A stretch of 64,000 nt of DNA from contig NZ_KB900620.1 in the NCBI RefSeq assembly GCF_000379025.1, positions 240,802 to 304,801 of the forward strand, written 5' to 3'. Below the pieces are notes generated by a model that did not search any database, had not been told where the DNA came from, and saw nothing but the letters and a program-made list of their open reading frames with translations. The translations under genes were made by a program, and so were the position numbers. Each line of letters starts with the position of its first letter. Positions within the stretch are counted from its first letter, which is position 1. The stretch comes from Orenia marismortui DSM 5156 (GTDB lineage: Bacteria > Bacillota > Halanaerobiia > Halobacteroidales > Halobacteroidaceae). Positions 1-64,000 of this stretch are shown one piece after another.

Positions 1-1005
1 TTTGAGAATCTCTTTACTTATATATCGAGCTTCTTCCTTTCCACTTTGTGCTTTATATAATTTTAAAGCTTCACCTTCAGAATTTTCTGTCCACAACTTT
101 TTTTCTTTCCTGTTAACATTATTACGAACAACTGCAAAGGCAGCATCTAATATTTTCTTGGTGGAGCGATAATTTTGCTCTAACTTTATTATTTCTGTAT
201 CAGGGTAATCCTTTTCAAAACTTAAGATATTACTAATATCGGCACCTCTAAAACCATAAATACCTTGATCATCATCACCCACAACACAAATATTTCTATA
301 ACGTTCAGCTAATAAATTAATTAATTTATACTGAGCATGATTCACATCTTGATACTCATCAACTAATATGTATTTAAATTTCTCTTGGTAATAATCTAAA
401 ACTGCCGGATATTCTTCAAATAACTCTACCGTCTTCATAATTAAGTCATCAAAATCTAGTGCATTATTATCCTTCAATCTTGTTTGATAAACAGAATAAA
501 CTTGTCCTACAATTTCTTCAAAGTAATCATTAACTTCAAATTCTTGTTCTGACACTAGTTCATTTTTAGCATTACTAATTCTACCTAAAACAGCTCTAGG
601 ATTAAATTTCTTAGTATCTATATTTAATTCTTTTAAAATATTTTTAATTAAAGTTCTTTGATCTGATGTATCAAAGATAACAAAATTGGACTCATATCCC
701 AACTTTTTAATTTCTCGTCTTAAAATCCGAACACAAATAGAATGAAAAGTACTCATCCAAATTTGATTACTATTTTTTGAAATTAAATTCTCAATTCTAG
801 CTTTCATTTCTCCAGCTGCTTTATTAGTGAAAGTTACAGCAAGAATATTTGCTGCTGATACATCATATTTATAGATCAAATAAGCAATTCTATGGGTCAA
901 AACCCTTGTTTTTCCACTTCCAGCTCCAGCTAAAATTAATAATGGTCCTTGATTATGTTCTACAGCCATTTTTTGTTCTTTGTTTAATCCTTTTAAAATA
1001 TCCAT
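1..1005 (-). CDS. pcrA: UvrD/PcrA-type superfamily 1A DNA helicase, N-terminal part (runs off the window)
   Basis: The complement reads without a stop from an ATG at 1005 to the window edge, giving 335 residues of a protein normally about 720-750 long. It opens with MDILKGLNKEQKMAVEH, followed by the Walker A motif GAGSGKT. Helicase motif II is seen as DEYQDVN (with Y where most family members have F or T), motif III as QGIYGFRGA and motif IV as LEQNYRST. These make it a 3'-5' ATP-dependent helicase of the PcrA/UvrD/Rep family, which in Firmicutes acts in repair and plasmid replication. The start is fixed by a GGAGGAG site just upstream. PcrA is favoured over other UvrD-like paralogs because it opens at the N terminus without extra domains, but the diagnostic C-terminal half lies outside the window. 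Confidence 0.85.
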   Translation of the reverse strand, partial: MDILKGLNKEQKMAVEHNQGPLLILAGAGSGKTRVLTHRIAYLIYKYDVSAANILAVTFTNKAAGEMKARIENLISKNSNQIWMSTFHSICVRILRREIKKLGYESNFVIFDTSDQRTLIKNILKELNIDTKKFNPRAVLGRISNAKNELVSEQEFEVNDYFEEIVGQVYSVYQTRLKDNNALDFDDLIMKTVELFEEYPAVLDYYQEKFKYILVDEYQDVNHAQYKLINLLAERYRNICVVGDDDQGIYGFRGADISNILSFEKDYPDTEIIKLEQNYRSTKKILDAAFAVVRNNVNRKEKKLWTENSEGEALKLYKAQSGKEEARYISKEILK

Positions 1006-1185
1006 TTTACTCCTCCTCATTAGTTTCGGAGTTTACAAAACTTATTATATCAAAGTTATAATTATAGCAACAAATTCACTCTAACATTATATCTTAAAAA
1101 GCATACATTGTCTAATATTTTGGCCAGTGAACAATAGTTATATTATGGCTATATATATAATACCTTTTATAAAGGAGTGATAATA

Positions 1186-1710
1186 ATGAAAAAACTAATT
1201 ATAATAATGATAACCTTTATTTTAATAATTAGCTTTTTTATTGGTGGAATTATCAGTATTATTTTTAAATTTAAAGAAGAAGCTCATTCAAAAGAAAAAG
1301 TTCACCTTCCTAAAATCACTTTAACCGATTTAGAAAATAATAAAATCAGCTTTAATAAACTTGCTCAACCTACTATCTTATTATTCTTTCTTCCACAATC
1401 TAAAAGCTGCCAAGAAGAATTAGATATATTAAAAAAGTTCAAAAACCAATATCCTAAGTTGAATATTTTAGCAATTGCTATAGGTAATATTGATCCAAAG
1501 AAGATCCAAGAGCTAATTAATCAAAGCGAAATTAATTATCCGATTATAATTGATAAAAAAGTAAAATTAACAGAAAAATTATCCGTTACTGCAATTCCTA
1601 CCCTAGTATTTTATAATCCCTATGATAAACCATTTATTACTGTTGGACTAAAAGAAGAAACTGAGTTAGAAAAACTTTTAAAAGAACATCTCACATCTCT
1701 ATCTCTCTAA
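1186..1710 (+). CDS. Membrane-anchored thioredoxin-like (TlpA/redoxin) protein with a single cysteine
   Basis: A 174-residue protein with an N-terminal hydrophobic anchor (about residues 2-28), then a thioredoxin fold of the TlpA/AhpC type. The active-site region reads FFLPQSKSCQEEL: the second cysteine of the usual WCxxC is kept (about Cys75), but the first is serine. The cis-proline loop AIPTLVFY (about Pro138) is present. A GTG at 1177 is also in frame, but the AAAGGAG at 1171-1177 sits 8 bases before ATG 1186, so the ATG is the start. It is divergent from the helicase and monocistronic. With one cysteine it cannot do ordinary dithiol-disulfide exchange. It may act as a peroxiredoxin-like or mixed-disulfide protein facing the cell exterior. 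The specific role is unknown. Confidence 0.7.
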   Translation: MKKLIIIMITFILIISFFIGGIISIIFKFKEEAHSKEKVHLPKITLTDLENNKISFNKLAQPTILLFFLPQSKSCQEELDILKKFKNQYPKLNILAIAIGNIDPKKIQELINQSEINYPIIIDKKVKLTEKLSVTAIPTLVFYNPYDKPFITVGLKEETELEKLLKEHLTSLSL

Positions 1711-1858
1711 ATCTTAGCAGCTATAATATTCCAAATTATAGCTACCAAAATTCAATAACAATTTAATATATAGTATTTACTATATATTAAATCACTTCAA
1801 ATATTATTTTTCGACAAAATTAATATTTTGGACAAAAATATTAATTTATCTTAGCAAA

Positions 1859-1898
1859 AAAAAAGTAAGCTGGAGTTTAAACTCCAGCTTACTTTTTT
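1859..1898. terminator. Bidirectional terminator between the redoxin and abrB genes
   Basis: A perfect 20+20 base inverted repeat (1859-1878 with 1879-1898). A runs on the left and T runs on the right give U-tracts to transcripts from either side. It lies between the convergent ends of the redoxin gene and abrB. Confidence 0.85.
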
Positions 1899-1919
1899 AA
1901 GTAATTGATAATCCCTAAA

Positions 1920-2177
1920 TTAAGCAGTTTCTTCTGCTTTATCAGTCATTTCTCCTAAACATTCTGTACAAATAACTTTACCTTTAAAGTCTACTGTATC
2001 TCCTGCATTTCCACAGAAAGTACATGCTGGTTCATACTTTTTGAAGATAATCTTATCGTCATCCACATAAATTTCTAGTGGATCCTTTGTATCAATTCCT
2101 AAAGTTCTTCTTAATTCAATTGGAATCACCATTCTACCCAAATTATCTACTTTTCTTACAATACCAGTTGATTTCAT
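1920..2177 (-). CDS. abrB: AbrB-family transition-state regulator with a C-terminal CxxC pair
   Basis: An 85-residue protein whose first 50 residues (MKSTGIVRKVDNLGRMVIPI...) closely follow the swapped-hairpin AbrB DNA-binding domain, including the R-R-T-L-G and E-I-Y segments. The C-terminal part differs from Bacillus AbrB. It carries Cys52-x2-Cys55 and Cys70-x2-Cys73, which look like a small zinc-binding knuckle. In Firmicutes these proteins are global repressors of stationary-phase and sporulation-related genes. It is single-gene, with a clear TCCTCC-complement ribosome site and its own consensus promoter upstream. AbrB is often autoregulated, but no operator is recognisable by eye. The family call is firm; equivalence to abrB rather than another member such as Abh or SpoVT is inferred from N-terminal similarity and length. 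Confidence 0.9.
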   Translation of the reverse strand: MKSTGIVRKVDNLGRMVIPIELRRTLGIDTKDPLEIYVDDDKIIFKKYEPACTFCGNAGDTVDFKGKVICTECLGEMTDKAEETA

Positions 2178-2232
2178 AAATATATTCCTCCTTAAATAAG
2201 ATAAGTTTCGACATTTATTTTGATTTAATTAC

Positions 2233-2261
2233 ATTATAGCAATTTATCCAACTTATGTCAA
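2233..2261 (-). promoter_or_regulatory. Sigma-A promoter for abrB
   Basis: On the minus strand TTGACA (2256-2261) and TATAAT (2233-2238) are separated by exactly 17 bases, a full consensus match about 55 bases before the abrB start. Confidence 0.85.
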
Positions 2262-2603
2262 TAAGTTTTTACTAAAAAATACTTTTTTTTGCTGTTAAAA
2301 TATAATTAGTTTTGAAATTAATGGTTTCCGGATTAAATTATGTATGTTCAAAATTAGTTTTACCAAGTAAAGGAAAACAATTATTCTTATAAAATAAAAA
2401 TAATTGTATTACTTATATTTTTTTACAAGACATTTTTCGACATCTTACGCAAATGAATTATATCAGACCTCCCACACCTTGTCAATCTTTTTCCAGATAT
2501 TTTTAAATTAATTAAAAAATTAATCTTATACAAATTAATTAAATTCTCTGTGATATTATATCTTTTTATATAAATATATAGTAATAATTAAACACTTTAA
2601 AAT
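2262..2603. other. AT-rich intergenic stretch upstream of abrB, no gene seen
   Basis: About 340 bases between the abrB promoter and the next terminator. It has stops in all frames and no ribosome site followed by a useful open frame. TTTTTCGACA-like words occur here (2431-2440) and also near 1807. I see no feature I can name. Confidence 0.5.
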
Positions 2604-2641
2604 AAAAAGCTCCTAACTGAAAAATCAGTTAGGAGCTTTTT
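2604..2641 (-). terminator. Terminator after the FAD dehydrogenase gene
   Basis: Inverted repeat 2604-2620 / 2625-2641 (17-base arms, AAAA loop), just past the stop codon of the leftward flavoprotein gene and followed by T residues on that strand. Confidence 0.85.
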
Positions 2642-2643
2642 AT

Positions 2644-4029
2644 CTATTTTATTTTTTTTAAAATATTTTCTGCAATCACAATTCCTGATGAAGAAGCCTG
2701 CATTAAACCACGAGTAATACCAGCACCATCGCCAGCAGTATATAAATTCTTAATTTTTGTTTCTAAAGTATTATTAACTTCTAGTCTAGAAGAGTAAAAT
2801 TTAACTTCTACCCCATATATAAGTGTATGACGAGAATAAACCCCAGGGCATACCTTATCCAAAGCTTGTAACATTTCATCTATAGCCTTTAAGTGACGAT
2901 ATGGTAATACTAGGCTCAAATCACCAGGAGTAGCATCCTTTAATGTTGGAGTTACTAATCCACGCTTAATTCTTTCAGCAGTAGACCTTCTTCCATTGAG
3001 GAAATCTCCTAAACGTTGAACAATTACTCCTCCACCTAATAGGTTAGCTAATTTAGCAATATCCTTACCATAAGTAATTGGTTCTTTGAAAGGTTCTGTA
3101 AATGTTTTACTAACCAATAAAGCAAAGTTAGTATTCTGACTTTTCCTTGTAGCATGGCTATGACCATTAACTGTAATTAAACCATTGTTATTTTCATTTA
3201 CCACCTCACCATTAGGGCACATACAGAAAGTTCTAACTTTATCATCGAAAGTGGGAGAATGGTAAATAAACTTAGATTCATAAACAACGTCAGTCAGCTC
3301 TTTCATAACAGCTGCTGGCAATTCCACTCTAACACCTATATCTACAGGGTTAATAGTTGTTCTAATACCTAATCTCTGTGCTTCTGATGTAAGCCACTCA
3401 GCATTTTCCCTACCTGGAGCAACTACAACCATCTGACTATTAATCTCTTCTCCTTTACTAGTCTTTACCCCTATGATTTTATCGCCATCTACTATAAGTT
3501 CTTCTACCTTAACTCCGGTTCTAACATCCACTCCATTCTCTATTAAATGATCTTTCATCTTACTTAGAACACTTTTACTATGACCAGTTCCTAAGTGTCT
3601 AATTTTTGAAGGTATAAATTTCAATTCTGCTTTAATAGCTTGATCGTTAATTTCTTCTATAATTTCTTTTGAAGGTCCATATACTTTATCAGGAGCCCCA
3701 AATTTTTTGTAAACTTCATCTGCATAATCTATTAACTCAGCCAATCGTTCTTTTCCTATATATTCGTCTAAATGCCCACCAATTTCATTGGAGAGAGTCA
3801 ACTTACCATCACTAAAAGCTCCAGCTCCACCCCAACCACAAACAATAGAACAATTCTTACATTTTATACAATCTATATCTTTAGATTTCATTGGACAATC
3901 TCTTTTTGCTATATCTATACCTTTTTCTAAGATCAAAATATCTAAATCACTTTTTTTAACTAATTCTAATGCAGTAAAAATACCGGCTGGACCTGCACCT
4001 ACAATTACTAAATCATAATTTTTGGACAT
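2644..4029 (-). CDS. NAD(P)/FAD-dependent oxidoreductase of the COG2509 type
   Basis: A 461-residue soluble flavoprotein. The N-terminal Rossmann motif is VGAGPAG (residues 10-16). A cysteine-rich insert follows at about residues 45-64 (C45, C54, C57, C60, C64), then GWGGAGAFSDGKL, which is typical of the 'FAD-utilizing dehydrogenase' group. The C terminus has the second FAD contact, LYTAGDGAGITRG, near residue 430. Substrate and partner are unknown for this family, and the cysteine cluster could hold an Fe-S centre. A TTG at 4032 is also in frame, but ATG 4029 is better placed after the AAAGGGTGAT site. The gene appears to stand alone: a terminator follows it, and PrsW lies beyond its own upstream region. 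Confidence 0.8.
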   Translation of the reverse strand: MSKNYDLVIVGAGPAGIFTALELVKKSDLDILILEKGIDIAKRDCPMKSKDIDCIKCKNCSIVCGWGGAGAFSDGKLTLSNEIGGHLDEYIGKERLAELIDYADEVYKKFGAPDKVYGPSKEIIEEINDQAIKAELKFIPSKIRHLGTGHSKSVLSKMKDHLIENGVDVRTGVKVEELIVDGDKIIGVKTSKGEEINSQMVVVAPGRENAEWLTSEAQRLGIRTTINPVDIGVRVELPAAVMKELTDVVYESKFIYHSPTFDDKVRTFCMCPNGEVVNENNNGLITVNGHSHATRKSQNTNFALLVSKTFTEPFKEPITYGKDIAKLANLLGGGVIVQRLGDFLNGRRSTAERIKRGLVTPTLKDATPGDLSLVLPYRHLKAIDEMLQALDKVCPGVYSRHTLIYGVEVKFYSSRLEVNNTLETKIKNLYTAGDGAGITRGLMQASSSGIVIAENILKKIK

Positions 4030-4158
4030 CAAATCACCCTTTCATTCAAAGTGAATGTTCGTTTATTTTAAAGCCACCTTAATTATATTACCATAAATTA
4101 TACTTTATTTCAACATTTAAGCTAATATTTAAGGTATTCTATCAACTAACATTCGTTT

Positions 4159-4821
4159 TTATTTGAAAGGAGATGCCTCAACAGCTCGATTAATTAGTAT
4201 TATTAGATAAACATAAAAAAGCCCTACCATAGAATAAACAATATAATTAGACACTAATCCACTCATAATTAAAAAATCATAAACTCCATGCAAAATAATA
4301 ACCGATATCAACCCTTTATAAATTAAGGAAGATTGCTTTTCGATCTTTGCTTTACCCAAATAATAGCCCATAATTCCAGAAAAAGATGCATGAACTAAAC
4401 TCGTAATTACGGCTCTAATTAGCCCAACCTGAAATCCAAATACATAGGTATATAATAAGTTCTCCAAAGCAGCAAAACCCAAACCGGCTGATACAGAATA
4501 AATAATTCCATCAACTGGTTCATCAAATTCTTCAGAATTATAAATCGTATATCTAATTACTGCAAACTTTGCAAATTCTTCTACTATACCAATTACTCCA
4601 ATTGTCAAAAGCAATAAGATAAAAAGATTTGATGGGTTGGATATCGATCTAGCAAAAGGAGTTTCTATAAATCCAACAGGAACCACAGCCAAAGCTCCAT
4701 AAATAAAAGCCTTTAAAACTAAAGCAGCTGGTTCTGGTTCATATCTATCTTTGCGGTAAAAAAAGTAGACCCATAATAGACCAGGTAACAGTGATACAAA
4801 TAACAACCAAAATATGTTCAT
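4159..4821 (-). CDS. prsW: PrsW-family intramembrane metalloprotease
   Basis: A 220-residue protein with about seven or eight hydrophobic segments. The family's membrane-embedded motifs are all visible: EEFAK (81-85, EExxK), FAALEN (116-121), His144 within LVHASFSG and HGVYD (178-182, HxxxD). In Bacillus, PrsW makes the first cut in an anti-sigma factor (RsiW) in response to envelope stress or antimicrobial peptides. No sigma/anti-sigma pair is visible in this window, so its substrate here is unknown. ATG 4821 is preferred over 4824 because it is 6 bases from AGGAGG. The small beta-grasp protein ends 10 bases upstream, so the two are probably co-transcribed. Confidence 0.85.
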   Translation of the reverse strand: MNIFWLLFVSLLPGLLWVYFFYRKDRYEPEPAALVLKAFIYGALAVVPVGFIETPFARSISNPSNLFILLLLTIGVIGIVEEFAKFAVIRYTIYNSEEFDEPVDGIIYSVSAGLGFAALENLLYTYVFGFQVGLIRAVITSLVHASFSGIMGYYLGKAKIEKQSSLIYKGLISVIILHGVYDFLIMSGLVSNYIVYSMVGLFYVYLIILINRAVEASPFK

Positions 4822-4831
4822 CATCTTCCTC

Positions 4832-5059
4832 CTAGTTTATCTTTTTAACTTCAGTAATTACTGGATTAATTATAAATGCAATCTGGTCATAAGGCTTTAT
4901 CTGATAATCCTCAACTTCATAAAACCCATTAACTAATATACTATATTCTGATGGTACATCTAATACTTCTTGTAATTTTAATAAACTGATGTAGTCCTTT
5001 ATTATCATATTAAAACAATCATATCTTTTTGAGCTGATTATCTCTACTCCTATTACCAT
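4832..5059 (-). CDS. Small ThiS/MoaD-like beta-grasp protein without the C-terminal diglycine
   Basis: 75 residues. The stretch from about residue 34 (DVPSEYSILVNGFYEVEDY...) to 64 (YDQIAFIINPV) follows the ThiS/MoaD pattern: V-x-V-N-G, a charged turn, then a D/Q-x-I-x-F-I strand. The chain ends in EVKKIN and has no Gly-Gly, so it cannot be adenylated and thiolated like ThiS. A strong GAGGTG site precedes the ATG. It lies 10 bases upstream of prsW, which implies a shared transcript. The function is unknown. It may be a structural or adaptor beta-grasp protein for PrsW or a neighbouring complex. The fold assignment is by pattern only. Confidence 0.5.
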   Translation of the reverse strand: MVIGVEIISSKRYDCFNMIIKDYISLLKLQEVLDVPSEYSILVNGFYEVEDYQIKPYDQIAFIINPVITEVKKIN

Positions 5060-5134
5060 TTTCTCACCTCATCAATTATTATATCTTAAAGACTGAATTA
5101 TATTCACAAACCTAAGCTTACTTAATACATAATA

Positions 5135-6172
5135 TTAATAAATAAGTAAAATTGTTATTAAAGTCACTATACTAACTACAACTTCAGCCCCTAAACCAAC
5201 AAAAAATGGTTTGAGACCACTTTCTTTCATCTTTGAAATTTCCGTTCTAAAACCAACACCAACAAAAGACAACATAAATGCCCATTTGTAAAGGTGCTTA
5301 ATATTAGCAATATTTTCTTTACTAAAAAAACCTAGAGTTGATAATAGTGACATCAATAAAAAGCCTAATAAAAACTTAGGAAATCTATCCCAAATAAATT
5401 TAGCTTTATTCTCAACTTCTTCTGTCACTCCTTGTTTAGCATAATAAAGAGCAAAAAATAAGATTATAATTCCCATTAATGCATTTCTAGATAACTTAGT
5501 TATAGTAGCAACTTGACCTGCTGCTTCAGAAAATGCAAAACCTGTTGCCAAAGATTCTGCAGTATTATCAATAGCTAACCCTGACCAAAACCCAAAAGCT
5601 TGATCTGACAAATCCATAATTTGGCCTAAAAGCGGATATAAAAATACCATAATTGCTCCAAAAATCAGTATTGTAGCTATAGCCAAACTAGCTTCTTCTT
5701 CATCGGCATCTATAGCACCAGAAGCACCAATAATTGCTGATACACCACAAATTCCAATTCCTATCCCCAATAAACTTCCTAATTTATCACTCAGCCCAAA
5801 TTTTTTAGCCAGAAATTTTACAGTTACTATAGATACTATAATTTCCAACACAACTAGTATTAATCCAATTGTCCCTATTTCTAATATATTCTGTAATACC
5901 AATCTAGCTCCTAATAAAACAATCCCTAATTTTAACCATAATTCATAGCTTTCTATTCCTGCTACAAATATTTGGGGCAATTTAATTGTATTACTAATTA
6001 GTATTCCTAATAAAATTGCAATTAACACATACTCCATATGAGGAATATACCCTGCTATGATTTTCGAAATATACCCCACTACAAATAACAATATTATACC
6101 AGGGATCTTCTTTATTAGTCTAGAAGTTATCAAATTTAATTTATAACTCTTTGCTAATTCTACAACAGACAT
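5135..6172 (-). CDS. yeiH: YeiH-family (UPF0324) putative sulfate exporter / membrane transporter
   Basis: A 345-residue, roughly ten-helix membrane protein. Typical YeiH/UPF0324 stretches are present: LLGARLVLQNI, IGICGVSAIIGASG and WSGLAIDNTAES. Homologs are annotated as putative sulfate exporters on the basis of gene context with sulfur metabolism; the substrate is not firmly established. The longer frame starting at 6193 would begin inside the stop region of the preceding small ORF. The AAAGGAGG site 7 bases before ATG 6172 sets the start. A 35-codon membrane peptide ends 14 bases upstream, which suggests translational coupling. Confidence 0.85.
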   Translation of the reverse strand: MSVVELAKSYKLNLITSRLIKKIPGIILLFVVGYISKIIAGYIPHMEYVLIAILLGILISNTIKLPQIFVAGIESYELWLKLGIVLLGARLVLQNILEIGTIGLILVVLEIIVSIVTVKFLAKKFGLSDKLGSLLGIGIGICGVSAIIGASGAIDADEEEASLAIATILIFGAIMVFLYPLLGQIMDLSDQAFGFWSGLAIDNTAESLATGFAFSEAAGQVATITKLSRNALMGIIILFFALYYAKQGVTEEVENKAKFIWDRFPKFLLGFLLMSLLSTLGFFSKENIANIKHLYKWAFMLSFVGVGFRTEISKMKESGLKPFFVGLGAEVVVSIVTLITILLIY

Positions 6173-6186
6173 ATGAATCCTCCTTT

Positions 6187-6294
6187 TTACCAAGAAATAT
6201 TATCAATTAATCCTAACTTAATTAACAATCCTAAAACAATCCCTATAATTACAGCTATCCAATCGGTAGAAACCCCTATCTTCTCCAGTTCCAT
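6187..6294 (-). CDS. Unannotated 35-residue single-pass membrane peptide upstream of yeiH
   Basis: ATG 6294 follows a very strong AAAGGAGGTG site and opens a 35-codon frame ending at TAA 6187. The peptide starts MELEKIGVSTDWIA, continues as one hydrophobic helix (about residues 13-29) and ends in DNISW. The stop is 14 bases from the yeiH ATG, and the yeiH ribosome site overlaps this stop region. This spacing is what translational coupling looks like. I do not recognise the family. A small subunit, chaperone or leader-type regulator of the transporter would all fit. Confidence 0.6.
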   Translation of the reverse strand: MELEKIGVSTDWIAVIIGIVLGLLIKLGLIDNISW

Positions 6295-6346
6295 TTATTT
6301 TCACCTCCTTTATAAAATTATTAATCTCAGCAATAAAATATGAAAA

Positions 6347-6478
6347 AAACTTTACCCACAGTCATTTGAATATAGGTAAAGTTTAAAATTTTAAACTTAA
6401 AAGAAATATTAAATTGGTCATTATCTTTTAGCTACTAGAGATTAACTTTTAGGGTTTACTAATACCTAATCCCTAAAA
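6347..6478. promoter_or_regulatory. Cluster of inverted repeats between yeiH and the terminase-like gene
   Basis: Three symmetric sequences lie in the divergent intergenic region. They are AAACTTTACC 6347-6356 with GGTAAAGTTT 6375-6384, a perfect 20-base palindrome at 6379-6398, and TTTTAGGG 6447-6454 with CCCTAAAA 6471-6478. They could be operators or transcript hairpins for either gene. No matching regulator gene is adjacent. Confidence 0.4.
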
Positions 6479-6557
6479 TCTATAGTTGCTTCTATAGTAA
6501 ATATAGTAATAATTAACAATATAACTAGAATATAATTATTTATGAGGGGGAGATAAC

Positions 6558-6902
6558 ATGTTAGAAAAGATTTGGAGGAAATTACTAAAGGGCTTTAACA
6601 ATAATAAGCAAGAAAAAAACAATTCTTCAATTTCCCAATCAGATTCGGAAAACAAAGAATTTCCTGAAGATATATTCTTTAAAAACAAATGGGAGAAGTT
6701 AAAGGGAAGAAAATCTGATCCATTAAATGAAAGACAGAAAAAATTTGTAGTAGAATATTTAAAAGATCACCATGTAGAAAAAGCTGCCATTCGGGCAGGA
6801 TATTCCAAAAGAACAGCCAATGCAAATGGAACAATTTTATTATCATTAGCCAAAATTAATAATGCTATTAAAAAGGAAAGAAACAGATCAATTAACAAGT
6901 GA
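6558..6902 (+). CDS. Orphan phage terminase small subunit-like DNA-binding protein
   Basis: 114 residues. After a polar, Asn/Ser-rich N-terminal 50 residues comes a segment (about 55-98) of the terminase small-subunit helix-turn-helix type: LNERQKKFVVEYL, KAAIRAGYS, KRTANANG, LLS. In phages this domain recognises the packaging site. Here the C-terminal oligomerisation and large-subunit contact region is missing, and no other phage gene is nearby. It has a strong GAGGGGGAG ribosome site and its own terminator, so it looks like an expressed, possibly domesticated DNA-binding protein rather than debris. The function is unknown. Confidence 0.7.
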   Translation: MLEKIWRKLLKGFNNNKQEKNNSSISQSDSENKEFPEDIFFKNKWEKLKGRKSDPLNERQKKFVVEYLKDHHVEKAAIRAGYSKRTANANGTILLSLAKINNAIKKERNRSINK

Positions 6903-6925
6903 GCCTTAAACAAGGCTCCTTTTAT
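6901..6925 (+). terminator. Terminator of the terminase-like gene
   Basis: Stem GAGCCTT / AAGGCTC (6901-6907 / 6912-6918) with loop AAAC, followed by CTTTTATTTTA. The stem begins inside the stop codon. Confidence 0.8.
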
Positions 6926-6929
6926 TTTA

Positions 6930-7691
6930 CTATATTATACTTATTTTTAATCCATCATAAGCAAGCTGAACATTATTAGGCAAATCTTTATTGACACTTT
7001 CATGCTCAAGACGATGGGATAAATGAGTAAAATAAGTTTGAGGTACTTCAAGTTTATTTACCACTTCTAAGGCTTGATCAATATTCATGTGAGTTGAATG
7101 GGGTTCATAGCGTAAAGCATCTATAATCAGTAGGTCTATTCCTTCTAATAACCTATAACTTTCTGCAGAGATAAAACTGCAATCAGTTAGATATGCCATA
7201 TTGGCAATCCTATAACCTAATATATCTAACTTACCATGCTTAATAGGTATAGGAACTATGGTGCTATTTTTTATTTCAAAATTTCCACTTACTTGGTGTA
7301 AAGTAACCTCTGGAATCCCACCACCTATTTGAAAAGGATTAAAAATATAAGAAAAAACTCTTTTAATTTCTTTAATGGCCCTTTGATTACCATAACAAGG
7401 TATCGCTTTCTTTTGTAGCCTATTAATCCCTGTTAAATCATCAAACCCCATCAAATGATCAGCATGAGTATGTGTAAATAGTACTGCATCAATAGTTGTT
7501 ATATTATTTCTTATTAGTTGTAAGCGTAATTCTGGTGCAGTATCAATCAATAAAGAGCTAGTATCTAACTCTATATAAATAGATGATCTATACCTTTTAT
7601 TCTTAGGATTATTAGATAAACAAGTAGAGCAACTACATCCTATAATTGGTACACCATGAGAAGTTCCTGTTCCTAAAAAAGTAATTTCCAA
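6930..7691 (-). CDS. MBL-fold metallohydrolase, PhnP-like
   Basis: A 253-residue metallo-beta-lactamase-fold enzyme. The start MEITFLGTGTSHGVP is followed by a cysteine motif (C19, C21, C24), and the metal-binding THTHADH lies at 73-79. Further zinc ligands are likely in LTDCSF and in the C-terminal THLSHR. The glycine- and cysteine-containing N terminus resembles PhnP (cyclic phosphoribosyl phosphodiesterase) and related phosphodiesterases. Without a phn cluster the substrate is open. Translation appears to begin at TTG 7691, 5 bases after GGAGGTG. It is followed leftward by the convergent terminase-like gene and preceded by an unknown membrane-anchored protein 24 bases away, probably in one operon. 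Confidence 0.8.
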   Translation of the reverse strand: MEITFLGTGTSHGVPIIGCSCSTCLSNNPKNKRYRSSIYIELDTSSLLIDTAPELRLQLIRNNITTIDAVLFTHTHADHLMGFDDLTGINRLQKKAIPCYGNQRAIKEIKRVFSYIFNPFQIGGGIPEVTLHQVSGNFEIKNSTIVPIPIKHGKLDILGYRIANMAYLTDCSFISAESYRLLEGIDLLIIDALRYEPHSTHMNIDQALEVVNKLEVPQTYFTHLSHRLEHESVNKDLPNNVQLAYDGLKISII

Positions 7692-7715
7692 AAAAGCACC
7701 TCCATTAGAATAAAA

Positions 7716-8705
7716 CTAAAATGAGACACCTATAATAACCGATAATAAGATAATTATCGTTAATACTATAGCAGATATTATTATTAAATCTTTATCAAAT
7801 TTGATTTCTTGATTATTATCTTTTGTGTTCAGACCATTTTCTATAACCTTATTAGCTTTTATTTTTAATTCAGGCTCAACAACTAAATTACCATATATAT
7901 TTGGCTTAAATTGTACTAATACATTATATCGATCCAACTCTTGATTAAAGTTAACTTCCACAATTTTACCTGTTAACTCTTTTTGATTATCTCCTAATAA
8001 ATCAGCAATACTATTAGAAACCTCTCTTTGATCAGTAATTTTAACAAATATCTCATCACCTAAATCCAAGTCATCGATCTTCTTGCCTTTTACTGCTGAA
8101 ATAACTGGAGTACACTTTAATTCAATATCTAAATTTAATTTTTCCTTAGATGTATTAGAGCTTTCTTCATCTAGCTCAACATCATTTAAATCAACCTCTT
8201 CTACTACTTTTAATTCAGGATAGATATTATTAAGTTCTTCTTGATTAATATAAGTAGTAGTCATCTTTAAATTTATCTGTTCCTGTATTATATCTTCAAT
8301 ATTCTCTTTTACTAAACCATTGAGTTCTTCAGTTTGCTCTAAAGTAGCTAGCTCTATCAAGTTTTGAATATCTAAGCTCTCTTTTAGCTTAGATTTAAAA
8401 TCATCTGCTCGATAATTAGAATCATCATTTAATTCATCAATTTCTCCTCTAAATAAATTATGATTAAGATTAATATCCCAAATATCTTTATTCGATCCTA
8501 ATAATAAGATCACTTTAGTTAATGCTTGCACTTCAAAATCTACAACAATATTCAAAAAACCATAATTTTTTATCCGACTACCATAACTGAATTTAGCCAA
8601 AATAATTAAGTAATTATCCTTAGAATTATTTGAAGACTGTAAATCAACTTCTAATTGCTCCTCTTCTCTGCCTTCTAAAGTAGATTTCATCTCTTCTGTT
8701 GTCAT
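7716..8705 (-). CDS. Unknown acidic protein with a C-terminal membrane anchor
   Basis: 329 residues, rich in Asp, Glu, Asn and Leu, without a signal peptide. The final 25 residues (LIIISAIVLTIIILLSVIIG) form one hydrophobic helix at the extreme C terminus, so the protein is probably tail-anchored with the bulk in the cytoplasm. Two halves can be seen. An N-terminal alpha/beta region to about residue 150 is followed by an acidic linker and then a beta-rich segment (about 200-285) that could be an OB- or PilZ-like barrel. I do not recognise the family. It lies directly upstream of the MBL hydrolase (24-base gap) and may share its transcript. The ribosome site is weak. Confidence 0.6.
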   Translation of the reverse strand: MTTEEMKSTLEGREEEQLEVDLQSSNNSKDNYLIILAKFSYGSRIKNYGFLNIVVDFEVQALTKVILLLGSNKDIWDINLNHNLFRGEIDELNDDSNYRADDFKSKLKESLDIQNLIELATLEQTEELNGLVKENIEDIIQEQINLKMTTTYINQEELNNIYPELKVVEEVDLNDVELDEESSNTSKEKLNLDIELKCTPVISAVKGKKIDDLDLGDEIFVKITDQREVSNSIADLLGDNQKELTGKIVEVNFNQELDRYNVLVQFKPNIYGNLVVEPELKIKANKVIENGLNTKDNNQEIKFDKDLIIISAIVLTIIILLSVIIGVSF

Positions 8706-8794
8706 ATCGCACCAACCTTTTTATACTTTATTAACTTTTATATTCTATAAAAACAATTAAATTCCCCCTTTAAAAACAATCCAATCATCAAAAA

Positions 8795-8816
8795 ACCTCA
8801 AGTTTTTACTTGAGGT
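8795..8816 (-). terminator. Terminator after ribU
   Basis: Inverted repeat 8795-8803 / 8808-8816 with a four-T loop, followed on the minus strand by a run of T. It lies 14 bases beyond the ribU stop. Confidence 0.8.
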
Positions 8817-8829
8817 AAAAGATAATTTT

Positions 8830-9384
8830 TCAATTGTTGAATGAATATAATAACCCTTTCTCTCTTAAAAAATTAGCCAATTTTTTATAAATTAATAAAG
8901 TTAATCCTGAATTAATAAAAGATTTTATAATATTGAAGGGAACTATTCCTGGCAATAATATCTTTAATACTTCTTCTCGTGGAATACCATAAAAAACAGG
9001 GGTTAATAATGGATTAGCAATCGACATAACGATAGTCATAGCTATAGAACCCATCACCAAAGCATAAATAGCACCTTTTACTGTATGATGTTTTTGATAA
9101 ATATAGCCTGCTACTACAACTAAGCTTCCTGTCGCAAGAAAATGCATAAAAGCACCAAAAGGTCCTCCTAAACCAGTAAATATAGCCATCAATAGAGACA
9201 ATACTATAGTAGCACCTAGTCCAGCACTCGAACCATACAAAAAAGCTATGATCAAAATAGGTATATCCCCTGCTTCATAAAGTAAATAAGGTACTGTTGG
9301 GATAATAGGAAACTTAATAGCAACCATAAAAATTAAAGATAATGCTGATAACACACCAATATTAATAATTTTTTTCAAATCCAT
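8830..9384 (-). CDS. ribU: Riboflavin ECF transporter substrate-binding (S) component RibU
   Basis: A 184-residue integral membrane protein with six hydrophobic segments in the RibU/ECF S-component pattern, including LYEAGDIPILIIAFLYG and a glycine-rich FTGLGGPFGAFMHFLATG. It binds riboflavin and works with the shared EcfA-EcfA'-EcfT energy module, which is not encoded here. Identification is strongly supported by the FMN riboswitch and attenuator at 9513-9674 directly upstream on the same strand. A GTG at 9393 is in frame, but the AGGAGAGGTG site places the start at ATG 9384. It is monocistronic with its own terminator. Expression should fall when FMN is abundant. Confidence 0.9.
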   Translation of the reverse strand: MDLKKIINIGVLSALSLIFMVAIKFPIIPTVPYLLYEAGDIPILIIAFLYGSSAGLGATIVLSLLMAIFTGLGGPFGAFMHFLATGSLVVVAGYIYQKHHTVKGAIYALVMGSIAMTIVMSIANPLLTPVFYGIPREEVLKILLPGIVPFNIIKSFINSGLTLLIYKKLANFLREKGLLYSFNN

Positions 9385-9464
9385 ATTCTTCACCTCTCCT
9401 AACCAAGATTGTTAATCCTTATCTTATGCAAGTAAAAATTAATAGAATAAATATTATGATACTT

Positions 9465-9492
9465 CAGTAATAAGTGAAATCACTTATTACTG
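9465..9492 (-). repeat. Perfect hairpin in the ribU leader between attenuator and start codon
   Basis: A 13-base perfect inverted repeat (9465-9477 / 9480-9492, two-base spacer), extended imperfectly on both sides. It lies about 80 bases before the ribU start. It may stabilise the processed mRNA or be an operator for a second promoter. It lacks a T-tract and is not a normal terminator. Confidence 0.5.
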
Positions 9493-9512
9493 TTTAAGTA
9501 TAATAAAAAGAA

Positions 9513-9542
9513 AAGACCCTAAGGAAGAATCCTCAGGGTCTT
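9513..9542 (-). terminator. Attenuator terminator of the FMN riboswitch
   Basis: A 13-base stem with one G-U pair (9513-9525 / 9530-9542), followed on the minus strand by TTCTTTT. It lies 25 bases downstream of the aptamer. Confidence 0.85.
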
Positions 9543-9567
9543 AAATGTTCTAATCTATAATTTCATA

Positions 9568-9674
9568 GTATCTTCTTTCATCCGGACTATACCGTCGGTA
9601 CTGGAATTTCACCAGTTCAGCTTAAGCTAGTGGACTATCACCACCGGTCAGGAATTACACCCTGCCCTGAAGAC
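9568..9674 (-). ncRNA. FMN riboswitch (RFN element)
   Basis: The minus strand shows the conserved RFN blocks in order: TTCAGGGCAGGGTG, AATTCCTGACCGG, CTGGTGAAATTCCAG, CCGACGGTATAGTCC and GGATGAAAGAAGAT. The terminal P1 halves are GTCTTC and GAAGATAC. It is followed by an intrinsic terminator and then ribU, so FMN binding should end transcription early. Confidence 0.97.
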
Positions 9675-9766
9675 AAATTTAATATTTTATTTTCCTACAC
9701 TATTATTATACTTAAATTATCAAGCAATCACAAGAAATTTATTTAATTTTAAGTAATATAATAGAT

Positions 9767-9871
9767 GGATAAAGCGACAGTTTCGGAGTTAGGCGTTAGG
9801 AGCTAGGACATAGAAAGATCTTACTAACTCCTATGACCTATCACCTAGCACCTAAAAGTGTCTCTTTATCC
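9767..9871. repeat. 105-base imperfect palindromic repeat element
   Basis: Terminal inverted repeats GGATAAAGCGACA (9767-9779) and TGTCTCTTTATCC (9859-9871) differ at one position. The interior is built of repeated GTTAGG/CTAGGA words and their complements. It lies downstream of metQ in a gap with no gene and resembles a short palindromic intergenic repeat. Confidence 0.6.
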
Positions 9872-9916
9872 CCATTAACCGCTACTATCTATATTTATCT
9901 GACACTAATCCATTTA

Positions 9917-10723
9917 CTAAAACGCTGGAATAATGTTCCCTTGATATTTTTCAATAATAAAGTCTTTTACTTCTTGAGAATTTAAAGCTTCTGCTAACTT
10001 CTTAATTGTAGGGTTATCTTTATCTTCTGTCCTTACTGCTAAGACATTGGCATAAGGTGAAGTAGCGTCCTCTTTAATGATTGCATCCTCAGCTGGTTTT
10101 AGTCCTGCTTCAATAGCATAATTGGCTGTAATTACTGCTGCATCGACATCCTGTAAAATTCTTGGTAATTGAGCTGCTTCTAATTCTTTAAACTCTAATT
10201 TTTTTGGATTATCTACAATATCAGCAGGAGTAGCTACCAATTCTACATCCTCAGCTAATTTAATTAATCCTGCTCTTTCCAATAATAATAATGCTCTTCC
10301 TTCATTTGTAGCATCACTGGGAATTGCTACTAGATCCCCTTTTGATAATTCATCTAAACTATCTATCTTATCAGAGTATAGTGCTGTTGGTGGAATATGT
10401 ACCTTAGTAACCTCAGTTAAATCTAATCCTCTCTTCTCTTTAAAGTTATTCAAATAAGGTATGTGTTGGAAGTAATTAGCATCTATACTCCCATCAGCTA
10501 AGGATAAGTTTGGAGTGACATAGTCAGTGAACTCTTTTATCTCTATAGTAATTCCCTCTTTAGCTAAGATTGGCTTTACTACATTATTTAAAATAGCAGT
10601 ATGAGGAACAGGTGTTACTCCAATCACTATCTTCTTCTCCATACTAGCTTCCTTTTTACCACAAGCAGTCAACACAATTACAGCAATCAACAAAATAGTT
10701 AGAATATTCAGACTTTTTCTCAT
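9917..10723 (-). CDS. metQ: Methionine ABC transporter substrate-binding lipoprotein MetQ (distal copy)
   Basis: 268 residues of the NlpA/MetQ family. The signal peptide ends in the lipobox LTAC, so Cys21 would be lipidated and the protein tethered outside the membrane. Family signatures include VTPVPHTAILN, EFTDYVTPN, LADGSIDANYFQH and IPSDATNEGRALLLL. It delivers methionine (often both L- and D-) to MetNI. It is the last gene of metN-metI-metQ-metQ and very similar in sequence to the copy just upstream, so it probably arose by tandem duplication. The whole operon lies behind two SAM riboswitches. Confidence 0.93.
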   Translation of the reverse strand: MRKSLNILTILLIAVIVLTACGKKEASMEKKIVIGVTPVPHTAILNNVVKPILAKEGITIEIKEFTDYVTPNLSLADGSIDANYFQHIPYLNNFKEKRGLDLTEVTKVHIPPTALYSDKIDSLDELSKGDLVAIPSDATNEGRALLLLERAGLIKLAEDVELVATPADIVDNPKKLEFKELEAAQLPRILQDVDAAVITANYAIEAGLKPAEDAIIKEDATSPYANVLAVRTEDKDNPTIKKLAEALNSQEVKDFIIEKYQGNIIPAF

Positions 10724-10805
10724 ATATATCTCCTCCTATACTTATAGTCTTATAATATTTTGGCGGCTACCAGCTAAAAGCCAGTAGCCAGGTTAGTCTG
10801 TTTAA
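10724..10805. repeat. Short palindromic repeat between the two metQ genes
   Basis: The sequence GGCTACCAGCTAAAAGCCAGTAGCC (given in part; 25 bases near 10764-10788) is an inverted repeat GGCTAC / GTAGCC around an AGCTAAAAGCC core, made of the same AGCTA words as several other gaps. It lacks a clear T-tract. Confidence 0.4.
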
Positions 10806-11618
10806 TTAAAATGCAGGTACAATCGCACCTTTATATTTATCTTTGAGATACTTTTTAACCTCTGGAGAATTTAATGCTTTAACTAACTTTTGTAGAACTT
10901 CATTATTCTTATCTTCTGCTCTTACAGCTAAGATATTAGCATAAGGCGATTCACTACCTTCAATAATTAATGCATCTTTGGTTGGCACTAAATCAGCCTC
11001 TAAAGCATAGTTAGTATTGATAATTGCAGCAGTAACATCCTTTAATACTCTTGGTAATTGAGCTGCCTCTAATTCTTTAAACTCTAAATTCTTTGGATTC
11101 TCTACAATATCTACTGGAGTAGCTGTCAAAGCTGCTTTATCACTTAACTTAATCAAACCTTTTGATTGTAGTAATAATAGTGCTCTTCCTTCATTGGTTG
11201 CATCACTCGGAATTGCAATTACTGAACCTTCTTCTAACTCTTCAACCTTAGAAATTTTCTTTGAATAAAGTCCAATCGGCTCAACATGAACCTTGGCAAT
11301 AGAGACTAAGTCTAATCCTCTCTCTTCAGCAAAGTTATTTAGATAAGGAACATGTTGGAAGAAGTTCGCATCAATACTTCCATCACTTAATGCTAAGTTA
11401 GGAGTAACATAATCAGTAAACTCTTTAACCTCTAAAGTAATTCCTTCCTTCTCTAATAATCCTTTCACAACATCATTTAATATTTCAGAATGGGGTACTG
11501 GTGTAGCACCCACTACAATCTTATCTGCTTCAACACTAGCTTTTTTGCTTCCTCCACATCCAACTACTAATAATCCTACCAATAATACAGATACTAAAAC
11601 AAGTAAATTTCTTTTCAT
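10806..11618 (-). CDS. metQ: Methionine ABC transporter substrate-binding lipoprotein MetQ (proximal copy)
   Basis: 270 residues with a lipoprotein signal (lipobox VVGC, Cys21) and the same NlpA/MetQ signatures as its neighbour: ATPVPHSEILN, EFTDYVTPN, DGSIDANFFQH and SPYANILAVR. The two copies align along their whole length, with most differences at surface-like positions. A single MetNI permease probably serves both binding proteins, giving wider substrate range or affinity. A 100-base inverted-repeat element separates it from metI. Confidence 0.93.
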   Translation of the reverse strand: MKRNLLVLVSVLLVGLLVVGCGGSKKASVEADKIVVGATPVPHSEILNDVVKGLLEKEGITLEVKEFTDYVTPNLALSDGSIDANFFQHVPYLNNFAEERGLDLVSIAKVHVEPIGLYSKKISKVEELEEGSVIAIPSDATNEGRALLLLQSKGLIKLSDKAALTATPVDIVENPKNLEFKELEAAQLPRVLKDVTAAIINTNYALEADLVPTKDALIIEGSESPYANILAVRAEDKNNEVLQKLVKALNSPEVKKYLKDKYKGAIVPAF

Positions 11619-11636
11619 CTTCTCTCCTCCTCAGAA

Positions 11637-11740
11637 TATTAATTTACAATTTATAATGTACAATGTACAATTAAAAACATTAACTACTAATTTTCTAGAG
11701 ATTAATTGTAGATTATCAATTGTACATTGTCAATTTGTCT
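11637..11740. repeat. Inverted-repeat element of the TGTACAATTGA family
   Basis: Begins AATTTACAATTTATAATGTA and ends with the near-complement ATCAATTGTACATTGTCAAT, about 104 bases in all. The same words in the same arrangement occur at 32262-32402 and more divergently at 59045-59205. It sits between metI and metQ without interrupting either. Confidence 0.6.
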
Positions 11741-12411
11741 TAACTATGATCTAATTTTCTGGCCAGATAAGTTCCTAAATTTTGAATAATTTGAACTATA
11801 ATAACTAATAAAACAACAGTTTTAAGCATAATATCAGTTTGGAAACGATGGTATCCATAACGGATTGCTATATCTCCTAAACCTCCTGCTCCAATAGCAC
11901 CTGCTATAGCCGAATAACCGATCAAACTGATAGCAGTAATCGTCAATCCTAAAACTAAAGATGGTAAAGCTTCTGGTAATAGTACCTTAGTTATAATCTC
12001 CCAAGGATTTGCCCCCATTGCTTGAGCAGCTTCTATCACTCCACCATCAACTTCTTTTAATGCTCCTTCTACAATTCTTCCGATAAAAGGTACAGCTCCA
12101 ATAGTCAATGAAACTACTGCTGCTGAAGTTCCTATTGAAGTCCCTACTATAATTCTAGTAAAGGGAATTAGAGCTACCATCAGGATAATAAATGGAATAG
12201 AACGGGTAATATTTATAAAGGTACTTAATATAAAGTTTATAGATTTATTTTCTAGAATATTACCTTCTTCTGTAACAACTACTCCTACACCTAAAGGAAT
12301 TCCAAATAAAGCACCTAATAGCATTGAGATTGAAACCATATATGATGTCTGTAAAATTCCTTCCCATAATAGTCCACTGTCTTTAATCAGCAGAGACAAC
12401 ACTTCTTTCAT
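11740..12411 (-). CDS. metI: Methionine ABC transporter permease MetI
   Basis: A 223-residue permease with five or six membrane helices. It carries the inner-membrane ABC coupling (EAA) loop at EAAQAMGANPWEIITKVLLP. Length and sequence (for example IAGAIGAGGLGDIAIRYGYHR) match MetI. The start is taken as ATG 12411, seven bases after GGAGGTG, rather than the TTG at 12417. It overlaps the 3' end of metN by 29 bases, so the two are translationally coupled. It forms the membrane channel for methionine with the MetN dimer. Confidence 0.93.
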   Translation of the reverse strand: MKEVLSLLIKDSGLLWEGILQTSYMVSISMLLGALFGIPLGVGVVVTEEGNILENKSINFILSTFINITRSIPFIILMVALIPFTRIIVGTSIGTSAAVVSLTIGAVPFIGRIVEGALKEVDGGVIEAAQAMGANPWEIITKVLLPEALPSLVLGLTITAISLIGYSAIAGAIGAGGLGDIAIRYGYHRFQTDIMLKTVVLLVIIVQIIQNLGTYLARKLDHS

Positions 12412-13438
12412 CCTCAATCACCTCCACCCTAACTCCTAGCTCTTCAATCAAATATTTAATACCTTTTTCTATTAATGATGAATCTTCACAGGTTAACTCA
12501 ATAATCAAAGTCCCAAAAGGTGTTCCTTGAATTTTATCTATATTACCATAGAGTATATTAGCATCAATTGCAAAGTTATGAACCAACTCTGAAACCATGG
12601 GCTTTCCTGCTGATTCGCCAATAAAGGATACCTTAACCAATCTACCCTTATCTGGATTGGCAACAGTTACCCTCGATAATAGTTCTTCAGGTATATTAGC
12701 ATTAATAATCCTTTGAATAAACCTCTTAGTAACTTCTGCTTGTGGTTTAGTAAAGATATCAATTACATCACCTTGCTCAGCTAGCTTACCTTTATCTAAG
12801 ACAGCTACCTTAGTACATATTTCCTTAATAACTTCCATCTCATGAGTGATTATAACTATAGTAATACCTAACTTTTCATTAATTTCTTCTAATAACTCTA
12901 ATATAGAGTGGGTTGTTTCTGGATCTAAGGCTGAAGTAGCCTCATCACAAAGCAGCACCTTAGGATCATTTGCTAAAGCTCTAGCAATTCCTACCCTCTG
13001 CTGTTGCCCCCCACTTAATTGACTAGGATAATTATCCGCTTTATCAGCAAGACCAACTAGCTCTAATAATTCTTTTACTTTAGTAGAAATTTCACCTTTA
13101 TTCTTCCCTGTAATCTCTAGGGGGAAAGCAACATTATCTGCTACTGTTCTTGATTTAAGCAGATTAAATCTTTGGAAGATCATTCCCATCTCTTTTCTTG
13201 CCTCTCTTAATTTTAAAGTGCTTAATTTAGTTATATCTTGACCATCTACAATAACCTCTCCTGATGTTGGCTTCTCTAGTAAGTTAAGACAACGAATTAA
13301 AGTACTTTTTCCCGCACCACTTGGTCCAATTACTCCAAAGATTTCCCCTTTACCTATCTCTAGATTAATATTATCAAAAGCAACTACTTCCTTATCTTTG
13401 CTATGATAAATCTTTGTTAAATTATTAATCTTAATCAT
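12383..13438 (-). CDS. metN: Methionine ABC transporter ATP-binding protein MetN
   Basis: 351 residues. Walker A GPSGAGKS (38-45), ABC signature LSGGQQQR (141-148), Walker B VLLCDEA (161-167) and the H-loop ITHEM are all intact. The C-terminal 90 residues form the NIL regulatory domain that lets cytoplasmic methionine inhibit the transporter. It is the first gene of the operon, about 80 bases after the second SAM riboswitch. It energises methionine uptake through MetI. Confidence 0.96.
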   Translation of the reverse strand: MIKINNLTKIYHSKDKEVVAFDNINLEIGKGEIFGVIGPSGAGKSTLIRCLNLLEKPTSGEVIVDGQDITKLSTLKLREARKEMGMIFQRFNLLKSRTVADNVAFPLEITGKNKGEISTKVKELLELVGLADKADNYPSQLSGGQQQRVGIARALANDPKVLLCDEATSALDPETTHSILELLEEINEKLGITIVIITHEMEVIKEICTKVAVLDKGKLAEQGDVIDIFTKPQAEVTKRFIQRIINANIPEELLSRVTVANPDKGRLVKVSFIGESAGKPMVSELVHNFAIDANILYGNIDKIQGTPFGTLIIELTCEDSSLIEKGIKYLIEELGVRVEVIEDERSVVSAD

Positions 13439-13469
13439 AATACTTCCTACTCTCCTTATTAAAATAATT

Positions 13470-13500
13470 CCCCTCTTCTCAGCTGATAGAAAAGAGGGGG
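13470..13500 (-). terminator. Attenuator of the promoter-distal SAM riboswitch
   Basis: Stem CCCCTCTT / AAGAGGGG with a partly paired interior (13470-13500), followed on the minus strand by AATTATTTT. It lies between the second aptamer and metN. Confidence 0.75.
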
Positions 13501-13520
13501 TTTTATTTTTAATCTCCTTC

Positions 13521-13604
13521 CTTATCTATCAGGAATTAGCACCTTTCCCTTAATGGGCGGTTGCCGGGTTTCATCGGGCCAGTCCCTCCACCTCTCTTGA
13601 TAAG
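13521..13604 (-). ncRNA. SAM-I riboswitch, promoter-distal of a tandem pair
   Basis: The minus strand has P1 halves CTTATC / GATAAG, the core GAGGGACTGGCCC, GATGAAACCCGGCAACC and AAAGGTGCTAATTCC. It is followed by a terminator hairpin and metN, and should shut off the methionine transporter when SAM is high. Confidence 0.96.
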
Positions 13605-13777
13605 AACCTATATAGTCATTCAATTTAAGATTGGATAACAGTAACGAGTGATGAGTAAGCAATTTAGAAGATAAAATTTCTTATCTACTATTTCTTTTTC
13701 GTTACTAATACTTTTTTAATTAAATTTTATTTTTTCAGACTTAAAAATATATTCAAAGATAAGCTACTTAAATATAA
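13605..13777. other. Spacer between the two SAM riboswitches
   Basis: 170 bases with no gene. An 8-base inverted repeat, AGTAACGA and TCGTTACT, flanks a stretch containing GTGATGAGTAAG and its partial complement. It resembles the short palindromic repeats in other gaps of this window. No strong promoter is visible between the two aptamers. Confidence 0.45.
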
Positions 13778-13809
13778 AAAACTTCTTCTCTTATAAGAGA
13801 AGAAGTTTT
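13778..13809 (-). terminator. Attenuator of the promoter-proximal SAM riboswitch
   Basis: Perfect 16-base inverted repeat (13778-13793 / 13794-13809) with T-rich flank on the minus strand, 9 bases after the first aptamer. Confidence 0.9.
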
Positions 13810-13817
13810 ACCGTCTT

Positions 13818-13907
<90 letters not shown>

Positions 13908-13928
13908 TTACTTATTTAAGTTATTAGT

Positions 13929-13957
13929 ATAATATCAGCTAAACATCTATTTGTCAA
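13929..13957 (-). promoter_or_regulatory. Sigma-A promoter of the metNIQQ operon
   Basis: TTGACA (13952-13957) and TATTAT (13929-13934) on the minus strand, 17-base spacing, directly before the first SAM aptamer. Confidence 0.75.
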
Positions 13958-13976
13958 CCGATTTAGTCGAATTTAT

Positions 13977-14216
13977 TTATGCCAATTTTTTTAATGCCTT
14001 ACTTAGCTGATCAGGACAAGACGTTCCATTGCGACATTCAATTCCTGCTAACTTATTAGCTACCTCCTTAACTGTCTGTCCTTCTACCAAAGCTGAAATA
14101 GCAGATTGATTTCCATTACATCCACCTATAAAGCTTACTTTTTCAATAATATTTTTATCATTAATTTTAAATCTAATCTCTCTAGCACAAACTCCACTAG
14201 TTTTAAAAACTTTCAT
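13977..14216 (-). CDS. TSCPD-domain protein (TIGR03905-like)
   Basis: 79 residues with four cysteines, C10, C33, C61 and C67. The last lies in the motif GTSCPDQL that names the TSCPD domain. The short single-domain form matches the TIGR03905 group, whose members often sit near redox or ribonucleotide reductase genes. No function is established. The conserved cysteines suggest a metal or Fe-S site. GGAGG precedes the ATG. It stands upstream of the met operon promoter and ends 20 bases from it, so it is probably its own small transcription unit. Confidence 0.8.
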   Translation of the reverse strand: MKVFKTSGVCAREIRFKINDKNIIEKVSFIGGCNGNQSAISALVEGQTVKEVANKLAGIECRNGTSCPDQLSKALKKLA

Positions 14217-14284
14217 ATTTATAACCTCCCTAATTATTAACTTATTAAATTATATCAAAAATTCGAAATATAAATCAACTAATA

Positions 14285-15472
14285 TCAAACATTCTTAAAA
14301 TATTGAATTGCTGACTGAGTTAAAATAGCTATCCCTAGAGGTAATGCCTCCTCATCAAGGTTAAATTTCGAATGATGCCAAGGATATATCTTTCTCTCTG
14401 AATTCTTAACTCCAAGATGCAAGAAAAAACCAGGAACCTCCTTAGTATAACTAGCAAAGTCTTCTCCAGCCATTAAAGGGTTTTTTAATATGATCGACTT
14501 CTCTTCTCCAATTATTATTTTGCTCACTTCAGTTACTAAATTAGTCAGTTCTCTATCATTATTCAAAACAGAATGACCAAATTGATAATCAAATCTATAA
14601 TCACCACCAAAGATATCTGTAACCCCATCAATAGTTTGCTCCATTAACATAGGAATTTGCTCTCTAATTTCAGGATTAACGGTTCGTACTGTTCCTTCTA
14701 TCTCAATCTCATCAGCAATAACATTATAGCTTTCACCACCGCAAACCTTGCCTATAGTTAAAACTACTGGTTCTACTGGGCTAATCCTCCTACTTACTAT
14801 AGCTTGTAGATTCTGTACTATATCAGCAGCTATAATTATAGCATCTATGGTTTCATGGGGAGCTGCTCCATGCCCACCTTCTCCCTTAACTATTATTTTA
14901 AATTTATCTGTAGCTGCCATAATTGAACCTTCTTTAATGCCAACAGAACCTACTTCAATTTGAGGATTAACATGAATACCCAATATAGCTTCAACTCTGG
15001 GATTTTCTAAGACTCCTTCTTCAATCATTGTATCTGCTCCACCAGGGATTTTAGATTGCTCTTCATTGGGTTGGAAGATGAATTTAACACTCCCTTCTAG
15101 TTCAGCTTTAAACTTGCTTAATAATTTAGCCACTCCTAACACCATTGCCGTATGAGCATCATGACCACAAGCATGCATCTTTCCTTTATTCCGAGATTTA
15201 TATTTAAATTCATTCTGTTCCTGAATTGGCAAAGCATCCATATCGGCTCTAATTGCTAAAACTTTATTCCTATTATTACCTTCTAGGAAGCCTACAACCC
15301 CAGTTTTAGCTATTCCTTCTTGAACTTCCAATCCTAAAGAATTTAAATAAGCTGATACTAACTTTGAAGTCTGCCATTCTTCAAATCCCAGTTCTGGATT
15401 AGAATGAATCTGTCGCCTAATTTTAATAATTTCCTCCTTTATCTTTAAAGCTTCCTCTTTCATCTTTAGCAT
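14285..15472 (-). CDS. M20-family amidohydrolase (hippurate hydrolase / N-acyl amino acid deacylase type)
   Basis: 395 residues of the M20D peptidase family. Metal and catalytic motifs are visible: ADMDALPIQE, GKMHACGHDAHTAM, FQPNEEQ, a GEGGHGAAPHE lid-domain region and the C-terminal MAGEDFASY with HHSKFNLDEEAL. Such enzymes remove acyl groups from amino acids, and substrates range from hippurate to N-acetyl-diaminopimelate and indole-acetyl amino acids. The substrate here is open. The longer frame to 15496 is rejected because AAGAGGTGAT places the start at ATG 15472. A paralog is cut by the right edge of the window. Confidence 0.85.
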   Translation of the reverse strand: MLKMKEEALKIKEEIIKIRRQIHSNPELGFEEWQTSKLVSAYLNSLGLEVQEGIAKTGVVGFLEGNNRNKVLAIRADMDALPIQEQNEFKYKSRNKGKMHACGHDAHTAMVLGVAKLLSKFKAELEGSVKFIFQPNEEQSKIPGGADTMIEEGVLENPRVEAILGIHVNPQIEVGSVGIKEGSIMAATDKFKIIVKGEGGHGAAPHETIDAIIIAADIVQNLQAIVSRRISPVEPVVLTIGKVCGGESYNVIADEIEIEGTVRTVNPEIREQIPMLMEQTIDGVTDIFGGDYRFDYQFGHSVLNNDRELTNLVTEVSKIIIGEEKSIILKNPLMAGEDFASYTKEVPGFFLHLGVKNSERKIYPWHHSKFNLDEEALPLGIAILTQSAIQYFKNV

Positions 15473-15569
15473 AAAGATATCACCTCTTTTTCTCATTATA
15501 TTTAGTGATGTCTAAATTGTGTTTCTAAGTTTTTAGTTTAGGGTTAAAATAAAGTATTTATGCTAAAAA

Positions 15570-15605
15570 AACAGCTAATTGTGTTAATTAACACAATTAG
15601 CTGTT
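15570..15605 (-). terminator. Terminator after the PII gene
   Basis: Perfect 18-base inverted repeat (15570-15587 / 15588-15605), followed by TTTTTTAGC on the minus strand. Confidence 0.85.
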
Positions 15606-15662
15606 TAGTCAAAGTATTGATAATATCATTGTAAATATGTCTGGGTATAAATATTATAATAT

Positions 15663-16028
<366 letters not shown>

Positions 16029-16097
16029 TCATTAGAATAATATTTCTACAACAGAAAATAATCACCTCTAGGATAGAAAGAAAATAACCAACGTGAA

Positions 16098-16119
16098 GTT
16101 TGCGTAAAGTTTATGTAAA
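16098..16119 (+). promoter_or_regulatory. 11-base direct repeats upstream of the amtB promoter
   Basis: GTTTGCGTAAA (16098-16108) is followed at once by GTTTATGTAAA (16109-16119), with a weaker third unit just before (16087-16097). The 11-base period, ending 5 bases before the -35, is the spacing used by tandem response-regulator dimers of the OmpR/PhoP class. Confidence 0.5.
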
Positions 16120-16124
16120 AATAC

Positions 16125-16153
16125 TTGACATTAATTGTAAGGTTGCTTATAAT
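16125..16153 (+). promoter_or_regulatory. Sigma-A promoter of amtB
   Basis: TTGACA (16125-16130), 17 bases, TATAAT (16148-16153): perfect consensus, 40 bases before the start codon. Confidence 0.9.
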
Positions 16154-16193
16154 TATTTATAGTTAAAATAAAATAAACAAAGGAGTAATTCAA

Positions 16194-17450
16194 ATGAACT
16201 TAAATAGTTTGATCAAAAGTAGTAATGTGTTATTTTTATTATTAGGAGCAATAATGATATTTGCAATGCATGCTGGTTTTGCCTTTTTAGAAGTAGGCTC
16301 TGTCAGAAGAAAAAACCAAATAAACGCCTTAGTAAAAATATTAACTGATTGGGCAGTTTCAACAGTTGTATACTTCTTAATCGGTTTTCCAATAGCTTAT
16401 GGTATAAATTTTATTAAACCCGCTGGTGAATTAATGAGTGTTGATATGGGATTTAATTTAGTAAGATTCTTCTTTTTGTTAACTTTTGCAGCTTGTATTC
16501 CTGCAATCATCTCAGGAGGGATTGCAGAAAGAGCAAAATTCTGGCCTCAAGTTATCGCAGGAGCTGTCTTTGCTGGAGTCTTATACCCTTTCTTTGAATC
16601 ATTGATTTGGGGACAAAATTCTACAATGTTTCAAAGTTTCATCAAATCTATCGGTGGTACTGAGTTTAGTGATTATGCTGGGTCTGTTGTTGTCCATTCC
16701 TTTGGAGGTTGGCTTGCATTACCAGCTATCTTAATCTTAGGACCAAGAAAAGGAAGATATAGTAAAGAAAAAAGTCATCCTATTCCAATTAGCAATGTAC
16801 CTTTTTTAGCTTTAGGAAGCTGGATTTTAGCTGTAGGTTGGTTTGGATTTAATGTAATGAGTGCTCAAAATTTAGGTGATATATCAGGCTTAGTAGCAAT
16901 TAACTCTTTATTTGCCATGGTTGGTGGAATAATAACCGCCCTAATCATCTCCAAAAATGACCCTGTCTTTATTCACAATGGTGCCTTAGCTGGTTTAGTT
17001 GCTGTCTGTGCAGGTTCTAACTTATATCATCCATTAGCTGCTTTTGTCGTTGGAGGAATAGCTTCAATTATCTTTGTAAAAGGCTTTACTATAGAAACAG
17101 AAGTATTTAAAATAGATGATGTTTTAGGCGTTTTTGTATTACATGGCTTAGTAGGAAGTTGGGGTGGAATTGCTTCTGGAATCTTCACTCATAAGATCTT
17201 TGGAGGTATGGGAGGATTAAGTTTCACCTCTCAACTAATAGGAACTATATCTGCAGCAATTGTAGCTTTAGCAGGAGGATTTATAGTATATTATGCTATT
17301 GACAAGACTATTGGCTTTAGAATGTCTGCTTCCCAAGAAGAACTTGGTTCAGATTTATCAACCCACTCTTTAGAAGCTTATCCCGAAGAGAGCTTAGGGG
17401 TAGTAAATTCATTAGATAGTTATAAAGAAAATAATTTAAACGCAGTTTAA
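16194..17450 (+). CDS. amtB: Ammonium transporter AmtB
   Basis: 418 residues with about eleven membrane helices. The paired pore histidines are visible in VVVHSFGGWLALP and FVLHGLVGSWGGI. Family segments HAGFAFLEVGSVR, SGGIAERAKFWPQ and VGWFGFNVMSAQ are also present. It imports ammonium/ammonia and is gated by PII, whose gene is divergent. The short cytoplasmic tail after about residue 385 is Ser/Glu-rich. AAAGGAG precedes the ATG and a consensus promoter lies upstream, so amtB is transcribed alone and ends in a hairpin. Confidence 0.95.
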   Translation: MNLNSLIKSSNVLFLLLGAIMIFAMHAGFAFLEVGSVRRKNQINALVKILTDWAVSTVVYFLIGFPIAYGINFIKPAGELMSVDMGFNLVRFFFLLTFAACIPAIISGGIAERAKFWPQVIAGAVFAGVLYPFFESLIWGQNSTMFQSFIKSIGGTEFSDYAGSVVVHSFGGWLALPAILILGPRKGRYSKEKSHPIPISNVPFLALGSWILAVGWFGFNVMSAQNLGDISGLVAINSLFAMVGGIITALIISKNDPVFIHNGALAGLVAVCAGSNLYHPLAAFVVGGIASIIFVKGFTIETEVFKIDDVLGVFVLHGLVGSWGGIASGIFTHKIFGGMGGLSFTSQLIGTISAAIVALAGGFIVYYAIDKTIGFRMSASQEELGSDLSTHSLEAYPEESLGVVNSLDSYKENNLNAV

Positions 17451-17475
17451 TAGATTAAACTATAAAAAAACAAGC

Positions 17476-17528
17476 AAAGTCGTCTTTTTCTGACACCTAG
17501 TTCTCCATAGTTCAGAAAGGACGACTTT
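17476..17528 (+). terminator. Hairpin after amtB
   Basis: AAAGTCGTC (17476-17484) pairs with GACGACTTT (17520-17528), and TTTCTGA with TCAGAAA inside. The following T-tract is weak (AGTATAATTATA), so termination may be partial, with read-through into the pirin gene. Confidence 0.6.
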
Positions 17529-17554
17529 AGTATAATTATATGGAGGAGAATATT

Positions 17555-18253
17555 ATGATAAAAGTAATTCCATCTAATAAGCGCTATACAATTAAAAGAG
17601 ATTGGATCGAATGTAAATTAGGCTTTCCATTTCCAAAAGACAAAGATAATGATCAAGGTTTCGGTGCATTAAAAGCTTTTAATGATGATATTATTAAAGC
17701 AGGTGAAGGATTTGATATGCATCCTCATAGCAATATGGAGATTGTAAGCTATGTAATCCAAGGAAGATTAGGGCATGAAGATAGCCTTGGAAATGTCGGA
17801 GTAGTAAATACTGGTGGGGTTCAGAGAATAACAGCTGGTAGCGGGGTTGAGCATACAGAGTATAACTACTCTGAAGATGAAGAAGTTCATTTTCTTCAAC
17901 TTTGGTTTGAATCTAAAGACAAGAATATAAAGCCTAACTGGGAAGAGAAAGACTTTGGCAAAGATGCTCAACTAAATAACCTACTCCCAATCATCTCCGG
18001 AAATAACCGAGAAGGTACTTTAAGTATAAATCAGGATGTAGATATCTATCTAGCCAACTTAGAAAGCAACAAAGAGTTATCCTATACCTTAAAAGATAAT
18101 CATAAAGTTTACCTATTTGTTATTAAGGGCTCTTTAGATTTAAATGATAACTATGATTTAGCAAAAGGGGATTCTGTACAAATAAAAGATTCTTCTCAAA
18201 TAAATTTAACTACAAAGTATAGCGCAGAGATTATTTTAATAGATATGATTTAA
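17555..18253 (+). CDS. Pirin-family cupin protein
   Basis: A 232-residue two-cupin protein. The first cupin has the pirin signature GFDMHPHSNMEIVSYVIQG, with the HxH metal ligands, and GVQRITAGSGVEHTEYN further on. The second cupin is more degenerate. Pirins bind iron; some (YhhW) have quercetin dioxygenase activity, others are redox or transcription cofactors. The role here is unknown. GGAGGAG 17542-17548 fixes the start at ATG 17555 rather than ATG 17540. It follows amtB by about 100 bases and may be reached by read-through. Confidence 0.85.
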   Translation: MIKVIPSNKRYTIKRDWIECKLGFPFPKDKDNDQGFGALKAFNDDIIKAGEGFDMHPHSNMEIVSYVIQGRLGHEDSLGNVGVVNTGGVQRITAGSGVEHTEYNYSEDEEVHFLQLWFESKDKNIKPNWEEKDFGKDAQLNNLLPIISGNNREGTLSINQDVDIYLANLESNKELSYTLKDNHKVYLFVIKGSLDLNDNYDLAKGDSVQIKDSSQINLTTKYSAEIILIDMI

Positions 18254-18374
18254 TAATTATAGTTGAAATAAGTTTTTAGCTAAATGGCCAAAGACTTATT
18301 TCCTATCTATTTTAAAAATAAGACCACCTCTGCGACTAAAAAAACTTTCAAGCTACTCCTCTATACTTCTACCA

Positions 18375-18410
18375 AATTTCTTTTCATGGTATATACCATG
18401 AAAAGAAATT
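18375..18410. repeat. 36-base perfect palindrome between convergent genes
   Basis: AATTTCTTTTCATGGTAT (18375-18392) and its exact complement (18393-18410) with no loop. There is no T-tract on either side, so it is unlike the terminators in this window. The surrounding 18254-18490 gap has no gene. Confidence 0.7.
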
Positions 18411-18490
18411 CTAATTTTGTTACAACTAAGTAATTTACTCCTACATTACTCAATTTGCTTTTACAGCTAAAAAGTTTAACGATTTATAAA

Positions 18491-19645
18491 CTAAAGTAAT
18501 TGTTTATAAATTTCAATTATATCAGATTTAGTAGGCTGGCAATAAGTATTGGCCGGACTACCACTGGCTAAGGCATCATTAGCCATCTTATCTAATTGAG
18601 CTAAAAATTCTTCTTTATCTATTCCTAAATCTAAAATATCAGGAATTCCAATATCAGCACAAAGATTTTTAATCTCCTCTATACCTGCTGTAGCCAATTC
18701 TAAATCAGAACCTTTATCACTAACTCCCATCGCTTTAGCTACTTGAGAAAACCTCTCTAGATGACCTTCTTTAGCATAATCTAAACATTCACCTAATAAA
18801 AGAGCATTTGATACCCCATGAGGAACATGGAATAAAGCTCCAATAGGTCTTGACATCCCATGAACTAAAGTTACAGAAGAGTTATTAATAACCATCCCAG
18901 CTTCCATTGCTGCTAAAATCATTTCTGTACGAGCCTCTTGATTATCACCTTCACTACAAGCTACCCTTAAATTATTGGCAATTCTACTAATCGCTGATAA
19001 AGCTAAATTGTCAGTTAAAGGTTGATTCTTAATAGAGGTATAACCTTCAATTGCATGGGTTAAAGCATCTATTCCTGTAGCAGCAGTAACCCCACTTGGT
19101 ACTGAGACAGTTAATAAAGGATCAACAATAGCTACTTTAGGAATCAAATATGGACTTCCAATTAACATCTTAACATCATTACTTATATCATTAATAATTG
19201 TATATTGAGTTACTTCAGAACCAGTACCAGCCGTTGTTGGGATAGCTACTAATGGAGGAATCGCTTCTTTTACCTTGCCAAGGCCCATATAATCACTAAT
19301 TTGACCAGAGTTAGTCAACATTAGCCCAATTGCTTTGGCAGCATCAAGTGGGCTTCCTCCACCGATCGCAATTAAAAAGTCACAGGAATTGCTCTGATAA
19401 AATTCAACCCCCTTGCTAACATGACCATCATCTGGTTCTGCATCTATATTATCATAAACCACAGATTCTATATTGCTCTGTTCTAATATATCAGTAACCT
19501 GCTTAACATAGTCTAATCTAACAGCAGACTTACCACTGACTATTAAAGCTTTTTTACCTAAACTTGCTAATTTATCACTTGCTTCCATTATAGCTCCTGT
19601 GCCATAAAAGATACTTGGTGGAGCTAAAAATATATTTGCACTCAT
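18491..19645 (-). CDS. Iron-containing (type III) alcohol dehydrogenase, candidate malonate semialdehyde reductase
   Basis: A 384-residue Fe-ADH. The NAD(P) loop GGGSPLDAAKAIG and metal ligands in HAIEGYT, HGMSRPIGALFHVPHG are present. The family reduces aldehydes to alcohols. It is the last gene of the leftward pyrimidine operon, 10 bases after preA. There an aminotransferase would make malonate semialdehyde from beta-alanine, and reduction to 3-hydroxypropionate would fit this enzyme and recycle NAD(P)H. That substrate is inferred from context only. Three ATGs are clustered; 19645 (MSANIF) is best spaced from AAAAAGG. Confidence 0.8.
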   Translation of the reverse strand: MSANIFLAPPSIFYGTGAIMEASDKLASLGKKALIVSGKSAVRLDYVKQVTDILEQSNIESVVYDNIDAEPDDGHVSKGVEFYQSNSCDFLIAIGGGSPLDAAKAIGLMLTNSGQISDYMGLGKVKEAIPPLVAIPTTAGTGSEVTQYTIINDISNDVKMLIGSPYLIPKVAIVDPLLTVSVPSGVTAATGIDALTHAIEGYTSIKNQPLTDNLALSAISRIANNLRVACSEGDNQEARTEMILAAMEAGMVINNSSVTLVHGMSRPIGALFHVPHGVSNALLLGECLDYAKEGHLERFSQVAKAMGVSDKGSDLELATAGIEEIKNLCADIGIPDILDLGIDKEEFLAQLDKMANDALASGSPANTYCQPTKSDIIEIYKQLL

Positions 19646-19664
19646 TATCATCATCCTTTTTAAA

Positions 19665-20897
19665 TTATATAATTATGGACTTTCTTTCTCTTCCTTCTTT
19701 AAATTCAACTTCTCCATATCCAATAGCTTCCGCAGGGCAGACTTGAGAGCATAGATGACAACCTACACATTTATCTTCAATAACAGTTGGTCTTCTAGTT
19801 TTAGACCAAATAATCGCCTGATGCCCCCCATCTTCACAAGAGATATAGCAACGACCACAACCAATACATTTCTCTTTGGATATCTGAGGATAAATAATAA
19901 AATCACGGTCTAACTTATCAGCTGAAACTACATTATCTAAAGCTAATCCGACCAATTGATCTAATTTAGAAAAGCCCTTTTTCTCCATGTAATGGCTCAA
20001 GCCACTAATCATATCTTCTATAATCCGATATCCATACTGCATTACCGCTGTACAGACCTGAAGATTACTAGAACCCAATAAAATAAATTCCAAGGCATCT
20101 TGCCAGTTTTCAATTCCACCAATCCCACTGATTGGTACTTTCTTTAAATCAGGATAACTGGCCAATTCATGGATAAATCTCAAGGCTATAGGTTTAACTG
20201 CCTTGCCCGAATAACCAGAAACTGCTGATTTACCATTAACTATTGGTAAAGGTATATGATTATCAAAATCAATTCTAGTAATACTTTTAATTGTATTAAT
20301 AGCCGCTAAACCTGTTGCTCCGCCACCCATAGCCGCTAAGGCTGGAGGAATCATACTCCCTAAATTAGGGGTCATCTTGGCTAAAATCGGCAAATCACTC
20401 CCCTGTTTAACAGCCGCAGTATAGGATTTGACCAAATCTGGATTCTGTCCAACATCAGCTCCCATCTTATCAGAGGTCATTTGCGGGCAAGAAAAATTAC
20501 ATTCTATAATATCTGCCCCAGCTTGTGTAACTAATTTAGCCAATTTAGTCCAATCCCGATCTTCTTCAGCCATGATAGAAGCAATCAAGACTTTATCTGG
20601 AAAAGACTTTTTAATCCTATTCATCTCCTCTAAATTCTTCTCTAAAGGATATTCTGAGATCTGTTCTAAATTCTTAAAACCCAAAAAGGGAGTTCCTTCT
20701 TTTTTTACATGATCAAAGCGAGGGGAAACCTCATCTGCTACAAATAGCCCCACCGTCTTAAATACAACACCACCCCAACCAGTTTCTAAAGCTTTAGCAA
20801 TCATCTGATAATTACTCGCAATAGGTGCAGAGGCCAAAAAGAAGGGGTTTTCTGTTTTAACACCACAAAACTCTATTGATAAATCTTTATTAATCAT
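19665..20897 (-). CDS. preA: Dihydropyrimidine dehydrogenase catalytic subunit PreA
   Basis: 410 residues, the same length as E. coli PreA. An FMN-binding TIM barrel (about 1-310) has the catalytic-cysteine region [11 protein letters not shown]-terminal double [4Fe-4S] ferredoxin domain follows, with [11 protein letters not shown] and [12 protein letters not shown]. It interconverts uracil or thymine and the 5,6-dihydro forms. The start overlaps the stop of the PreT-like gene (TAATG), so the two are coupled. The usual partner PreT supplies NAD(P)H electrons through FAD; here only PreT's Fe-S part exists. Confidence 0.92.
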
Positions 20898-21232
20898 TAT
20901 CCCACACCTACTTTCAAATCTGTTAAGCTTGAAGCCAAGATAAATTGCTGTAAATTTTTAATCTTAATTGCACTATCCAATTTCCCTCTAACACAAGCCT
21001 TTTCACAATATTTATTATTATTGCAACTGCTAGAACAAGTTTTGCCCAATAATTTAGCTTCCTCTAACCTATCTTCTGCACCAGCCAAATTGTTAAAACG
21101 TAAGGAACGAATATTTCTGGCAGGGTCAAGATTGCCAGGGCAAGCCTTAGAACAAGGAGCATCATAACATAATAGACATCTAGCAGCCTCTTGAATAGCT
21201 AAATCTAGAGTTAATTCTCGATTCTTTGCCAT
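20897..21232 (-). CDS. preT: PreT-like protein reduced to its N-terminal Fe-S domain
   Basis: A 111-residue protein matching only the N-terminal Fe-S domain of PreT/DPD/GltD-type proteins. The first cysteine cluster is [14 protein letters not shown], the second [17 protein letters not shown]. coli PreT is about 410 residues and goes on with FAD and NAD(P) domains. Here the frame stops at the domain boundary (GVG) and TAATG leads straight into preA. There is no room for the missing part and no sign of frameshifted remnants, so it is a genuine short protein. It probably docks PreA to another electron donor such as ferredoxin or a separate reductase. Confidence 0.8.
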
Positions 21233-21254
21233 TGCACTTCCCTCCCTTAATAGA

Positions 21255-22622
21255 CTATTTATCCAAACTCCGCTTAATAAAGTTACCCCATCCAGCTTCT
21301 CCTAAAAATTTTCCTTCTTTAAATACCAATCTACCTCTAGAAAAAGTCATCCTTGGATAACCTTTTAATTGTAGACCTTCCCAGATAGTATGGTCAACAT
21401 CAGAATGCATCTTATCTTGAGTAATAGTAAATTCTTGCTTAGGATCATAAATAACTAAATCTGCATCTGCTCCTGGGGCAATAGTTCCTTTATCAGGCGC
21501 ACAACCAAAAATTCTAGCTGGATTGCTTGAACATAATTCAACAACCTTATTAAAAGAGATTCTGCCTTTATTAGCCTCACTTAGCATATAAGGATATAAA
21601 TTTTCTACACCCATACATCCATTTGGAATCTTAGAAAAATCATCCTCACCCCAATCCTTCTCTTCACTCTGGAATGGGCAATGATCTGTAGCCACTACAG
21701 AGATATCGCCTCTTTTAATCCCTTCCCAAAGAGCAGCTTGGCTCTCTTGGCTTTTCATAGGTGGTGAACAGACAAAATTTCTTCCATCTTCTCGTTTATA
21801 GACCTCTTTAGTAAAATGTAAATATTGAGGACAGGTTTCAGCATAAATTTCATAACCTTCATCTCTAGCTTTGGTGACTTCATCCATCCCTTCTGCATTA
21901 GCCAGATGAACAATATATATAGGAGCATCTAAGGATTTAGCTAAATGGATTGCTCGCTTATTGGCCTCTGCTTCTACAAATTCTGGCCGACTTAAATAAT
22001 GATACCACGCCGAAGTCTTTCCTTCTGCTAAAAATTTTTCAGTTCTACTTTCAACTAAGTCAGCATTTTCAGCATGAACCCCAATTAAAGCTCTGACCTC
22101 TTTTGATTTTTCTAATAAATCTGCCAAAACAGCATCATCTATCATTAATCCTGCCTTCTTATAAGCCATAAAAGCTTTAAAACTAGGGACTCCATAAGCT
22201 ACAGCATCCTCTAATTCCCCTAAAACTTCTGCTCTTAAATCAGTTATTGCAACATGAAAAGCATAATCTACACAAGCCTGAGGAGCACATAACTTATCTC
22301 GCTTATTAATCGTTTCTATCAAACCTTGTCCTTCATTTTGGATAGCAAAATCAAAGACTGTAGTCACACCACCACAAGCAGCTGCTCTAGTTCCTGCTTC
22401 ATAACTATCAGCAGAGACTGTTCCTCCAAAGGGCATCTCTAAATGGGTATGAACATCTATAGCTCCTGGCAAAATATATTGATCTGTAGCATCAATAATT
22501 TCTCCTTGTTCTATTGTTAGATCTTTTCCAATACTTATAATCTTTTCCCCTTCTATTAATAAATCTGCTTTAAATGTATCAGTAGCAGTAATAATAGTTC
22601 CATTCTTAATTAATAAACTCAT
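21255..22622 (-). CDS. hydA: Dihydropyrimidinase / D-hydantoinase
   Basis: A 455-residue cyclic amidohydrolase. Metal motif DVHTHLEMPFGG, carbamylated-lysine region SFKAFMAYK (in place of the more usual FMAYK context), HAENADL, and ATDHCPF with the catalytic Asp are all visible. It opens dihydrouracil (or hydantoins) to N-carbamoyl-beta-alanine. Position between the NCS1 permease and PreTA supports dihydropyrimidine as substrate. AGGGAGG and short intergenic gaps indicate co-transcription. Allantoinase is a less likely alternative because no other allantoin genes are present. Confidence 0.9.
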   Translation of the reverse strand: MSLLIKNGTIITATDTFKADLLIEGEKIISIGKDLTIEQGEIIDATDQYILPGAIDVHTHLEMPFGGTVSADSYEAGTRAAACGGVTTVFDFAIQNEGQGLIETINKRDKLCAPQACVDYAFHVAITDLRAEVLGELEDAVAYGVPSFKAFMAYKKAGLMIDDAVLADLLEKSKEVRALIGVHAENADLVESRTEKFLAEGKTSAWYHYLSRPEFVEAEANKRAIHLAKSLDAPIYIVHLANAEGMDEVTKARDEGYEIYAETCPQYLHFTKEVYKREDGRNFVCSPPMKSQESQAALWEGIKRGDISVVATDHCPFQSEEKDWGEDDFSKIPNGCMGVENLYPYMLSEANKGRISFNKVVELCSSNPARIFGCAPDKGTIAPGADADLVIYDPKQEFTITQDKMHSDVDHTIWEGLQLKGYPRMTFSRGRLVFKEGKFLGEAGWGNFIKRSLDK

Positions 22623-22693
22623 CTATACCACTCCTTTTAGAAGTATTATCAATTATTTAATGCTGGTCAAAATATTTTGACCAGCATTAAAAT

Positions 22694-24208
22694 CTAAATT
22701 GCTTCCTCTGCTGAAAATTCAGTAATCATCATATTCTCATCCTCTGATAAGACTGAATTCTCTTCTTCTCTCATCATCAGCGGATATACAACAATAGACA
22801 ATATAAACCCTATAATCCAACCATTCTCAGCTAAAAATCCTAAACTACTGATAAATTTACCTACTATCGCTGGAGCAGCACACAAGACCCAAACCTGAAG
22901 CGCCTTTTTATTATAACCATTTTGATACCAATATCGGCTACTTTCACCTTTAAATAAATCTTCTACATGAATCTGTTTATTGCGGTAGATATAATAATCA
23001 GCAATATAAATCCCAGCTAATGGAGCTAATAAAATACCATAAGTTCCTAACCAACCAAATATATAAGCTCCTGCACTAGATAATAACTTCCATGGCATAA
23101 TAACCATTCCTAAAACCCCTGTAATTAAAGCACCAGTACTAAAAGAAATCTTATCAGGTTTTAAGTTAGAGATATCATTAGCGGTTGCTACTACATTAGC
23201 AGCTATATTAGTAGTTAAAGTAGCTACTACAACCCCAACTGCTCCAAAAATAGCAGCAGCAGGACTCCCTATTTTAGCAATAACTGCTACTGGATCCCAA
23301 ATAAATTCATTAAAAATAATTCCAGTAGCTCCTGTTACAAATACTCCTACAAAAGCAAATGCTGCCATAGTCATTGGTAATCCCAATAATTGACCCATAA
23401 ATTGATCTTTTTGACTTTTAGCATAACGACTGAAATCAGGAATATTTAATGCTAAAGTTGACCAGAAAGCTATATTAGCAGTTAGCCCACCTAAGAATAT
23501 CTTCCAAAATTCTCCTTGGCCATAACTTGCTGGCATATTTAAAATTTCCATTACTCCATGCCCATGAGATTTTACACTAAAATAAGCCCAAGCCATTAAA
23601 CTTAATGATAAGAAGCCTAAAATTGGTGCACCCCAAGATTCCATAAACTTAATAGTTTCAGGACCTTTATAGGCAATCCAAACGTTTAAAGCCCAAAAGA
23701 TTAGAAAGGAAACCCAAATTCCACCTGACCAACTTGCCCAACTTGGACTTAAAGCTGCTAAAACACTATTTAAAGCTCCTCCACCAATCCAAGTCTGAAT
23801 CCCAAACCAACCAGCTCCAATTAAACCTCTGGCCATTGCCGCAATATTAGCTCCTTTAATCCCAAAACTTAAGCGAGCAAATACAGGATAAGGAATTCCA
23901 TATTTAGTTCCAGCATGAGAGTTTAACTGCATTGGAATCAATACAATTAAATTCCCTATTAAAATATTTAATATAGCTTGCCACCACGATAATCCAGCAG
24001 CCATCAAACCCGAAGCCATCATATAAGTCGGAATACAAACAGACATTCCTACCCACAAAGCTGCAATATTATGAGTTTTCCAACTTCTCTCCTTCAATTG
24101 AGTAGGAGCCAAATCTTTATTATAATATTTGCTATCTGCAATTCTTTTAGTTGCAGAACTAGTCAATTCATATAAACCATTTATCTCTCTTTGAGTTTTA
24201 ATACTCAT
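22694..24208 (-). CDS. NCS1-family permease (uracil/hydantoin/allantoin type)
   Basis: 504 residues and about twelve membrane helices. NCS1 signatures are seen: NSHAGTKYGIPYPVFARLSFG, GLIGAGWFGIQTWIGG and NIPDFSRYAKSQ (each shown in part). Such permeases import nucleobases or related cyclic ureides with sodium or protons. Gene order implies uracil or thymine, possibly hydantoin. It lies between the M20 hydrolase and dihydropyrimidinase genes. A short hairpin-like ATTTTGACCAGCATTAAAAT region at about 22660-22692 lies just after its 3' neighbour's start region and is not a strong terminator. Confidence 0.88.
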   Translation of the reverse strand: MSIKTQREINGLYELTSSATKRIADSKYYNKDLAPTQLKERSWKTHNIAALWVGMSVCIPTYMMASGLMAAGLSWWQAILNILIGNLIVLIPMQLNSHAGTKYGIPYPVFARLSFGIKGANIAAMARGLIGAGWFGIQTWIGGGALNSVLAALSPSWASWSGGIWVSFLIFWALNVWIAYKGPETIKFMESWGAPILGFLSLSLMAWAYFSVKSHGHGVMEILNMPASYGQGEFWKIFLGGLTANIAFWSTLALNIPDFSRYAKSQKDQFMGQLLGLPMTMAAFAFVGVFVTGATGIIFNEFIWDPVAVIAKIGSPAAAIFGAVGVVVATLTTNIAANVVATANDISNLKPDKISFSTGALITGVLGMVIMPWKLLSSAGAYIFGWLGTYGILLAPLAGIYIADYYIYRNKQIHVEDLFKGESSRYWYQNGYNKKALQVWVLCAAPAIVGKFISSLGFLAENGWIIGFILSIVVYPLMMREEENSVLSEDENMMITEFSAEEAI

Positions 24209-24335
24209 ATCAATCCCCTCCTATTTTATAATTAAATCAACTTGATTTTAACTAAATAATCATATATCATAATAGTGGTTAATTATTTTATTGCAGAGTA
24301 TTTTCTTGCTCTAACAAGAAAATACTCTTTTTTAT

Positions 24336-25655
24336 TTACCATGATAATTCTTCAAATGCTTCTTTCCCAGCTTCAACAGCCTTAAGATAAATCGCTGAAT
24401 TTCCTACTATTGCTCTACTTATATAATCTATTCTCACTTTATCATAAGGAGTGTGAGCATATTGTTCTTGCATTGGAGAGTAACCAATAGTTGGTTTTCT
24501 ATCAATCCCAGCTGTCTTACTAGCATCAGTTCCAAAGTCCCAATATCCATATTTTACCGGCTCGTCTAATTCTTCTAAAGCACTAACTGCTGCCTTTACA
24601 AAAGGATGTTCTGTACTAATCTTCCAAGGTGCCATTACTTTAGGTACTTCATATTCCACGCCAGTATATGACTTTTCTAAAGCAGTTTTAACCTTAACAT
24701 CTGCTTTAAAATCTTCATCTTCACTAACTATTTGATCTATTAAATTTTGAATCTCATCAAGAGCAGTTTCAGCACTCTCTCCTGGAATAGTTCTTCTATC
24801 AATTGATAGCATACATTTATCTGGTACAATAGATAGTGCCCCTGGAGAACATTCAATAATATTTAGTGATAAAGAAGCCTGACCCAACTCTTCATCTTGA
24901 GGCAATGATAGATATAATTCATCTTTAATTTTAGAAATCAAAGGCATGGACTTATAGATAGCATTGATACCTAACCACGGTGCACTCCCATGAGAAGTAC
25001 GTCCATAAACAGTAGCCAACATCTCTACTCGACCACGATGACCACAATAAAGCTTCAATGAAGTTGCTTCAGAAGATACCATAGCATCATAGTCAATCCC
25101 TTCTTCTTTAAAGGTCTTGTCAATTAAATGATTCATTCCTACCATCTCTGCCGGTTCCTCTTGAACTACTCCTGTAAAGATGAATTTACCTTTAAAATCA
25201 TAGCCTTGTTCTTTTAATTTAGCTAAAACTCCCCCTGCATAAACCTGAGCTGCTTCTCCACCTTTAACATCAGAAGCTGCTCTACCATGAATACATTCTG
25301 CTTCTTCTTCTTCACCATCTTGGTTATCTACCTTACAAATATCAATCTCACCACCATAAGGATCATATCCTTCCCAGTTATTTGGATCTCCCGGGCTAAC
25401 ATGGTCCATATGTGAGTTATACATAATTACTGGTCCTTCTTTAGTCCCTTCAACTATTCCTACTACATTTCCCATATCATCTCTAAAGACTTCATCATAA
25501 CCTAACCTCTTCATCTCTGCCAATAATAAATCTGCTACATCCTTTTCAGTCCCACTAATACTTGGGGTTTGAATTAATTTTTGAGCAAAATTAATTGCAT
25601 TATCATTTAACTCTAAACTAATCTTTTTCAATTCTGTTAATAACTCTGTCATCAT
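24336..25655 (-). CDS. ygeY: YgeY-type M20 metallohydrolase, candidate N-carbamoyl-beta-alanine hydrolase
   Basis: 439 residues of the M20 YgeY group (linked by some annotations to selenium metabolism, often beside hydantoinases). Metal-site motifs MYNSHMDHV, AASDVKGG, and VVQEEPAE are visible, with the late GTDASKTAG/EQYAHTPYDKV region. In the order of this operon it would hydrolyse the ring-opened carbamoyl product to beta-alanine, CO2 and ammonia, replacing the usual beta-ureidopropionase. That is inference. AAGGAG 6 bases before ATG 25655 fixes the start, not the upstream frame to 25691. A stretch with an AAGAAAATACTC repeat at 24301-24330 could form a weak hairpin between it and the permease. 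Confidence 0.82.
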   Translation of the reverse strand: MMTELLTELKKISLELNDNAINFAQKLIQTPSISGTEKDVADLLLAEMKRLGYDEVFRDDMGNVVGIVEGTKEGPVIMYNSHMDHVSPGDPNNWEGYDPYGGEIDICKVDNQDGEEEEAECIHGRAASDVKGGEAAQVYAGGVLAKLKEQGYDFKGKFIFTGVVQEEPAEMVGMNHLIDKTFKEEGIDYDAMVSSEATSLKLYCGHRGRVEMLATVYGRTSHGSAPWLGINAIYKSMPLISKIKDELYLSLPQDEELGQASLSLNIIECSPGALSIVPDKCMLSIDRRTIPGESAETALDEIQNLIDQIVSEDEDFKADVKVKTALEKSYTGVEYEVPKVMAPWKISTEHPFVKAAVSALEELDEPVKYGYWDFGTDASKTAGIDRKPTIGYSPMQEQYAHTPYDKVRIDYISRAIVGNSAIYLKAVEAGKEAFEELSW

Positions 25656-25726
25656 TATCAACTCCTTGTTATTTTGAATAATATAAAACAAATTCTTACA
25701 TTAATCTTTTTAAATCATATCTTTTA

Positions 25727-27070
25727 TTAAACAACCATATCATCAACTTCAGTTAAGACCTCATCCATAATTGACATCGCTTCTCTAATCTCCCTTTCTT
25801 TAATAGTCAAAGGTGGTGCTATGATAATAATATTCTCATGGGAATAAGTCGAAAAGCCTTTTTCTTTCAGACTAGTTAAAATTTGAGGCATTATTCCATC
25901 GGGATCTTGACCATAACTTACTAGTGGTTCTTTACTTACTTTATCCTTAACCAGCTCTATTGCTGAGAAAAGACCAATATATCTAACATCACCTACAGAT
26001 GGATGTTTGGCTTTTAAATTTTCTAATTCTGATCCTAAAACTACTTCCATTGCCCTGGAATTTTCTATTAACTTCTCTTCTTCATAAACTTCCAAGGTAG
26101 CTAATCCAGCTGCACAACCCATTGGATGAGCACTATAAGTTAGTCCACACATTAAAGTATTATCATTAAAGTATTGAGCGATATCTCTTCTAACTAGTAC
26201 TCCTCCTAAAGGCACATAACCACAAGTCACTCCTTTAGCAAATGTAATCAAATCTGGCTCTACATCCCAGTTATTACAAGCAAACCATTTACCTGTCCTA
26301 CCAAAACCAGCCATTACTTCATCACAAACCATTAAAATACCAAACTCATCACATATCTTTCTAATCCCTTGCAAATATCCTTTTGGAGGAATAATCACTC
26401 CATTACTACCAGTTACAGTTTCTAAAAAGATAGCAGCTATACTCTCTCGACCTTCATAAATTATCTGTTCCCTTAGTTGATCTAAATAATATTGACTAGC
26501 CTCCTCTTCATTATTAAATTCAATTGGACTACGATATAAATAAGGATCAAAGAATTTAATAAACCCAGGAATTCCAGGTTCACAGGTGAATCTTCTTGGC
26601 TCTCCTGTTAAATTGGCTGCTCCATAAGTCGCCCCATGATAAGAACGATATCTAGACATCACCTTATTTCGACCAGTAAACATCTTGGCGATCTTTAATG
26701 CATTTTCATTTGCTTCTGCCCCACCAATGGTAAAGAATACTTTACCCATATTATCCGGTGCAACTTCTAATAGTTTAGTAGCTAACTCTGCTCTAACATC
26801 AACTGCATGAGCCGGACCTATATAAGGTAATTTTTCTGCCTGTTCTTTAATTGCATCGATTACTTTTTTATTTCCATGACCAATATTAACATTAACTAAT
26901 TGGGATGACATATCAAAATACTTTTGGCCAGTATGATCCCAATAATAGATTCCTTCTGCCTTAGTTATCACCTTAGGGTCTACATTGTTTTGAGCACTCC
27001 ACGAATGAAGATTACTCTTCTTATCTTTCACTTTTATACTTTCTGCGTCATTAAACTTATCTTTAACCAT
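25727..27070 (-). CDS. Class III aminotransferase, candidate beta-alanine transaminase
   Basis: A 447-residue PLP enzyme of the class III (omega) family. PLP and substrate motifs include GGAEANENALKIA, SYHGATYGA, VCDEVMAGFGRTG and ITFAKGVTCGYVPLG with the Schiff-base lysine. Its place as first gene of the operon and the downstream Fe-ADH point to beta-alanine to malonate semialdehyde conversion, with pyruvate or 2-oxoglutarate as acceptor. Other omega-amino acids are possible. AGAGGTG places the start at ATG 27070, not the TTG/ATG at 27079. The consensus promoter at 27184-27212 lies upstream. Confidence 0.87.
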   Translation of the reverse strand: MVKDKFNDAESIKVKDKKSNLHSWSAQNNVDPKVITKAEGIYYWDHTGQKYFDMSSQLVNVNIGHGNKKVIDAIKEQAEKLPYIGPAHAVDVRAELATKLLEVAPDNMGKVFFTIGGAEANENALKIAKMFTGRNKVMSRYRSYHGATYGAANLTGEPRRFTCEPGIPGFIKFFDPYLYRSPIEFNNEEEASQYYLDQLREQIIYEGRESIAAIFLETVTGSNGVIIPPKGYLQGIRKICDEFGILMVCDEVMAGFGRTGKWFACNNWDVEPDLITFAKGVTCGYVPLGGVLVRRDIAQYFNDNTLMCGLTYSAHPMGCAAGLATLEVYEEEKLIENSRAMEVVLGSELENLKAKHPSVGDVRYIGLFSAIELVKDKVSKEPLVSYGQDPDGIMPQILTSLKEKGFSTYSHENIIIIAPPLTIKEREIREAMSIMDEVLTEVDDMVV

Positions 27071-27141
27071 TAACTTCACCTCTTCTAATATTGATGAATA
27101 AATTTAAAAATAATATTATTTTTAAAAACTTTAAACAAAAC

Positions 27142-27165
27142 CTAACATAATTTTGTGTTAGGTCT
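27142..27165 (-). promoter_or_regulatory. Inverted repeat near the transcription start of the pyrimidine operon
   Basis: ACCTAACA (27142-27149) and TGTTAGGT (27158-27165), 8-base arms and 8-base spacer, about 20 bases after the -10. Its position fits a repressor operator or a leader hairpin. Confidence 0.45.
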
Positions 27166-27183
27166 ATGTAAACTATATGTTAT

Positions 27184-27212
27184 ATTATAATCATAATAAC
27201 TGATTATGTCAA
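27184..27212 (-). promoter_or_regulatory. Sigma-A promoter of the pyrimidine catabolic operon
   Basis: TTGACA (27207-27212), 17 bases, TATAAT (27184-27189) on the minus strand: perfect consensus. A strong promoter on a catabolic operon implies repression in the absence of substrate. Confidence 0.88.
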
Positions 27213-27686
27213 GTTATTTTCGTTTTTTTGACAAAAATAGAGTGTCGAAGTTAAAATTATGTTAGTTATATGTTATATTTGCGTTAAGTTTCTTCATATA
27301 TTATAATTCATGATAAAGATTTAAAGACTTATCCAAATGAATTCTTATTAATGGATAATTTACTTTCTAATAATGTATAATCAGAAAAGATTGCACCTAG
27401 AGAATTAGTCTAATTATAAAGCTAAAATTTTATTTTAATAAATTAGTAATTAAATCTTCGATCAATAACTCTAAATCAAAAAACTAAAGCCCAAATTCTA
27501 ATCCTAGACTTTAGTTTTTAAATTCACTAAAACTCTAACTTTATTTATATTTTTTATTTCAATAGCTACATATATAAAAAGATAATTGCTAGACTAATAT
27601 AATTTCCTAACTTAATCTTAAAATCTTTCTCACTTTCCTAACTGAAATTTTTTACAGTTAGATTTTATAGCTACCTCAATAAAAAA
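27213..27686. other. 470-base gap upstream of the pyrimidine operon, no gene seen
   Basis: No open frame with a ribosome site on either strand. It holds a second copy of the TTATATGTTATATT word near 27268, also seen at 27171, and a hairpin with AAAACTAAAG / CTTTAGTTTT arms at 27480-27518. That hairpin looks like a terminator without a gene. It may be the remains of a lost gene between the two operons. Confidence 0.5.
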
Positions 27687-27717
27687 ATAAGCATATCATC
27701 AAAGATGATATGCTTAT
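27687..27717 (-). terminator. Terminator after aprB
   Basis: 14-base arms (27687-27700 / 27704-27717) with AAA loop, followed by TTTTTTT on the minus strand. The stem overlaps the aprB stop codon and ends the sulfur assimilation operon. Confidence 0.88.
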
Positions 27718-28049
27718 AAATTTGAATTAAACCATAACTTATTTTGAATATTAAACTCCTCTACAGAACCATCTAATTTATTTAACTTCCAGACTATCTT
27801 ATCGCCCAAGTCTTGTGCCTGTAAAGTAGAACCTCTCCCACCAATTTCCACTGGTAAATACATTTCGATAGCTTGCCTTGGGCATTCTTTAACACAAGCA
27901 GCACAGTCCCAGCATTCCCGTTTGTCCCTTATTTCAGCTTGATTATCTTTATTCTTATATATTAAATTACCAGGACAAACTCTCATACAACGGGATTCTT
28001 TACTATTTCCACACCCATTACATAAACTTTTATTAATTTTTACTGACAT
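27714..28049 (-). CDS. aprB: AprB-like ferredoxin subunit of adenylylsulfate (APS) reductase
   Basis: 111 residues with two [4Fe-4S] motifs: CNGCGNSKESRCMRVCP and CWDCAACVKECP. The following C-terminal stretch (about 62-111) keeps the AprB-type GGRGSTLQAQDLGDKIVWKL tail region (shown in part), shorter than the about 150 residues of sulfate reducers. It transfers electrons to the FAD of AprA, with which it overlaps by 17 bases. It is the last gene of the sulfur operon. A generic ferredoxin is less likely because of the tail and the aprA partner. Confidence 0.83.
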   Translation of the reverse strand: MSVKINKSLCNGCGNSKESRCMRVCPGNLIYKNKDNQAEIRDKRECWDCAACVKECPRQAIEMYLPVEIGGRGSTLQAQDLGDKIVWKLNKLDGSVEEFNIQNKLWFNSNL

Positions 28050-29727
28050 CTAAATCACCTAACTTTATATGATCTCTTTCAATAATTTTAATCTTGTCAA
28101 GCTCTGGATCATAAATAGAATTGACAAATTTAAACCAATTTTTATCATCTTTATTTGGATAATCAACTCTCTCTTGATAACATCTCCAACGAGTCTCTTT
28201 TCTATATAGTAGATGTTCCACTAGCACTCTAGCTACATCCACCCGATCAATAACTTCATGTAGATTCATCAACTGATGAATATCTTTGGCTCTTGCTCTA
28301 GTTAAATCTTCTTTTAATATTTTAAGCTCTTTTCTAGCTCTAATAAGCTTTCCTTCATCCAAACGATAATTACTGCTTAAGCCACCAGCATATTCATCCA
28401 TAATCTTTTGTAATCTTTCTTCGAGATCTTCAGGAAGAAAACCTTCCGATTTCTCTAAAGGAGAGAATACTCTATCCAGCTCCTTATCTATAATTTTATC
28501 ACTAACTTCTACATATTCTAGATTGCCAATATAATTCAAAGCATCAAGCCCTGCTATCTCACCTTCAACCATAGCACCAGTAACATACTTTTTAGGTGCT
28601 CCTCCAGCTACATCTCCAGCTGCATATAAACCTTCTAAGGTACTCCTTCTTTTACTATCAACCCAATAGCCTGATTGAGAATGTCCCCCTACAATATAGG
28701 GTTCTGTTCCATAAATCTCAACTGGATTTTGATTAGGTTCCACCTCACTATCAGCCCATTTCAAGACAATCCCTGGAGACATATTTAAAAATGATCGCTT
28801 TAAACGATTATTACTATCATCATTTAAATGAGTAACATCTAAATAGCAAGGCCCCTTCCCCCGCTGATTCTCATATAGGGTGGCATGTAATCTATACGGG
28901 GTAGAATTCTTCTTATACTGCTCTTGATACTCTAATCCATCTCTATTAATTTGTTTCGCCTTAAAACTTTGAGCCAGAACACCTGTAGGAGAAATAGTAT
29001 CCTTCGTTCTTAACGCAATAAACCTCATTTCAAAGGTAGTCATCTCTGCTCCAGCCCTAATACCCATAGCATATCCTGCTCCAGTATTAAAAGGAGAATA
29101 CCACATCTTATGTCTCGCTGCCCCTGGATTATTAGGTTTATAAATTCCAGAAGCTCCTCCTGTAGCACAGATAACAGCCTTAGCTTGAATAACATAAAAC
29201 TTATTCTCTCTTACTGAAAAACCAAAGGCTCCGCTAACTTTGTTATCTATTAGTATATAATTAGTAATATTAACCCTATTTAGAACCTCTACTCCACTCT
29301 CTTTAACAGCTTTAGCCATAATCGGCTTAATATGCTCACCATTAATCTTAACACTCCGCTTACCCTTAGCTACATAATTACCAACTTCATCCTTCAAGAA
29401 GGGTAATCCCCATTTTTCCAGCCAATTGCTTGCTTTATTTAATCCCTGTGCTAGAGTATAAACTAGATCATCTCTGACTAATCCTTCTGAATCATTCTTA
29501 ACATAATCCAAAAAATCCCTTGGAGTTACTCCAGGATTTAAATAGGCATTAATTGCACTAATTCCTGCTGCCAAACAACCACTCCGCTTAATATGGGCTT
29601 TGTCAACTATTAGAACATCGCTTTTAGGGTCTTCTTCCTTTATCCTAGCTCCAGCATAACATCCAGCAGCTCCACCACCGATGATTAAGATATCAGTATT
29701 CAATTTAACGATTTCGATATTTTTCAT
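28033..29727 (-). CDS. aprA: AprA-like flavoprotein subunit of adenylylsulfate (APS) reductase
   Basis: A 564-residue FAD protein of the succinate dehydrogenase/fumarate reductase fold. FAD loop LIIGGGAAGCYAGAR and the AprA-like KRSGCLAAGISAINAYL are near the N terminus; EMRFIALRTKD, the YIVGGHSQSGYW region and LYAAGDVAGGAPKK follow. AprA-type enzymes reduce APS to sulfite plus AMP. In sulfate reducers this is dissimilatory; here the neighbours (Sat, siroheme sulfite reductase, MetY) show an assimilatory role. The open frame extends 34 codons further up through a repeat, but AAAGGGTGAT fixes the start at ATG 29727. About 100 residues shorter than Desulfovibrio AprA. Confidence 0.8.
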   Translation of the reverse strand: MKNIEIVKLNTDILIIGGGAAGCYAGARIKEEDPKSDVLIVDKAHIKRSGCLAAGISAINAYLNPGVTPRDFLDYVKNDSEGLVRDDLVYTLAQGLNKASNWLEKWGLPFLKDEVGNYVAKGKRSVKINGEHIKPIMAKAVKESGVEVLNRVNITNYILIDNKVSGAFGFSVRENKFYVIQAKAVICATGGASGIYKPNNPGAARHKMWYSPFNTGAGYAMGIRAGAEMTTFEMRFIALRTKDTISPTGVLAQSFKAKQINRDGLEYQEQYKKNSTPYRLHATLYENQRGKGPCYLDVTHLNDDSNNRLKRSFLNMSPGIVLKWADSEVEPNQNPVEIYGTEPYIVGGHSQSGYWVDSKRRSTLEGLYAAGDVAGGAPKKYVTGAMVEGEIAGLDALNYIGNLEYVEVSDKIIDKELDRVFSPLEKSEGFLPEDLEERLQKIMDEYAGGLSSNYRLDEGKLIRARKELKILKEDLTRARAKDIHQLMNLHEVIDRVDVARVLVEHLLYRKETRWRCYQERVDYPNKDDKNWFKFVNSIYDPELDKIKIIERDHIKLGDLDVSKN

Positions 29728-29775
29728 ATTCATCACCCTTTGAAAATGTACACATTTTCGAATGTATAATGTAAA

Positions 29776-29803
29776 ATTGATAATTGATAATTGATAATTG
29801 ATA
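29776..29803. repeat. Four tandem copies of ATTGATA upstream of aprA
   Basis: A 7-base unit repeated four times without change (29776-29803), followed by ATC. It belongs to a longer stretch with TGTATAATGTAAAATTGA words resembling the TGTACAATTGA elements. Copy number may vary between strains. Confidence 0.7.
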
Positions 29804-29949
29804 ATCAAAACACAAATTTCACCGATCACTATAAAATCCTAAATGACTAAATCACATCATATTTTTTTGAATTAAGTTTTGAAAAACTTAATCTTTAATT
29901 ATACACTCTAGATTTTACATTATAAATTATTAAACTCTCCAAGCCTTTA

Positions 29950-30131
29950 GAAACTTGTAGACGATAATCGCTTATAGAACTTTAGCTCCCTTTAGGTCAA
30001 CGTCCCTACGAGTCCTCCGGACTCTTCGTGCAGAGAAATAAAGTTTCCCTCTTTTTAGAAACTTTATAATCACGAAGAGTTTCTAAAGAAACTCGTAGAC
30101 GATAATCGCTTATAGAACTTTAGCGATTATC
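29950..30131. repeat. Compound palindromic repeat element between sat and aprA
   Basis: A 37-base direct repeat with one mismatch occurs at 29950-29986 and 30088-30124. Between and around the copies are nested inverted repeats: GAGTCC/GGACTC (30010-30024), ACTCTTCGTG/CACGAAGAGT (30021-30030/30071-30080), AAAGTTTC/GAAACTTT (30040-30065), GAGTTTC/GAAACTC (30077-30094) and GATAATCGCT/AGCGATTATC (30101-30131). The last overlaps the sat stop codon. The region is visibly richer in G and C than its surroundings and holds no gene. Confidence 0.75.
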
Positions 30132-31278
30132 TCGCCATCCCTCTTATCAACACATCTGCCACCTCTGGTCTAGTCATCTCTTTAGGCGGCTTCTTTCCTT
30201 CCCTTAATAAGCCACGTACTTTAGTACCACTTAAGAAGATATGAGTTTCTTGACTATGAGGACATGTCTTCGCAGTAGCCATACTTTCACAATCTTTACA
30301 ATAAAACGCATGTTCAAAGCATAATGGTTCAATACCTATCTCTTCAGCCTTAAAGTTATCAAAGATCTCTTGCGCTTCATATGTACCATAATAATCACCA
30401 ACTCCAGCATGGTCACGCCCTACAATAAAATGGGTACAGCCATAATTTTTGCGACACAAGGCATGAAATACCGCCTCTCTTGGTCCTGCATATCTCATTG
30501 CTGCCGGAAACACAGCTAAATCCGTCCTGTTTTGAGGGTAAATTTTATTCATTACTACTTCATAGCTTTCAATTCGATATTCTACTGGAACATCAGTACC
30601 CTTAGTCTCGCCTACTAATGGTGTTAATAGTAAGGCATCACAAATCTCTAAAGCACACTTCTGAATATATTCATGAGCCCTATGAATTGGATTTCTAGTT
30701 TGAAATCCTACAACTCGCTTCCATCCTTGCTCTTCAATTAATTCTCTAACATCCTTTGGATCTAATCTATACTCATTAAATAGCTTATGCTTAATTCTTC
30801 TTAATAATGAGATCTTACCACCTAATAGAACTTTTCCACGTTCATAAATTTTAGCTACTCCTGGATGTTCAGTATCTGTAGTTTTATATACCCACTCAGC
30901 TTCCTTCTCTTGATTATATTCATATTTATCTTCCAAATGTAAAACTGCATATACAGTTCCTTCACTATCAGTTAAAGCAACATCTTGACCTGTCTTCAAA
31001 CTCTCTGACTCTTCTTTACTAACTCCTAATACAATAGGAATAGTCCAAGCTAAACCATTAATTAAATGCATCTCTTCAACAACTTTAATATAATCATCCT
31101 GATTCATAAATCCTTCTAGTGGACTATAAAGTCCAATAGCTATATTCTCTGCCTCTGTTAGATCACGTACACTTAACTTTAACTGTGGCATCTCAATAGC
31201 TTTCTTCAATAAATCTTCACGTTCTTTTCCTTCTAATACTCTATTTACTAACTTTCCACCATGAGCTTCAATTGACAT
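30127..31278 (-). CDS. sat: ATP sulfurylase (sulfate adenylyltransferase)
   Basis: A 383-residue single-domain Sat. The active-site motifs [14 protein letters not shown] (with HxxH) and [13 protein letters not shown] are intact, and a four-ligand zinc site is suggested by [15 protein letters not shown]. It makes APS from sulfate and ATP, the first activation step, feeding AprAB and/or CysC. It is transcribed leftward after cysC and DUF2061 with a 137-base gap. AGGAGG precedes the ATG. It is of the dimeric/homo-oligomeric Sat type rather than the CysDN GTPase type. Confidence 0.95.
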
Positions 31279-31415
31279 AATAATTCCTCCTAATATATTT
31301 ACAATTAGAATTAGATAAGTTAAAATATAAGACGTAATTTAAATTCTTAGAAGCTGTTAACTAAAAATCAAGCGACTCCACTCGCTAACTATTGAGATTT
31401 TATATCTACTTTAAA

Positions 31416-31652
31416 TTAGTTAGCAGCTAATTCTTCCATTTCATGCTCAATATCATTACCTTCTCTTAAAGTTATTCTTTCCCAAATGCCTTCATGAAGA
31501 TAGTAGATAGCAATTTTAGAAATTATCTCGACCAAAGCTGCAGAACCAGCCAACTTCAATTCTCCAGTTAAGAAATAGACAATTAGCATGGTAGTTGTTG
31601 TAGCAGTTATTCTCCAAGTAACCGCCTTCAACAATCGTAATTTTTTAATCAT
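31416..31652 (-). CDS. DUF2061 small membrane protein
   Basis: 78 residues. Two hydrophobic segments (about 10-27 and 33-52) with RLLKAVTWRITATTTTMLIVYFLTG-type sequence (motif R-x-x-K-x-x-x-W-R) and the C-terminal YYLHEGIWERI mark DUF2061. The family is often found next to sulfate-activation genes such as cysC and may help sulfate import or membrane placement of the pathway; no activity is proven. Its start overlaps the cysC stop by 8 bases, so translation is coupled. Confidence 0.82.
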   Translation of the reverse strand: MIKKLRLLKAVTWRITATTTTMLIVYFLTGELKLAGSAALVEIISKIAIYYLHEGIWERITLREGNDIEHEMEELAAN

Positions 31653-32238
31653 TTATAATTACCCCCAATACCTTCTTTACTGAATCAGCCACTGATAATT
31701 TAGTAGTATCTATAATCAACTCTGAATTTTCTGGAACTTCATAAGGAGCAGATATTCCAGTGAAATTCTTAATTTCCCCACTTTTAGCCTTCTCATATAA
31801 TCCTTTAGGATCACGTTCAGCACAAGTATCTACATCTGCCTTAACATAAACTTCAATAAAGTTATCTTCTCCTGCTCTTTGTCGAGCAAAATTTCTTATC
31901 TCTTGATAAGGAGAGATAAAAGAAGCCAATGTAATCAATCCTGCATCCTTAAATAATGCTGCCACTTCAGCAATTCGACGAATATTCTCATTTCTATCCT
32001 CAGCAGTAAATCCCAAATCGGAATTTAAGCCATGGCGTACATTATCGCCATCTAGACGGTAGACAGCCTTACCTAATTTAATTAACTCTTTCTCAACCTC
32101 TACAGCAACAGTAGATTTGCCAGCTCCTGAAAGTCCAGTAAACCAAACAACCAATCCCTCTTGATCTAAATTATCACATCTATCTTCATAACTTACCTTT
32201 CCTTCATGCCAAACTATATTTTTGTTCGATTCCTCCAT
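31645..32238 (-). CDS. cysC: APS kinase
   Basis: 197 residues. P-loop GLSGAGKST (about 37-45), RLDGDNVRHGLNSDLGF and FISPYQEIR are the standard APS kinase motifs. It phosphorylates APS to PAPS. No PAPS reductase or sulfotransferase is present in this window, and the neighbouring AprAB uses APS directly, so PAPS here may serve sulfation or PAP metabolism elsewhere. An in-frame extension to 32301 runs through a repeat and is rejected; GGGAGGAG places the start at ATG 32238. Confidence 0.93.
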   Translation of the reverse strand: MEESNKNIVWHEGKVSYEDRCDNLDQEGLVVWFTGLSGAGKSTVAVEVEKELIKLGKAVYRLDGDNVRHGLNSDLGFTAEDRNENIRRIAEVAALFKDAGLITLASFISPYQEIRNFARQRAGEDNFIEVYVKADVDTCAERDPKGLYEKAKSGEIKNFTGISAPYEVPENSELIIDTTKLSVADSVKKVLGVIIND

Positions 32239-32261
32239 ACTCAAACTCCTCCCGTTTATTA

Positions 32262-32402
32262 ATTTACAATTGACAATGTACAATGCATAATTAAAAAGCA
32301 ATTATTAAAAGATTTAGTACTAGATTTCTTTTAATCACTCATTAAATATTTGTATTTCAACGATTTTACTTGACAATTGTAAATTATACATTGTACATTA
32401 TT
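32262..32402. repeat. Inverted-repeat element of the TGTACAATTGA family between metY and cysC
   Basis: One end reads AATTTACAATTGACAATGTA, the other ends TTGTAAATTATACATTGTAC; the two are near-complements separated by about 90 bases. It matches the element at 11637-11740. Its inner edge touches the metY stop codon. Confidence 0.65.
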
Positions 32403-33612
32403 ATTTAAGTGCTTGTGCAAAATCTGCTTTAAGATCTTCTATATCCTCAATTCCAACGCTTACTCTAATTAAATCATCATAAGCACCTAATGCCTCTCTC
32501 TCTTTTACTGTATTTTTAGCATAGATTGTAGAGGCGGGATGGATAACCAGTGACTTAACATCACCAATATTAGCTAAATTATAGAAATATTTTAATTTAT
32601 TTATGACTTTAAAAGCCTTATCTTTACTAGCCACTCTTAAGGTCAACATTCCACCAAAGTCATTTTTTAATAGATTTTTAGCCCGCTCATTATATTTATT
32701 ACTCTCTAAACCTGGATAATTAACCTCTTTTACCTTAGGATGTTCTAACAAAAAATTTGCCAACTCCAAAGCATTATTAGAATGCTTTTCCATCCTTAAA
32801 GCCAAAGTAGGAATCCCTAACTCATTTAACAAAGAAGTTAGCGGAGATGAAGAAGGTCCGAAATCTTTAAATGTCTCTCCTCTTGCTTTAACAGTAAAAG
32901 CTAACTTTCCAAATCTTTTATATTCAGAGAAGTTAGCAAAAATAGTCCAGTCAAAATTTCCACCATCTATAATTACCCCTCCGATAGAATTAGCAGTACC
33001 ATTGATATACTTGGAAGTAGAATGAATTACAATATTTGCACCCAATTCTAATGGCTTAATTAAAGCTGGAGTTGTCATTGTACTATCAACAATTAGTGGG
33101 ATATTATTCTTCTCACATACTTCAGCTATACCTTTAATATCTGGGATATCTAATTTAGGGTTACCTAATGTCTCTAGAAAGACAAACTTAGTTTTATTAG
33201 TTATTAACTTAGCAATATCATCTCGTTCAACCCCTTGACTAAATCGAGGAGTAATACCATACTTTTGATAATTTTTAAATAGATTATAAGTTCCTCCAAA
33301 TAAAGAACTAGTTGCTACAAACTCATCACCTGCCTCTAATAATGTTAATGTAGCTGTAGAAATAGCTGCCATCCCTGAAGCAGCAAGTATAGACTGTTTT
33401 CCTCCTTCCAAACTAGCTAATTTATCTTCTAGAGCTTTAATTGTTGGATTACTAACCCTGGAATAGGCATATCCTAAAGCACGATTCTTAAATACTTTCT
33501 CCAGTTCTTCTGCATCTTCATAAGCAAAGGAGTTACTTAAATAAACTGGCGTATTAGTAGCTCCATATTGATCTTTTATTTTTAAATTTACTAACTTCGT
33601 TTCAAAGTTCAT
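32401..33612 (-). CDS. metY: O-acetylhomoserine sulfhydrylase (MetY type)
   Basis: A 403-residue PLP enzyme of the Cys/Met metabolism family. SRVSNPTIKALEDKLA and the PLP-lysine region HSTSKYINGTANSIGGV are diagnostic of MetY/MetZ. It replaces the acetyl group of O-acetylhomoserine with sulfide or, in organisms with the carrier-protein route, with sulfur delivered as a protein thiocarboxylate, giving homocysteine. It follows sulfite reductase and the hcyS-F-D-like genes, the same set as known for the thiocarboxylate-dependent pathway. AGGAGGAG precedes the ATG. It is part of the SAM-riboswitch operon. Confidence 0.9.
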   Translation of the reverse strand: MNFETKLVNLKIKDQYGATNTPVYLSNSFAYEDAEELEKVFKNRALGYAYSRVSNPTIKALEDKLASLEGGKQSILAASGMAAISTATLTLLEAGDEFVATSSLFGGTYNLFKNYQKYGITPRFSQGVERDDIAKLITNKTKFVFLETLGNPKLDIPDIKGIAEVCEKNNIPLIVDSTMTTPALIKPLELGANIVIHSTSKYINGTANSIGGVIIDGGNFDWTIFANFSEYKRFGKLAFTVKARGETFKDFGPSSSPLTSLLNELGIPTLALRMEKHSNNALELANFLLEHPKVKEVNYPGLESNKYNERAKNLLKNDFGGMLTLRVASKDKAFKVINKLKYFYNLANIGDVKSLVIHPASTIYAKNTVKEREALGAYDDLIRVSVGIEDIEDLKADFAQALK

Positions 33613-33730
33613 ACTCTTCTCCTCCTACTTCTCAAATTAGTTGCTTGATAGCATATAATTTACAGTTATTAATATATGTTCTAATAGAAAAATTGTTACT
33701 CTAAATAGATGATGTGATGTTTTAATAACT

Positions 33731-33785
33731 AGTGGCAAGTTACTAGCTCCAACAAATTTGAAATGGTCACCTGCTACTTGCCACT
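33731..33785. repeat. Palindromic repeat between metY and sulfite reductase genes
   Basis: AGTGGCAAGT (33731-33740) and its exact complement ACTTGCCACT (33776-33785) surround TACTAGCTCC and related words. The gap (33613-33854) has no gene; no T-tract follows on the minus strand, so transcription can continue from sir to metY. Confidence 0.55.
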
Positions 33786-33854
33786 GCTTACTACAGTTAT
33801 ATAGCTATATCAAAATTTAACTATCACCTGCCAACTTAACATAACAAATTATTA

Positions 33855-36185
33855 CTATACCTTCTTTACCTTTAAACTATAAGATCCATCTTCTCGCTTC
33901 TCTTTAGATAAAACCTCATGCCCTTCAGAGATTAAACTCTGGGGAACATTAGCTATTGGCTCCCCTTCGTCTAAATAAATATCTAATATATCTCCTGAAT
34001 TTAGAGGTGCTAGGGCCACTTTAGCTTTTACAAAATTCATTGGACATTTTACCCCTCTTAAATCTGCCACCTCGCTATCTAAGATATTCTTATCTTCGTT
34101 ATTATTATCACTAGAAACTTCTTCTAGCTCAAACTCTAACTTAGCATTTAAGGAATTAAATAAATACTCTACTCTTTCAATTAAATTATTTATTTTATTT
34201 TGATAAGAGAATAGATTATCAATATCTCCCAATTTATAATCTAATGCAGCATTTAAAGTTTCATTATAATGATTATCTACTAAATTCTTATCAATAAACT
34301 CGGTTTTAAATTCTGCTAAAATAACTCTATCCTTATCTGTATCTATACCTCTTACAGCCAATAATGCTCTAGATGAATTAATGATAGCTTTATAAAGTTC
34401 ATCATCATCTTCTTCTTTAATCGCTTTCTTATAATTAGATTTAGCAGTATCGATATCCAATTTAATAATATCCATTACACCTGCTCCACATTCTCCAGGC
34501 CCTCTACCTGCTAAGGAAAAGTCTTCTGTTTTACCCCAATCCTTATAAATATCTGAATCTTCTTCATAAGTAGGAATTGCAATAAATTCCTCAGCTAATT
34601 CAACTATCTTAGTCTTTCCACCCTTTTCTAGGTAAGTATTAAAATTAACTCGGTTATAATCTCCATCTTCAGCCAATAATCTAGCCAATTCTGCTAGAAA
34701 ATCTGGTATACGCTTAGCAGGAATATCTACAGCTGCGTCTCCATACTTACTATTACCTTCTTCTACGTTTCCTCCTAAGAATAATGCATAGTAGGGAAGC
34801 AATCTATCATTATGCCGCTTAGCCTTACCTTCAAAACCAAGATTAGCAATGATATGCTGTCCACAAACATTTGGGCAACCACTAATATAGATTTGAGGTA
34901 ATACTGATTGTAACTTGTCATCTAAAGTCATTAATCTTTCTCTGATAGCCTCTGATAAATTAGGCGAAATACATAATCCTAATTTACAAGTCGATGCACC
35001 TTTACAAGAAACAGGCATTGTTCCCATATTAGCCACTACTAGATTAGGATTGATTTGATTAATTTTCTCGATTAGCCCTTGTAAATCTTCTCCTTTAATA
35101 CCTCTAATCAATAATCCTTGTTTGATAGTAGTTCTAATAGATAACTCACTATTATCTAATAAACCTAATAATGAATTCAACTCATCATAACTAATATCTC
35201 CATTCTCCATTCTCAGCTCTAAAGAATAGTAGCCTTCTACCTTCTCTGTATAAAGATAATCTACATTCAAATCATTTTTTTCTCCCTTACCTGTTCTTAA
35301 TTCTTCATAACTATTTAACTCTTCAACCTCTAAATCTTCGGCTAATACTTCAGCTAAGTACTCTTTGTATTTATTGACAAACTCTTTATCACCAAGCCTC
35401 TTTCTTACAAAGCGTAATCTAGCCCTATGCTTATTACTACGATCACCATATTCATCAAAGAACCTCTTAATAGCCTCTGCTATATGGAAGATCTTATCCT
35501 CTTCTACGAAGTCTTCTAAGACTATCCCCAATTCTGAGGAGCCTCCCATTCCCCCTCCACCATATACTTTAAAGCCTCGTTGACCATCTTTCTTAGTAGC
35601 TATAAAACCTAGGTCATTTAATGTAGCTAAAGAATCATCTTTAGGGTCAGAGGAGAAGGCTATCTTATACTTTCTTGGTAAATTAAAAGAAGAACGTGTC
35701 TTAATTAAATATTCTGTTAACGCTAAGTTATGAGGTGTTGTATCAAAAGCTTCCTCAGGGTTAACACCTGCTCTAGCAGAGTTCAAGATATTTCTAACGG
35801 TATTACCTCCACCACCTCGTGGGCTTAAGCCTGCCTCTAATAGCTTGAATAGTACTTCTGGGGTATCCTCAATCTTAAGCTGATGAAGCTGTATATCCTG
35901 TCTAGTGGTAATATGAAGATAAGCATTCCCATACTCTTTACTCAATTGATTTAATACCTTTAACTGCTCCTTAGTCACTACTCCACCAGGAATTCTAACT
36001 CTTACCATATACCTCTCTTTACCTGATTTATAACCTCTTTGGCTATAAATTCCCATTGGAACTCTACGCCCTTTAAACCTAGCTTCATCTAAATCACCAT
36101 CTACAAATCGTTCAACTAAATTCGGATAATTATTCGTATCTTCTTTCACCGTAGCTGAAATATTAAAAATAGGTCGATTACTCAT
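33855..36185 (-). CDS. sir: Siroheme sulfite reductase fused to a C-terminal TusA domain
   Basis: 776 residues. Two ferredoxin-like half-domains and two siroheme/Fe-S domains are arranged as in NirA/Sir. The cluster ligands are in CKGASTCKLGLC and SGCPNVCGQH. The siroheme protein proper ends near residue 680; after an acidic linker, the last 75 residues are a TusA/SirA domain with DLRGVKCPMNFVKAKVAL, keeping the acceptor cysteine but with MN in place of the usual xP. It reduces sulfite to sulfide; the fused TusA may accept the sulfur as persulfide and hand it to the carrier protein. The electron donor is likely ferredoxin. A GTG at 36194 is in frame, but AAGGAAGGTG fits ATG 36185. Confidence 0.92.
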   Translation of the reverse strand: MSNRPIFNISATVKEDTNNYPNLVERFVDGDLDEARFKGRRVPMGIYSQRGYKSGKERYMVRVRIPGGVVTKEQLKVLNQLSKEYGNAYLHITTRQDIQLHQLKIEDTPEVLFKLLEAGLSPRGGGGNTVRNILNSARAGVNPEEAFDTTPHNLALTEYLIKTRSSFNLPRKYKIAFSSDPKDDSLATLNDLGFIATKKDGQRGFKVYGGGGMGGSSELGIVLEDFVEEDKIFHIAEAIKRFFDEYGDRSNKHRARLRFVRKRLGDKEFVNKYKEYLAEVLAEDLEVEELNSYEELRTGKGEKNDLNVDYLYTEKVEGYYSLELRMENGDISYDELNSLLGLLDNSELSIRTTIKQGLLIRGIKGEDLQGLIEKINQINPNLVVANMGTMPVSCKGASTCKLGLCISPNLSEAIRERLMTLDDKLQSVLPQIYISGCPNVCGQHIIANLGFEGKAKRHNDRLLPYYALFLGGNVEEGNSKYGDAAVDIPAKRIPDFLAELARLLAEDGDYNRVNFNTYLEKGGKTKIVELAEEFIAIPTYEEDSDIYKDWGKTEDFSLAGRGPGECGAGVMDIIKLDIDTAKSNYKKAIKEEDDDELYKAIINSSRALLAVRGIDTDKDRVILAEFKTEFIDKNLVDNHYNETLNAALDYKLGDIDNLFSYQNKINNLIERVEYLFNSLNAKLEFELEEVSSDNNNEDKNILDSEVADLRGVKCPMNFVKAKVALAPLNSGDILDIYLDEGEPIANVPQSLISEGHEVLSKEKREDGSYSLKVKKV

Positions 36186-36204
36186 ACTTGTCACCTTCCT
36201 TTCA

Positions 36205-36618
36205 TTAAATTAATTCAATCTCTATTTGAGTAACTTTCTTCTGTTCTTTAATACTAAAAGCCTTTAATACTGGCTCTTCATCCTTTAATGATAAGATAAA
36301 ATAAATTGCTTCTTCATCATAAGCCAATCTCTTATCCTCTTCCGATGGACGAGAAGGGGTAAAAGGATGGGAATGATAATTTCCAATTAAATCATAGCCC
36401 TTATTTCTAACTTCTTTGACTACTGCAAACTGCTCTTTTGGATCCATTGTAAAGTGTTCTGCTGAAGAATCTAGATTGGTCATAGTATATACTTTCTTAA
36501 CCTCAATCTCTTCATCAGCTATCACTCCAGCCACTAAACCACAACCCTCATTTGGGAATTCATCCCGAACATGCTCCAATAATTGCTGATATAACTTTTC
36601 TGGCAATTTAATTATCAT
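36205..36618 (-). CDS. hcyD: JAMM/MPN+ metalloprotease (HcyD/Mec-type) acting on the sulfur carrier
   Basis: 137 residues, family M67. The zinc motif is complete: the catalytic Glu in NEGCGLV (about residue 24) and HSHPFTPSRPSEED (H-x-H-x10-D). Related proteins cleave after the Gly-Gly of sulfur-carrier proteins, either to free cysteine (Mec+) or to trim extra residues before activation (HcyD). The carrier here ends GGGANV, so trimming of ANV is the expected task. It overlaps the E1-like gene by 4 bases (ATGA) and precedes sir by 19 bases. Confidence 0.88.
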   Translation of the reverse strand: MIIKLPEKLYQQLLEHVRDEFPNEGCGLVAGVIADEEIEVKKVYTMTNLDSSAEHFTMDPKEQFAVVKEVRNKGYDLIGNYHSHPFTPSRPSEEDKRLAYDEEAIYFILSLKDEEPVLKAFSIKEQKKVTQIEIELI

Positions 36619-37421
36619 AATTCACAAACCCCTTGCTCATAATCGATTAATTCTGTTATTTCTGGGTCATCACTACAAATCCCACAGTTTTCTCTCTTAT
36701 TTAAGTTAATCTTTCTAAACTTCATCTTCAATGCATCATAGGTCAGTAACTTGCCAGTTAATAATTCACCTTTTTTTAGAATATACTTAATAGCCTCTGT
36801 TGCTTGGATAGTTCCAATCACTCCACCCATAACTCCTATAACTCCTGCTTCCTTACAAGAAGGGACTGAACCAGGCTTAGGTGGTTGAGGAAAGATACAT
36901 CTATAACATGGTGTCTCGCCTCCTGGAACTACAGTTGTGGTCTGACCTCCAAACTTAATAATTCCTGCATGTGAGAAAGGCTTATCTTCCATTACACAAG
37001 CATCATTGATTAAAAATTTAGCCGGGAAGTTGTCTGTCCCATCTATTACAAAATCATATTCTCTAATAACCTCTTTGATATTTTGGGAGGTTAGATAGTA
37101 ATCATAGGTTTTAACCTCTACATCAGGATTCATCGCATTGATCTTCTCTTTAGCCGATTCTACCTTTAACTTACCTACATCAGGTGTATGATGTAAAACT
37201 TGACGCTGTAGATTTGATAACTCTACTCTATCTGCATCTACCAAGCCAATCTTACCAATACCAGCCGCTGCCAAAAACTGTGCTGCTGGCGTTCCAAGCC
37301 CTCCAGTTCCTATAATCAAGACTGAAGCATTTAATAACTTATCTTGCCCTTCTACACCAACATCCTGTAAAATAATATGCCTTGAATATCTCTGTAACTG
37401 TTCTTCACTAAAATCATACAT
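36615..37421 (-). CDS. hcyF: ThiF/MoeB/HcyF-type E1-like adenylyltransferase for the sulfur carrier
   Basis: 268 residues. The ATP-binding GTGGLGTPAAQFLAAAGIG, the R-finger ELSNLQRQ, and DGTDNFPAK are intact, as are two CxxC zinc pairs, CYRC and CGIC. No rhodanese domain is fused, unlike MoeZ. It adenylates the carrier's C-terminal glycine so that sulfur can be loaded. The ATG at 37421 lies inside the last codons of the carrier gene; the Shine-Dalgarno sequence GGTGGTGGAG is formed by the carrier's Gly-Gly-Gly codons. The alternative start GTG 37433 is less likely. Confidence 0.9.
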   Translation of the reverse strand: MYDFSEEQLQRYSRHIILQDVGVEGQDKLLNASVLIIGTGGLGTPAAQFLAAAGIGKIGLVDADRVELSNLQRQVLHHTPDVGKLKVESAKEKINAMNPDVEVKTYDYYLTSQNIKEVIREYDFVIDGTDNFPAKFLINDACVMEDKPFSHAGIIKFGGQTTTVVPGGETPCYRCIFPQPPKPGSVPSCKEAGVIGVMGGVIGTIQATEAIKYILKKGELLTGKLLTYDALKMKFRKINLNKRENCGICSDDPEITELIDYEQGVCEL

Positions 37422-37626
37422 TTGCTCCACCACCCATGAAGTATAGAAACTCTACCTTATCGCCAGACTTTAGAGCTTTATCAGAGAAATTATCTCGCTC
37501 TAAAATTTCGCCATTCAACTCTACTGATACCATATCTGGCATATCTACATCTTCTTTTAGCAATAATTCACTTACTGTTAATCCTTTTTTTAACTCTACT
37601 TCTTTACCATTAACTTTGATCTTCAT
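37414..37626 (-). CDS. hcyS: ThiS/MoaD-like sulfur-carrier protein with C-terminal extension (HcyS-like)
   Basis: 70 residues, the ubiquitin-like fold of ThiS/MoaD: MKIKVNGKEVELKKGLTVSE, VSVELNGEI, GDKVEFLYFM, ending GGGANV. The Gly-Gly is not terminal; three residues must be removed before activation, matching the JAMM protease encoded two genes on. HcyS of the thiocarboxylate-dependent homocysteine pathway also needs such trimming, while ThiS and MoaD normally do not. First gene after the SAM riboswitch; good GGAGTG site. A thiamin or molybdopterin role is unlikely because no thi or moa genes are near. Confidence 0.88.
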   Translation of the reverse strand: MKIKVNGKEVELKKGLTVSELLLKEDVDMPDMVSVELNGEILERDNFSDKALKSGDKVEFLYFMGGGANV

Positions 37627-37739
37627 TTGTTATCACTCCATTCCCTGGTATTCCACTTTGTTTTTATGTATTTATATTATTACAAAGACTATCATATTAT
37701 TCTGAGTATGTCAATACAAATACTTGGTTTTAATCTAAA

Positions 37740-37769
37740 AAAATCCTCTTCTTGAAAGAAGAGGATTTT
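37740..37769 (-). terminator. Attenuator of the hcyS-operon SAM riboswitch
   Basis: Arms 37740-37753 / 37756-37769 (14 bases), then seven T on the minus strand. It lies 23 bases after the aptamer and 114 bases before hcyS. Confidence 0.9.
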
Positions 37770-37792
37770 CATTATATACAACGGCATATAAT

Positions 37793-37895
37793 CTCATCTT
37801 TCAATACATAAGTATTGCTGGAATTAGCACCTTTCCCAAATAGGGATGGTTGCTGGGCTTCATTGGGCCAGTCCCTCCACCTCTCTTGATAAGAG
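37793..37895 (-). ncRNA. SAM-I riboswitch with an extra P5 hairpin
   Basis: The minus strand has GAGAGGTGGAGGGACTGGCCC, AGCAACC and AAAGGTGCTAATTCC in order (each quoted in part). P1 is CTTATC paired with GATGAG (one G-U). Between P4 and the P1 3' half there is an additional hairpin, CAATAC-TTAT-GTATTG, as in yitJ-type aptamers. It is followed by a terminator and the sulfur-carrier/sulfite reductase operon. Confidence 0.95.
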
Positions 37896-37955
37896 TTTGT
37901 ATTTAATTGTTAGCTTTTAGTTTTTAGCTAATAGCTACTAGCTGATAGCCAACAG

Positions 37956-38879
37956 CTATTCTGCTTTAAACAATGTAGTACTTAAATATCTCTCTCCAGT
38001 ATCTGGAGCTATAACTACAACCCGTTTTCCAGCACCTAATTCTTGAGCAACTTTGATAGCTGCTGCTATAGCTGCTCCACAAGAAATACCAACAAGAATT
38101 CCTTCTTCTACAGCTAATTTACGTGCCATCTCCATAGCTTCTTCATTGTCAATCTGTTTAACCTCATCTAAGATATCTGTATTTAGAACATCAGGAATAA
38201 AACCTGCTCCAATTCCTTGAATCATATGTGGTCCAGGATTACCTCCACTAAGTACAGGAGATCCAGTTGGTTCTACTGCTACAATCTTAATATCTGAAAT
38301 TTCTTCTTTTAAGACTTCTCCAGTTCCAGTAACAGTTCCACCAGTTCCAACACCTGCTACAAAAGCATCCAAGTTACCATCAGTAGCTTCTATAATCTCT
38401 TTAGCAGTTGTGTTTCTATGTACCTCTGGGTTAGCTGCATTCATAAACTGCTGTGGCATAAAATAATCATCATTAGCATCTGTTAATTCCTTAGCCTTAT
38501 CTATAGCACCAGGCATCCCTTTTTCTCCAGGAGTTAATAAAATTTCTGCTCCAAATGCTTTCAATATCTTTCTTCTTTCAATACTCATTGTATCAGGCAT
38601 TGTTAAAATTACTTTATAGCCTTTAGCAGCACCAACCATTGCTAAGCCAATTCCAGTATTCCCACTAGTAGGTTCAATAATTGTACCACCTGGCTTCAAC
38701 AAACCTTCTTTTTCAGCACTTTCAATCATATTAAGAGCAATTCTATCTTTAACACTACCACCTGGATTGAAAGATTCCAATTTAGCATAAACATCTGCAG
38801 CACCTTCAGGCACTAATCTATTTAATTTAACAAGCGGTGTTTGACCAATCAATTCAGTAATATTATTTACAACTTTCAT
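37956..38879 (-). CDS. cysK: Cysteine synthase A (O-acetylserine sulfhydrylase)
   Basis: 307 residues. PLP-lysine site [14 protein letters not shown], the substrate loop [12 protein letters not shown] and the GTGGTVTG phosphate clamp are intact; length is typical. It makes cysteine from O-acetylserine and sulfide. The promoter at 38938-38966 overlaps the end of the DUF389 gene. The SAM riboswitch follows its stop codon by 60 bases, so cysK itself is free of SAM control while transcripts continuing into hcyS are attenuated. Confidence 0.95.
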
Positions 38880-38937
38880 ATTTCCGCCTCCTTAAAATTA
38901 ATCCCTAGTAAACAACCCTGTTTATCAGGTTATTAAT

Positions 38938-38966
38938 ATCATAACAAAATATTACTTTATTGTCAA
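38938..38966 (-). promoter_or_regulatory. Sigma-A promoter of cysK
   Basis: TTGACA (38961-38966), 17 bases, TATGAT (38938-38943) on the minus strand. The -35 overlaps the stop codon of the DUF389 gene. Confidence 0.85.
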
Positions 38967-40198
38967 GAAGATTGTAAGGGGGTCTCTAACCTTTGTGTAG
39001 GAATAATTTCGAAGATAACCTTGTAATCTTCTCCTAACTTTTCTTTAATCTTATTAGCTAGTAACTGAAAATAATGTTTATCAGTATCAACAGGAGTATA
39101 AATAATTAAATCTACTTCCTTATCTTTTACATCAATAGAAAAAAGTCTACTTTCTAGTTCATCACCAAAATGTTCACGATATATCTTACGAACAACATCT
39201 TCTGGCTCTTCTTTAATCATCTGATTATAAGTTATCACTGATAGAGGCAAAGTCAATATAATAACAGAAAGAGTCAAAATGATTAAACTCTTCTTAATCA
39301 GTTTATTAGCTGTAGATTCATACCACCATTGTGGTTTTAAACCTTTAACATAAAAGACTATAATAATAGCTAATAATAATGCAAATAAGTTTCCAAATAA
39401 CAACAATAAAGCTCCAATAATCATGTCAGCATTAGCCAGAGATATTCCAACCCCAATAGTAGCCATAACAGGAATTAAGGCAGCAGCTATTACTACCCCA
39501 ACTAATTGTTGGGATTTTACATGGGTAATTAATGCATAAGCTCCCGCTCCCCCAGCTGCTAACGCTACTAATAAATCTGGTAGAGTAGGTAACATTCTAA
39601 CTTGTAAAGCATGGGTCATTGAAACATTAGGAATTATAAGTGCAAATATGCCTCCAATACTAATAGCAATCCCCATAATCGCTAATTCTACTATAATTCC
39701 TTTTACCAATAACTTTAAATCCCCTAATACAATACCTATCGCCATAGTAGCTATCGGCCCAAATACAGGTGCAATAATCATTGCCCCAACTATTACAGGA
39801 GTATTATCAAGTATTAAACCCAAAGTAGCAATTATAGCAGCCACTACAGCTAAAAATACTAATTGACTACTCATTTCACTGTTTTCTTTAGCATATGTAA
39901 CAATAGTTTCTCTTGTAGCTCGATAATCTTCTTTTTTGGTCTTCTCCTTATTGCTTGGGATTATAGTGTCAGGAGTAAAAATTATTAAGCTTCTATGTAC
40001 ATTATTAGTAAAATCAAAACGATCCTTTAACTTGTCTATTAAGATATCAACATTGTGATACAAAAGATTTATAATAAGTAAATCTCCTGTCTCAGACTCA
40101 ATCAATTTATAATCTTCAATCTCCACTCCTAAATTTTTCAATAAATCAACAGCATCTTTTCCTTCGCCTGATGCAAAGGTAGCATGAACAACTTGCAT
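38963..40198 (-). CDS. DUF389 / TIGR00341 membrane protein
   Basis: 411 residues. A cytoplasmic N-terminal domain (about 1-130, MQVVHATFASGEGKDAVD...) is followed by about six helices of DUF389 with the signature DNTPVIVGAMIIAPVFGPI, GGAGAYALIT and ALIPVMATIGVGIS. A soluble C-terminal segment follows. The family is widespread and has no proven function; transport or signalling has been suggested. It stands upstream of the cysK promoter with no terminator between. A strong GGAGG site precedes the ATG. Confidence 0.85.
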   Translation of the reverse strand: MQVVHATFASGEGKDAVDLLKNLGVEIEDYKLIESETGDLLIINLLYHNVDILIDKLKDRFDFTNNVHRSLIIFTPDTIIPSNKEKTKKEDYRATRETIVTYAKENSEMSSQLVFLAVVAAIIATLGLILDNTPVIVGAMIIAPVFGPIATMAIGIVLGDLKLLVKGIIVELAIMGIAISIGGIFALIIPNVSMTHALQVRMLPTLPDLLVALAAGGAGAYALITHVKSQQLVGVVIAAALIPVMATIGVGISLANADMIIGALLLLFGNLFALLLAIIIVFYVKGLKPQWWYESTANKLIKKSLIILTLSVIILTLPLSVITYNQMIKEEPEDVVRKIYREHFGDELESRLFSIDVKDKEVDLIIYTPVDTDKHYFQLLANKIKEKLGEDYKVIFEIIPTQRLETPLQSS

Positions 40199-40721
40199 CT
40201 TAAACCTCCTCTATCAATATTCTATCCTAGTATTATAGAAAAAATTATTATTTTCTCTTCTAAGAATAAATATTTTAATATTTATAAACCCATACAAAAA
40301 CAACCCCCATAAAGGGGTTTATTACTAATAGATGGATTCATACATTATATTATTCAACCATATAACCTTCGCTAATCAAAGAAATTAGACCCTTTCTAGA
40401 AAATAGCTTAGATAAACATTATACCTCTATCTTAAAAGATTTAAGGTTAGATATAAACAAAATTTCATAAATACATCCCTGTCTAACCTTTATATTTGAC
40501 TCTAAATCAAGATAAAGAGACTAAACACAATTTTCTAAAGAATATCATCAAGTTTTATAGCCACCTAAAGCAATATATTTAAGCCTTACTCTGTCTTATT
40601 TAAGATTATCAATTTTAATAGCTAGTACTAAATTAACTATAACTTAAGTTTTTAACAATTTTTAATCTCTCTAGAAAATTTATTCTAAGCTTCAATATTT
40701 ACTACAGCAACTATTTGTTAG
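40199..40721. other. 520-base gap without a recognisable gene
   Basis: Stops are dense on both strands. A short hairpin AACCCC/GGGGTT (40302-40319) followed on the minus strand by GTTTTTG could be a terminator far downstream of yerC. AAGGTTAGA (about 40443-40451) and TCTAACCTT (about 40482-40490) form another inverted repeat. A long untranslated region, a small RNA or a decayed gene are all possible; nothing decides between them. Confidence 0.4.
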
Positions 40722-41015
40722 TTAGTTATTATCTTTCATCCGCTCCAAGATTACTTCATATCCATCTGCTCCATAATTCAAACATCGTTTTACTCTACTA
40801 ATTGTAGCTGTACTAGCACCAGTATGTTCAGCAATTTCATCATAAGTATATCCATCATTTAACATTTTAGCAACCTCTAATCTTTGAGCTAAAGCTTTTA
40901 ATTCACTTACTGTGCATATATCCTCAAAAAATTTATAACATTCACCTTTATCCTTTAATAATAAAATAGCATCAAATAATTGATCTGTAAATTTATCTTT
41001 TAATTTAGAATTCAA
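40722..41015 (-). CDS. yerC: YerC/YecD-type TrpR-related regulator
   Basis: 97 residues. An alpha-helical TrpR-like fold with FFEDICTVSELKALAQRLEVAKML and the helix-turn-helix TYDEIAEHTGASTATISRVKR is characteristic of YerC/YecD. In Firmicutes it is a probable DNA-binding regulator, often near pcrA or purine genes; its effector and targets are not settled. GGAGGTG followed after 6 bases by TTG 41015 fixes an unusual TTG start; the longer frame to 41030 would begin within the ribosome site. Confidence 0.85.
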   Translation of the reverse strand: MNSKLKDKFTDQLFDAILLLKDKGECYKFFEDICTVSELKALAQRLEVAKMLNDGYTYDEIAEHTGASTATISRVKRCLNYGADGYEVILERMKDNN

Positions 41016-41241
41016 AATATACACCTCCAAAATATATTTATAACTATATTCATATCTATTATAATAAACTTTTTCTTTTTTTACCAGCTATTTAACTTAT
41101 TAAAGTAGAAAAGTACAGAATATTGCTAAAATATTTGATTAACTCTTCTATAATATAGCCATTAGCATAATTAAATAAAAATTTTAAATGCTATTAATAA
41201 TTTATGGTTGAATATTTATAATTCTTCTTAAAAAAGAAAAA

Positions 41242-41260
41242 AGCGCGGGAATCCCACGCT
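41242..41260 (-). terminator. Terminator after the first NCS2 gene
   Basis: A stem of AGCGTGGGA with TCCCGCGCT (one G-U), then TTTTTTCTTTTTT on the minus strand. Confidence 0.8.
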
Positions 41261-41267
41261 ATAAAAC

Positions 41268-42575
41268 TTACATATAAATATACTTTAGGACAAATAAGAA
41301 ACCAAATAAACTAATAATCCAATGTACATCTTCACCTTCACCATGTAGATATTTTACAATCGGATAAATAATAAACCCTAAAGAAATACCATTAGTAATT
41401 GAATAAGTGAAAGGTATTGCAATAAGAGTAATAAAGGCTGGAATAGCTTCTGTTACCTTATCCCAGTCTATATGCATAGCATTCTTCATCATCAAGGAAC
41501 CAACAATAATTAATGCTGGTGCCGTTGCTGCTGCTGGTACAATGGCCACTACTGGTGCAAAGAAAATTGATAGTACAAAACAAAGAGCAACTGTTACTCC
41601 TGTTAAGCCAGTTCTTCCTCCCTCAGCTACCCCAGTAGCAGACTCCACATAAGTAGTAACCGTTGGTGTACCCATTAAAGCTCCTGCAATTGTTCCCATC
41701 GAGTCTGATAGCAAAGCACGATTAACCTTAGGCAAATTTCCATCTTTATCTAAGAATCCTGCTTGTTGACTTACTCCAATCAATGCACCTGCTGTATCAA
41801 ATATATCTACGAATAAGAAGGAGAATATAACTGGTAAAATTCCTAGATTTAATACTCCCATAATATCTGCTTTAAAAAAGATCGGTTCCCATGTTGAAAA
41901 AGAAGGAACTTTAATAATAGTTTCTGGCATTTCTACAATTCCAAAGGGAATTCCAATTACTGTAGTAGCTAAAATTCCAAGTAAAATAGCTCCATGAATC
42001 TTACGAGCCATTAATACAATTGTAATTATAATTCCAACTAAAGCTAATAATGTAGCTGGAGCAGTTAAATCTCCTAAATCAACTAAGATAGCCTGACTAT
42101 TAACTACAATACCGGCATTTTCCATGCCTAATAATGCAATAAATAACCCCATTCCTGCACTAATCGCTAACTTTAGATTCTTAGGCATAGAATTAATAAT
42201 TGTCTCCCTTACCTTAGTTACACTTAATATAACAAAGATAATCCCTGATACAAAAACAGTCCCTAAGGCTTGCTGCCAACTAAGCCCCATCTTTAATACT
42301 ACTGTATAAGTGAAATAAGCATTAATCCCCATTCCTGGAGCTAAAGCAAAAGGATAATTGGAAAAGAAGGCCATACATAAAGTACCAAAAGCTGCTGACA
42401 TAGCTGTGGCAATCATTAAGGCTTCAACTGGCATCCCTGTTGCTGAGACTATATTTGGGTTAACGAAAATAATATAAGCCATAGTCATAAAAGTGGTAAT
42501 CCCTGCAAAAATTTCAGTTTTTACATTAGTATTATTTTCTTTTAGTAAGAATACTTTTTCTAATAAAGCAGTCAT
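41268..42575 (-). CDS. NCS2-family purine permease, paralog A (AzgA/PbuG-like)
   Basis: 435 residues and about 12-14 helices. AzgA-group features: EIFAGITTFMTMAYIIFVNP, NYPFALAPGMGINAYFTY, FLFVDIFDTAGALIGVSQQAG and GTPTVTTYVESATGVAEGG (each longer than shown or cut). These carriers import adenine, guanine or hypoxanthine with protons. It is one of three close paralogs within 7 kb, but unlike B and C it has no recognisable purine riboswitch. Instead GTTCG-containing words at 42597-42610 and 42711-42723 resemble PurR boxes. Substrate differences between the copies cannot be read from sequence. Confidence 0.88.
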   Translation of the reverse strand: MTALLEKVFLLKENNTNVKTEIFAGITTFMTMAYIIFVNPNIVSATGMPVEALMIATAMSAAFGTLCMAFFSNYPFALAPGMGINAYFTYTVVLKMGLSWQQALGTVFVSGIIFVILSVTKVRETIINSMPKNLKLAISAGMGLFIALLGMENAGIVVNSQAILVDLGDLTAPATLLALVGIIITIVLMARKIHGAILLGILATTVIGIPFGIVEMPETIIKVPSFSTWEPIFFKADIMGVLNLGILPVIFSFLFVDIFDTAGALIGVSQQAGFLDKDGNLPKVNRALLSDSMGTIAGALMGTPTVTTYVESATGVAEGGRTGLTGVTVALCFVLSIFFAPVVAIVPAAATAPALIIVGSLMMKNAMHIDWDKVTEAIPAFITLIAIPFTYSITNGISLGFIIYPIVKYLHGEGEDVHWIISLFGFLFVLKYIYM

Positions 42576-42596
42576 TAAAATTCGCCTCCGTTTATT

Positions 42597-42723
42597 ATTG
42601 TTCGTATTTTATAGTGTTTTTTTCAAACCGATATTAATACTAACATAAAAATCAGTAAAGGTCAACGATTAAGGCTAATTTTATATAAATATTTTTATTT
42701 TATGTTCGCTTTTCTTAAAAAAA
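42597..42723 (-). promoter_or_regulatory. Possible PurR-box-like words upstream of NCS2 paralog A
   Basis: ATTGTTCGTATTTT (42597-42610) and TATGTTCGCTTTT (42711-42723) resemble the Bacillus PurBox (AWWWCCGAACWWT, read on the other strand). A third copy, ATTGTTCGTATTG, lies at 48805-48817 above paralog C. The two here point the same way and are 100 bases apart, unlike the usual inverted pair. Confidence 0.35.
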
Positions 42724-42754
42724 GATATTTATTAATTAAATTCTAAAAAATAAT

Positions 42755-42780
42755 AAAAGGATGGTAGCTACCATCCTTTT
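42755..42780 (-). terminator. Terminator after pgl
   Basis: Perfect 13-base inverted repeat (42755-42767 / 42768-42780), then TTATTATTTTTT on the minus strand. Confidence 0.88.
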
Positions 42781-42817
42781 CAATTTTAGCTATTGTAGTT
42801 ATTCAACTTTATTGAAG

Positions 42818-43516
42818 TCAATCTAACAATATATCTGTAAAAATATACGATTCATCTATATCTTTTACAAGTTTTACTGGACATTCTTCAATAGAAATGT
42901 CTTTGTCTAAGAAACTTTTATAAGCATCAGCCTTCTTCTGACCAAAAAAGAGAAGAAAAGAAATTCTAGATTTTAAAATTAAATTTTTGGAGGCGCTTAT
43001 TCTTCTTACAGGAGGTTTAGGAGAATTATCTACTAAAATATATGAATCAAAATCCTCTTTAATCGATTGATGCTTTGGAAAAAGTGAAGCAGTATGTCCA
43101 TCTTCTCCTGCACTCAATATTACGATATCCATTTTGCCACCATATTTATCTAACTCTTTCCTGTACTTATTTAAGCCATAATTCTTTTGACTAGAATCAT
43201 ATATAAATGGATGCAAGTTCTCCTCAGTTAATTTTCCGCTTTCAATTAATTTATCTAAAAATGATTCTTTAGCAAGCTTAAAATTACTTTCATCACTATC
43301 TAATGGAACTAGTCGTTCATCTACCATAAAGATATGAACCTTATCCCAAGCAAGCTTAGAATCCTTTAGATGATTAAAAATACCAGAAACTGAACTCCCA
43401 CCAACAATACCTAAATTGATATAATCTTGATCTTCTAATAATTTTTCAATATTATTAATAATCTCTTTAGACGCTCTTTTTTCTAAATCTGCTCTTCTAT
43501 CTACTATAGTTTTCAT
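42818..43516 (-). CDS. pgl: 6-phosphogluconolactonase
   Basis: A 232-residue member of the NagB/Pgl fold family. LGIVGGSSVSGIFNHL, VHIFMVDERLVPLDSDESNF and LSAGEDGHTASLFPKH match the 6-phosphogluconolactonase pattern (DERxV and GxDGHTASLFPG), rather than glucosamine-6-phosphate deaminase. It hydrolyses 6-phosphogluconolactone in the oxidative pentose phosphate path; no zwf or gnd gene is near. It is inserted between two NCS2 paralogs, with its own terminator, so is probably a separate unit. The G-to-S change in GGSS and A-G-E for the usual G-x-D are mild departures. Confidence 0.82.
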   Translation of the reverse strand: MKTIVDRRADLEKRASKEIINNIEKLLEDQDYINLGIVGGSSVSGIFNHLKDSKLAWDKVHIFMVDERLVPLDSDESNFKLAKESFLDKLIESGKLTEENLHPFIYDSSQKNYGLNKYRKELDKYGGKMDIVILSAGEDGHTASLFPKHQSIKEDFDSYILVDNSPKPPVRRISASKNLILKSRISFLLFFGQKKADAYKSFLDKDISIEECPVKLVKDIDESYIFTDILLD

Positions 43517-43630
43517 AAAATCCTCCTCATATTATAAGTCTCTAATTAGAGTATATAAAGGGAAGATAAATTATTCAAAAATATAATAAATTAAAAAAGA
43601 TATAAAATTTATTCTATACCTCTTAAAAAA

Positions 43631-44947
43631 TTATATACCACTCATAAATATAAACTTTATTATAAATAAAATACCTAATAAATAAACAATCCAATGCACA
43701 TCTTTACCTTCGCCATGAAATAACTTAACTATTGGATACAAAATAAATCCTAAAGAAATACCATTAGCAATTGAATAAGTAAAAGGCATTGCTATAATCG
43801 TTACAAAAGCAGGTAGACTTTCAGCAATATTAGTCCATTCTAAATTTACTACATTCTTCATCATCATAAGTCCAACAATAATTAGAGCTGGCGCTGTAGC
43901 AACTGATGGAACAATTGAGATAATAGGACTAAAGAAGATTGATAATACAAAACAAAAAGCTACTACAACCCCTGTTAAACCTGTCTTCCCGCCTTGAGCT
44001 ATACCAGCTGCAGACTCTATACATGTAGTAACTGTTGGAGTTCCCATCATTGAACCTGCAATTGTTCCTAATGAATCTGATAATAATGCCTTATCTACCT
44101 TAGGCAAATTACCATCATCATCTAAAAATCCTGCCTGTTGGCTTAATCCTACCAGTGTTGCAGCAGTATCAAATAAATCTACAAATAAAAAAGCAAAGAT
44201 AACTGTTAAAATTCCTTTTTCCAAAACCCCTATTATATCTGCCTCAAAAGCTATCTTAGACCATACACTAAAATCTGGTACTTTCATAATACTTGTTGGC
44301 ATATCTGTTACCCCTAAAGGAATAGCTAAAATAGTTACTGCTATGATACCTATTAATATACTTCCTTTTATATCTTTAGCCATCAAAATTCCAGTAATAA
44401 TTAATCCTACTATTGCTAAAATAGTAGCTGGCTCTGTAAGATCACCTAAAGTTACTAAAGTTGCTCCATGGTTAACTACAATTCCAGAATTCTGCATCCC
44501 AATAAATGCAATAAAAAGCCCAATTCCGGCACTTACTGATAGTTTTAAAGTTTCTGGCATAGAATTGATTATTACCTGTCTTACTTTTGTAAAAGTCAAT
44601 AAAATAAATATGATCCCAGAAATAAAAACTGCTCCTAAAGCTTCTTGCCAACTAAATCCCATGCCTAAAACTACTGAATATGTAAAATAAGCACTTAACC
44701 CAAGCCCTGGAGTCAATGCAAAAGGATAATTAGTTAATAAAGCCATACATAATGTTGCAAAAGCAGCTGCCATAGCTGTAGCAATCATTACTGAATCAAA
44801 AGGCATTCCTGCTTGATTTAAAATATTTGGGTTAACAAAAATTATATAAGCCATAGTCATAAATGTAGTTAAGCCAGCAATTACCTCTTTTTTTAAAGTA
44901 GTATTATGTTCTGATAGTTCAAAAAAATCTTCTAGTACTTTTATCAT
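43631..44947 (-). CDS. NCS2-family purine permease, paralog B, guanine-riboswitch controlled
   Basis: 438 residues, clearly homologous along its length to paralogs A and C (GLTTFMTMAYIIFVNPNIL, FLFVDLFDTAATLVGLSQQAG and GTPTVTTCIESAAGIAQGG). A guanine-type riboswitch and terminator precede it, so guanine or hypoxanthine is the likely substrate. A cysteine replaces tyrosine at the VTTYVES site, a local difference from A and C. Start set at ATG 44947; TTG 44950 is also in frame. Confidence 0.88.
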   Translation of the reverse strand: MIKVLEDFFELSEHNTTLKKEVIAGLTTFMTMAYIIFVNPNILNQAGMPFDSVMIATAMAAAFATLCMALLTNYPFALTPGLGLSAYFTYSVVLGMGFSWQEALGAVFISGIIFILLTFTKVRQVIINSMPETLKLSVSAGIGLFIAFIGMQNSGIVVNHGATLVTLGDLTEPATILAIVGLIITGILMAKDIKGSILIGIIAVTILAIPLGVTDMPTSIMKVPDFSVWSKIAFEADIIGVLEKGILTVIFAFLFVDLFDTAATLVGLSQQAGFLDDDGNLPKVDKALLSDSLGTIAGSMMGTPTVTTCIESAAGIAQGGKTGLTGVVVAFCFVLSIFFSPIISIVPSVATAPALIIVGLMMMKNVVNLEWTNIAESLPAFVTIIAMPFTYSIANGISLGFILYPIVKLFHGEGKDVHWIVYLLGILFIIKFIFMSGI

Positions 44948-45021
44948 CAATATCCCCTCTCTAGTAATTAATAACCTTTGTATAAATTACTTATATAAGT
45001 ATGTTAAATAAAAAATAAAAA

Positions 45022-45059
45022 ATCCCAAACTATAGCTTAATTAAGCTATAGTTTGGGAT
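45022..45059 (-). terminator. Attenuator of the first purine riboswitch
   Basis: Perfect 19-base inverted repeat (45022-45040 / 45041-45059) followed by TTTTTTATTTTTTATT on the minus strand, between aptamer and permease gene. Confidence 0.92.
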
Positions 45060-45103
45060 ATACAAGACAATAAGATATAATAATCAATATGTTTATCTTG
45101 CTA

Positions 45104-45172
45104 CCCCGTAGTTGATTAGTTTCCGGCTAATCGGTAGAAACTTTCAAGCCAATTCTTGAAATTATACGGAAT
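45104..45172 (-). ncRNA. Purine (guanine-type) riboswitch upstream of NCS2 paralog B
   Basis: The minus strand reads TTCCGTATAATTTCAAG, GTTTCTACCGATTAGCC and AACTAATCAACTACGGGG. P1 pairs TTCCGTA with TACGGGG. The base before the conserved UAC is C (the position-74 equivalent), so guanine or hypoxanthine rather than adenine should be the ligand. Confidence 0.94.
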
Positions 45173-45210
45173 TATTATTAATTGTGCTTTAAATTCACTA
45201 ATTTTTATTA

Positions 45211-45239
45211 ATTATATGACAGAGGGCTAAACTTGTCAA
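45211..45239 (-). promoter_or_regulatory. Sigma-A promoter of the riboswitch-NCS2 B unit
   Basis: TTGACA (45234-45239), 17 bases, TATAAT (45211-45216) on the minus strand: perfect consensus. Confidence 0.9.
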
Positions 45240-45275
45240 GTTTTATAAAAATTTAAGCAATAGATTTTTAAAAAA

Positions 45276-46925
45276 TTACAATTGATAATTTTCAATTAAA
45301 TTATGTAAACTTTGAGACATTTCAGCCAATTCCTCAGCAGATTCAGTTGATTCTTCAGACATATTCTTCACCTCAGAAATTATATTTATTACATCCTTGC
45401 TATCTATAACTAGCCCTTTTGCTGATGAATTAGATTCCTTGGTATGAGAAAATGTTTCTTCAACTAAGTTAGACATCTCTTGAAATGATATACCTGTATC
45501 CTCAATCAACCTTTTTCCTTCAGCAGTCTCTTTTTTTACTTTATCTACAGCCTTTAATCCTAAATCTGATTTTTCTTTAACTTGATCTATTAAATTTATT
45601 ATCTCTTCAGTTGCTTTAGTAGTATCACTAGCTAAATCTTTAATTTCAGAAGCTACTACTGCAAAACCTCTACCATAATCACCAGCCCTAGCTGCTTCTA
45701 TAGTTGCATTTAATGCTAATAAATCTGTTTGCTCTGCAATCTTTGTAATCATAGTCACTATACTACTTATTTCTTTTGAGGTAGAATCTAAACTACTGAT
45801 AGTGGATTTACTATCTTCAACTGCTTGATTGATTTCTTCCATTTTGATAGCTAAATCTCTAATCTTATATCTTCCTATTTTAACCTTAGAATGAGAATTT
45901 TCAGCAAATCCTTCTATCTGCTGACTACTACTAGCCACTTGTTTAATTGATTTAATAATATTTTTAATCTTTAAGTTAGCTGTTGCCACAACTGAATCAG
46001 CCGATTCTGAAAATACAGATAAATCATGACTATGTTCTGATATTTCATCTATAATCCCTAATATCCTATCTAACAAATTACTTTGTGATTCTATAGCTTT
46101 ATTTAATCCATCTGCTAACTGACCTAACTCATCCTTACTCCTAACCTCCAATTTCTCTCGTAAGTCACCTCTAGCAATCTTACTAATTGCTAATAATATT
46201 TTATTTAGATTTATCGTAATATAATTTGAGAAAATAATTATAACTACAGCCATTAGTAAAATAGTTATTACAAAAGTAATTAGTAATATAGTCGAAATCT
46301 TTTCTCTATATCTAGATATGGTTTGACTAGCATTTTAAACAATATTATTAATCTTTCCATGGTAGCTACTAGAAATAATTAGAAGTTTCGTTCCTGGTAT
46401 TGTCTTAACATAACTCAACCTGAATTCTTCTTCACCAGTCTTAGAATTTTTATGGAAATAGTCAACAATACCACCACCAGATTTGGCAACATTAACAAAT
46501 TCTTGTACTATGTATTTTCCAACAGAATCCTGTAATTCCCACTGATTTTCTCCTTGTAATGTAGTATTAGTTGGATAAGATATAACTTCTCCTTTATAAT
46601 TATAAATTATAAAAAAATTATTTTCTCCAAACTGAATTTGCTTATTATGTTGCCTAAGTAAATTTTTTAGTTCTAATTCACTTAATTCAGAAGATTTACG
46701 TTTATAAATTTGCGATAAACTATTAGCCATAATATCAACCTTACTTTTCATATTACTTACCTCTTCTTCTAATAGTACCTGTTTTAAATTCTCTTGATTA
46801 ATGATTTTTAGCCGTTTTAATTGGTACTGAGTTGATGCTCCTAATATTAACATAGCTATTAAAAAAGTAGTTCCTATTCCTAATAAGATTTTATATCTTA
46901 ATCTCAAATCCCTTAACTTTTGCAT
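45276..46925 (-). pseudogene. Methyl-accepting chemotaxis protein gene interrupted by one in-frame stop
   Basis: Two open frames, 46925-46335 and 46253-45276, lie in the same reading frame and are separated by a single TAA at 46335-46337. The first part has TM1 (about 13-33) and a Cache-type extracellular sensor ending SSSYHGKINNIV. Sequence continues after the TAA as [19 protein letters not shown], the start of TM2, then HAMP ([15 protein letters not shown]) and the signalling domain with the conserved hairpin tip region [19 protein letters not shown]. The unbroken protein would have 550 codons. AAAGGAGATG precedes the ATG. Either a recent nonsense mutation, a sequencing error or an assembly error; read-through of TAA is unlikely. 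Confidence 0.88.
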
Positions 46926-46998
46926 CTTTACTACATCTCCTTTTCTAAATTATAAGTATATTAAATAGATTCTCATATTTATTTTCTATCTAAAAACA

Positions 46999-47047
46999 AA
47001 ACTACTAACATGTATTGAAAATGATTTTCAATACATGTTAGTAGTTT
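46999..47047. repeat. 49-base perfect palindrome with a Fur-box-like core
   Basis: 23-base arms (46999-47021 / 47025-47047) around TGA. The centre, TGAAAATGATTTTCA, matches the 7-1-7 Fur consensus at 13 of 15 positions. It lies 74 bases upstream of the chemoreceptor start. It could be a metal-responsive operator or a strong hairpin. Confidence 0.6.
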
Positions 47048-47110
47048 AACATTTTTTATTCATTTATGTCAACATTTTAAAAAGTTTAAAATTAATCTAT
47101 AAAATACAAA

Positions 47111-47143
47111 AAAAGATAATTCACATAGTGTGAATTATCTTTT
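47111..47143 (-). terminator. Terminator after NCS2 paralog C
   Basis: 15-base arms (47111-47125 / 47129-47143) with loop TAG, then TTTGTATTTT on the minus strand. Confidence 0.87.
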
Positions 47144-47167
47144 TGACTATATTTATTCATCAGAAGA

Positions 47168-48484
47168 TTAAGCTCCTCCTAAAAAGATATATTTCAGAAT
47201 AAATAAGGCTCCTAGTAGATACACAACCCAATGCACATCTTTTCCTTCACCATGAAATAACTTCACGATAGGATATAAAATAAATCCTAAAGAAATACCA
47301 GTAGCAATTGAGTAAGTGAAAGGCATTGCAATTATTGTTACAAAGGCTGGCAAACTTTCAGCTATATTCTCCCATTCAATATGAACTGCATTCCTTAACA
47401 TTAATGAACCTACAATGATCAAAGCAGGTGCAGTAGCAGCAGCTGGCACAATTGCAATTACTGGAGTAAAGAAGATTGATAATAAGAAACAAAGTGAAAT
47501 AACCACACCTGTTAAACCTGTTCTTCCTCCTTGAGCAACACCAGAAGCTGATTCAACATAAGTGGTAACCGTTGGTGTTCCCATCATAGATCCAGCAATT
47601 GTTCCTACTGAGTCAGCCAATAATGCTCTTTCTACCTTAGGCAAGTTACCATCTTCATCTAAGAATCCTGCTTGTTGACTTACACCTACCAAAGTTCCTG
47701 CTGTATCAAATAAATCTACAAATAAAAATGCAAATATTATTGTCAAAATTCCTTTGCCCCATGCCCCAGCGATATCAGCCTTAAACAATACTGGAGACCA
47801 ACTAGATAATGTCGGCACTTCAAAAATCTTTTGAGGCATTTCTGCTACACCTAAAGGAATAGCCAAAATAGTAATAATAATAATCCCCCATAAAATACTT
47901 CCTTTTACTTCTTTAGCCATTAATAGGCCAGTTATAATAATCCCTACTATAGCCAAAATTGCGCTAGGATCTGTTAAATCACCTAAAGTAACTAAAGTTG
48001 CTCCGTGATCTACAACAACTCCCGCATTTTGCATTCCTATAAATGCAATAAACAATCCAATACCAGCACTTACCGCTGATTTTAAAGTATTTGGCATAGC
48101 ATTAATAATAGTCTCTCTAACTTTAGTTAGAGTTAACAATAAAAAAACAACTCCAGAAATAAATACTGCCCCTAAAGCTTCTTGCCAGCTAAGTCCCATT
48201 CCTAATACAACAGTATAGGTAAAGTAAGCATTAAGCCCCATACCTGGTGCTAACGCAAAAGGATAATTAGCTAAGAAAGCCATACATAAAGTCGCAAAAG
48301 CAGCTGAAATAGCAGTAGCAATCATTACTGCTTGAAAAGGCATCCCCGTCGCTTTAACAATACTTGGATTCACAAAAATAATATAAGCCATAGTCATAAA
48401 AGTAGTAATTCCAGCAACAACCTCAGTCTTAATATTTGTGTTGTTTTCTGATAGTTTAAAAATTCTTTCCAAAAAAGTAGCCAT
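47168..48484 (-). CDS. NCS2-family purine permease, paralog C, guanine-riboswitch controlled
   Basis: 438 residues of the AzgA/PbuG group, with GITTFMTMAYIIFVNPSIV, NYPFALAPGMGLNAYFTY and GTPTVTTYVESASGVAQGG as in its paralogs. A guanine-type riboswitch with terminator lies upstream, so like B it should be shut down by guanine or hypoxanthine. The B and C copies share long identical segments (for example FIGMQN, HGATLVTLGDLT), pointing to a fairly recent duplication including the riboswitch. GGAGGG precedes the ATG. Confidence 0.9.
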   Translation of the reverse strand: MATFLERIFKLSENNTNIKTEVVAGITTFMTMAYIIFVNPSIVKATGMPFQAVMIATAISAAFATLCMAFLANYPFALAPGMGLNAYFTYTVVLGMGLSWQEALGAVFISGVVFLLLTLTKVRETIINAMPNTLKSAVSAGIGLFIAFIGMQNAGVVVDHGATLVTLGDLTDPSAILAIVGIIITGLLMAKEVKGSILWGIIIITILAIPLGVAEMPQKIFEVPTLSSWSPVLFKADIAGAWGKGILTIIFAFLFVDLFDTAGTLVGVSQQAGFLDEDGNLPKVERALLADSVGTIAGSMMGTPTVTTYVESASGVAQGGRTGLTGVVISLCFLLSIFFTPVIAIVPAAATAPALIIVGSLMLRNAVHIEWENIAESLPAFVTIIAMPFTYSIATGISLGFILYPIVKLFHGEGKDVHWVVYLLGALFILKYIFLGGA

Positions 48485-48535
48485 TAAAGTTCCCTCCTAC
48501 TATTAAGATATTTTTATTAGAATTAAAATAAAAAA

Positions 48536-48575
48536 TTCCCAAGATATAATTCCATTTAGAATTAATAACTTGGGA
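48536..48575 (-). terminator. Attenuator of the second purine riboswitch
   Basis: TTCCCAAG pairs with CTTGGGA (48536-48575) with an inner GAATT/AATTC pairing, followed by T-rich sequence on the minus strand. Confidence 0.75.
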
Positions 48576-48604
48576 TCAAGATGTAGTTTTAAAACTAACA
48601 TCAA

Positions 48605-48676
48605 CATCCCGTAGTCGATTAGTTTACGGCTAATCGGTAGAAACTTTCAGGCCATATCCCTGATATTATACGGAAT
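48605..48676 (-). ncRNA. Purine (guanine-type) riboswitch upstream of NCS2 paralog C
   Basis: TTCCGTATAATATCAGG, GTTTCTACCGATTAGCC and CTAATCGACTACGGGA on the minus strand. P1 is TTCCGTA with TACGGGA. GACTAC carries the C that selects guanine/hypoxanthine. Confidence 0.95.
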
Positions 48677-48742
48677 TACTTATACTTTTATTTTATTAAA
48701 ATCAGTTTAAAAAATTCAGTTTCATCTCTTGTTTACAATATA

Positions 48743-48771
48743 ATATTAACATAAAGATGATTAATGTTCAA
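48743..48771 (-). promoter_or_regulatory. Promoter of the riboswitch-NCS2 C unit
   Basis: TTGAAC (48766-48771), 17 bases, TAATAT (48743-48748) on the minus strand, about 70 bases before the aptamer. Confidence 0.65.
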
Positions 48772-48833
48772 GAATAAACTAATATTTTTTTAATTTATAA
48801 TTTTATTGTTCGTATTGTCTCTTTCTACATGAC

Positions 48834-49376
48834 CTATTCAACTAAACCAACTCTATCAACAAAGTATTTCATTCCTATTCCCATCCCTACATATATCGGA
48901 AAGGAGTAATAATATTTCCAATTAATCAACACGTATATACCTACCTTAGTAAATAAAGGCTCTAAAACAAAGCTAGCGATAAATGATGAGATTATTAATG
49001 CAATTAAAAATTGTTTCCACTTATAGAAATACTGATAAACTAAAGCATAAGTAATTGGTAAAAAACTGAGATTAAATGGATTCAAAAGAGGATGAGTTGC
49101 TGGAAAAAGTTGATAAGGATAAGCCCACAAGATCATCTGTAACCCTATCCAATCCAAAATTATAGAAATCAAGGACATAAGTGATACATATAATAATACC
49201 TCCTGTAACCTATTTCTATCAATTAATTTCCATAAAATAAAGAATGGAATAAGTAGCATAAATATTAATAGCCACCATTGTGGTGTATATAAGACACTTT
49301 TTAACCAATACTCTTGAGCTACATTATCTATCATTTTATTCAACCGAATTATCTCCTCAAATGCTTTTTGATTCAT
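48834..49376 (-). CDS. Small multi-pass membrane protein (CBO0543-like), second of a pair
   Basis: 180 residues with about five hydrophobic helices. The pattern YTPQWWLLIFMLLIPFFILWKLIDRNRLQEVLLYVSLMS (seen in parts), then WAYPYQLFP and NLSFLPITYALVYQYFYKWK, resembles the CBO0543 group of Firmicute membrane proteins, which have no known function. Its start overlaps the stop of the preceding gene by 4 bases (ATGA), so the two are translated together. No neighbour suggests a role; it ends just before the control region of NCS2 C. Confidence 0.6.
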   Translation of the reverse strand: MNQKAFEEIIRLNKMIDNVAQEYWLKSVLYTPQWWLLIFMLLIPFFILWKLIDRNRLQEVLLYVSLMSLISIILDWIGLQMILWAYPYQLFPATHPLLNPFNLSFLPITYALVYQYFYKWKQFLIALIISSFIASFVLEPLFTKVGIYVLINWKYYYSFPIYVGMGIGMKYFVDRVGLVE

Positions 49377-49861
49377 TGTTTATCACTCTTTAATAAACTT
49401 TCAACTTTATTAGAATATTTAGTCCTTAATCTATAATGAGCATAAAAGATCAAAAATAGTAGCCAATCAGACAAATAAGAATATATTAGATTCCATCCTA
49501 GTCCATGCTCTATACCAGTTAATTTTAAGGCAATCGCTTCAATTAATACAGCAATTACTGTCCACCCAAAGATATAGATTAACATATTAAAAGTCTTCTG
49601 TGTTTTAGGTAAACACTGAATAAATAGATAAGTTACTACAAAATAAACTCCTAAATCATCCAAATAATGTCTAATGATTATTTGAGGTTTCTTAGCGGCA
49701 GTATATTTCCAGAAAGGATAATGATGAACTAATATATCGGTCATCAATCCTAAGATCATAGCTATATAACAGGTTGGAGAGTATTCAAAAAATTTACTTC
49801 GGTCAGCAAATTTTAAAAAAACGAGCCAAGATATAATAAATAATGTAATAGAAAAAGCCAT
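49373..49861 (-). CDS. Small multi-pass membrane protein, first of a pair
   Basis: 162 residues with about four or five helices: a start FSITLFIISWLVFLKFADR, then the HHYPFWKYTAAKKPQII region and a C-terminal LLFLIFYAHYRLRTKYSNK. The short tail is charged. It shows the same general plan as its partner (aromatic-rich loop, W-x-Y motif) and may belong to the same CBO0543-like group. The function is unknown. The pair probably forms a hetero-oligomer, inferred from their overlapping genes. A weak ribosome site (GAGAGGACG) precedes the ATG. Confidence 0.6.
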   Translation of the reverse strand: MAFSITLFIISWLVFLKFADRSKFFEYSPTCYIAMILGLMTDILVHHYPFWKYTAAKKPQIIIRHYLDDLGVYFVVTYLFIQCLPKTQKTFNMLIYIFGWTVIAVLIEAIALKLTGIEHGLGWNLIYSYLSDWLLFLIFYAHYRLRTKYSNKVESLLKSDKQ

Positions 49862-50034
49862 ATAGAATCGTCCTCTCAGCTAGGAATTTTCCTTTATAGC
49901 CTATCCAAATAATATGAGAGGTATTAGTGATTCATTAAGTAATGTATAAGCTTCTTTTGATTATATTTTTTCCCTCTAACCCACCTTCAAACCTTCATAG
50001 ACTTTTTGTAATAGATTCACTCACAATTCAAACT

Positions 50035-50065
50035 AAAGAAAGAATGCATAATGCATTCTTTCTTT
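50035..50065 (-). terminator. Terminator after guaA
   Basis: 15-base arms (50035-50049 / 50051-50065). The 5' arm begins at the guaA stop codon; T-tract on the minus strand is short (AGTTTG), so efficiency is uncertain. Confidence 0.65.
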
Positions 50066-51612
50066 TACTCCCACTCAATAGTTGCTGGTGGTTTAGATGT
50101 AATATCATAAACTACCCTATTTACCTGTGGTACTTCATTGGTAATTCTAGTAGATATCTTTTCTAATACCTCATAAGGGATTCTAGCCCAGTCAGCAGTC
50201 ATTGCATCCTTACTCTTAACAGCTCTTAAACCGATTGTATAACAGTATGTCCGTCCATCTCCCATAACACCTACACTACGCATTGGAGGTAAGACAGCAA
50301 AGTACTGCCATATCTCTCTACCTAAACCGGCATTTTTAATCTCTTCTCTATAAATAGCATCTGCTTCTTTTAAAATCTCTAATTTTTCTTGAGTAACCTC
50401 TCTTAAAACTCTAATTCCTAGCCCTGGTCCTGGGAAAGGTTGTCTCCAAACAATCTCATCAGGTAAACCTAACTCTGAACCTACTTCACGTACTTCGTCT
50501 TTAAATAGCTCTCTTAATGGTTCAATTAACTTAAATTCCATATCTTCTGGTAATCCACCTACATTGTGATGACTCTTAATAGTAGAAGAACCTTCACTAC
50601 CTCCACTCTCAATCACATCAGAATAGATAGTTCCTTGTACTAAATATTTAGCATTACCGACTTTAGCAGCTTCCTCTTCAAATACTCTAATAAATTGATT
50701 ACCAATAATCTTACGCTTCTCTTCTGGATCTGCTATCCCTGCTAGCTTAGATAAGAATCTCTCTTGAGCATTTACATAGACTAGATTCATATCAAATTCT
50801 TTAGTAAAGGTATCCTCTACCTCTTGACCTTCATTCTTCCTTAATAAACCATGATCTACAAAAATACAAGTCAATTGATCTCCAATTGCTCTATGAACTA
50901 AAGCAGCAGCTACTGAAGAGTCTACTCCACCAGATAATCCACAGATAACCTGAGCATCTCCTACTCTTTCCTTGATCTCTGCCACTGTTTCCTCAATATA
51001 ATTACTAGTTGTCCAATCACCTTGGCACTGACATACATTGTACAAAAAGTTATTTATGATTTCCGTTCCTCTTGGTGTATGCACTACTTCTGGGTGAAAT
51101 TGAACACCATAAAATCCTTTCTCTTGATTTCCTACAGCAGCAGCTGGAGAGTTTTCCGTATAACCAATGATTTCAAAACCTTCAGGTACTTGTGTTACTC
51201 TATCTCCATGGCTCATCCAACACTCAAGATTATCACCTAAATCAGTGAAGATATCCATCTCATTTTTGACATTCATCATTGCTCTTCCATATTCACGGCT
51301 GTCTGCACGCTCTACCTTTCCACCTGATAGTGTATGGCACATTATTTGCATCCCATAACAGATACCAAAAATCGGTACTCCTAATTCAAAGATCTCCTCA
51401 TCTACATAAGGTGCATCTTCTACATATACACTGGCAGGCCCCCCTGAAAAGATAATCCCCTTTGGATTTAATTCTTTAATTCTATCTACTGAAACATCAT
51501 AAGGTAATACTTCAGAATAAACATTAGACTCCCTTACTCTTCTTGCAATTAGTTTACTATACTGTGCTCCAAAATCTAATACCAAAATTAGTTCATGGTT
51601 ATTATTATCCAT
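50065..51612 (-). CDS. guaA: GMP synthase (glutamine-hydrolysing)
   Basis: 515 residues. The class I glutamine amidotransferase domain has GICYGMQ with the catalytic Cys, and FHPEVVHT with His/Glu. The synthetase domain has the P-loop [16 protein letters not shown], and the C-terminal dimerisation segment ends in KPPATIEWE. It converts XMP to GMP. A guanine-type riboswitch with terminator sits in its leader, closing a feedback loop with the permeases under the same ligand. The frame extends to 51630, but GAGGGGGAAG fits ATG 51612. Confidence 0.97.
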
Positions 51613-51663
51613 TATTAGCTTCCCCCTCAAAATAATTATTTCCTTAACTCAATATAAAAATAA

Positions 51664-51709
51664 ATCTCCCAAAAAATAAACCTAGAGTAGGGATTATAAG
51701 TTGGGAGAT
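51664..51709 (-). terminator. Attenuator of the guaA riboswitch
   Basis: ATCTCCCAA (51664-51672) and TTGGGAGAT (51701-51709) with a partly structured interior, then TTATTTTTAT on the minus strand. Confidence 0.78.
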
Positions 51710-51760
51710 AGAGATATACTGTTATTGATATATAGCTATAAATATACCAATGACACTATA

Positions 51761-51829
51761 TCTCGTAGTCAGCTAGTTTATGGCTAGCCGGTAGAAACTA
51801 ACGAGCCCTATTCTCGAAATTATACGAAA
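51761..51829 (-). ncRNA. Purine (guanine-type) riboswitch upstream of guaA
   Basis: TTTCGTATAATTTCGAG, GTTTCTACCGGCTAGCC and AACTAGCTGACTACGAGA on the minus strand; P1 is TTTCGTA with TACGAGA. The GACTAC box selects guanine/hypoxanthine. Confidence 0.95.
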
Positions 51830-51873
51830 CAATGTCAAAATTTATTATTTAGTTGTTATCTTCTATATCTTGT

Positions 51874-51902
51874 AGTATAAATTAGATTTTTATCATTGTC
51901 AA
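51874..51902 (-). promoter_or_regulatory. Sigma-A promoter of guaA
   Basis: TTGACA (51897-51902), 17 bases, TATACT (51874-51879) on the minus strand, 45 bases before the aptamer. Confidence 0.85.
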
Positions 51903-51952
51903 GTTTAAAAGAATTTTAGAATTAAAGCAAAGAATTTGCTTATCCTAAAATA

Positions 51953-51979
51953 AAAGACCCCTAAAAATTAGGGGTCTTT
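51953..51979 (-). terminator. Terminator after groEL
   Basis: AAAGACCCCTAA / TTAGGGGTCTTT (51953-51964 / 51968-51979), loop AAA, then TATTTTAGG on the minus strand. Confidence 0.88.
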
Positions 51980-51995
51980 AAAATCAATTATTTAA

Positions 51996-53702
<1,707 letters not shown>

Positions 53703-53706
53703 CTAA

Positions 53707-53737
53707 TAACTAGTCACCAGTCACTAATTACTAGTTA
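53707..53737. repeat. Palindromic repeat between groES and groEL
   Basis: TAACTAGT (53707-53714) and ACTAGTTA (53730-53737) flank CACCAGTCACTAATT. The repeat reaches the groES stop codon. Its words resemble those of the other short palindromic repeats; no T-tract follows, so it is not a clear terminator. Confidence 0.5.
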
Positions 53738-54022
53738 CTTAAGTAGAGCTAAGATATCCTTTTCACTTAAAATCAAGTATTCTTCACCTTCATGTTTTAT
53801 CTCAGTTCCAGCAAATTTACCATAGATAACAACATCTCCTACACTAACTTCTGGAGCGATAACTTCACCATTATCTAACTTTTTCCCTTCTCCTACTGCT
53901 ACAACTTCACCTTCTTGAGGCTTTTCCTTAGCAGTATCAGGTAATACAATACCACTCTTAGTCTTCTCTTCTTTCTCAACAGACTTAATTACTACTCTGT
54001 CAGCTAAAGGTTTAATATTCAT
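53735..54022 (-). CDS. groS: Co-chaperonin GroES
   Basis: 95 residues. [13 protein letters not shown], the mobile loop [19 protein letters not shown] (in part) and [15 protein letters not shown] are characteristic. It caps the GroEL ring. It is the first gene of the operon, with the CIRCE operator 48 bases upstream. AGGAGG precedes the ATG. Confidence 0.98.
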
Positions 54023-54069
54023 TAAAAAACCCTCCTTTTATTTTATGTGAAATTTTAAACTTTATATTA

Positions 54070-54096
54070 TTAGCACTCACCATTACCGAGTGCTAA
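54070..54096 (-). promoter_or_regulatory. CIRCE element (HrcA operator) of groES-groEL
   Basis: Perfect TTAGCACTC (54070-54078), nine bases, GAGTGCTAA (54088-54096). HrcA, encoded elsewhere, should repress the operon outside heat or folding stress. Confidence 0.97.
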
Positions 54097-54349
54097 TCAT
54101 TACATAAATAATAATAACTAAGTTTTACCACAAAATCAAGTCCAAATTTAAACTTTCTTAAATAATTATTATTAGTTAGAGTCTATTAAATCCATTTATC
54201 TTCTTCTTTCTCATCAAAAGATTATTTTTCTACCACTTGACTCTGCCTTATTAACACATTAGCCTATTATATCCAATGAAGATTAACTTATACTACAAAT
54301 TAAATAGATTAATCTTATCAAAAAGAATATTCTTGGAAGAAATCATTAA
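54097..54349. other. Divergent intergenic region between groES and the ACT gene
   Basis: No gene. It should hold the groES promoter, but no single clear -35/-10 pair stands out on the minus strand. TTGATT- and TATTAT-like words occur near 54100-54140. Confidence 0.4.
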
Positions 54350-54378
54350 TTGACATTATAAAGCAAATACTATAATAT
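54350..54378 (+). promoter_or_regulatory. Sigma-A promoter of the ACT-UPF0210 operon
   Basis: TTGACA (54350-54355), 17 bases, TAATAT (54373-54378); a TATAAT with 15-base spacing overlaps it. Confidence 0.75.
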
Positions 54379-54420
54379 ATAGATTAATAATCTTATAATT
54401 ATACATAAGGAGGGATAAAA

Positions 54421-54711
54421 ATGCCTACTAAACAAGGAGAAGAAAGAGCTGTTGTAACAGTGTTAGGTAGTGACAAAGTCGGAATTGTTGCAAAAGTAGC
54501 TAATACACTTGCAGAACATAACGCAAATATAATTGATATTAGTCAAACCTTATTAGATGATCTTTTTACCATGATTATGTTAGTTGAAGTAAGTGATTTA
54601 AGTACAGATTTTGAATCATTTAATCAAGCACTAACAGAATTAAGTGATGAATTAGAAGTTAAAGTAAAACTACAACATGAAGAAGTATTCCGTTATATGC
54701 ATCGCATTTAA
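54421..54711 (+). CDS. ACT-domain protein (UPF0237)
   Basis: A 96-residue single ACT domain, with ERAVVTVLGSDKVGIVAKVA, HNANIIDISQTLLDD and FTMIMLVEVSD. ACT domains bind amino acids or other small ligands. The UPF0237 form is nearly always beside a UPF0210 gene, as here (17-base gap), so the two probably act together; a role in sensing or regulating metabolism is likely but unproven. AGGAGGGAT precedes the ATG. Confidence 0.9.
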   Translation: MPTKQGEERAVVTVLGSDKVGIVAKVANTLAEHNANIIDISQTLLDDLFTMIMLVEVSDLSTDFESFNQALTELSDELEVKVKLQHEEVFRYMHRI

Positions 54712-54727
54712 CAAGGAGGTGAAATAA

Positions 54728-56089
54728 TTGTTATTTAATACTGGAGAAATTCTAGAAACAGTAAAGATGATAGAATCAGAAAATTTCGATATCAGAACTA
54801 TTACAATGGGAATTAATTTAAGAGATTGTGCACATCCTGATATTAATATATTAAATGAAAAAATTTACAATAAAATAACTACTAAAGCTAAAGATTTAGT
54901 TAAAGTAGCTAACAGTATTGAAGCAAAATTTGGTGTTCCTATTATCAATAAGAGAATATCTGTAACTCCTATTTCAATTATTGCTAATGCCTGTGAAGAG
55001 ACTGACTATACTAGTATTGCGCAAACATTAGATAAAGCCGCGAAAAAGGTTGGCGTAGATTTTATCGGTGGTTTTTCAGCACTAGTACACAAAGGATATA
55101 CTGCTGGAGAAAGAAATCTAATCAAATCTATTCCCCAAGCTCTTGCTACTACTGATCGAGTTTGTTCTTCTGTTAATGTTGCCACTACTAAAGCTGGAAT
55201 TAATATGGATGCAGTTTTAGAAATGGGACAAACAATTAAAAAAGCTGCTGAATTAACAGCTAATCAAGATGGTCTAGGTGCAGCAAAACTTGTTGTCTTC
55301 TGTAATGTTCCAGAAGATAATCCATTTATGGCCGGGGCATTTCATGGCACTGGAGAACCAGAAACTGTAATTAATATCGGAGTTAGTGGACCTGGTGTTG
55401 TTAAGAATGTAGTAGAAAAACTTCCTGATGCTGACTTTAATCACTTAGCTGATGCAATTAAAAGAACAGCTTTTAAAATCACAAGAATGGGAGAATTAGT
55501 AGGACAAACAGCATCAGAAATGTTAGATGTTCCTTTTGGGATTGTTGACCTATCTTTAGCTCCAACACCTGCTATAGGTGATAGTGTCGCAAATATCTTA
55601 GAAGGTATGGGGCTTGAATATTGTGGTACTCATGGAACAACTGCAGCCTTAGCACTTTTAAATGATGCAGTTAAAAAAGGTGGCTCTATGGCATCATCCT
55701 CAGTCGGAGGATTAAGTGGTGCTTTTATTCCTGTCAGCGAAGACCAAGGAATGATTGAGGCAACAAGAATAGGAGCCCTATCTCTGGAAAAATTAGAAGC
55801 TATGACCTGTGTCTGCTCTGTTGGACTGGACATGATTGCAGTTCCTGGTGATACTTCAGCCGAAACAATTGCAGCTATTGCTGCTGATGAGATGGCAATC
55901 GGTATGATCAACAAGAAAACTACTGCTGTTAGAATTATACCTGCTCCTGGAAAGAAAGTGGGAGATGAAGTTAAATTTGGAGGCTTACTTGGAGAAGCTC
56001 CAATTATGAAAGTAAGTAAATTTAAAGCAGATAAGTTCGTACACCGTGGTGGTCGAATTCCTGCTCCAATTCAATCTTTAACAAATTAA
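54728..56089 (+). CDS. UPF0210 / PFL-family (DUF711) protein
   Basis: 453 residues, the full length of the UPF0210 family (also called DUF711 or PFL). [52 protein letters not shown] and the [13 protein letters not shown] end are typical (shown in parts). Distantly related to the pyruvate formate-lyase fold, but without the glycyl-radical loop at the C terminus, so enzymatic activity is uncertain. GGAGGTG six bases before a TTG codon at 54728 gives a non-ATG start. It pairs with the ACT protein in a two-gene operon. Confidence 0.9.
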
Positions 56090-56119
56090 AAATAAGAGGG
56101 CATATGCCCTCTTATTTTT
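56088..56119. terminator. Bidirectional terminator between UPF0210 and the dehydrogenase gene
   Basis: Perfect 16-base inverted repeat (56088-56103 / 56104-56119) with T-rich sequence on both sides; its ends touch both stop codons. Confidence 0.9.
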
Positions 56120-57047
56120 ATATCTCTGCAATTGTATCTTTTAATGACTTAGCTGATAATCTCAGTTTATTCAATTCCTCTTCTGTTAAAGAAAATTCTA
56201 ATATCTTCTCAATACCATTTTCACCAACAACACAAGGAACACTTAAAGCTACATCTTCTAATCCATACTCTCCTTTAAGAAGTACTGATACAGGTAAGAT
56301 AGACTTTTCATCTAAAGAGATAGCTTTAACTATTCTACCAACTCCAGCAGCTATACCATGATTTGTATATCCTTTCTTCCTCCAAACCTCCATACCAATC
56401 TTTTTAGTATCCTCTTCTATAAGAGCTTTATCTAAATTAATATTAAAGCCTCTTATCTTAATAAAATCTTCTAAAGTATACCCACAAATATTAGAGATAC
56501 TCCAAGGAGCAAAAGAAGTTGCACCATGCTCTCCTAACATATAGGCGAAGACATTCTTAGGATCTAAATTATATTTGTTTCCAATAATCCTCATTAGACG
56601 AGCACTATCTACTATAGTTCCTGTACCAATAACCTTATTCCGAGGATAATCAAACTCTTCTGTTGCCACATAAGTGACAATATCTACTGGATTAGTAACA
56701 GTAATAATAATAGCATCTTTAGTATATCTAGTAATATTTTTCATTATATCTTTCATAACTTTAGCATTCTTCCCTGCTAAATCGATTCTAGTTTCACCTT
56801 TTTTAATACTAGGTCCTGCTGTCATGATTATTAAATCAGCATCTTTACAATGATGATAATCACCAATCTTTAAGTTTGCACTTGGATTGTAATTATAAGA
56901 TGTTGTATGGGAATAGTCTAAAATTTCCCCTTCTGCTTTGTCACGATCAAGATCCAATAGATAAATCTCTGAAATGCCACCATGAACCAATAATTCACCA
57001 ATTACTGCACTTCCTACCATACCTGCACCAATCACAACTACTTTCAT
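56118..57047 (-). CDS. L-lactate dehydrogenase-family 2-hydroxyacid dehydrogenase
   Basis: 309 residues of the LDH/MDH family. NAD loop GAGMVGSAV, catalytic loop GETRIDL, TNPVDIVTY, GTGTIVDSARL and the catalytic His in LGEHGATS are visible. The specificity residue that is Gln in LDH and Arg in MDH is Ile (GPSIKKGETR against GANQKPGETR), and EHGDT has become EHGAT. It may therefore prefer larger 2-oxo acids, as L-2-hydroxyisocaproate dehydrogenases do. Monocistronic; GGAGGG precedes the ATG. Confidence 0.85.
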   Translation of the reverse strand: MKVVVIGAGMVGSAVIGELLVHGGISEIYLLDLDRDKAEGEILDYSHTTSYNYNPSANLKIGDYHHCKDADLIIMTAGPSIKKGETRIDLAGKNAKVMKDIMKNITRYTKDAIIITVTNPVDIVTYVATEEFDYPRNKVIGTGTIVDSARLMRIIGNKYNLDPKNVFAYMLGEHGATSFAPWSISNICGYTLEDFIKIRGFNINLDKALIEEDTKKIGMEVWRKKGYTNHGIAAGVGRIVKAISLDEKSILPVSVLLKGEYGLEDVALSVPCVVGENGIEKILEFSLTEEELNKLRLSAKSLKDTIAEI

Positions 57048-57184
57048 TCATATCCCTCCTAATAAGAAATTATGATATATGATTATTTACTTCATAATAG
57101 TTTCTATGTTAGTTATATGTCAATTATAATCTTTGTGCTTACTTAAATCAAACTGTTCTAAATAAAAAATTAATTTTATTACTC

Positions 57185-57950
57185 CTACCCAACTATTTCA
57201 ACCTGAATATCAAACTCATCTTCTAATTTACTATATCTCTCTCCAACTAAATCCACGCCCCAATAATTAAAAGCTACAGCTGGTAATAATACTAAATCTA
57301 TATCTAGCAATTCCTCTTGATATTGATATAATACTTTTCTAAAATCATCTACCACCAATAACCCAGCTGACATAATTGAACCTCCAAAAAAACAACTTTT
57401 TATAATACGCTCTATATCTGCTACTAAGTCTAGTGATAAATCATAATCAAATACTAATCCGGATCGTTCTCCTCTATCTTTCTTAATTATTATCTATTCT
57501 ACTCTTCCAGTTCGCTCTAAAGATAGCTTAGGATTAGCTGCTTTTAAAATTTGATTGAATGCATCTACTCTAGAAAATAATTCTTTATCATTAACCTTTA
57601 TTATCTTATCGCCAATCTCTAATTTGCTTTTAGCAGCTGGCGAATCTTTAATAATTCCACTAATAATTGCGTCTAAATTAACTATCCTAGAAGGTTCTAA
57701 AGTAATAGGTACTTCATACTTAGTTCTACACTTATCTATAAATACTCTTAAGTCATTCCATAAACTGAGATTAAATTTTATCGATTCTGGGCTATATTTA
57801 GTATAACCAGGTAAGAAAACTCTTATTGTTTCAGCTCCATATCTATCTAGATAAGCAATAGTCTTATCCAAATCATCCCAACCAGTTAAATGTGGCATTT
57901 CCACTATACTACCATGATATAACTTCCGTATACCCTTCTAAGAAAGTAAA
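57185..57950 (-). pseudogene. Decayed PDZ-containing protein, probably radical SAM, lacking its N-terminal half
   Basis: Two frames, 57904-57494 and 57373-57185, are in register and separated by TAG 57494-57496; the bridge reads IIIKKDRGERSGLVFDYDLS (then more). Upstream the same frame is open only to a TAG near 57946, giving KLYHGSIVEMPHLTGWDDLDK (in part). The middle has a PDZ segment, DSPAAKSKLEIGDKIIKVNDKEL. This combination resembles the C-terminal half of radical SAM-PDZ proteins, but the radical SAM domain with its CxxxCxxC is absent. Truncated and with an internal stop, it looks like a remnant. Confidence 0.65.
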
Positions 57951-57961
57951 GATCAATTTTA

Positions 57962-58001
57962 AAATAATAGAGCCCTCCTATATAGGAGGGCTCTATTATT
58001 T
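57962..58001 (-). terminator. Terminator after tsaD
   Basis: Perfect 20-base inverted repeat (57962-57981 / 57982-58001) overlapping the tsaD stop codon, with TTTT-rich flank on the minus strand. Confidence 0.9.
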
Positions 58002-59023
58002 TATCCTAGTCTTAATCCAGGATCTGCATTTAGCGAATAGGGCGCAGTCTGTTGTTTTAATTTCCATTTGAAATAACCTGCTGTAGCAATCATAGCTGCG
58101 TTATCGGTACAAAGTTTAGGCTGAGGATAATACAATTTTACTCCTAATTGCTTTAATTCTGCTGCTAAAACACTCCTTAAGTGACTATTAGCTGAAACCC
58201 CACCAGATAGCAAGACTTGTCCTATCTCTTTAGCTTTAACAGCTTTAATCACTTTTGAAGTTAATACATCAACAACAGCCTGTTGAAAACTTGCTGCCAA
58301 ATCAGCTTTAGGAATATCTTCTCCTTTTTGCTGCTTCTGATTTATATAATTTAAGACTGCAGTCTTTAAACCACTAAAACTAAAATCATAATTATCATCA
58401 TAAATCAAAGGACGAGGTAACTCAATAGCTTCTAAATTTCCTGTTTTAGCCAGCTTATCAATGGCTGGACCTCCAGGATAACCGACCTCCATAACTCTTG
58501 CTACCTTATCAAAGGCTTCACCTGCAGCATCATCTTTAGTTCTCCCCAAAATCTCATACTCACCTAACTCTTCAAAATATAATAAATCAGTATGACCTCC
58601 TGAAACTGTTAAACAGACTAAAGGTGGCTTTAGTTCAGGGTGTGATATGAAATTTGAATAAATATGACCTTCAATATGGTTAACAGCAACTAAAGGTAGT
58701 TCATGAGCATAAGCTATAGCTTTAGCCGCAGCAATACCAACTAGTAATCCTCCTACTAATCCTGGACCATAAGTAACTGCCACTAAATTTAGATCACTAT
58801 AACTAACCCCTGCTTCTTCTAGAGCCTCCTGAATAACTGGATTAATCAACTCTACATGCTTTCTAGAAGCTATCTCTGGTACTACTCCACCAAATTTACG
58901 ATGCCAATCAATCTGTGAAGCAACTACATTTGATAAGACCTCTTTTCCGTCCTTAATTACTGCTGCCGATGTCTCATCACAGGAACTCTCGATTCCTAAA
59001 GTTAAAAATCCTTCCTTTATCAT
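58001..59023 (-). CDS. tsaD: tRNA threonylcarbamoyladenosine synthase subunit TsaD
   Basis: 340 residues, Kae1/Qri7/TsaD family. [14 protein letters not shown], the metal motif HIEGHIYSN (HxxxH) and [12 protein letters not shown] are intact. With TsaB and TsaE it transfers threonylcarbamoyl to A37 of ANN-decoding tRNAs. It is the last gene of the tsaE-tsaB-rimI-tsaD operon. GGAGGT precedes the ATG. A 160-base repeat element separates it from rimI. Confidence 0.97.
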
Positions 59024-59044
59024 CTTTAAACCTCCACGAATATA

Positions 59045-59205
59045 TTAATTCACAGTCGACAATGTACAGTTGACAGTAAAAAAATAATTTCTTGTAGTTT
59101 AACTATATCTACCCTTAAAAACTCAAAACTTCTTTTTATCTTCAATTATGTTTTATACTTTAAATAGTCTTAACTGTAATCTGTAAACGGTTAACTGTTC
59201 ATTGT
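59045..59205. repeat. Inverted-repeat element between rimI and tsaD
   Basis: ACAATGTACAGTTGACAG near the left end and the near-complement of AACTGTTCATTGTT at the right (given without gaps); about 160 bases, related to the TGTACAATTGA elements at 11637 and 32262. No T-tract blocks transcription toward tsaD. Confidence 0.55.
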
Positions 59206-59206
59206 T

Positions 59207-59665
59207 TTAAAGTTCTTTCCACATAATTATTGCATCTTCCTGATTATCACTATAATAGTTTTTACGAATTCCTAACTCTACAAAACCTTCTTTAAGGTAT
59301 AATTTACGGGCTCCTTGATTAGAAACTCTTACTTCTAAAGTTGCTTTGAGAATGTTATCATTTCTTATATCCTCAAAGAACTCTTCTAATATTCTTGTAG
59401 CTATTCCCTGCCTTCTAAATTCTTTAGAAACAGCTAAAGTAGTAATATGGGCTTCATCAAAGATTAACCAGCCACCAATATAGCCAATTATATTATCAGC
59501 AATAGTAACTACTAAGTAGTATGAATATTTATTTTTTAACTCATTAATAAAAGCTTTTTTAGACCAACTACTACCACTAAAGACTTCTTCTTCAATCTTT
59601 AATACCTGATCAAGATCTCTTTTTTTCATTGGCCTAATCAATAAATTTTCCAAGTCTTTTAACAT
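59207..59665 (-). CDS. rimI: Ribosomal-protein-alanine N-acetyltransferase RimI
   Basis: A 152-residue GNAT enzyme. The acetyl-CoA loop RRQGIATRIL and the C-terminal NQGARKLYLKEGF are the usual RimI segments; ITTLAVS and EVRVSN fill the core strands. It acetylates the N-terminal alanine of ribosomal protein S18, or other proteins. It is between tsaB (4-base gap) and tsaD, a common Firmicute order. AGGATG weakly fits the ribosome site. Confidence 0.9.
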   Translation of the reverse strand: MLKDLENLLIRPMKKRDLDQVLKIEEEVFSGSSWSKKAFINELKNKYSYYLVVTIADNIIGYIGGWLIFDEAHITTLAVSKEFRRQGIATRILEEFFEDIRNDNILKATLEVRVSNQGARKLYLKEGFVELGIRKNYYSDNQEDAIIMWKEL

Positions 59666-59669
59666 CCTC

Positions 59670-60368
59670 TCACTGATTATGCTTCTTCTCCCACTGAATC
59701 TCTGCTTGAGATCGTTTTAAATAATTGGGTGTCAATGCAAATAAATTATCACCTTCACCTGAGATTAGTTTATTGAGAGCTAACTCTCCTATTTTAGCAG
59801 CTTTTGGGAGATTAAAATTAGAATTAAGAAAATTAGGGTTTTTAATCATCTTAATAATTTTATCTTTATAAACTCCAGCAACTTCACCAATAAAATATAT
59901 ATCATCCTCTATCTCTGATAATTGACTTAATAAATCATCAATATTAATTAAAGATTCCTTGCTCTCTACTTCAATATTATTATTAGCTCTATATAACGAA
60001 GTGAAGACTCGGTTTCTACGCCCATCAATCATTGGACATAAATAACCCCTACTATACTCTAAATTATAAGCCATAGCCTCTAAGGTAGAAATTCCTGCAA
60101 TAGGAATATCAAGAGATTGTGCTAAAGTCTTTGCTGTAGTTAATCCAATCCTAATTCCAGTAAAAGAGCCAGGACCTAAAGCAACTCCTATTCCACCTAA
60201 ATCCTTAGGCTTATATCCACAAGCTTCCAATAAGTTCACTACCTGTGGCATCAACCTCTGGGAATGAGTCTCTTGTAGATTTAATAAAGTTTCTCCTATT
60301 ATACCTTCTTCAGAAATTAGAGCTACACTTCCTGAATTTGTAGAGCTATCAATTGCTAATACCAACAT
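59670..60368 (-). CDS. tsaB: tRNA threonylcarbamoyladenosine synthase subunit TsaB
   Basis: 232 residues of the ASKHA-fold TsaB family. LAIDSSTNSGSVALI and GVALGPGSFTGIRIGLTTAK are diagnostic. It lacks the HxxxH of TsaD and is its structural partner. The start overlaps the end of tsaE by 20 bases, so translation is coupled. Confidence 0.95.
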   Translation of the reverse strand: MLVLAIDSSTNSGSVALISEEGIIGETLLNLQETHSQRLMPQVVNLLEACGYKPKDLGGIGVALGPGSFTGIRIGLTTAKTLAQSLDIPIAGISTLEAMAYNLEYSRGYLCPMIDGRRNRVFTSLYRANNNIEVESKESLINIDDLLSQLSEIEDDIYFIGEVAGVYKDKIIKMIKNPNFLNSNFNLPKAAKIGELALNKLISGEGDNLFALTPNYLKRSQAEIQWEKKHNQ

Positions 60369-60819
60369 CTTGTTTCAACTCCGTAATTAATTCAATATAT
60401 TTATTTGCTTGTGGTATAATTCTAATCTCTCTTTCAGTTCCTTGTCCTTTTAGGTTAATATCTAAATAATTGTCTGGCATTAATGTTCTTGATTTATCAG
60501 GCCATTCAATAATAGTAACCCCATCTCCATATAAATATTCTTCAAAACCTAAATCATATAATTCATCTTCTTTACGAATTCGATACAGGTCCATATGATT
60601 TACTTTCATTCTTCCACGATACTCATTAACAATTGTATAGGTAGGACTTGTAATTTCACCTTTCACACCTAAACCAGCACAAATACCTTTTGCTAAATTA
60701 GTCTTTCCAGCTCCTAAATCTCCTTGTAAGCAAACAATATCTCCAGGATTTAGCTTTTCACCTAATTCTCTACCAACCTTAAATGTTTCTTCAGGACTGC
60801 TTGTGTTAATCTTTATCAT
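60349..60819 (-). CDS. tsaE: tRNA threonylcarbamoyladenosine biosynthesis ATPase TsaE
   Basis: 156 residues. P-loop GDLGAGKTNLAKGI, SPTYTIVNEY and HMDLYRI are the standard TsaE motifs, and EWPDK follows. It is the ATPase that resets TsaBD between cycles. First gene of the operon. The start ATG has only a weak ribosome site (AGAGGTGTAAACT at a distance). Confidence 0.95.
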   Translation of the reverse strand: MIKINTSSPEETFKVGRELGEKLNPGDIVCLQGDLGAGKTNLAKGICAGLGVKGEITSPTYTIVNEYRGRMKVNHMDLYRIRKEDELYDLGFEEYLYGDGVTIIEWPDKSRTLMPDNYLDINLKGQGTEREIRIIPQANKYIELITELKQDVGISN

Positions 60820-60866
60820 TATAGTTTACACCTCTTTATTCATTTTTTTATTATTTTTAATAAATA

Positions 60867-60895
60867 ATTAAAATTAAGTTTACTATTATTGTCAA
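60867..60895 (-). promoter_or_regulatory. Probable promoter of tsaE operon
   Basis: TTGACA (60890-60895), 17 bases, TTTAAT (60867-60872) on the minus strand. Confidence 0.6.
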
Positions 60896-61062
60896 ATTTA
60901 TTTTATTCCTGTTAATAGAATTATATCTTAAATAATTATCTCCTTTTTATTTATCAAATTTTATAAAATGAAATTAAGTTTACCTTTAAAGATAAACTTA
61001 ATTAAGTAAAGAGTATAAAAATTATATTCAATATGTATTTTATCCCAATAAAGATAAAGTTA
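60896..61062. other. Intergenic gap upstream of the tsaE promoter
   Basis: No gene. ATTAAGTTTA (60973-60982) and TAAACTTAAT (60993-61002) form a hairpin, and AAATTAAGTTTA occurs twice (about 60871 and 60971). Confidence 0.4.
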
Positions 61063-61096
61063 TTTAAGTGGGAAGATTTATCTCTTCCCACTTAAA
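61063..61096 (-). terminator. Terminator after the TPR protein gene
   Basis: 14-base arms (61063-61076 / 61083-61096) with a six-base loop. The T-tract on the minus strand is short (ATAACTTTATC), so termination may be moderate. Confidence 0.7.
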
Positions 61097-61117
61097 TTTA
61101 TTAAAAGATATTTAGAT

Positions 61118-63445
61118 TTAAAACTCTTTTACCTTTTCTATACAAAGTAATATTTCTTCTAATAACTCAAGTTCTTTATCTTTTAATCCATTTTTAGCTA
61201 ACTGTAATTGTAAATGGTCACCTTTTAAGCCACTAATAACTCCTATATAAATATAAGACAACTCATAATCATAGTTTTCAGAGATAGATTCCTTATACTT
61301 CAATAAAGCCTGATTAAACTTTCCTTGCTTTCTAAATTTGTCACCTTTTATGCGGTTAATTCTACCAGGTTGATAAATATTTGAATAATCTTCTTGTATT
61401 TTTATCATATCATCAATAACTTGTAATAAATTCTTAGATTCCTTCAAATAACCTTCTTTAATTAACTTGTTTGTCTCATTTTTAGCTAAAGCAAAGTGAT
61501 CTACTAATAAATAAGATACAGCTAAATTATAATGATTCTCAAAACTCTCTTCTCTATCAACAGCTAGTTTAAAATAAGATATAGCCTTTTCTAGATCTCC
61601 AGCAGCAAAGTTATATTCTCCTAATAACTGATAAATCTTTGCTTGAGAATTAATCTTTAATATCTGATCTAATTCCTTAGTCTTATCTTGACTTTTTTCC
61701 TCAAAATAAATATATCCTAACCTTTTATAGACTTCCTCTATCTGATTAGAAGTTAATAAACCTTCAGTATTTAAGGCCAAGTGGTAAATATCAATAGCCG
61801 CATCAAGGTTATACTTACTTACTAAAGAACCTACTTTTAAATATAAGTCACCATTGTTATACTCTTTTAATATTTTATCAAATATCTCTAGACCTTTTTG
61901 ATTCTCTTCCATAGCCAAATGACTTTCTGCTAATCTAAGTCTAAGCTCTAAATCTCCTGTACTCCTATTATTTAAAGACTTATACTCCTTTAAAGCCAAT
62001 TTATACTTTCCTTGTTCAAAATAAAAGTTAGCTAAACGTTTTTGATTCTCTAAAGAATCATCTAAATATAATACATATCTATATAACTCTTCTGCTTTAT
62101 CTTCTTGATTAGTCTTTTTATAAAATTGAGCCAATTTTATATATCCCCATGTATCCTGTGGTGACAACTCTATAGCCTTATTATAAGAGTTAATAGCCTT
62201 TAATTTTTCCCCCTGCTCTAAATAAATGTCTCCCAAATAGATTCTATATTTTTTATTTTTAGGTTCTAAATCAACTAACTTATTAGCAACTCTTCTAGCC
62301 CTATCAAACATATATCTATTAGAACCATCTGCTAAACTACTATAGATTAAGTATAATTTTTCTAAATACAAACTATTATCAGGATCTAATTCAACTGCTT
62401 TTTCTATAGAATTTCGAGCCCGATCAATCTTCCCTAATTGCAATTGTATCTCACCTGATAAATAATGCATCTCTGAATTATTGTAATTTGATTGTAATGA
62501 TAATCTAACCTCAGCTAAAGCCTCACGATACTTGCCTTGTAATTGATAAAGTTCTACTAACCTTTTTCTATATTTTAGTGCATCTTTTATTCTTATAGCA
62601 TCTTTTAAGCTAGCAACTGCAGCATCTAAGTTGCCATCTTTTTTGTAGAGGTCACTTAGTAACCAATATAATTTATCATTTCGGGGTGAGTATTTTATCT
62701 TATTTTTTAACTGTTCAATCTGTTGTTTAAAGGTATCATCAAAACCTTTTGCAAAATCAAAATCAGTTAATCCTATATTAACATCCCAATTTTGATAAAT
62801 AATTTCCATTAAAATTCTATCTCTAGAATTCTTCACTTCAATTTGCATAGGTAAGTAAATATTAGGATCAAATAATACAAAATTACTATAATTAATACTT
62901 ACTAATTTTATATTAGCTCCATTAAAAATTTCTATCTTTGAAATTACCCTTCTTTCTTTATCAAAAAATAATCTTTGAGTTACAAACATATTCTCTAATT
63001 GAATAATATAAACTTCTCGCTCTTTATAAACTGACTCACCTAACAGCTCCATATCGTAAAAATTATCTAAATTATAAAAAGGATCTTGATAATTAGATTG
63101 TCCACCTATTGGTAAAGAATTCTTTATCATATTATAATCAGGTGGCAAATAGATCAAAGGAATGGCATTAAGTAATTTTACCTCTTCTATATTAAAGTTT
63201 TTATTCTCTTCAAAATTATTTTGGCTCATTGACCTAGTTTTTGATTTCATAATTTGGGCATAATAATCTATTACTTGATCATCTAAATATATCTTAGATA
63301 CAACTGTCCCCTTAAAATCTTTCACCTGTTTTAGAGCTGATGCAACTTCATCCAATAAACTAGTAGCTGTTAACTCTTCAGCTTTTACTTGACCAGAAAA
63401 AAACAGTGTAATAATTAGAATGCTTATTAGTAAATATCTTTTCAA
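61118..63445 (-). CDS. Secreted TPR-repeat protein with an N-terminal LolA-like domain
   Basis: 775 residues with a signal peptide (MKRYLLISILIITLFFSGQVKA, in two parts). Residues about 25-235 look like the lipoprotein-sorting (LolA/RseB/DUF4292) fold: SLLDEVASALKQVKDFKG, then NMFVTQRLFFDKERRVISK and paired strands. From about 245 to the end there are ten or more TPR units (for example AINSYNKAIELSPQDTWGY). The protein would act outside the cytoplasmic membrane. LolA-like domains suit a diderm cell envelope; the TPR part suggests a scaffold. No lipobox cysteine is visible. The function is unknown. Confidence 0.75.
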   Translation of the reverse strand: MKRYLLISILIITLFFSGQVKAEELTATSLLDEVASALKQVKDFKGTVVSKIYLDDQVIDYYAQIMKSKTRSMSQNNFEENKNFNIEEVKLLNAIPLIYLPPDYNMIKNSLPIGGQSNYQDPFYNLDNFYDMELLGESVYKEREVYIIQLENMFVTQRLFFDKERRVISKIEIFNGANIKLVSINYSNFVLFDPNIYLPMQIEVKNSRDRILMEIIYQNWDVNIGLTDFDFAKGFDDTFKQQIEQLKNKIKYSPRNDKLYWLLSDLYKKDGNLDAAVASLKDAIRIKDALKYRKRLVELYQLQGKYREALAEVRLSLQSNYNNSEMHYLSGEIQLQLGKIDRARNSIEKAVELDPDNSLYLEKLYLIYSSLADGSNRYMFDRARRVANKLVDLEPKNKKYRIYLGDIYLEQGEKLKAINSYNKAIELSPQDTWGYIKLAQFYKKTNQEDKAEELYRYVLYLDDSLENQKRLANFYFEQGKYKLALKEYKSLNNRSTGDLELRLRLAESHLAMEENQKGLEIFDKILKEYNNGDLYLKVGSLVSKYNLDAAIDIYHLALNTEGLLTSNQIEEVYKRLGYIYFEEKSQDKTKELDQILKINSQAKIYQLLGEYNFAAGDLEKAISYFKLAVDREESFENHYNLAVSYLLVDHFALAKNETNKLIKEGYLKESKNLLQVIDDMIKIQEDYSNIYQPGRINRIKGDKFRKQGKFNQALLKYKESISENYDYELSYIYIGVISGLKGDHLQLQLAKNGLKDKELELLEEILLCIEKVKEF

Positions 63446-63544
63446 TTTTATAACTTCCCCCTCCCAGATGCTTTGAAAACATTTATAGTTAAATATATAA
63501 ATATAACACCTTAACTTTTAAATATATTTCTATATTGAATCACC

Positions 63545-64000
63545 CTAGTCCTTTATTATATTTAAAGTAATATAGACAAAAAGTGCTACTCCAACCTTTA
63601 ATGCCTTTTCATCAAAATTAAATTTAGGATGATGCCCAGGATAATATTCTTCACTAGAATCAGCTGCGCCCAATCTAAAGAAGATACCAGAGATTTGCTG
63701 TAAATAATAAGCAAAATCTTCAGCCCCCATAGATGGTTGAGAGATATATCTTATATTGCTAACATAAGGTATATCTAAAATAACCTCCTTAACCTCTTTT
63801 ACTAGCTCAGAAGAATTGATTAAAACTGGATAGCCAAATCTATAATCTAATTCATAACCTGCCCTTTGGCTTAAAGTAATTCCTTTAATTATCTGTTCTA
63901 TCATTTCAGGAATCATATTTCTCAAGTTAGGAGATGTTGTTCTAATAGTTCCTGTTATTTCAACCTGATCAGCTATCACATTTCTCTTATACCCACCTTT
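63545..64000 (-). CDS. M20-family amidohydrolase, C-terminal part (runs off the window)
   Basis: 152 codons to the window edge; the frame stays open (KGGYKRNVIADQVEITGTIR, in part), so the ATG at 63979 is internal and not the start. It aligns with the M20 amidohydrolase at 14285-15472: NVIADEIEIEGTVRT against NVIADQVEITGTIRT, then MGAEDFAYYL and HHPKFNFDEKAL for the last metal ligands. It is the same enzyme class (N-acyl amino acid amidohydrolase), with substrate unknown. Confidence 0.85.
   Translation of the reverse strand, partial: KGGYKRNVIADQVEITGTIRTTSPNLRNMIPEMIEQIIKGITLSQRAGYELDYRFGYPVLINSSELVKEVKEVILDIPYVSNIRYISQPSMGAEDFAYYLQQISGIFFRLGAADSSEEYYPGHHPKFNFDEKALKVGVALFVYITLNIIKD

Follow-up and report, generated by a model that had tools for sequence, protein, structure and literature searches.

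The route by which sulfur passes from sulfite reductase to carrier proteins is an unsettled question. It is raised by a gene of Orenia marismortui DSM 5156 in which a siroheme sulfite reductase (Sir) is joined to a TusA-type sulfur-transfer domain: is the sulfur released as sulfide, or is it handed over directly by the chain that produces it? The gene lies in a stretch of 64,000 nucleotides of contig NZ_KB900620.1 (positions 240,802 to 304,801), referred to below as the window. Coordinates are those of the window unless a locus number (L) is given, and all window features named are on the minus strand.

Gene and Domain Architecture

The interval 33855..36185, for which an earlier note on this DNA had claimed a Sir-TusA fusion, was found to be one gene running exactly from ATG to stop; the plus strand of the same interval contains many stops. 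The ATG is residue 4 of a GTG-started open reading frame of 779 amino acids (33855..36194), whose translation was used as numbering reference, and is preceded by an AGGAAGG ribosome-binding-like site. A frameshift artefact or chance fusion was ruled out by the 78 distinct single-chain homologues.

The AlphaFold2 model, obtained with an alignment of 62 sequences, had a mean pLDDT of 90.1 and a pTM of 0.83. The domains follow each other as Sir core (residues ~14–537, 34584..36155), a low-confidence loop with the sequence GRGPGECG, a HEPN-fold helical domain (residues ~571–682, 34149..34484), a short acidic linker (residues ~689–707, 34074..34130) and TusA (residues 708–779, 33858..34073). The linker had previously been placed straight after the siroheme domain, the intervening HEPN domain having been overlooked.

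The Sir core was matched by the Pfam families NIR_SIR_ferr and NIR_SIR and, on structure comparison of the model, by NirA of Mycobacterium tuberculosis with a Z score of 35.9. The four cluster ligands C397, C403, C440 and C444 (Cx5C...Cx3C) are invariant in all 78 fusions. No NCBIfam equivalog was reached by the core, the best being the NirA family (221 against a cut-off of 523). The sulfate-assimilation operon around the gene points to sulfite as the substrate. The same context disfavours nitrite reduction as the main role, and dissimilatory sulfate reduction was rejected, since the core fits NirA-type enzymes far better than Dsr.

The HEPN assignment of the helical domain comes from its homologues and from structure: of 39 homologues, 13 matched family PF05168 (the best with 4.4e-6), the window protein itself being without a match, and the modelled domain aligned with sacsin HEPN (Z 11.1), TT1696 (10.7) and AF0298 (10.2), helical bundles being a class of fold that scores easily. 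Sequence searches of this domain against PDB chains returned nothing meaningful. The HEPN RNase motif Rx4-6H is absent, R609 being conserved and followed by no conserved histidine; from its sequence, the domain is predicted to be structural, not a nuclease. The linker proper comprises about 15–20 residues, with pLDDT below 50 at residues 696–706, and varies freely from 13 to 50 residues in relatives.

Cys569 (codon 34488..34490) lies at the junction of core and HEPN domain, in the motif GRGxGEC, and is present in 77 of the 77 fusions that cover this position. The surrounding block (residues 561–570) has a mean pLDDT of 63, as of a loosely predicted loop.

The TusA Domain and Its Subfamily

Residues 711–778 matched TusA PF01206 with 59.5 bits (cut-off 28.6). 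The modelled fold is the expected beta-alpha-beta-alpha-beta-beta, with strands at 708–711, 736–741, 760–766 and 772–777 and helices at 719–728 and 745–756, and its structural matches (Z 11–13 overall) include YeeD (13.1) and Escherichia coli TusA (11.9). The acceptor cysteine that had been proposed in GVKCPMNF, Cys717 (codon 34044..34046), is thus borne by a TusA domain on both Pfam and structural grounds, and it is kept in 78/78 distinct fusions, as are Pro718 and Asn720, even where identity to the window protein falls to 34%. The residue between the last two varies among M, L, I and F (position 719). The last proline of the canonical CPxP is replaced by Asn in all 78 fusions and by N or T in stand-alone relatives, so that membership of TusA is claimed here for a subfamily only; CPMN, previously remarked on as a departure from CPxP, is the window's form of the subfamily signature CPx[N/T]F.

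When 398 genomes of the phylum were searched with a TusA profile, stand-alone copies were found; those examined were taken for the most part from the head of the match list, so that the fractions below are not an unbiased estimate. The 12 stand-alone CPx[N/T]F proteins examined (L263-L272, L274 and L276) are encoded with a small sulfite reductase of 285–331 amino acids, which bears a ferredoxin insert, and with carrier genes in an operon; in 11 of the 12, the TusA gene directly follows the reductase gene. One examined stand-alone copy with CPxP had neither the small reductase nor carrier genes. A CPVN TusA was also seen in a genome of Campylobacterota, where its gene adjoins an E1 gene with no Sir.

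A decayed operon was also observed (L046:7732-9053, minus strand, G011), in which aprA is truncated and TusA is left by itself as an intact remnant (CPMN) directly after a heavy-metal-type P-type ATPase gene; the Sir core and HEPN domain are gone.

Genomic Context

The genes on the same strand are ordered, in the direction of transcription, as cysK, a SAM riboswitch, a ThiS-like carrier, E1, a JAMM protease and Sir-HEPN-TusA, followed by a MetY-like enzyme, APS kinase, DUF2061, ATP sulfurylase, AprA and AprB. The carrier, which the earlier note had taken to be downstream of the fusion, is therefore encoded upstream of it.

The carrier (37414..37626) is a HcyS-like precursor with a C-terminal tail, ending YFMGGG-ANV; carriers of nearly all relatives likewise end in MGGG plus a short variable tail. 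The E1-like adenylyltransferase (HcyF-like, 36615..37433) matched ThiF with 287.4 bits and no other Pfam domain, and is thus without rhodanese. The JAMM/JAB metalloprotease (HcyD-like, 36205..36618) matched Prok-JAB with 91.3 bits, and its motif HxHx7Sx2D is intact in 77/77 homologues. The MetY-like PLP enzyme (32401..33612), of the O-acetylhomoserine sulfhydrylase subfamily, had TIGR01326 as best match (437.4 bits, below the cut-off of 495.1); the genome has two strong matches to PF01053, of which this is one. Cysteine synthase (cysK, 37956..38879) reached TIGR01139 above its cut-off, with 476.9 bits.

The aptamer of the SAM riboswitch (37791..37895; RF00162, 96.4 bits, gathering score 44.4) separates cysK from the carrier gene, a position that links the carrier unit with methionine and not with cysteine in the window and in one congener (L037), where the riboswitch was also found; it did not reach the gathering threshold in 13 other loci scanned.

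Sulfate assimilation is represented by APS kinase (cysC, 31645..32301), ATP sulfurylase (sat, 30127..31278), the sulfite-forming APS reductase alpha subunit (aprA, 28033..29829; NF005331, 881.8 bits) and an aprB-like ferredoxin (27714..28049), which has Fer4 domains, adjoins aprA and forms a homologous pair with it in relatives. No PAPS reductase domain was matched in the genome, which makes AprAB the probable source of the sulfite. An AprAB-type APS reductase (27714..29829) stands in an assimilatory operon alongside APS kinase. The gene of a DUF2061 membrane protein (31416..31652) lies inside this run, and the family recurs near Sir in loci of Planctomycetes and Campylobacterota. Elsewhere in the window, two purine-permease-like genes are neighbours, and a purine riboswitch (45089..45189) lies upstream of one of them.

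Judged by its genes, the tail of the carrier, the motif of the JAMM protease and the riboswitch, the locus very probably encodes a protein-thiocarboxylate methionine pathway of the HcyS type.

Distribution of the Fusion

The 78 distinct fusions come from about a dozen phylum-level groups. The closest named relative of the window protein is that of Orenia metallireducens (87%), and the fusion is present in 10 of the 12 searched members of the order, its own genome aside, and in part of the class. A scan of named genomes yielded it from Halanaerobiales, Clostridia, Planctomycetota, Lentisphaerota, Kiritimatiella-type bacteria, Hydrogenedentota, Omnitrophota, Goldbacteria, Deferribacteraceae, a Spirochaetes MAG, a deltaproteobacterial MAG and Helicobacter saguini. 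A scan of Campylobacterota added 10 further fusions; one genome with Sir-HEPN-TusA is presumably that of Wolinella succinogenes, and its carrier ends in GGGA, as would be expected for HcyS-Ala.

Further domains of the system are joined in some relatives. JAMM-Sir-HEPN-TusA forms a single chain in two lineages (L081:9569-12220 and L090:9572-12361, both plus strand), where the JAMM domain is fused in front and the chains have 884 and 930 amino acids, respectively. Other fusions join ThiS to E1 and E1 to JAMM. At six loci (L062, L063, L064, L103, L108 and L179) E1 has the carrier as its N-terminal domain (MGGGAF...), and the JAMM protease may there have to cut the carrier free from its own E1.

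Linkage to Carrier Genes

The earlier note had suggested that fusions belong with hcyS-like genes and that a survey would bear on this. The survey agreed with the suggestion: ThiS, E1 and JAMM genes all lay within 6 kb on the same strand in 54 of 61 fused cases, versus none of 30 unfused relatives, each of which had at most one of the three. To be counted, a gene needed flanks of at least 3 kb on its upstream and 2 kb on its downstream side, and genes cut by contig ends (L068, L112, L122, L132, L149/L175) were left out or recognised as cut; the missing half of one such gene was located on another contig (G186). Fisher's test gave p 1e-17, a value uncorrected for kinship. On a Sir tree of 103 rows the fused state changes five times, and carrier genes follow it in about three pairs and in the opposite direction never; with five changes, a sign test on independent pairs was not significant. 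With kinship counted, the evidence from co-occurrence is thinner.

Every unfused lineage with readable flanks is without carrier genes; the unfused lineages comprise the Pelosinus-type, two Planctomycetes, the Campylobacter-type, Akkermansia and the NirA group. The Campylobacter-type chain ends in GIGEEN-stop at the place of GRGxGEC, so that Cys569, HEPN, TusA and carrier genes are all absent together. Its sister on the Sir tree, Helicobacter saguini (L119), has kept the fusion and has no linked carrier genes, as if in this pair the carrier system had been lost first. Fusions without linked carrier genes were also found at L097 and at L102 with E1 only. Prok-JAB was not matched in Frackibacter or Helicobacter saguini, both of which have the fusion. 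Frackibacter is an exception in appearance, as it has an unlinked metY-E1-ThiS(MGGGN) operon.

GEC is kept near the C-terminus in two unfused proteins. One, from Akkermansia (L121:9998-11824, plus strand), has no HEPN-TusA and ends soon after GSGECGAG in a cysteine-rich tail, CCIPGCVC, which is perhaps another way to catch sulfur. The other, from Methylomirabilota (L128:5429-7267, plus strand), is a NirA-like Sir without TusA, has TGPGECAA at its very C-terminus and is encoded near cysK and a JAMM gene.

Proposed Route of Sulfur

We read the gene, with a probability of roughly 0.6, as the assimilatory sulfite reductase of an HcyS-type pathway with its sulfur acceptor fused on, an account in which we infer every chemical step, above all the passage of sulfur via Cys717 and Cys569. 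Sat and AprAB, judged from their families, would convert sulfate to sulfite, which the siroheme core would reduce. The sulfur would be taken off siroheme by a cysteine, possibly at first Cys569 of the flexible GRGxGEC loop, and would then be borne on Cys717 of TusA as a cysteine-bound (per)sulfide, the TusA domain swinging on its linker between active site and E1. The JAMM protease would trim the carrier tail (GGG-ANV), E1 would adenylate the exposed glycine, and TusA would hand over sulfur for the carrier thiocarboxylate in place of the rhodanese domain of other E1 enzymes. MetY would use the carrier thiocarboxylate with O-acetylhomoserine, and the protease would then free homocysteine. The relay by TusA from siroheme to the E1-bound carrier is itself the probable function of the domain, given the invariance of the cysteine, the rhodanese-less E1 and the gene linkage.

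It is unlikely, although it is the best of the competing explanations, that free sulfide from Sir attacks the carrier adenylate and that HEPN-TusA is a docking module for E1 and carrier in which Cys717 has no sulfur chemistry. Bisulfide from Sir is reportedly the donor proposed for Wolinella, and it is evident from the fusions of JAMM to Sir and of ThiS to E1 that physical association is favoured in itself. Besides, a cysK equivalog is often near the fused gene in relatives and may use free sulfide, which counts against direct handover as well as in favour of docking. However, Cys717 is kept in every fusion while much of its domain varies, its equivalent is kept in the stand-alone CPx[N/T] proteins, and Cys569, which is invariant too, was lost together with TusA.

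The domain might instead act on the input side, bringing a cysteine-bound thiosulfonate, derived from thiosulfate or sulfite, to the siroheme, by analogy with the binding of thiosulfate to YeeD and archaeal TusA. Two reports describe TusA proteins as able to carry thiosulfonate (PMC4175335, PMC11073785), and YeeD is among the nearest solved structures. This is very improbable, as the operon itself makes sulfite from sulfate via Sat/AprAB, a CPVN TusA occurs with E1 where there is no Sir, and the presence of TusA tracks the carrier genes. Very improbable too is service to another acceptor with incidental presence in the operon: canonical TusA acts in tRNA thiolation and in Fe-S or molybdenum cofactor supply, and a few genomes have the fusion and no linked carrier genes, but the linkage just described, the three further TusA copies that the same genome as the fusion encodes separately, all with canonical CPxP, and the unlinked operon behind the apparent Frackibacter exception speak against it.

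For the preferred reading, a relay by TusA, the oxidation state of the sulfur matters. A thiol and sulfide give no persulfide without an oxidant, and a persulfide on TusA would therefore require release of sulfur at the S0 level. Such capture might leave little free sulfide to escape and might, as the earlier note suggested, protect an anaerobe. In a 2026 study (PMC13188885), four assimilatory sulfite reductases were reported to yield zero-valent sulfur directly; three of them were assayed with added hemin and none is said to be a fused form, so the study is a precedent and not a proof. The same study names DsrC as the protein that accepts S0 from DsrAB, and it reports that no evidence has so far linked DsrC to assimilation (PMC13188885). 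By analogy, the fusion could tentatively be regarded as a one-chain assimilatory counterpart of DsrAB-DsrC, in which sulfite would undergo four-electron reduction after which Cys569 and Cys717 would trap the S0 in a persulfide or trisulfide for transfer to the E1-bound carrier, sulfide never being obligatory for methionine formation from sulfate; we hold this to be possible, and less likely than the relay as such.

Relation to Known Systems and Significance

The HcyS pathway was reportedly characterised in Wolinella succinogenes by Krishnamoorthy and Begley in 2011, who are said to have named bisulfide from Sir as the sulfur source for carrier thiolation; TusA may accordingly not be obligatory in vitro. 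The Wolinella system (HcyS, HcyF, HcyD, MetY and Sir) resembles that of the window in its tailed carrier, E1, JAMM protease, MetY and Sir, and the genome presumed to be that of Wolinella encodes a Sir-HEPN-TusA chain like the window's. It differs in the carrier tail, of three residues (ANV) in the window and one in Wolinella, and in the sulfur donor, reportedly free bisulfide in the Wolinella model and TusA-borne sulfur in the present proposal.

The likeness to DsrAB-DsrC, a siroheme reductase with a cysteine-bearing partner able to take sulfur of intermediate oxidation state, is an analogy only. In DsrC, which is a protein of its own, the two cysteines share a single C-terminal arm, whereas the candidate acceptor of the window is a fused TusA and the second cysteine is on an internal loop; DsrC was not among the structural matches listed for the model. 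With YeeD/TsuB and canonical TusA, the window domain has the fold and the CP motif in common, but it carries CPx[N/T]F in place of CPxP and is linked to sulfite reductase and E1.

The study of Iyer et al. 2006 (PMC1779556) describes an operon class 4e with ThiS/MoaD-like, JAB, rhodanese-less E1, SirA, sulfite reductase and O-acetylhomoserine sulfhydrylase genes, proposes that SirA replaces rhodanese and that sulfur ends on the carrier, and records a ThiS-Sir fusion in actinobacteria. SirA figures there as a neighbourhood protein, and the passages on this class do not mention a Sir-TusA fusion, the HEPN domain or the second cysteine. The tie of SirA/TusA to carrier operons is already known (PMC1779556). 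No paper on a Sir-TusA fusion was found among the open-licence papers searched. What appears to be new is Sir-HEPN-TusA as a common form of the Sir of the HcyS pathway, together with the invariant second cysteine (Cys569), the joint loss, and the CPx[N/T] signature of fused and free forms.

The recurrence of the fusion beside carrier genes suggests direct handover of sulfur and not plain release of sulfide. The fusion, one protein in which two cysteines are invariant, provides a candidate acceptor, and its presence in the genome taken to be that of Wolinella suggests that the Sir of the founding pathway is worth re-examining in the light of its TusA domain.
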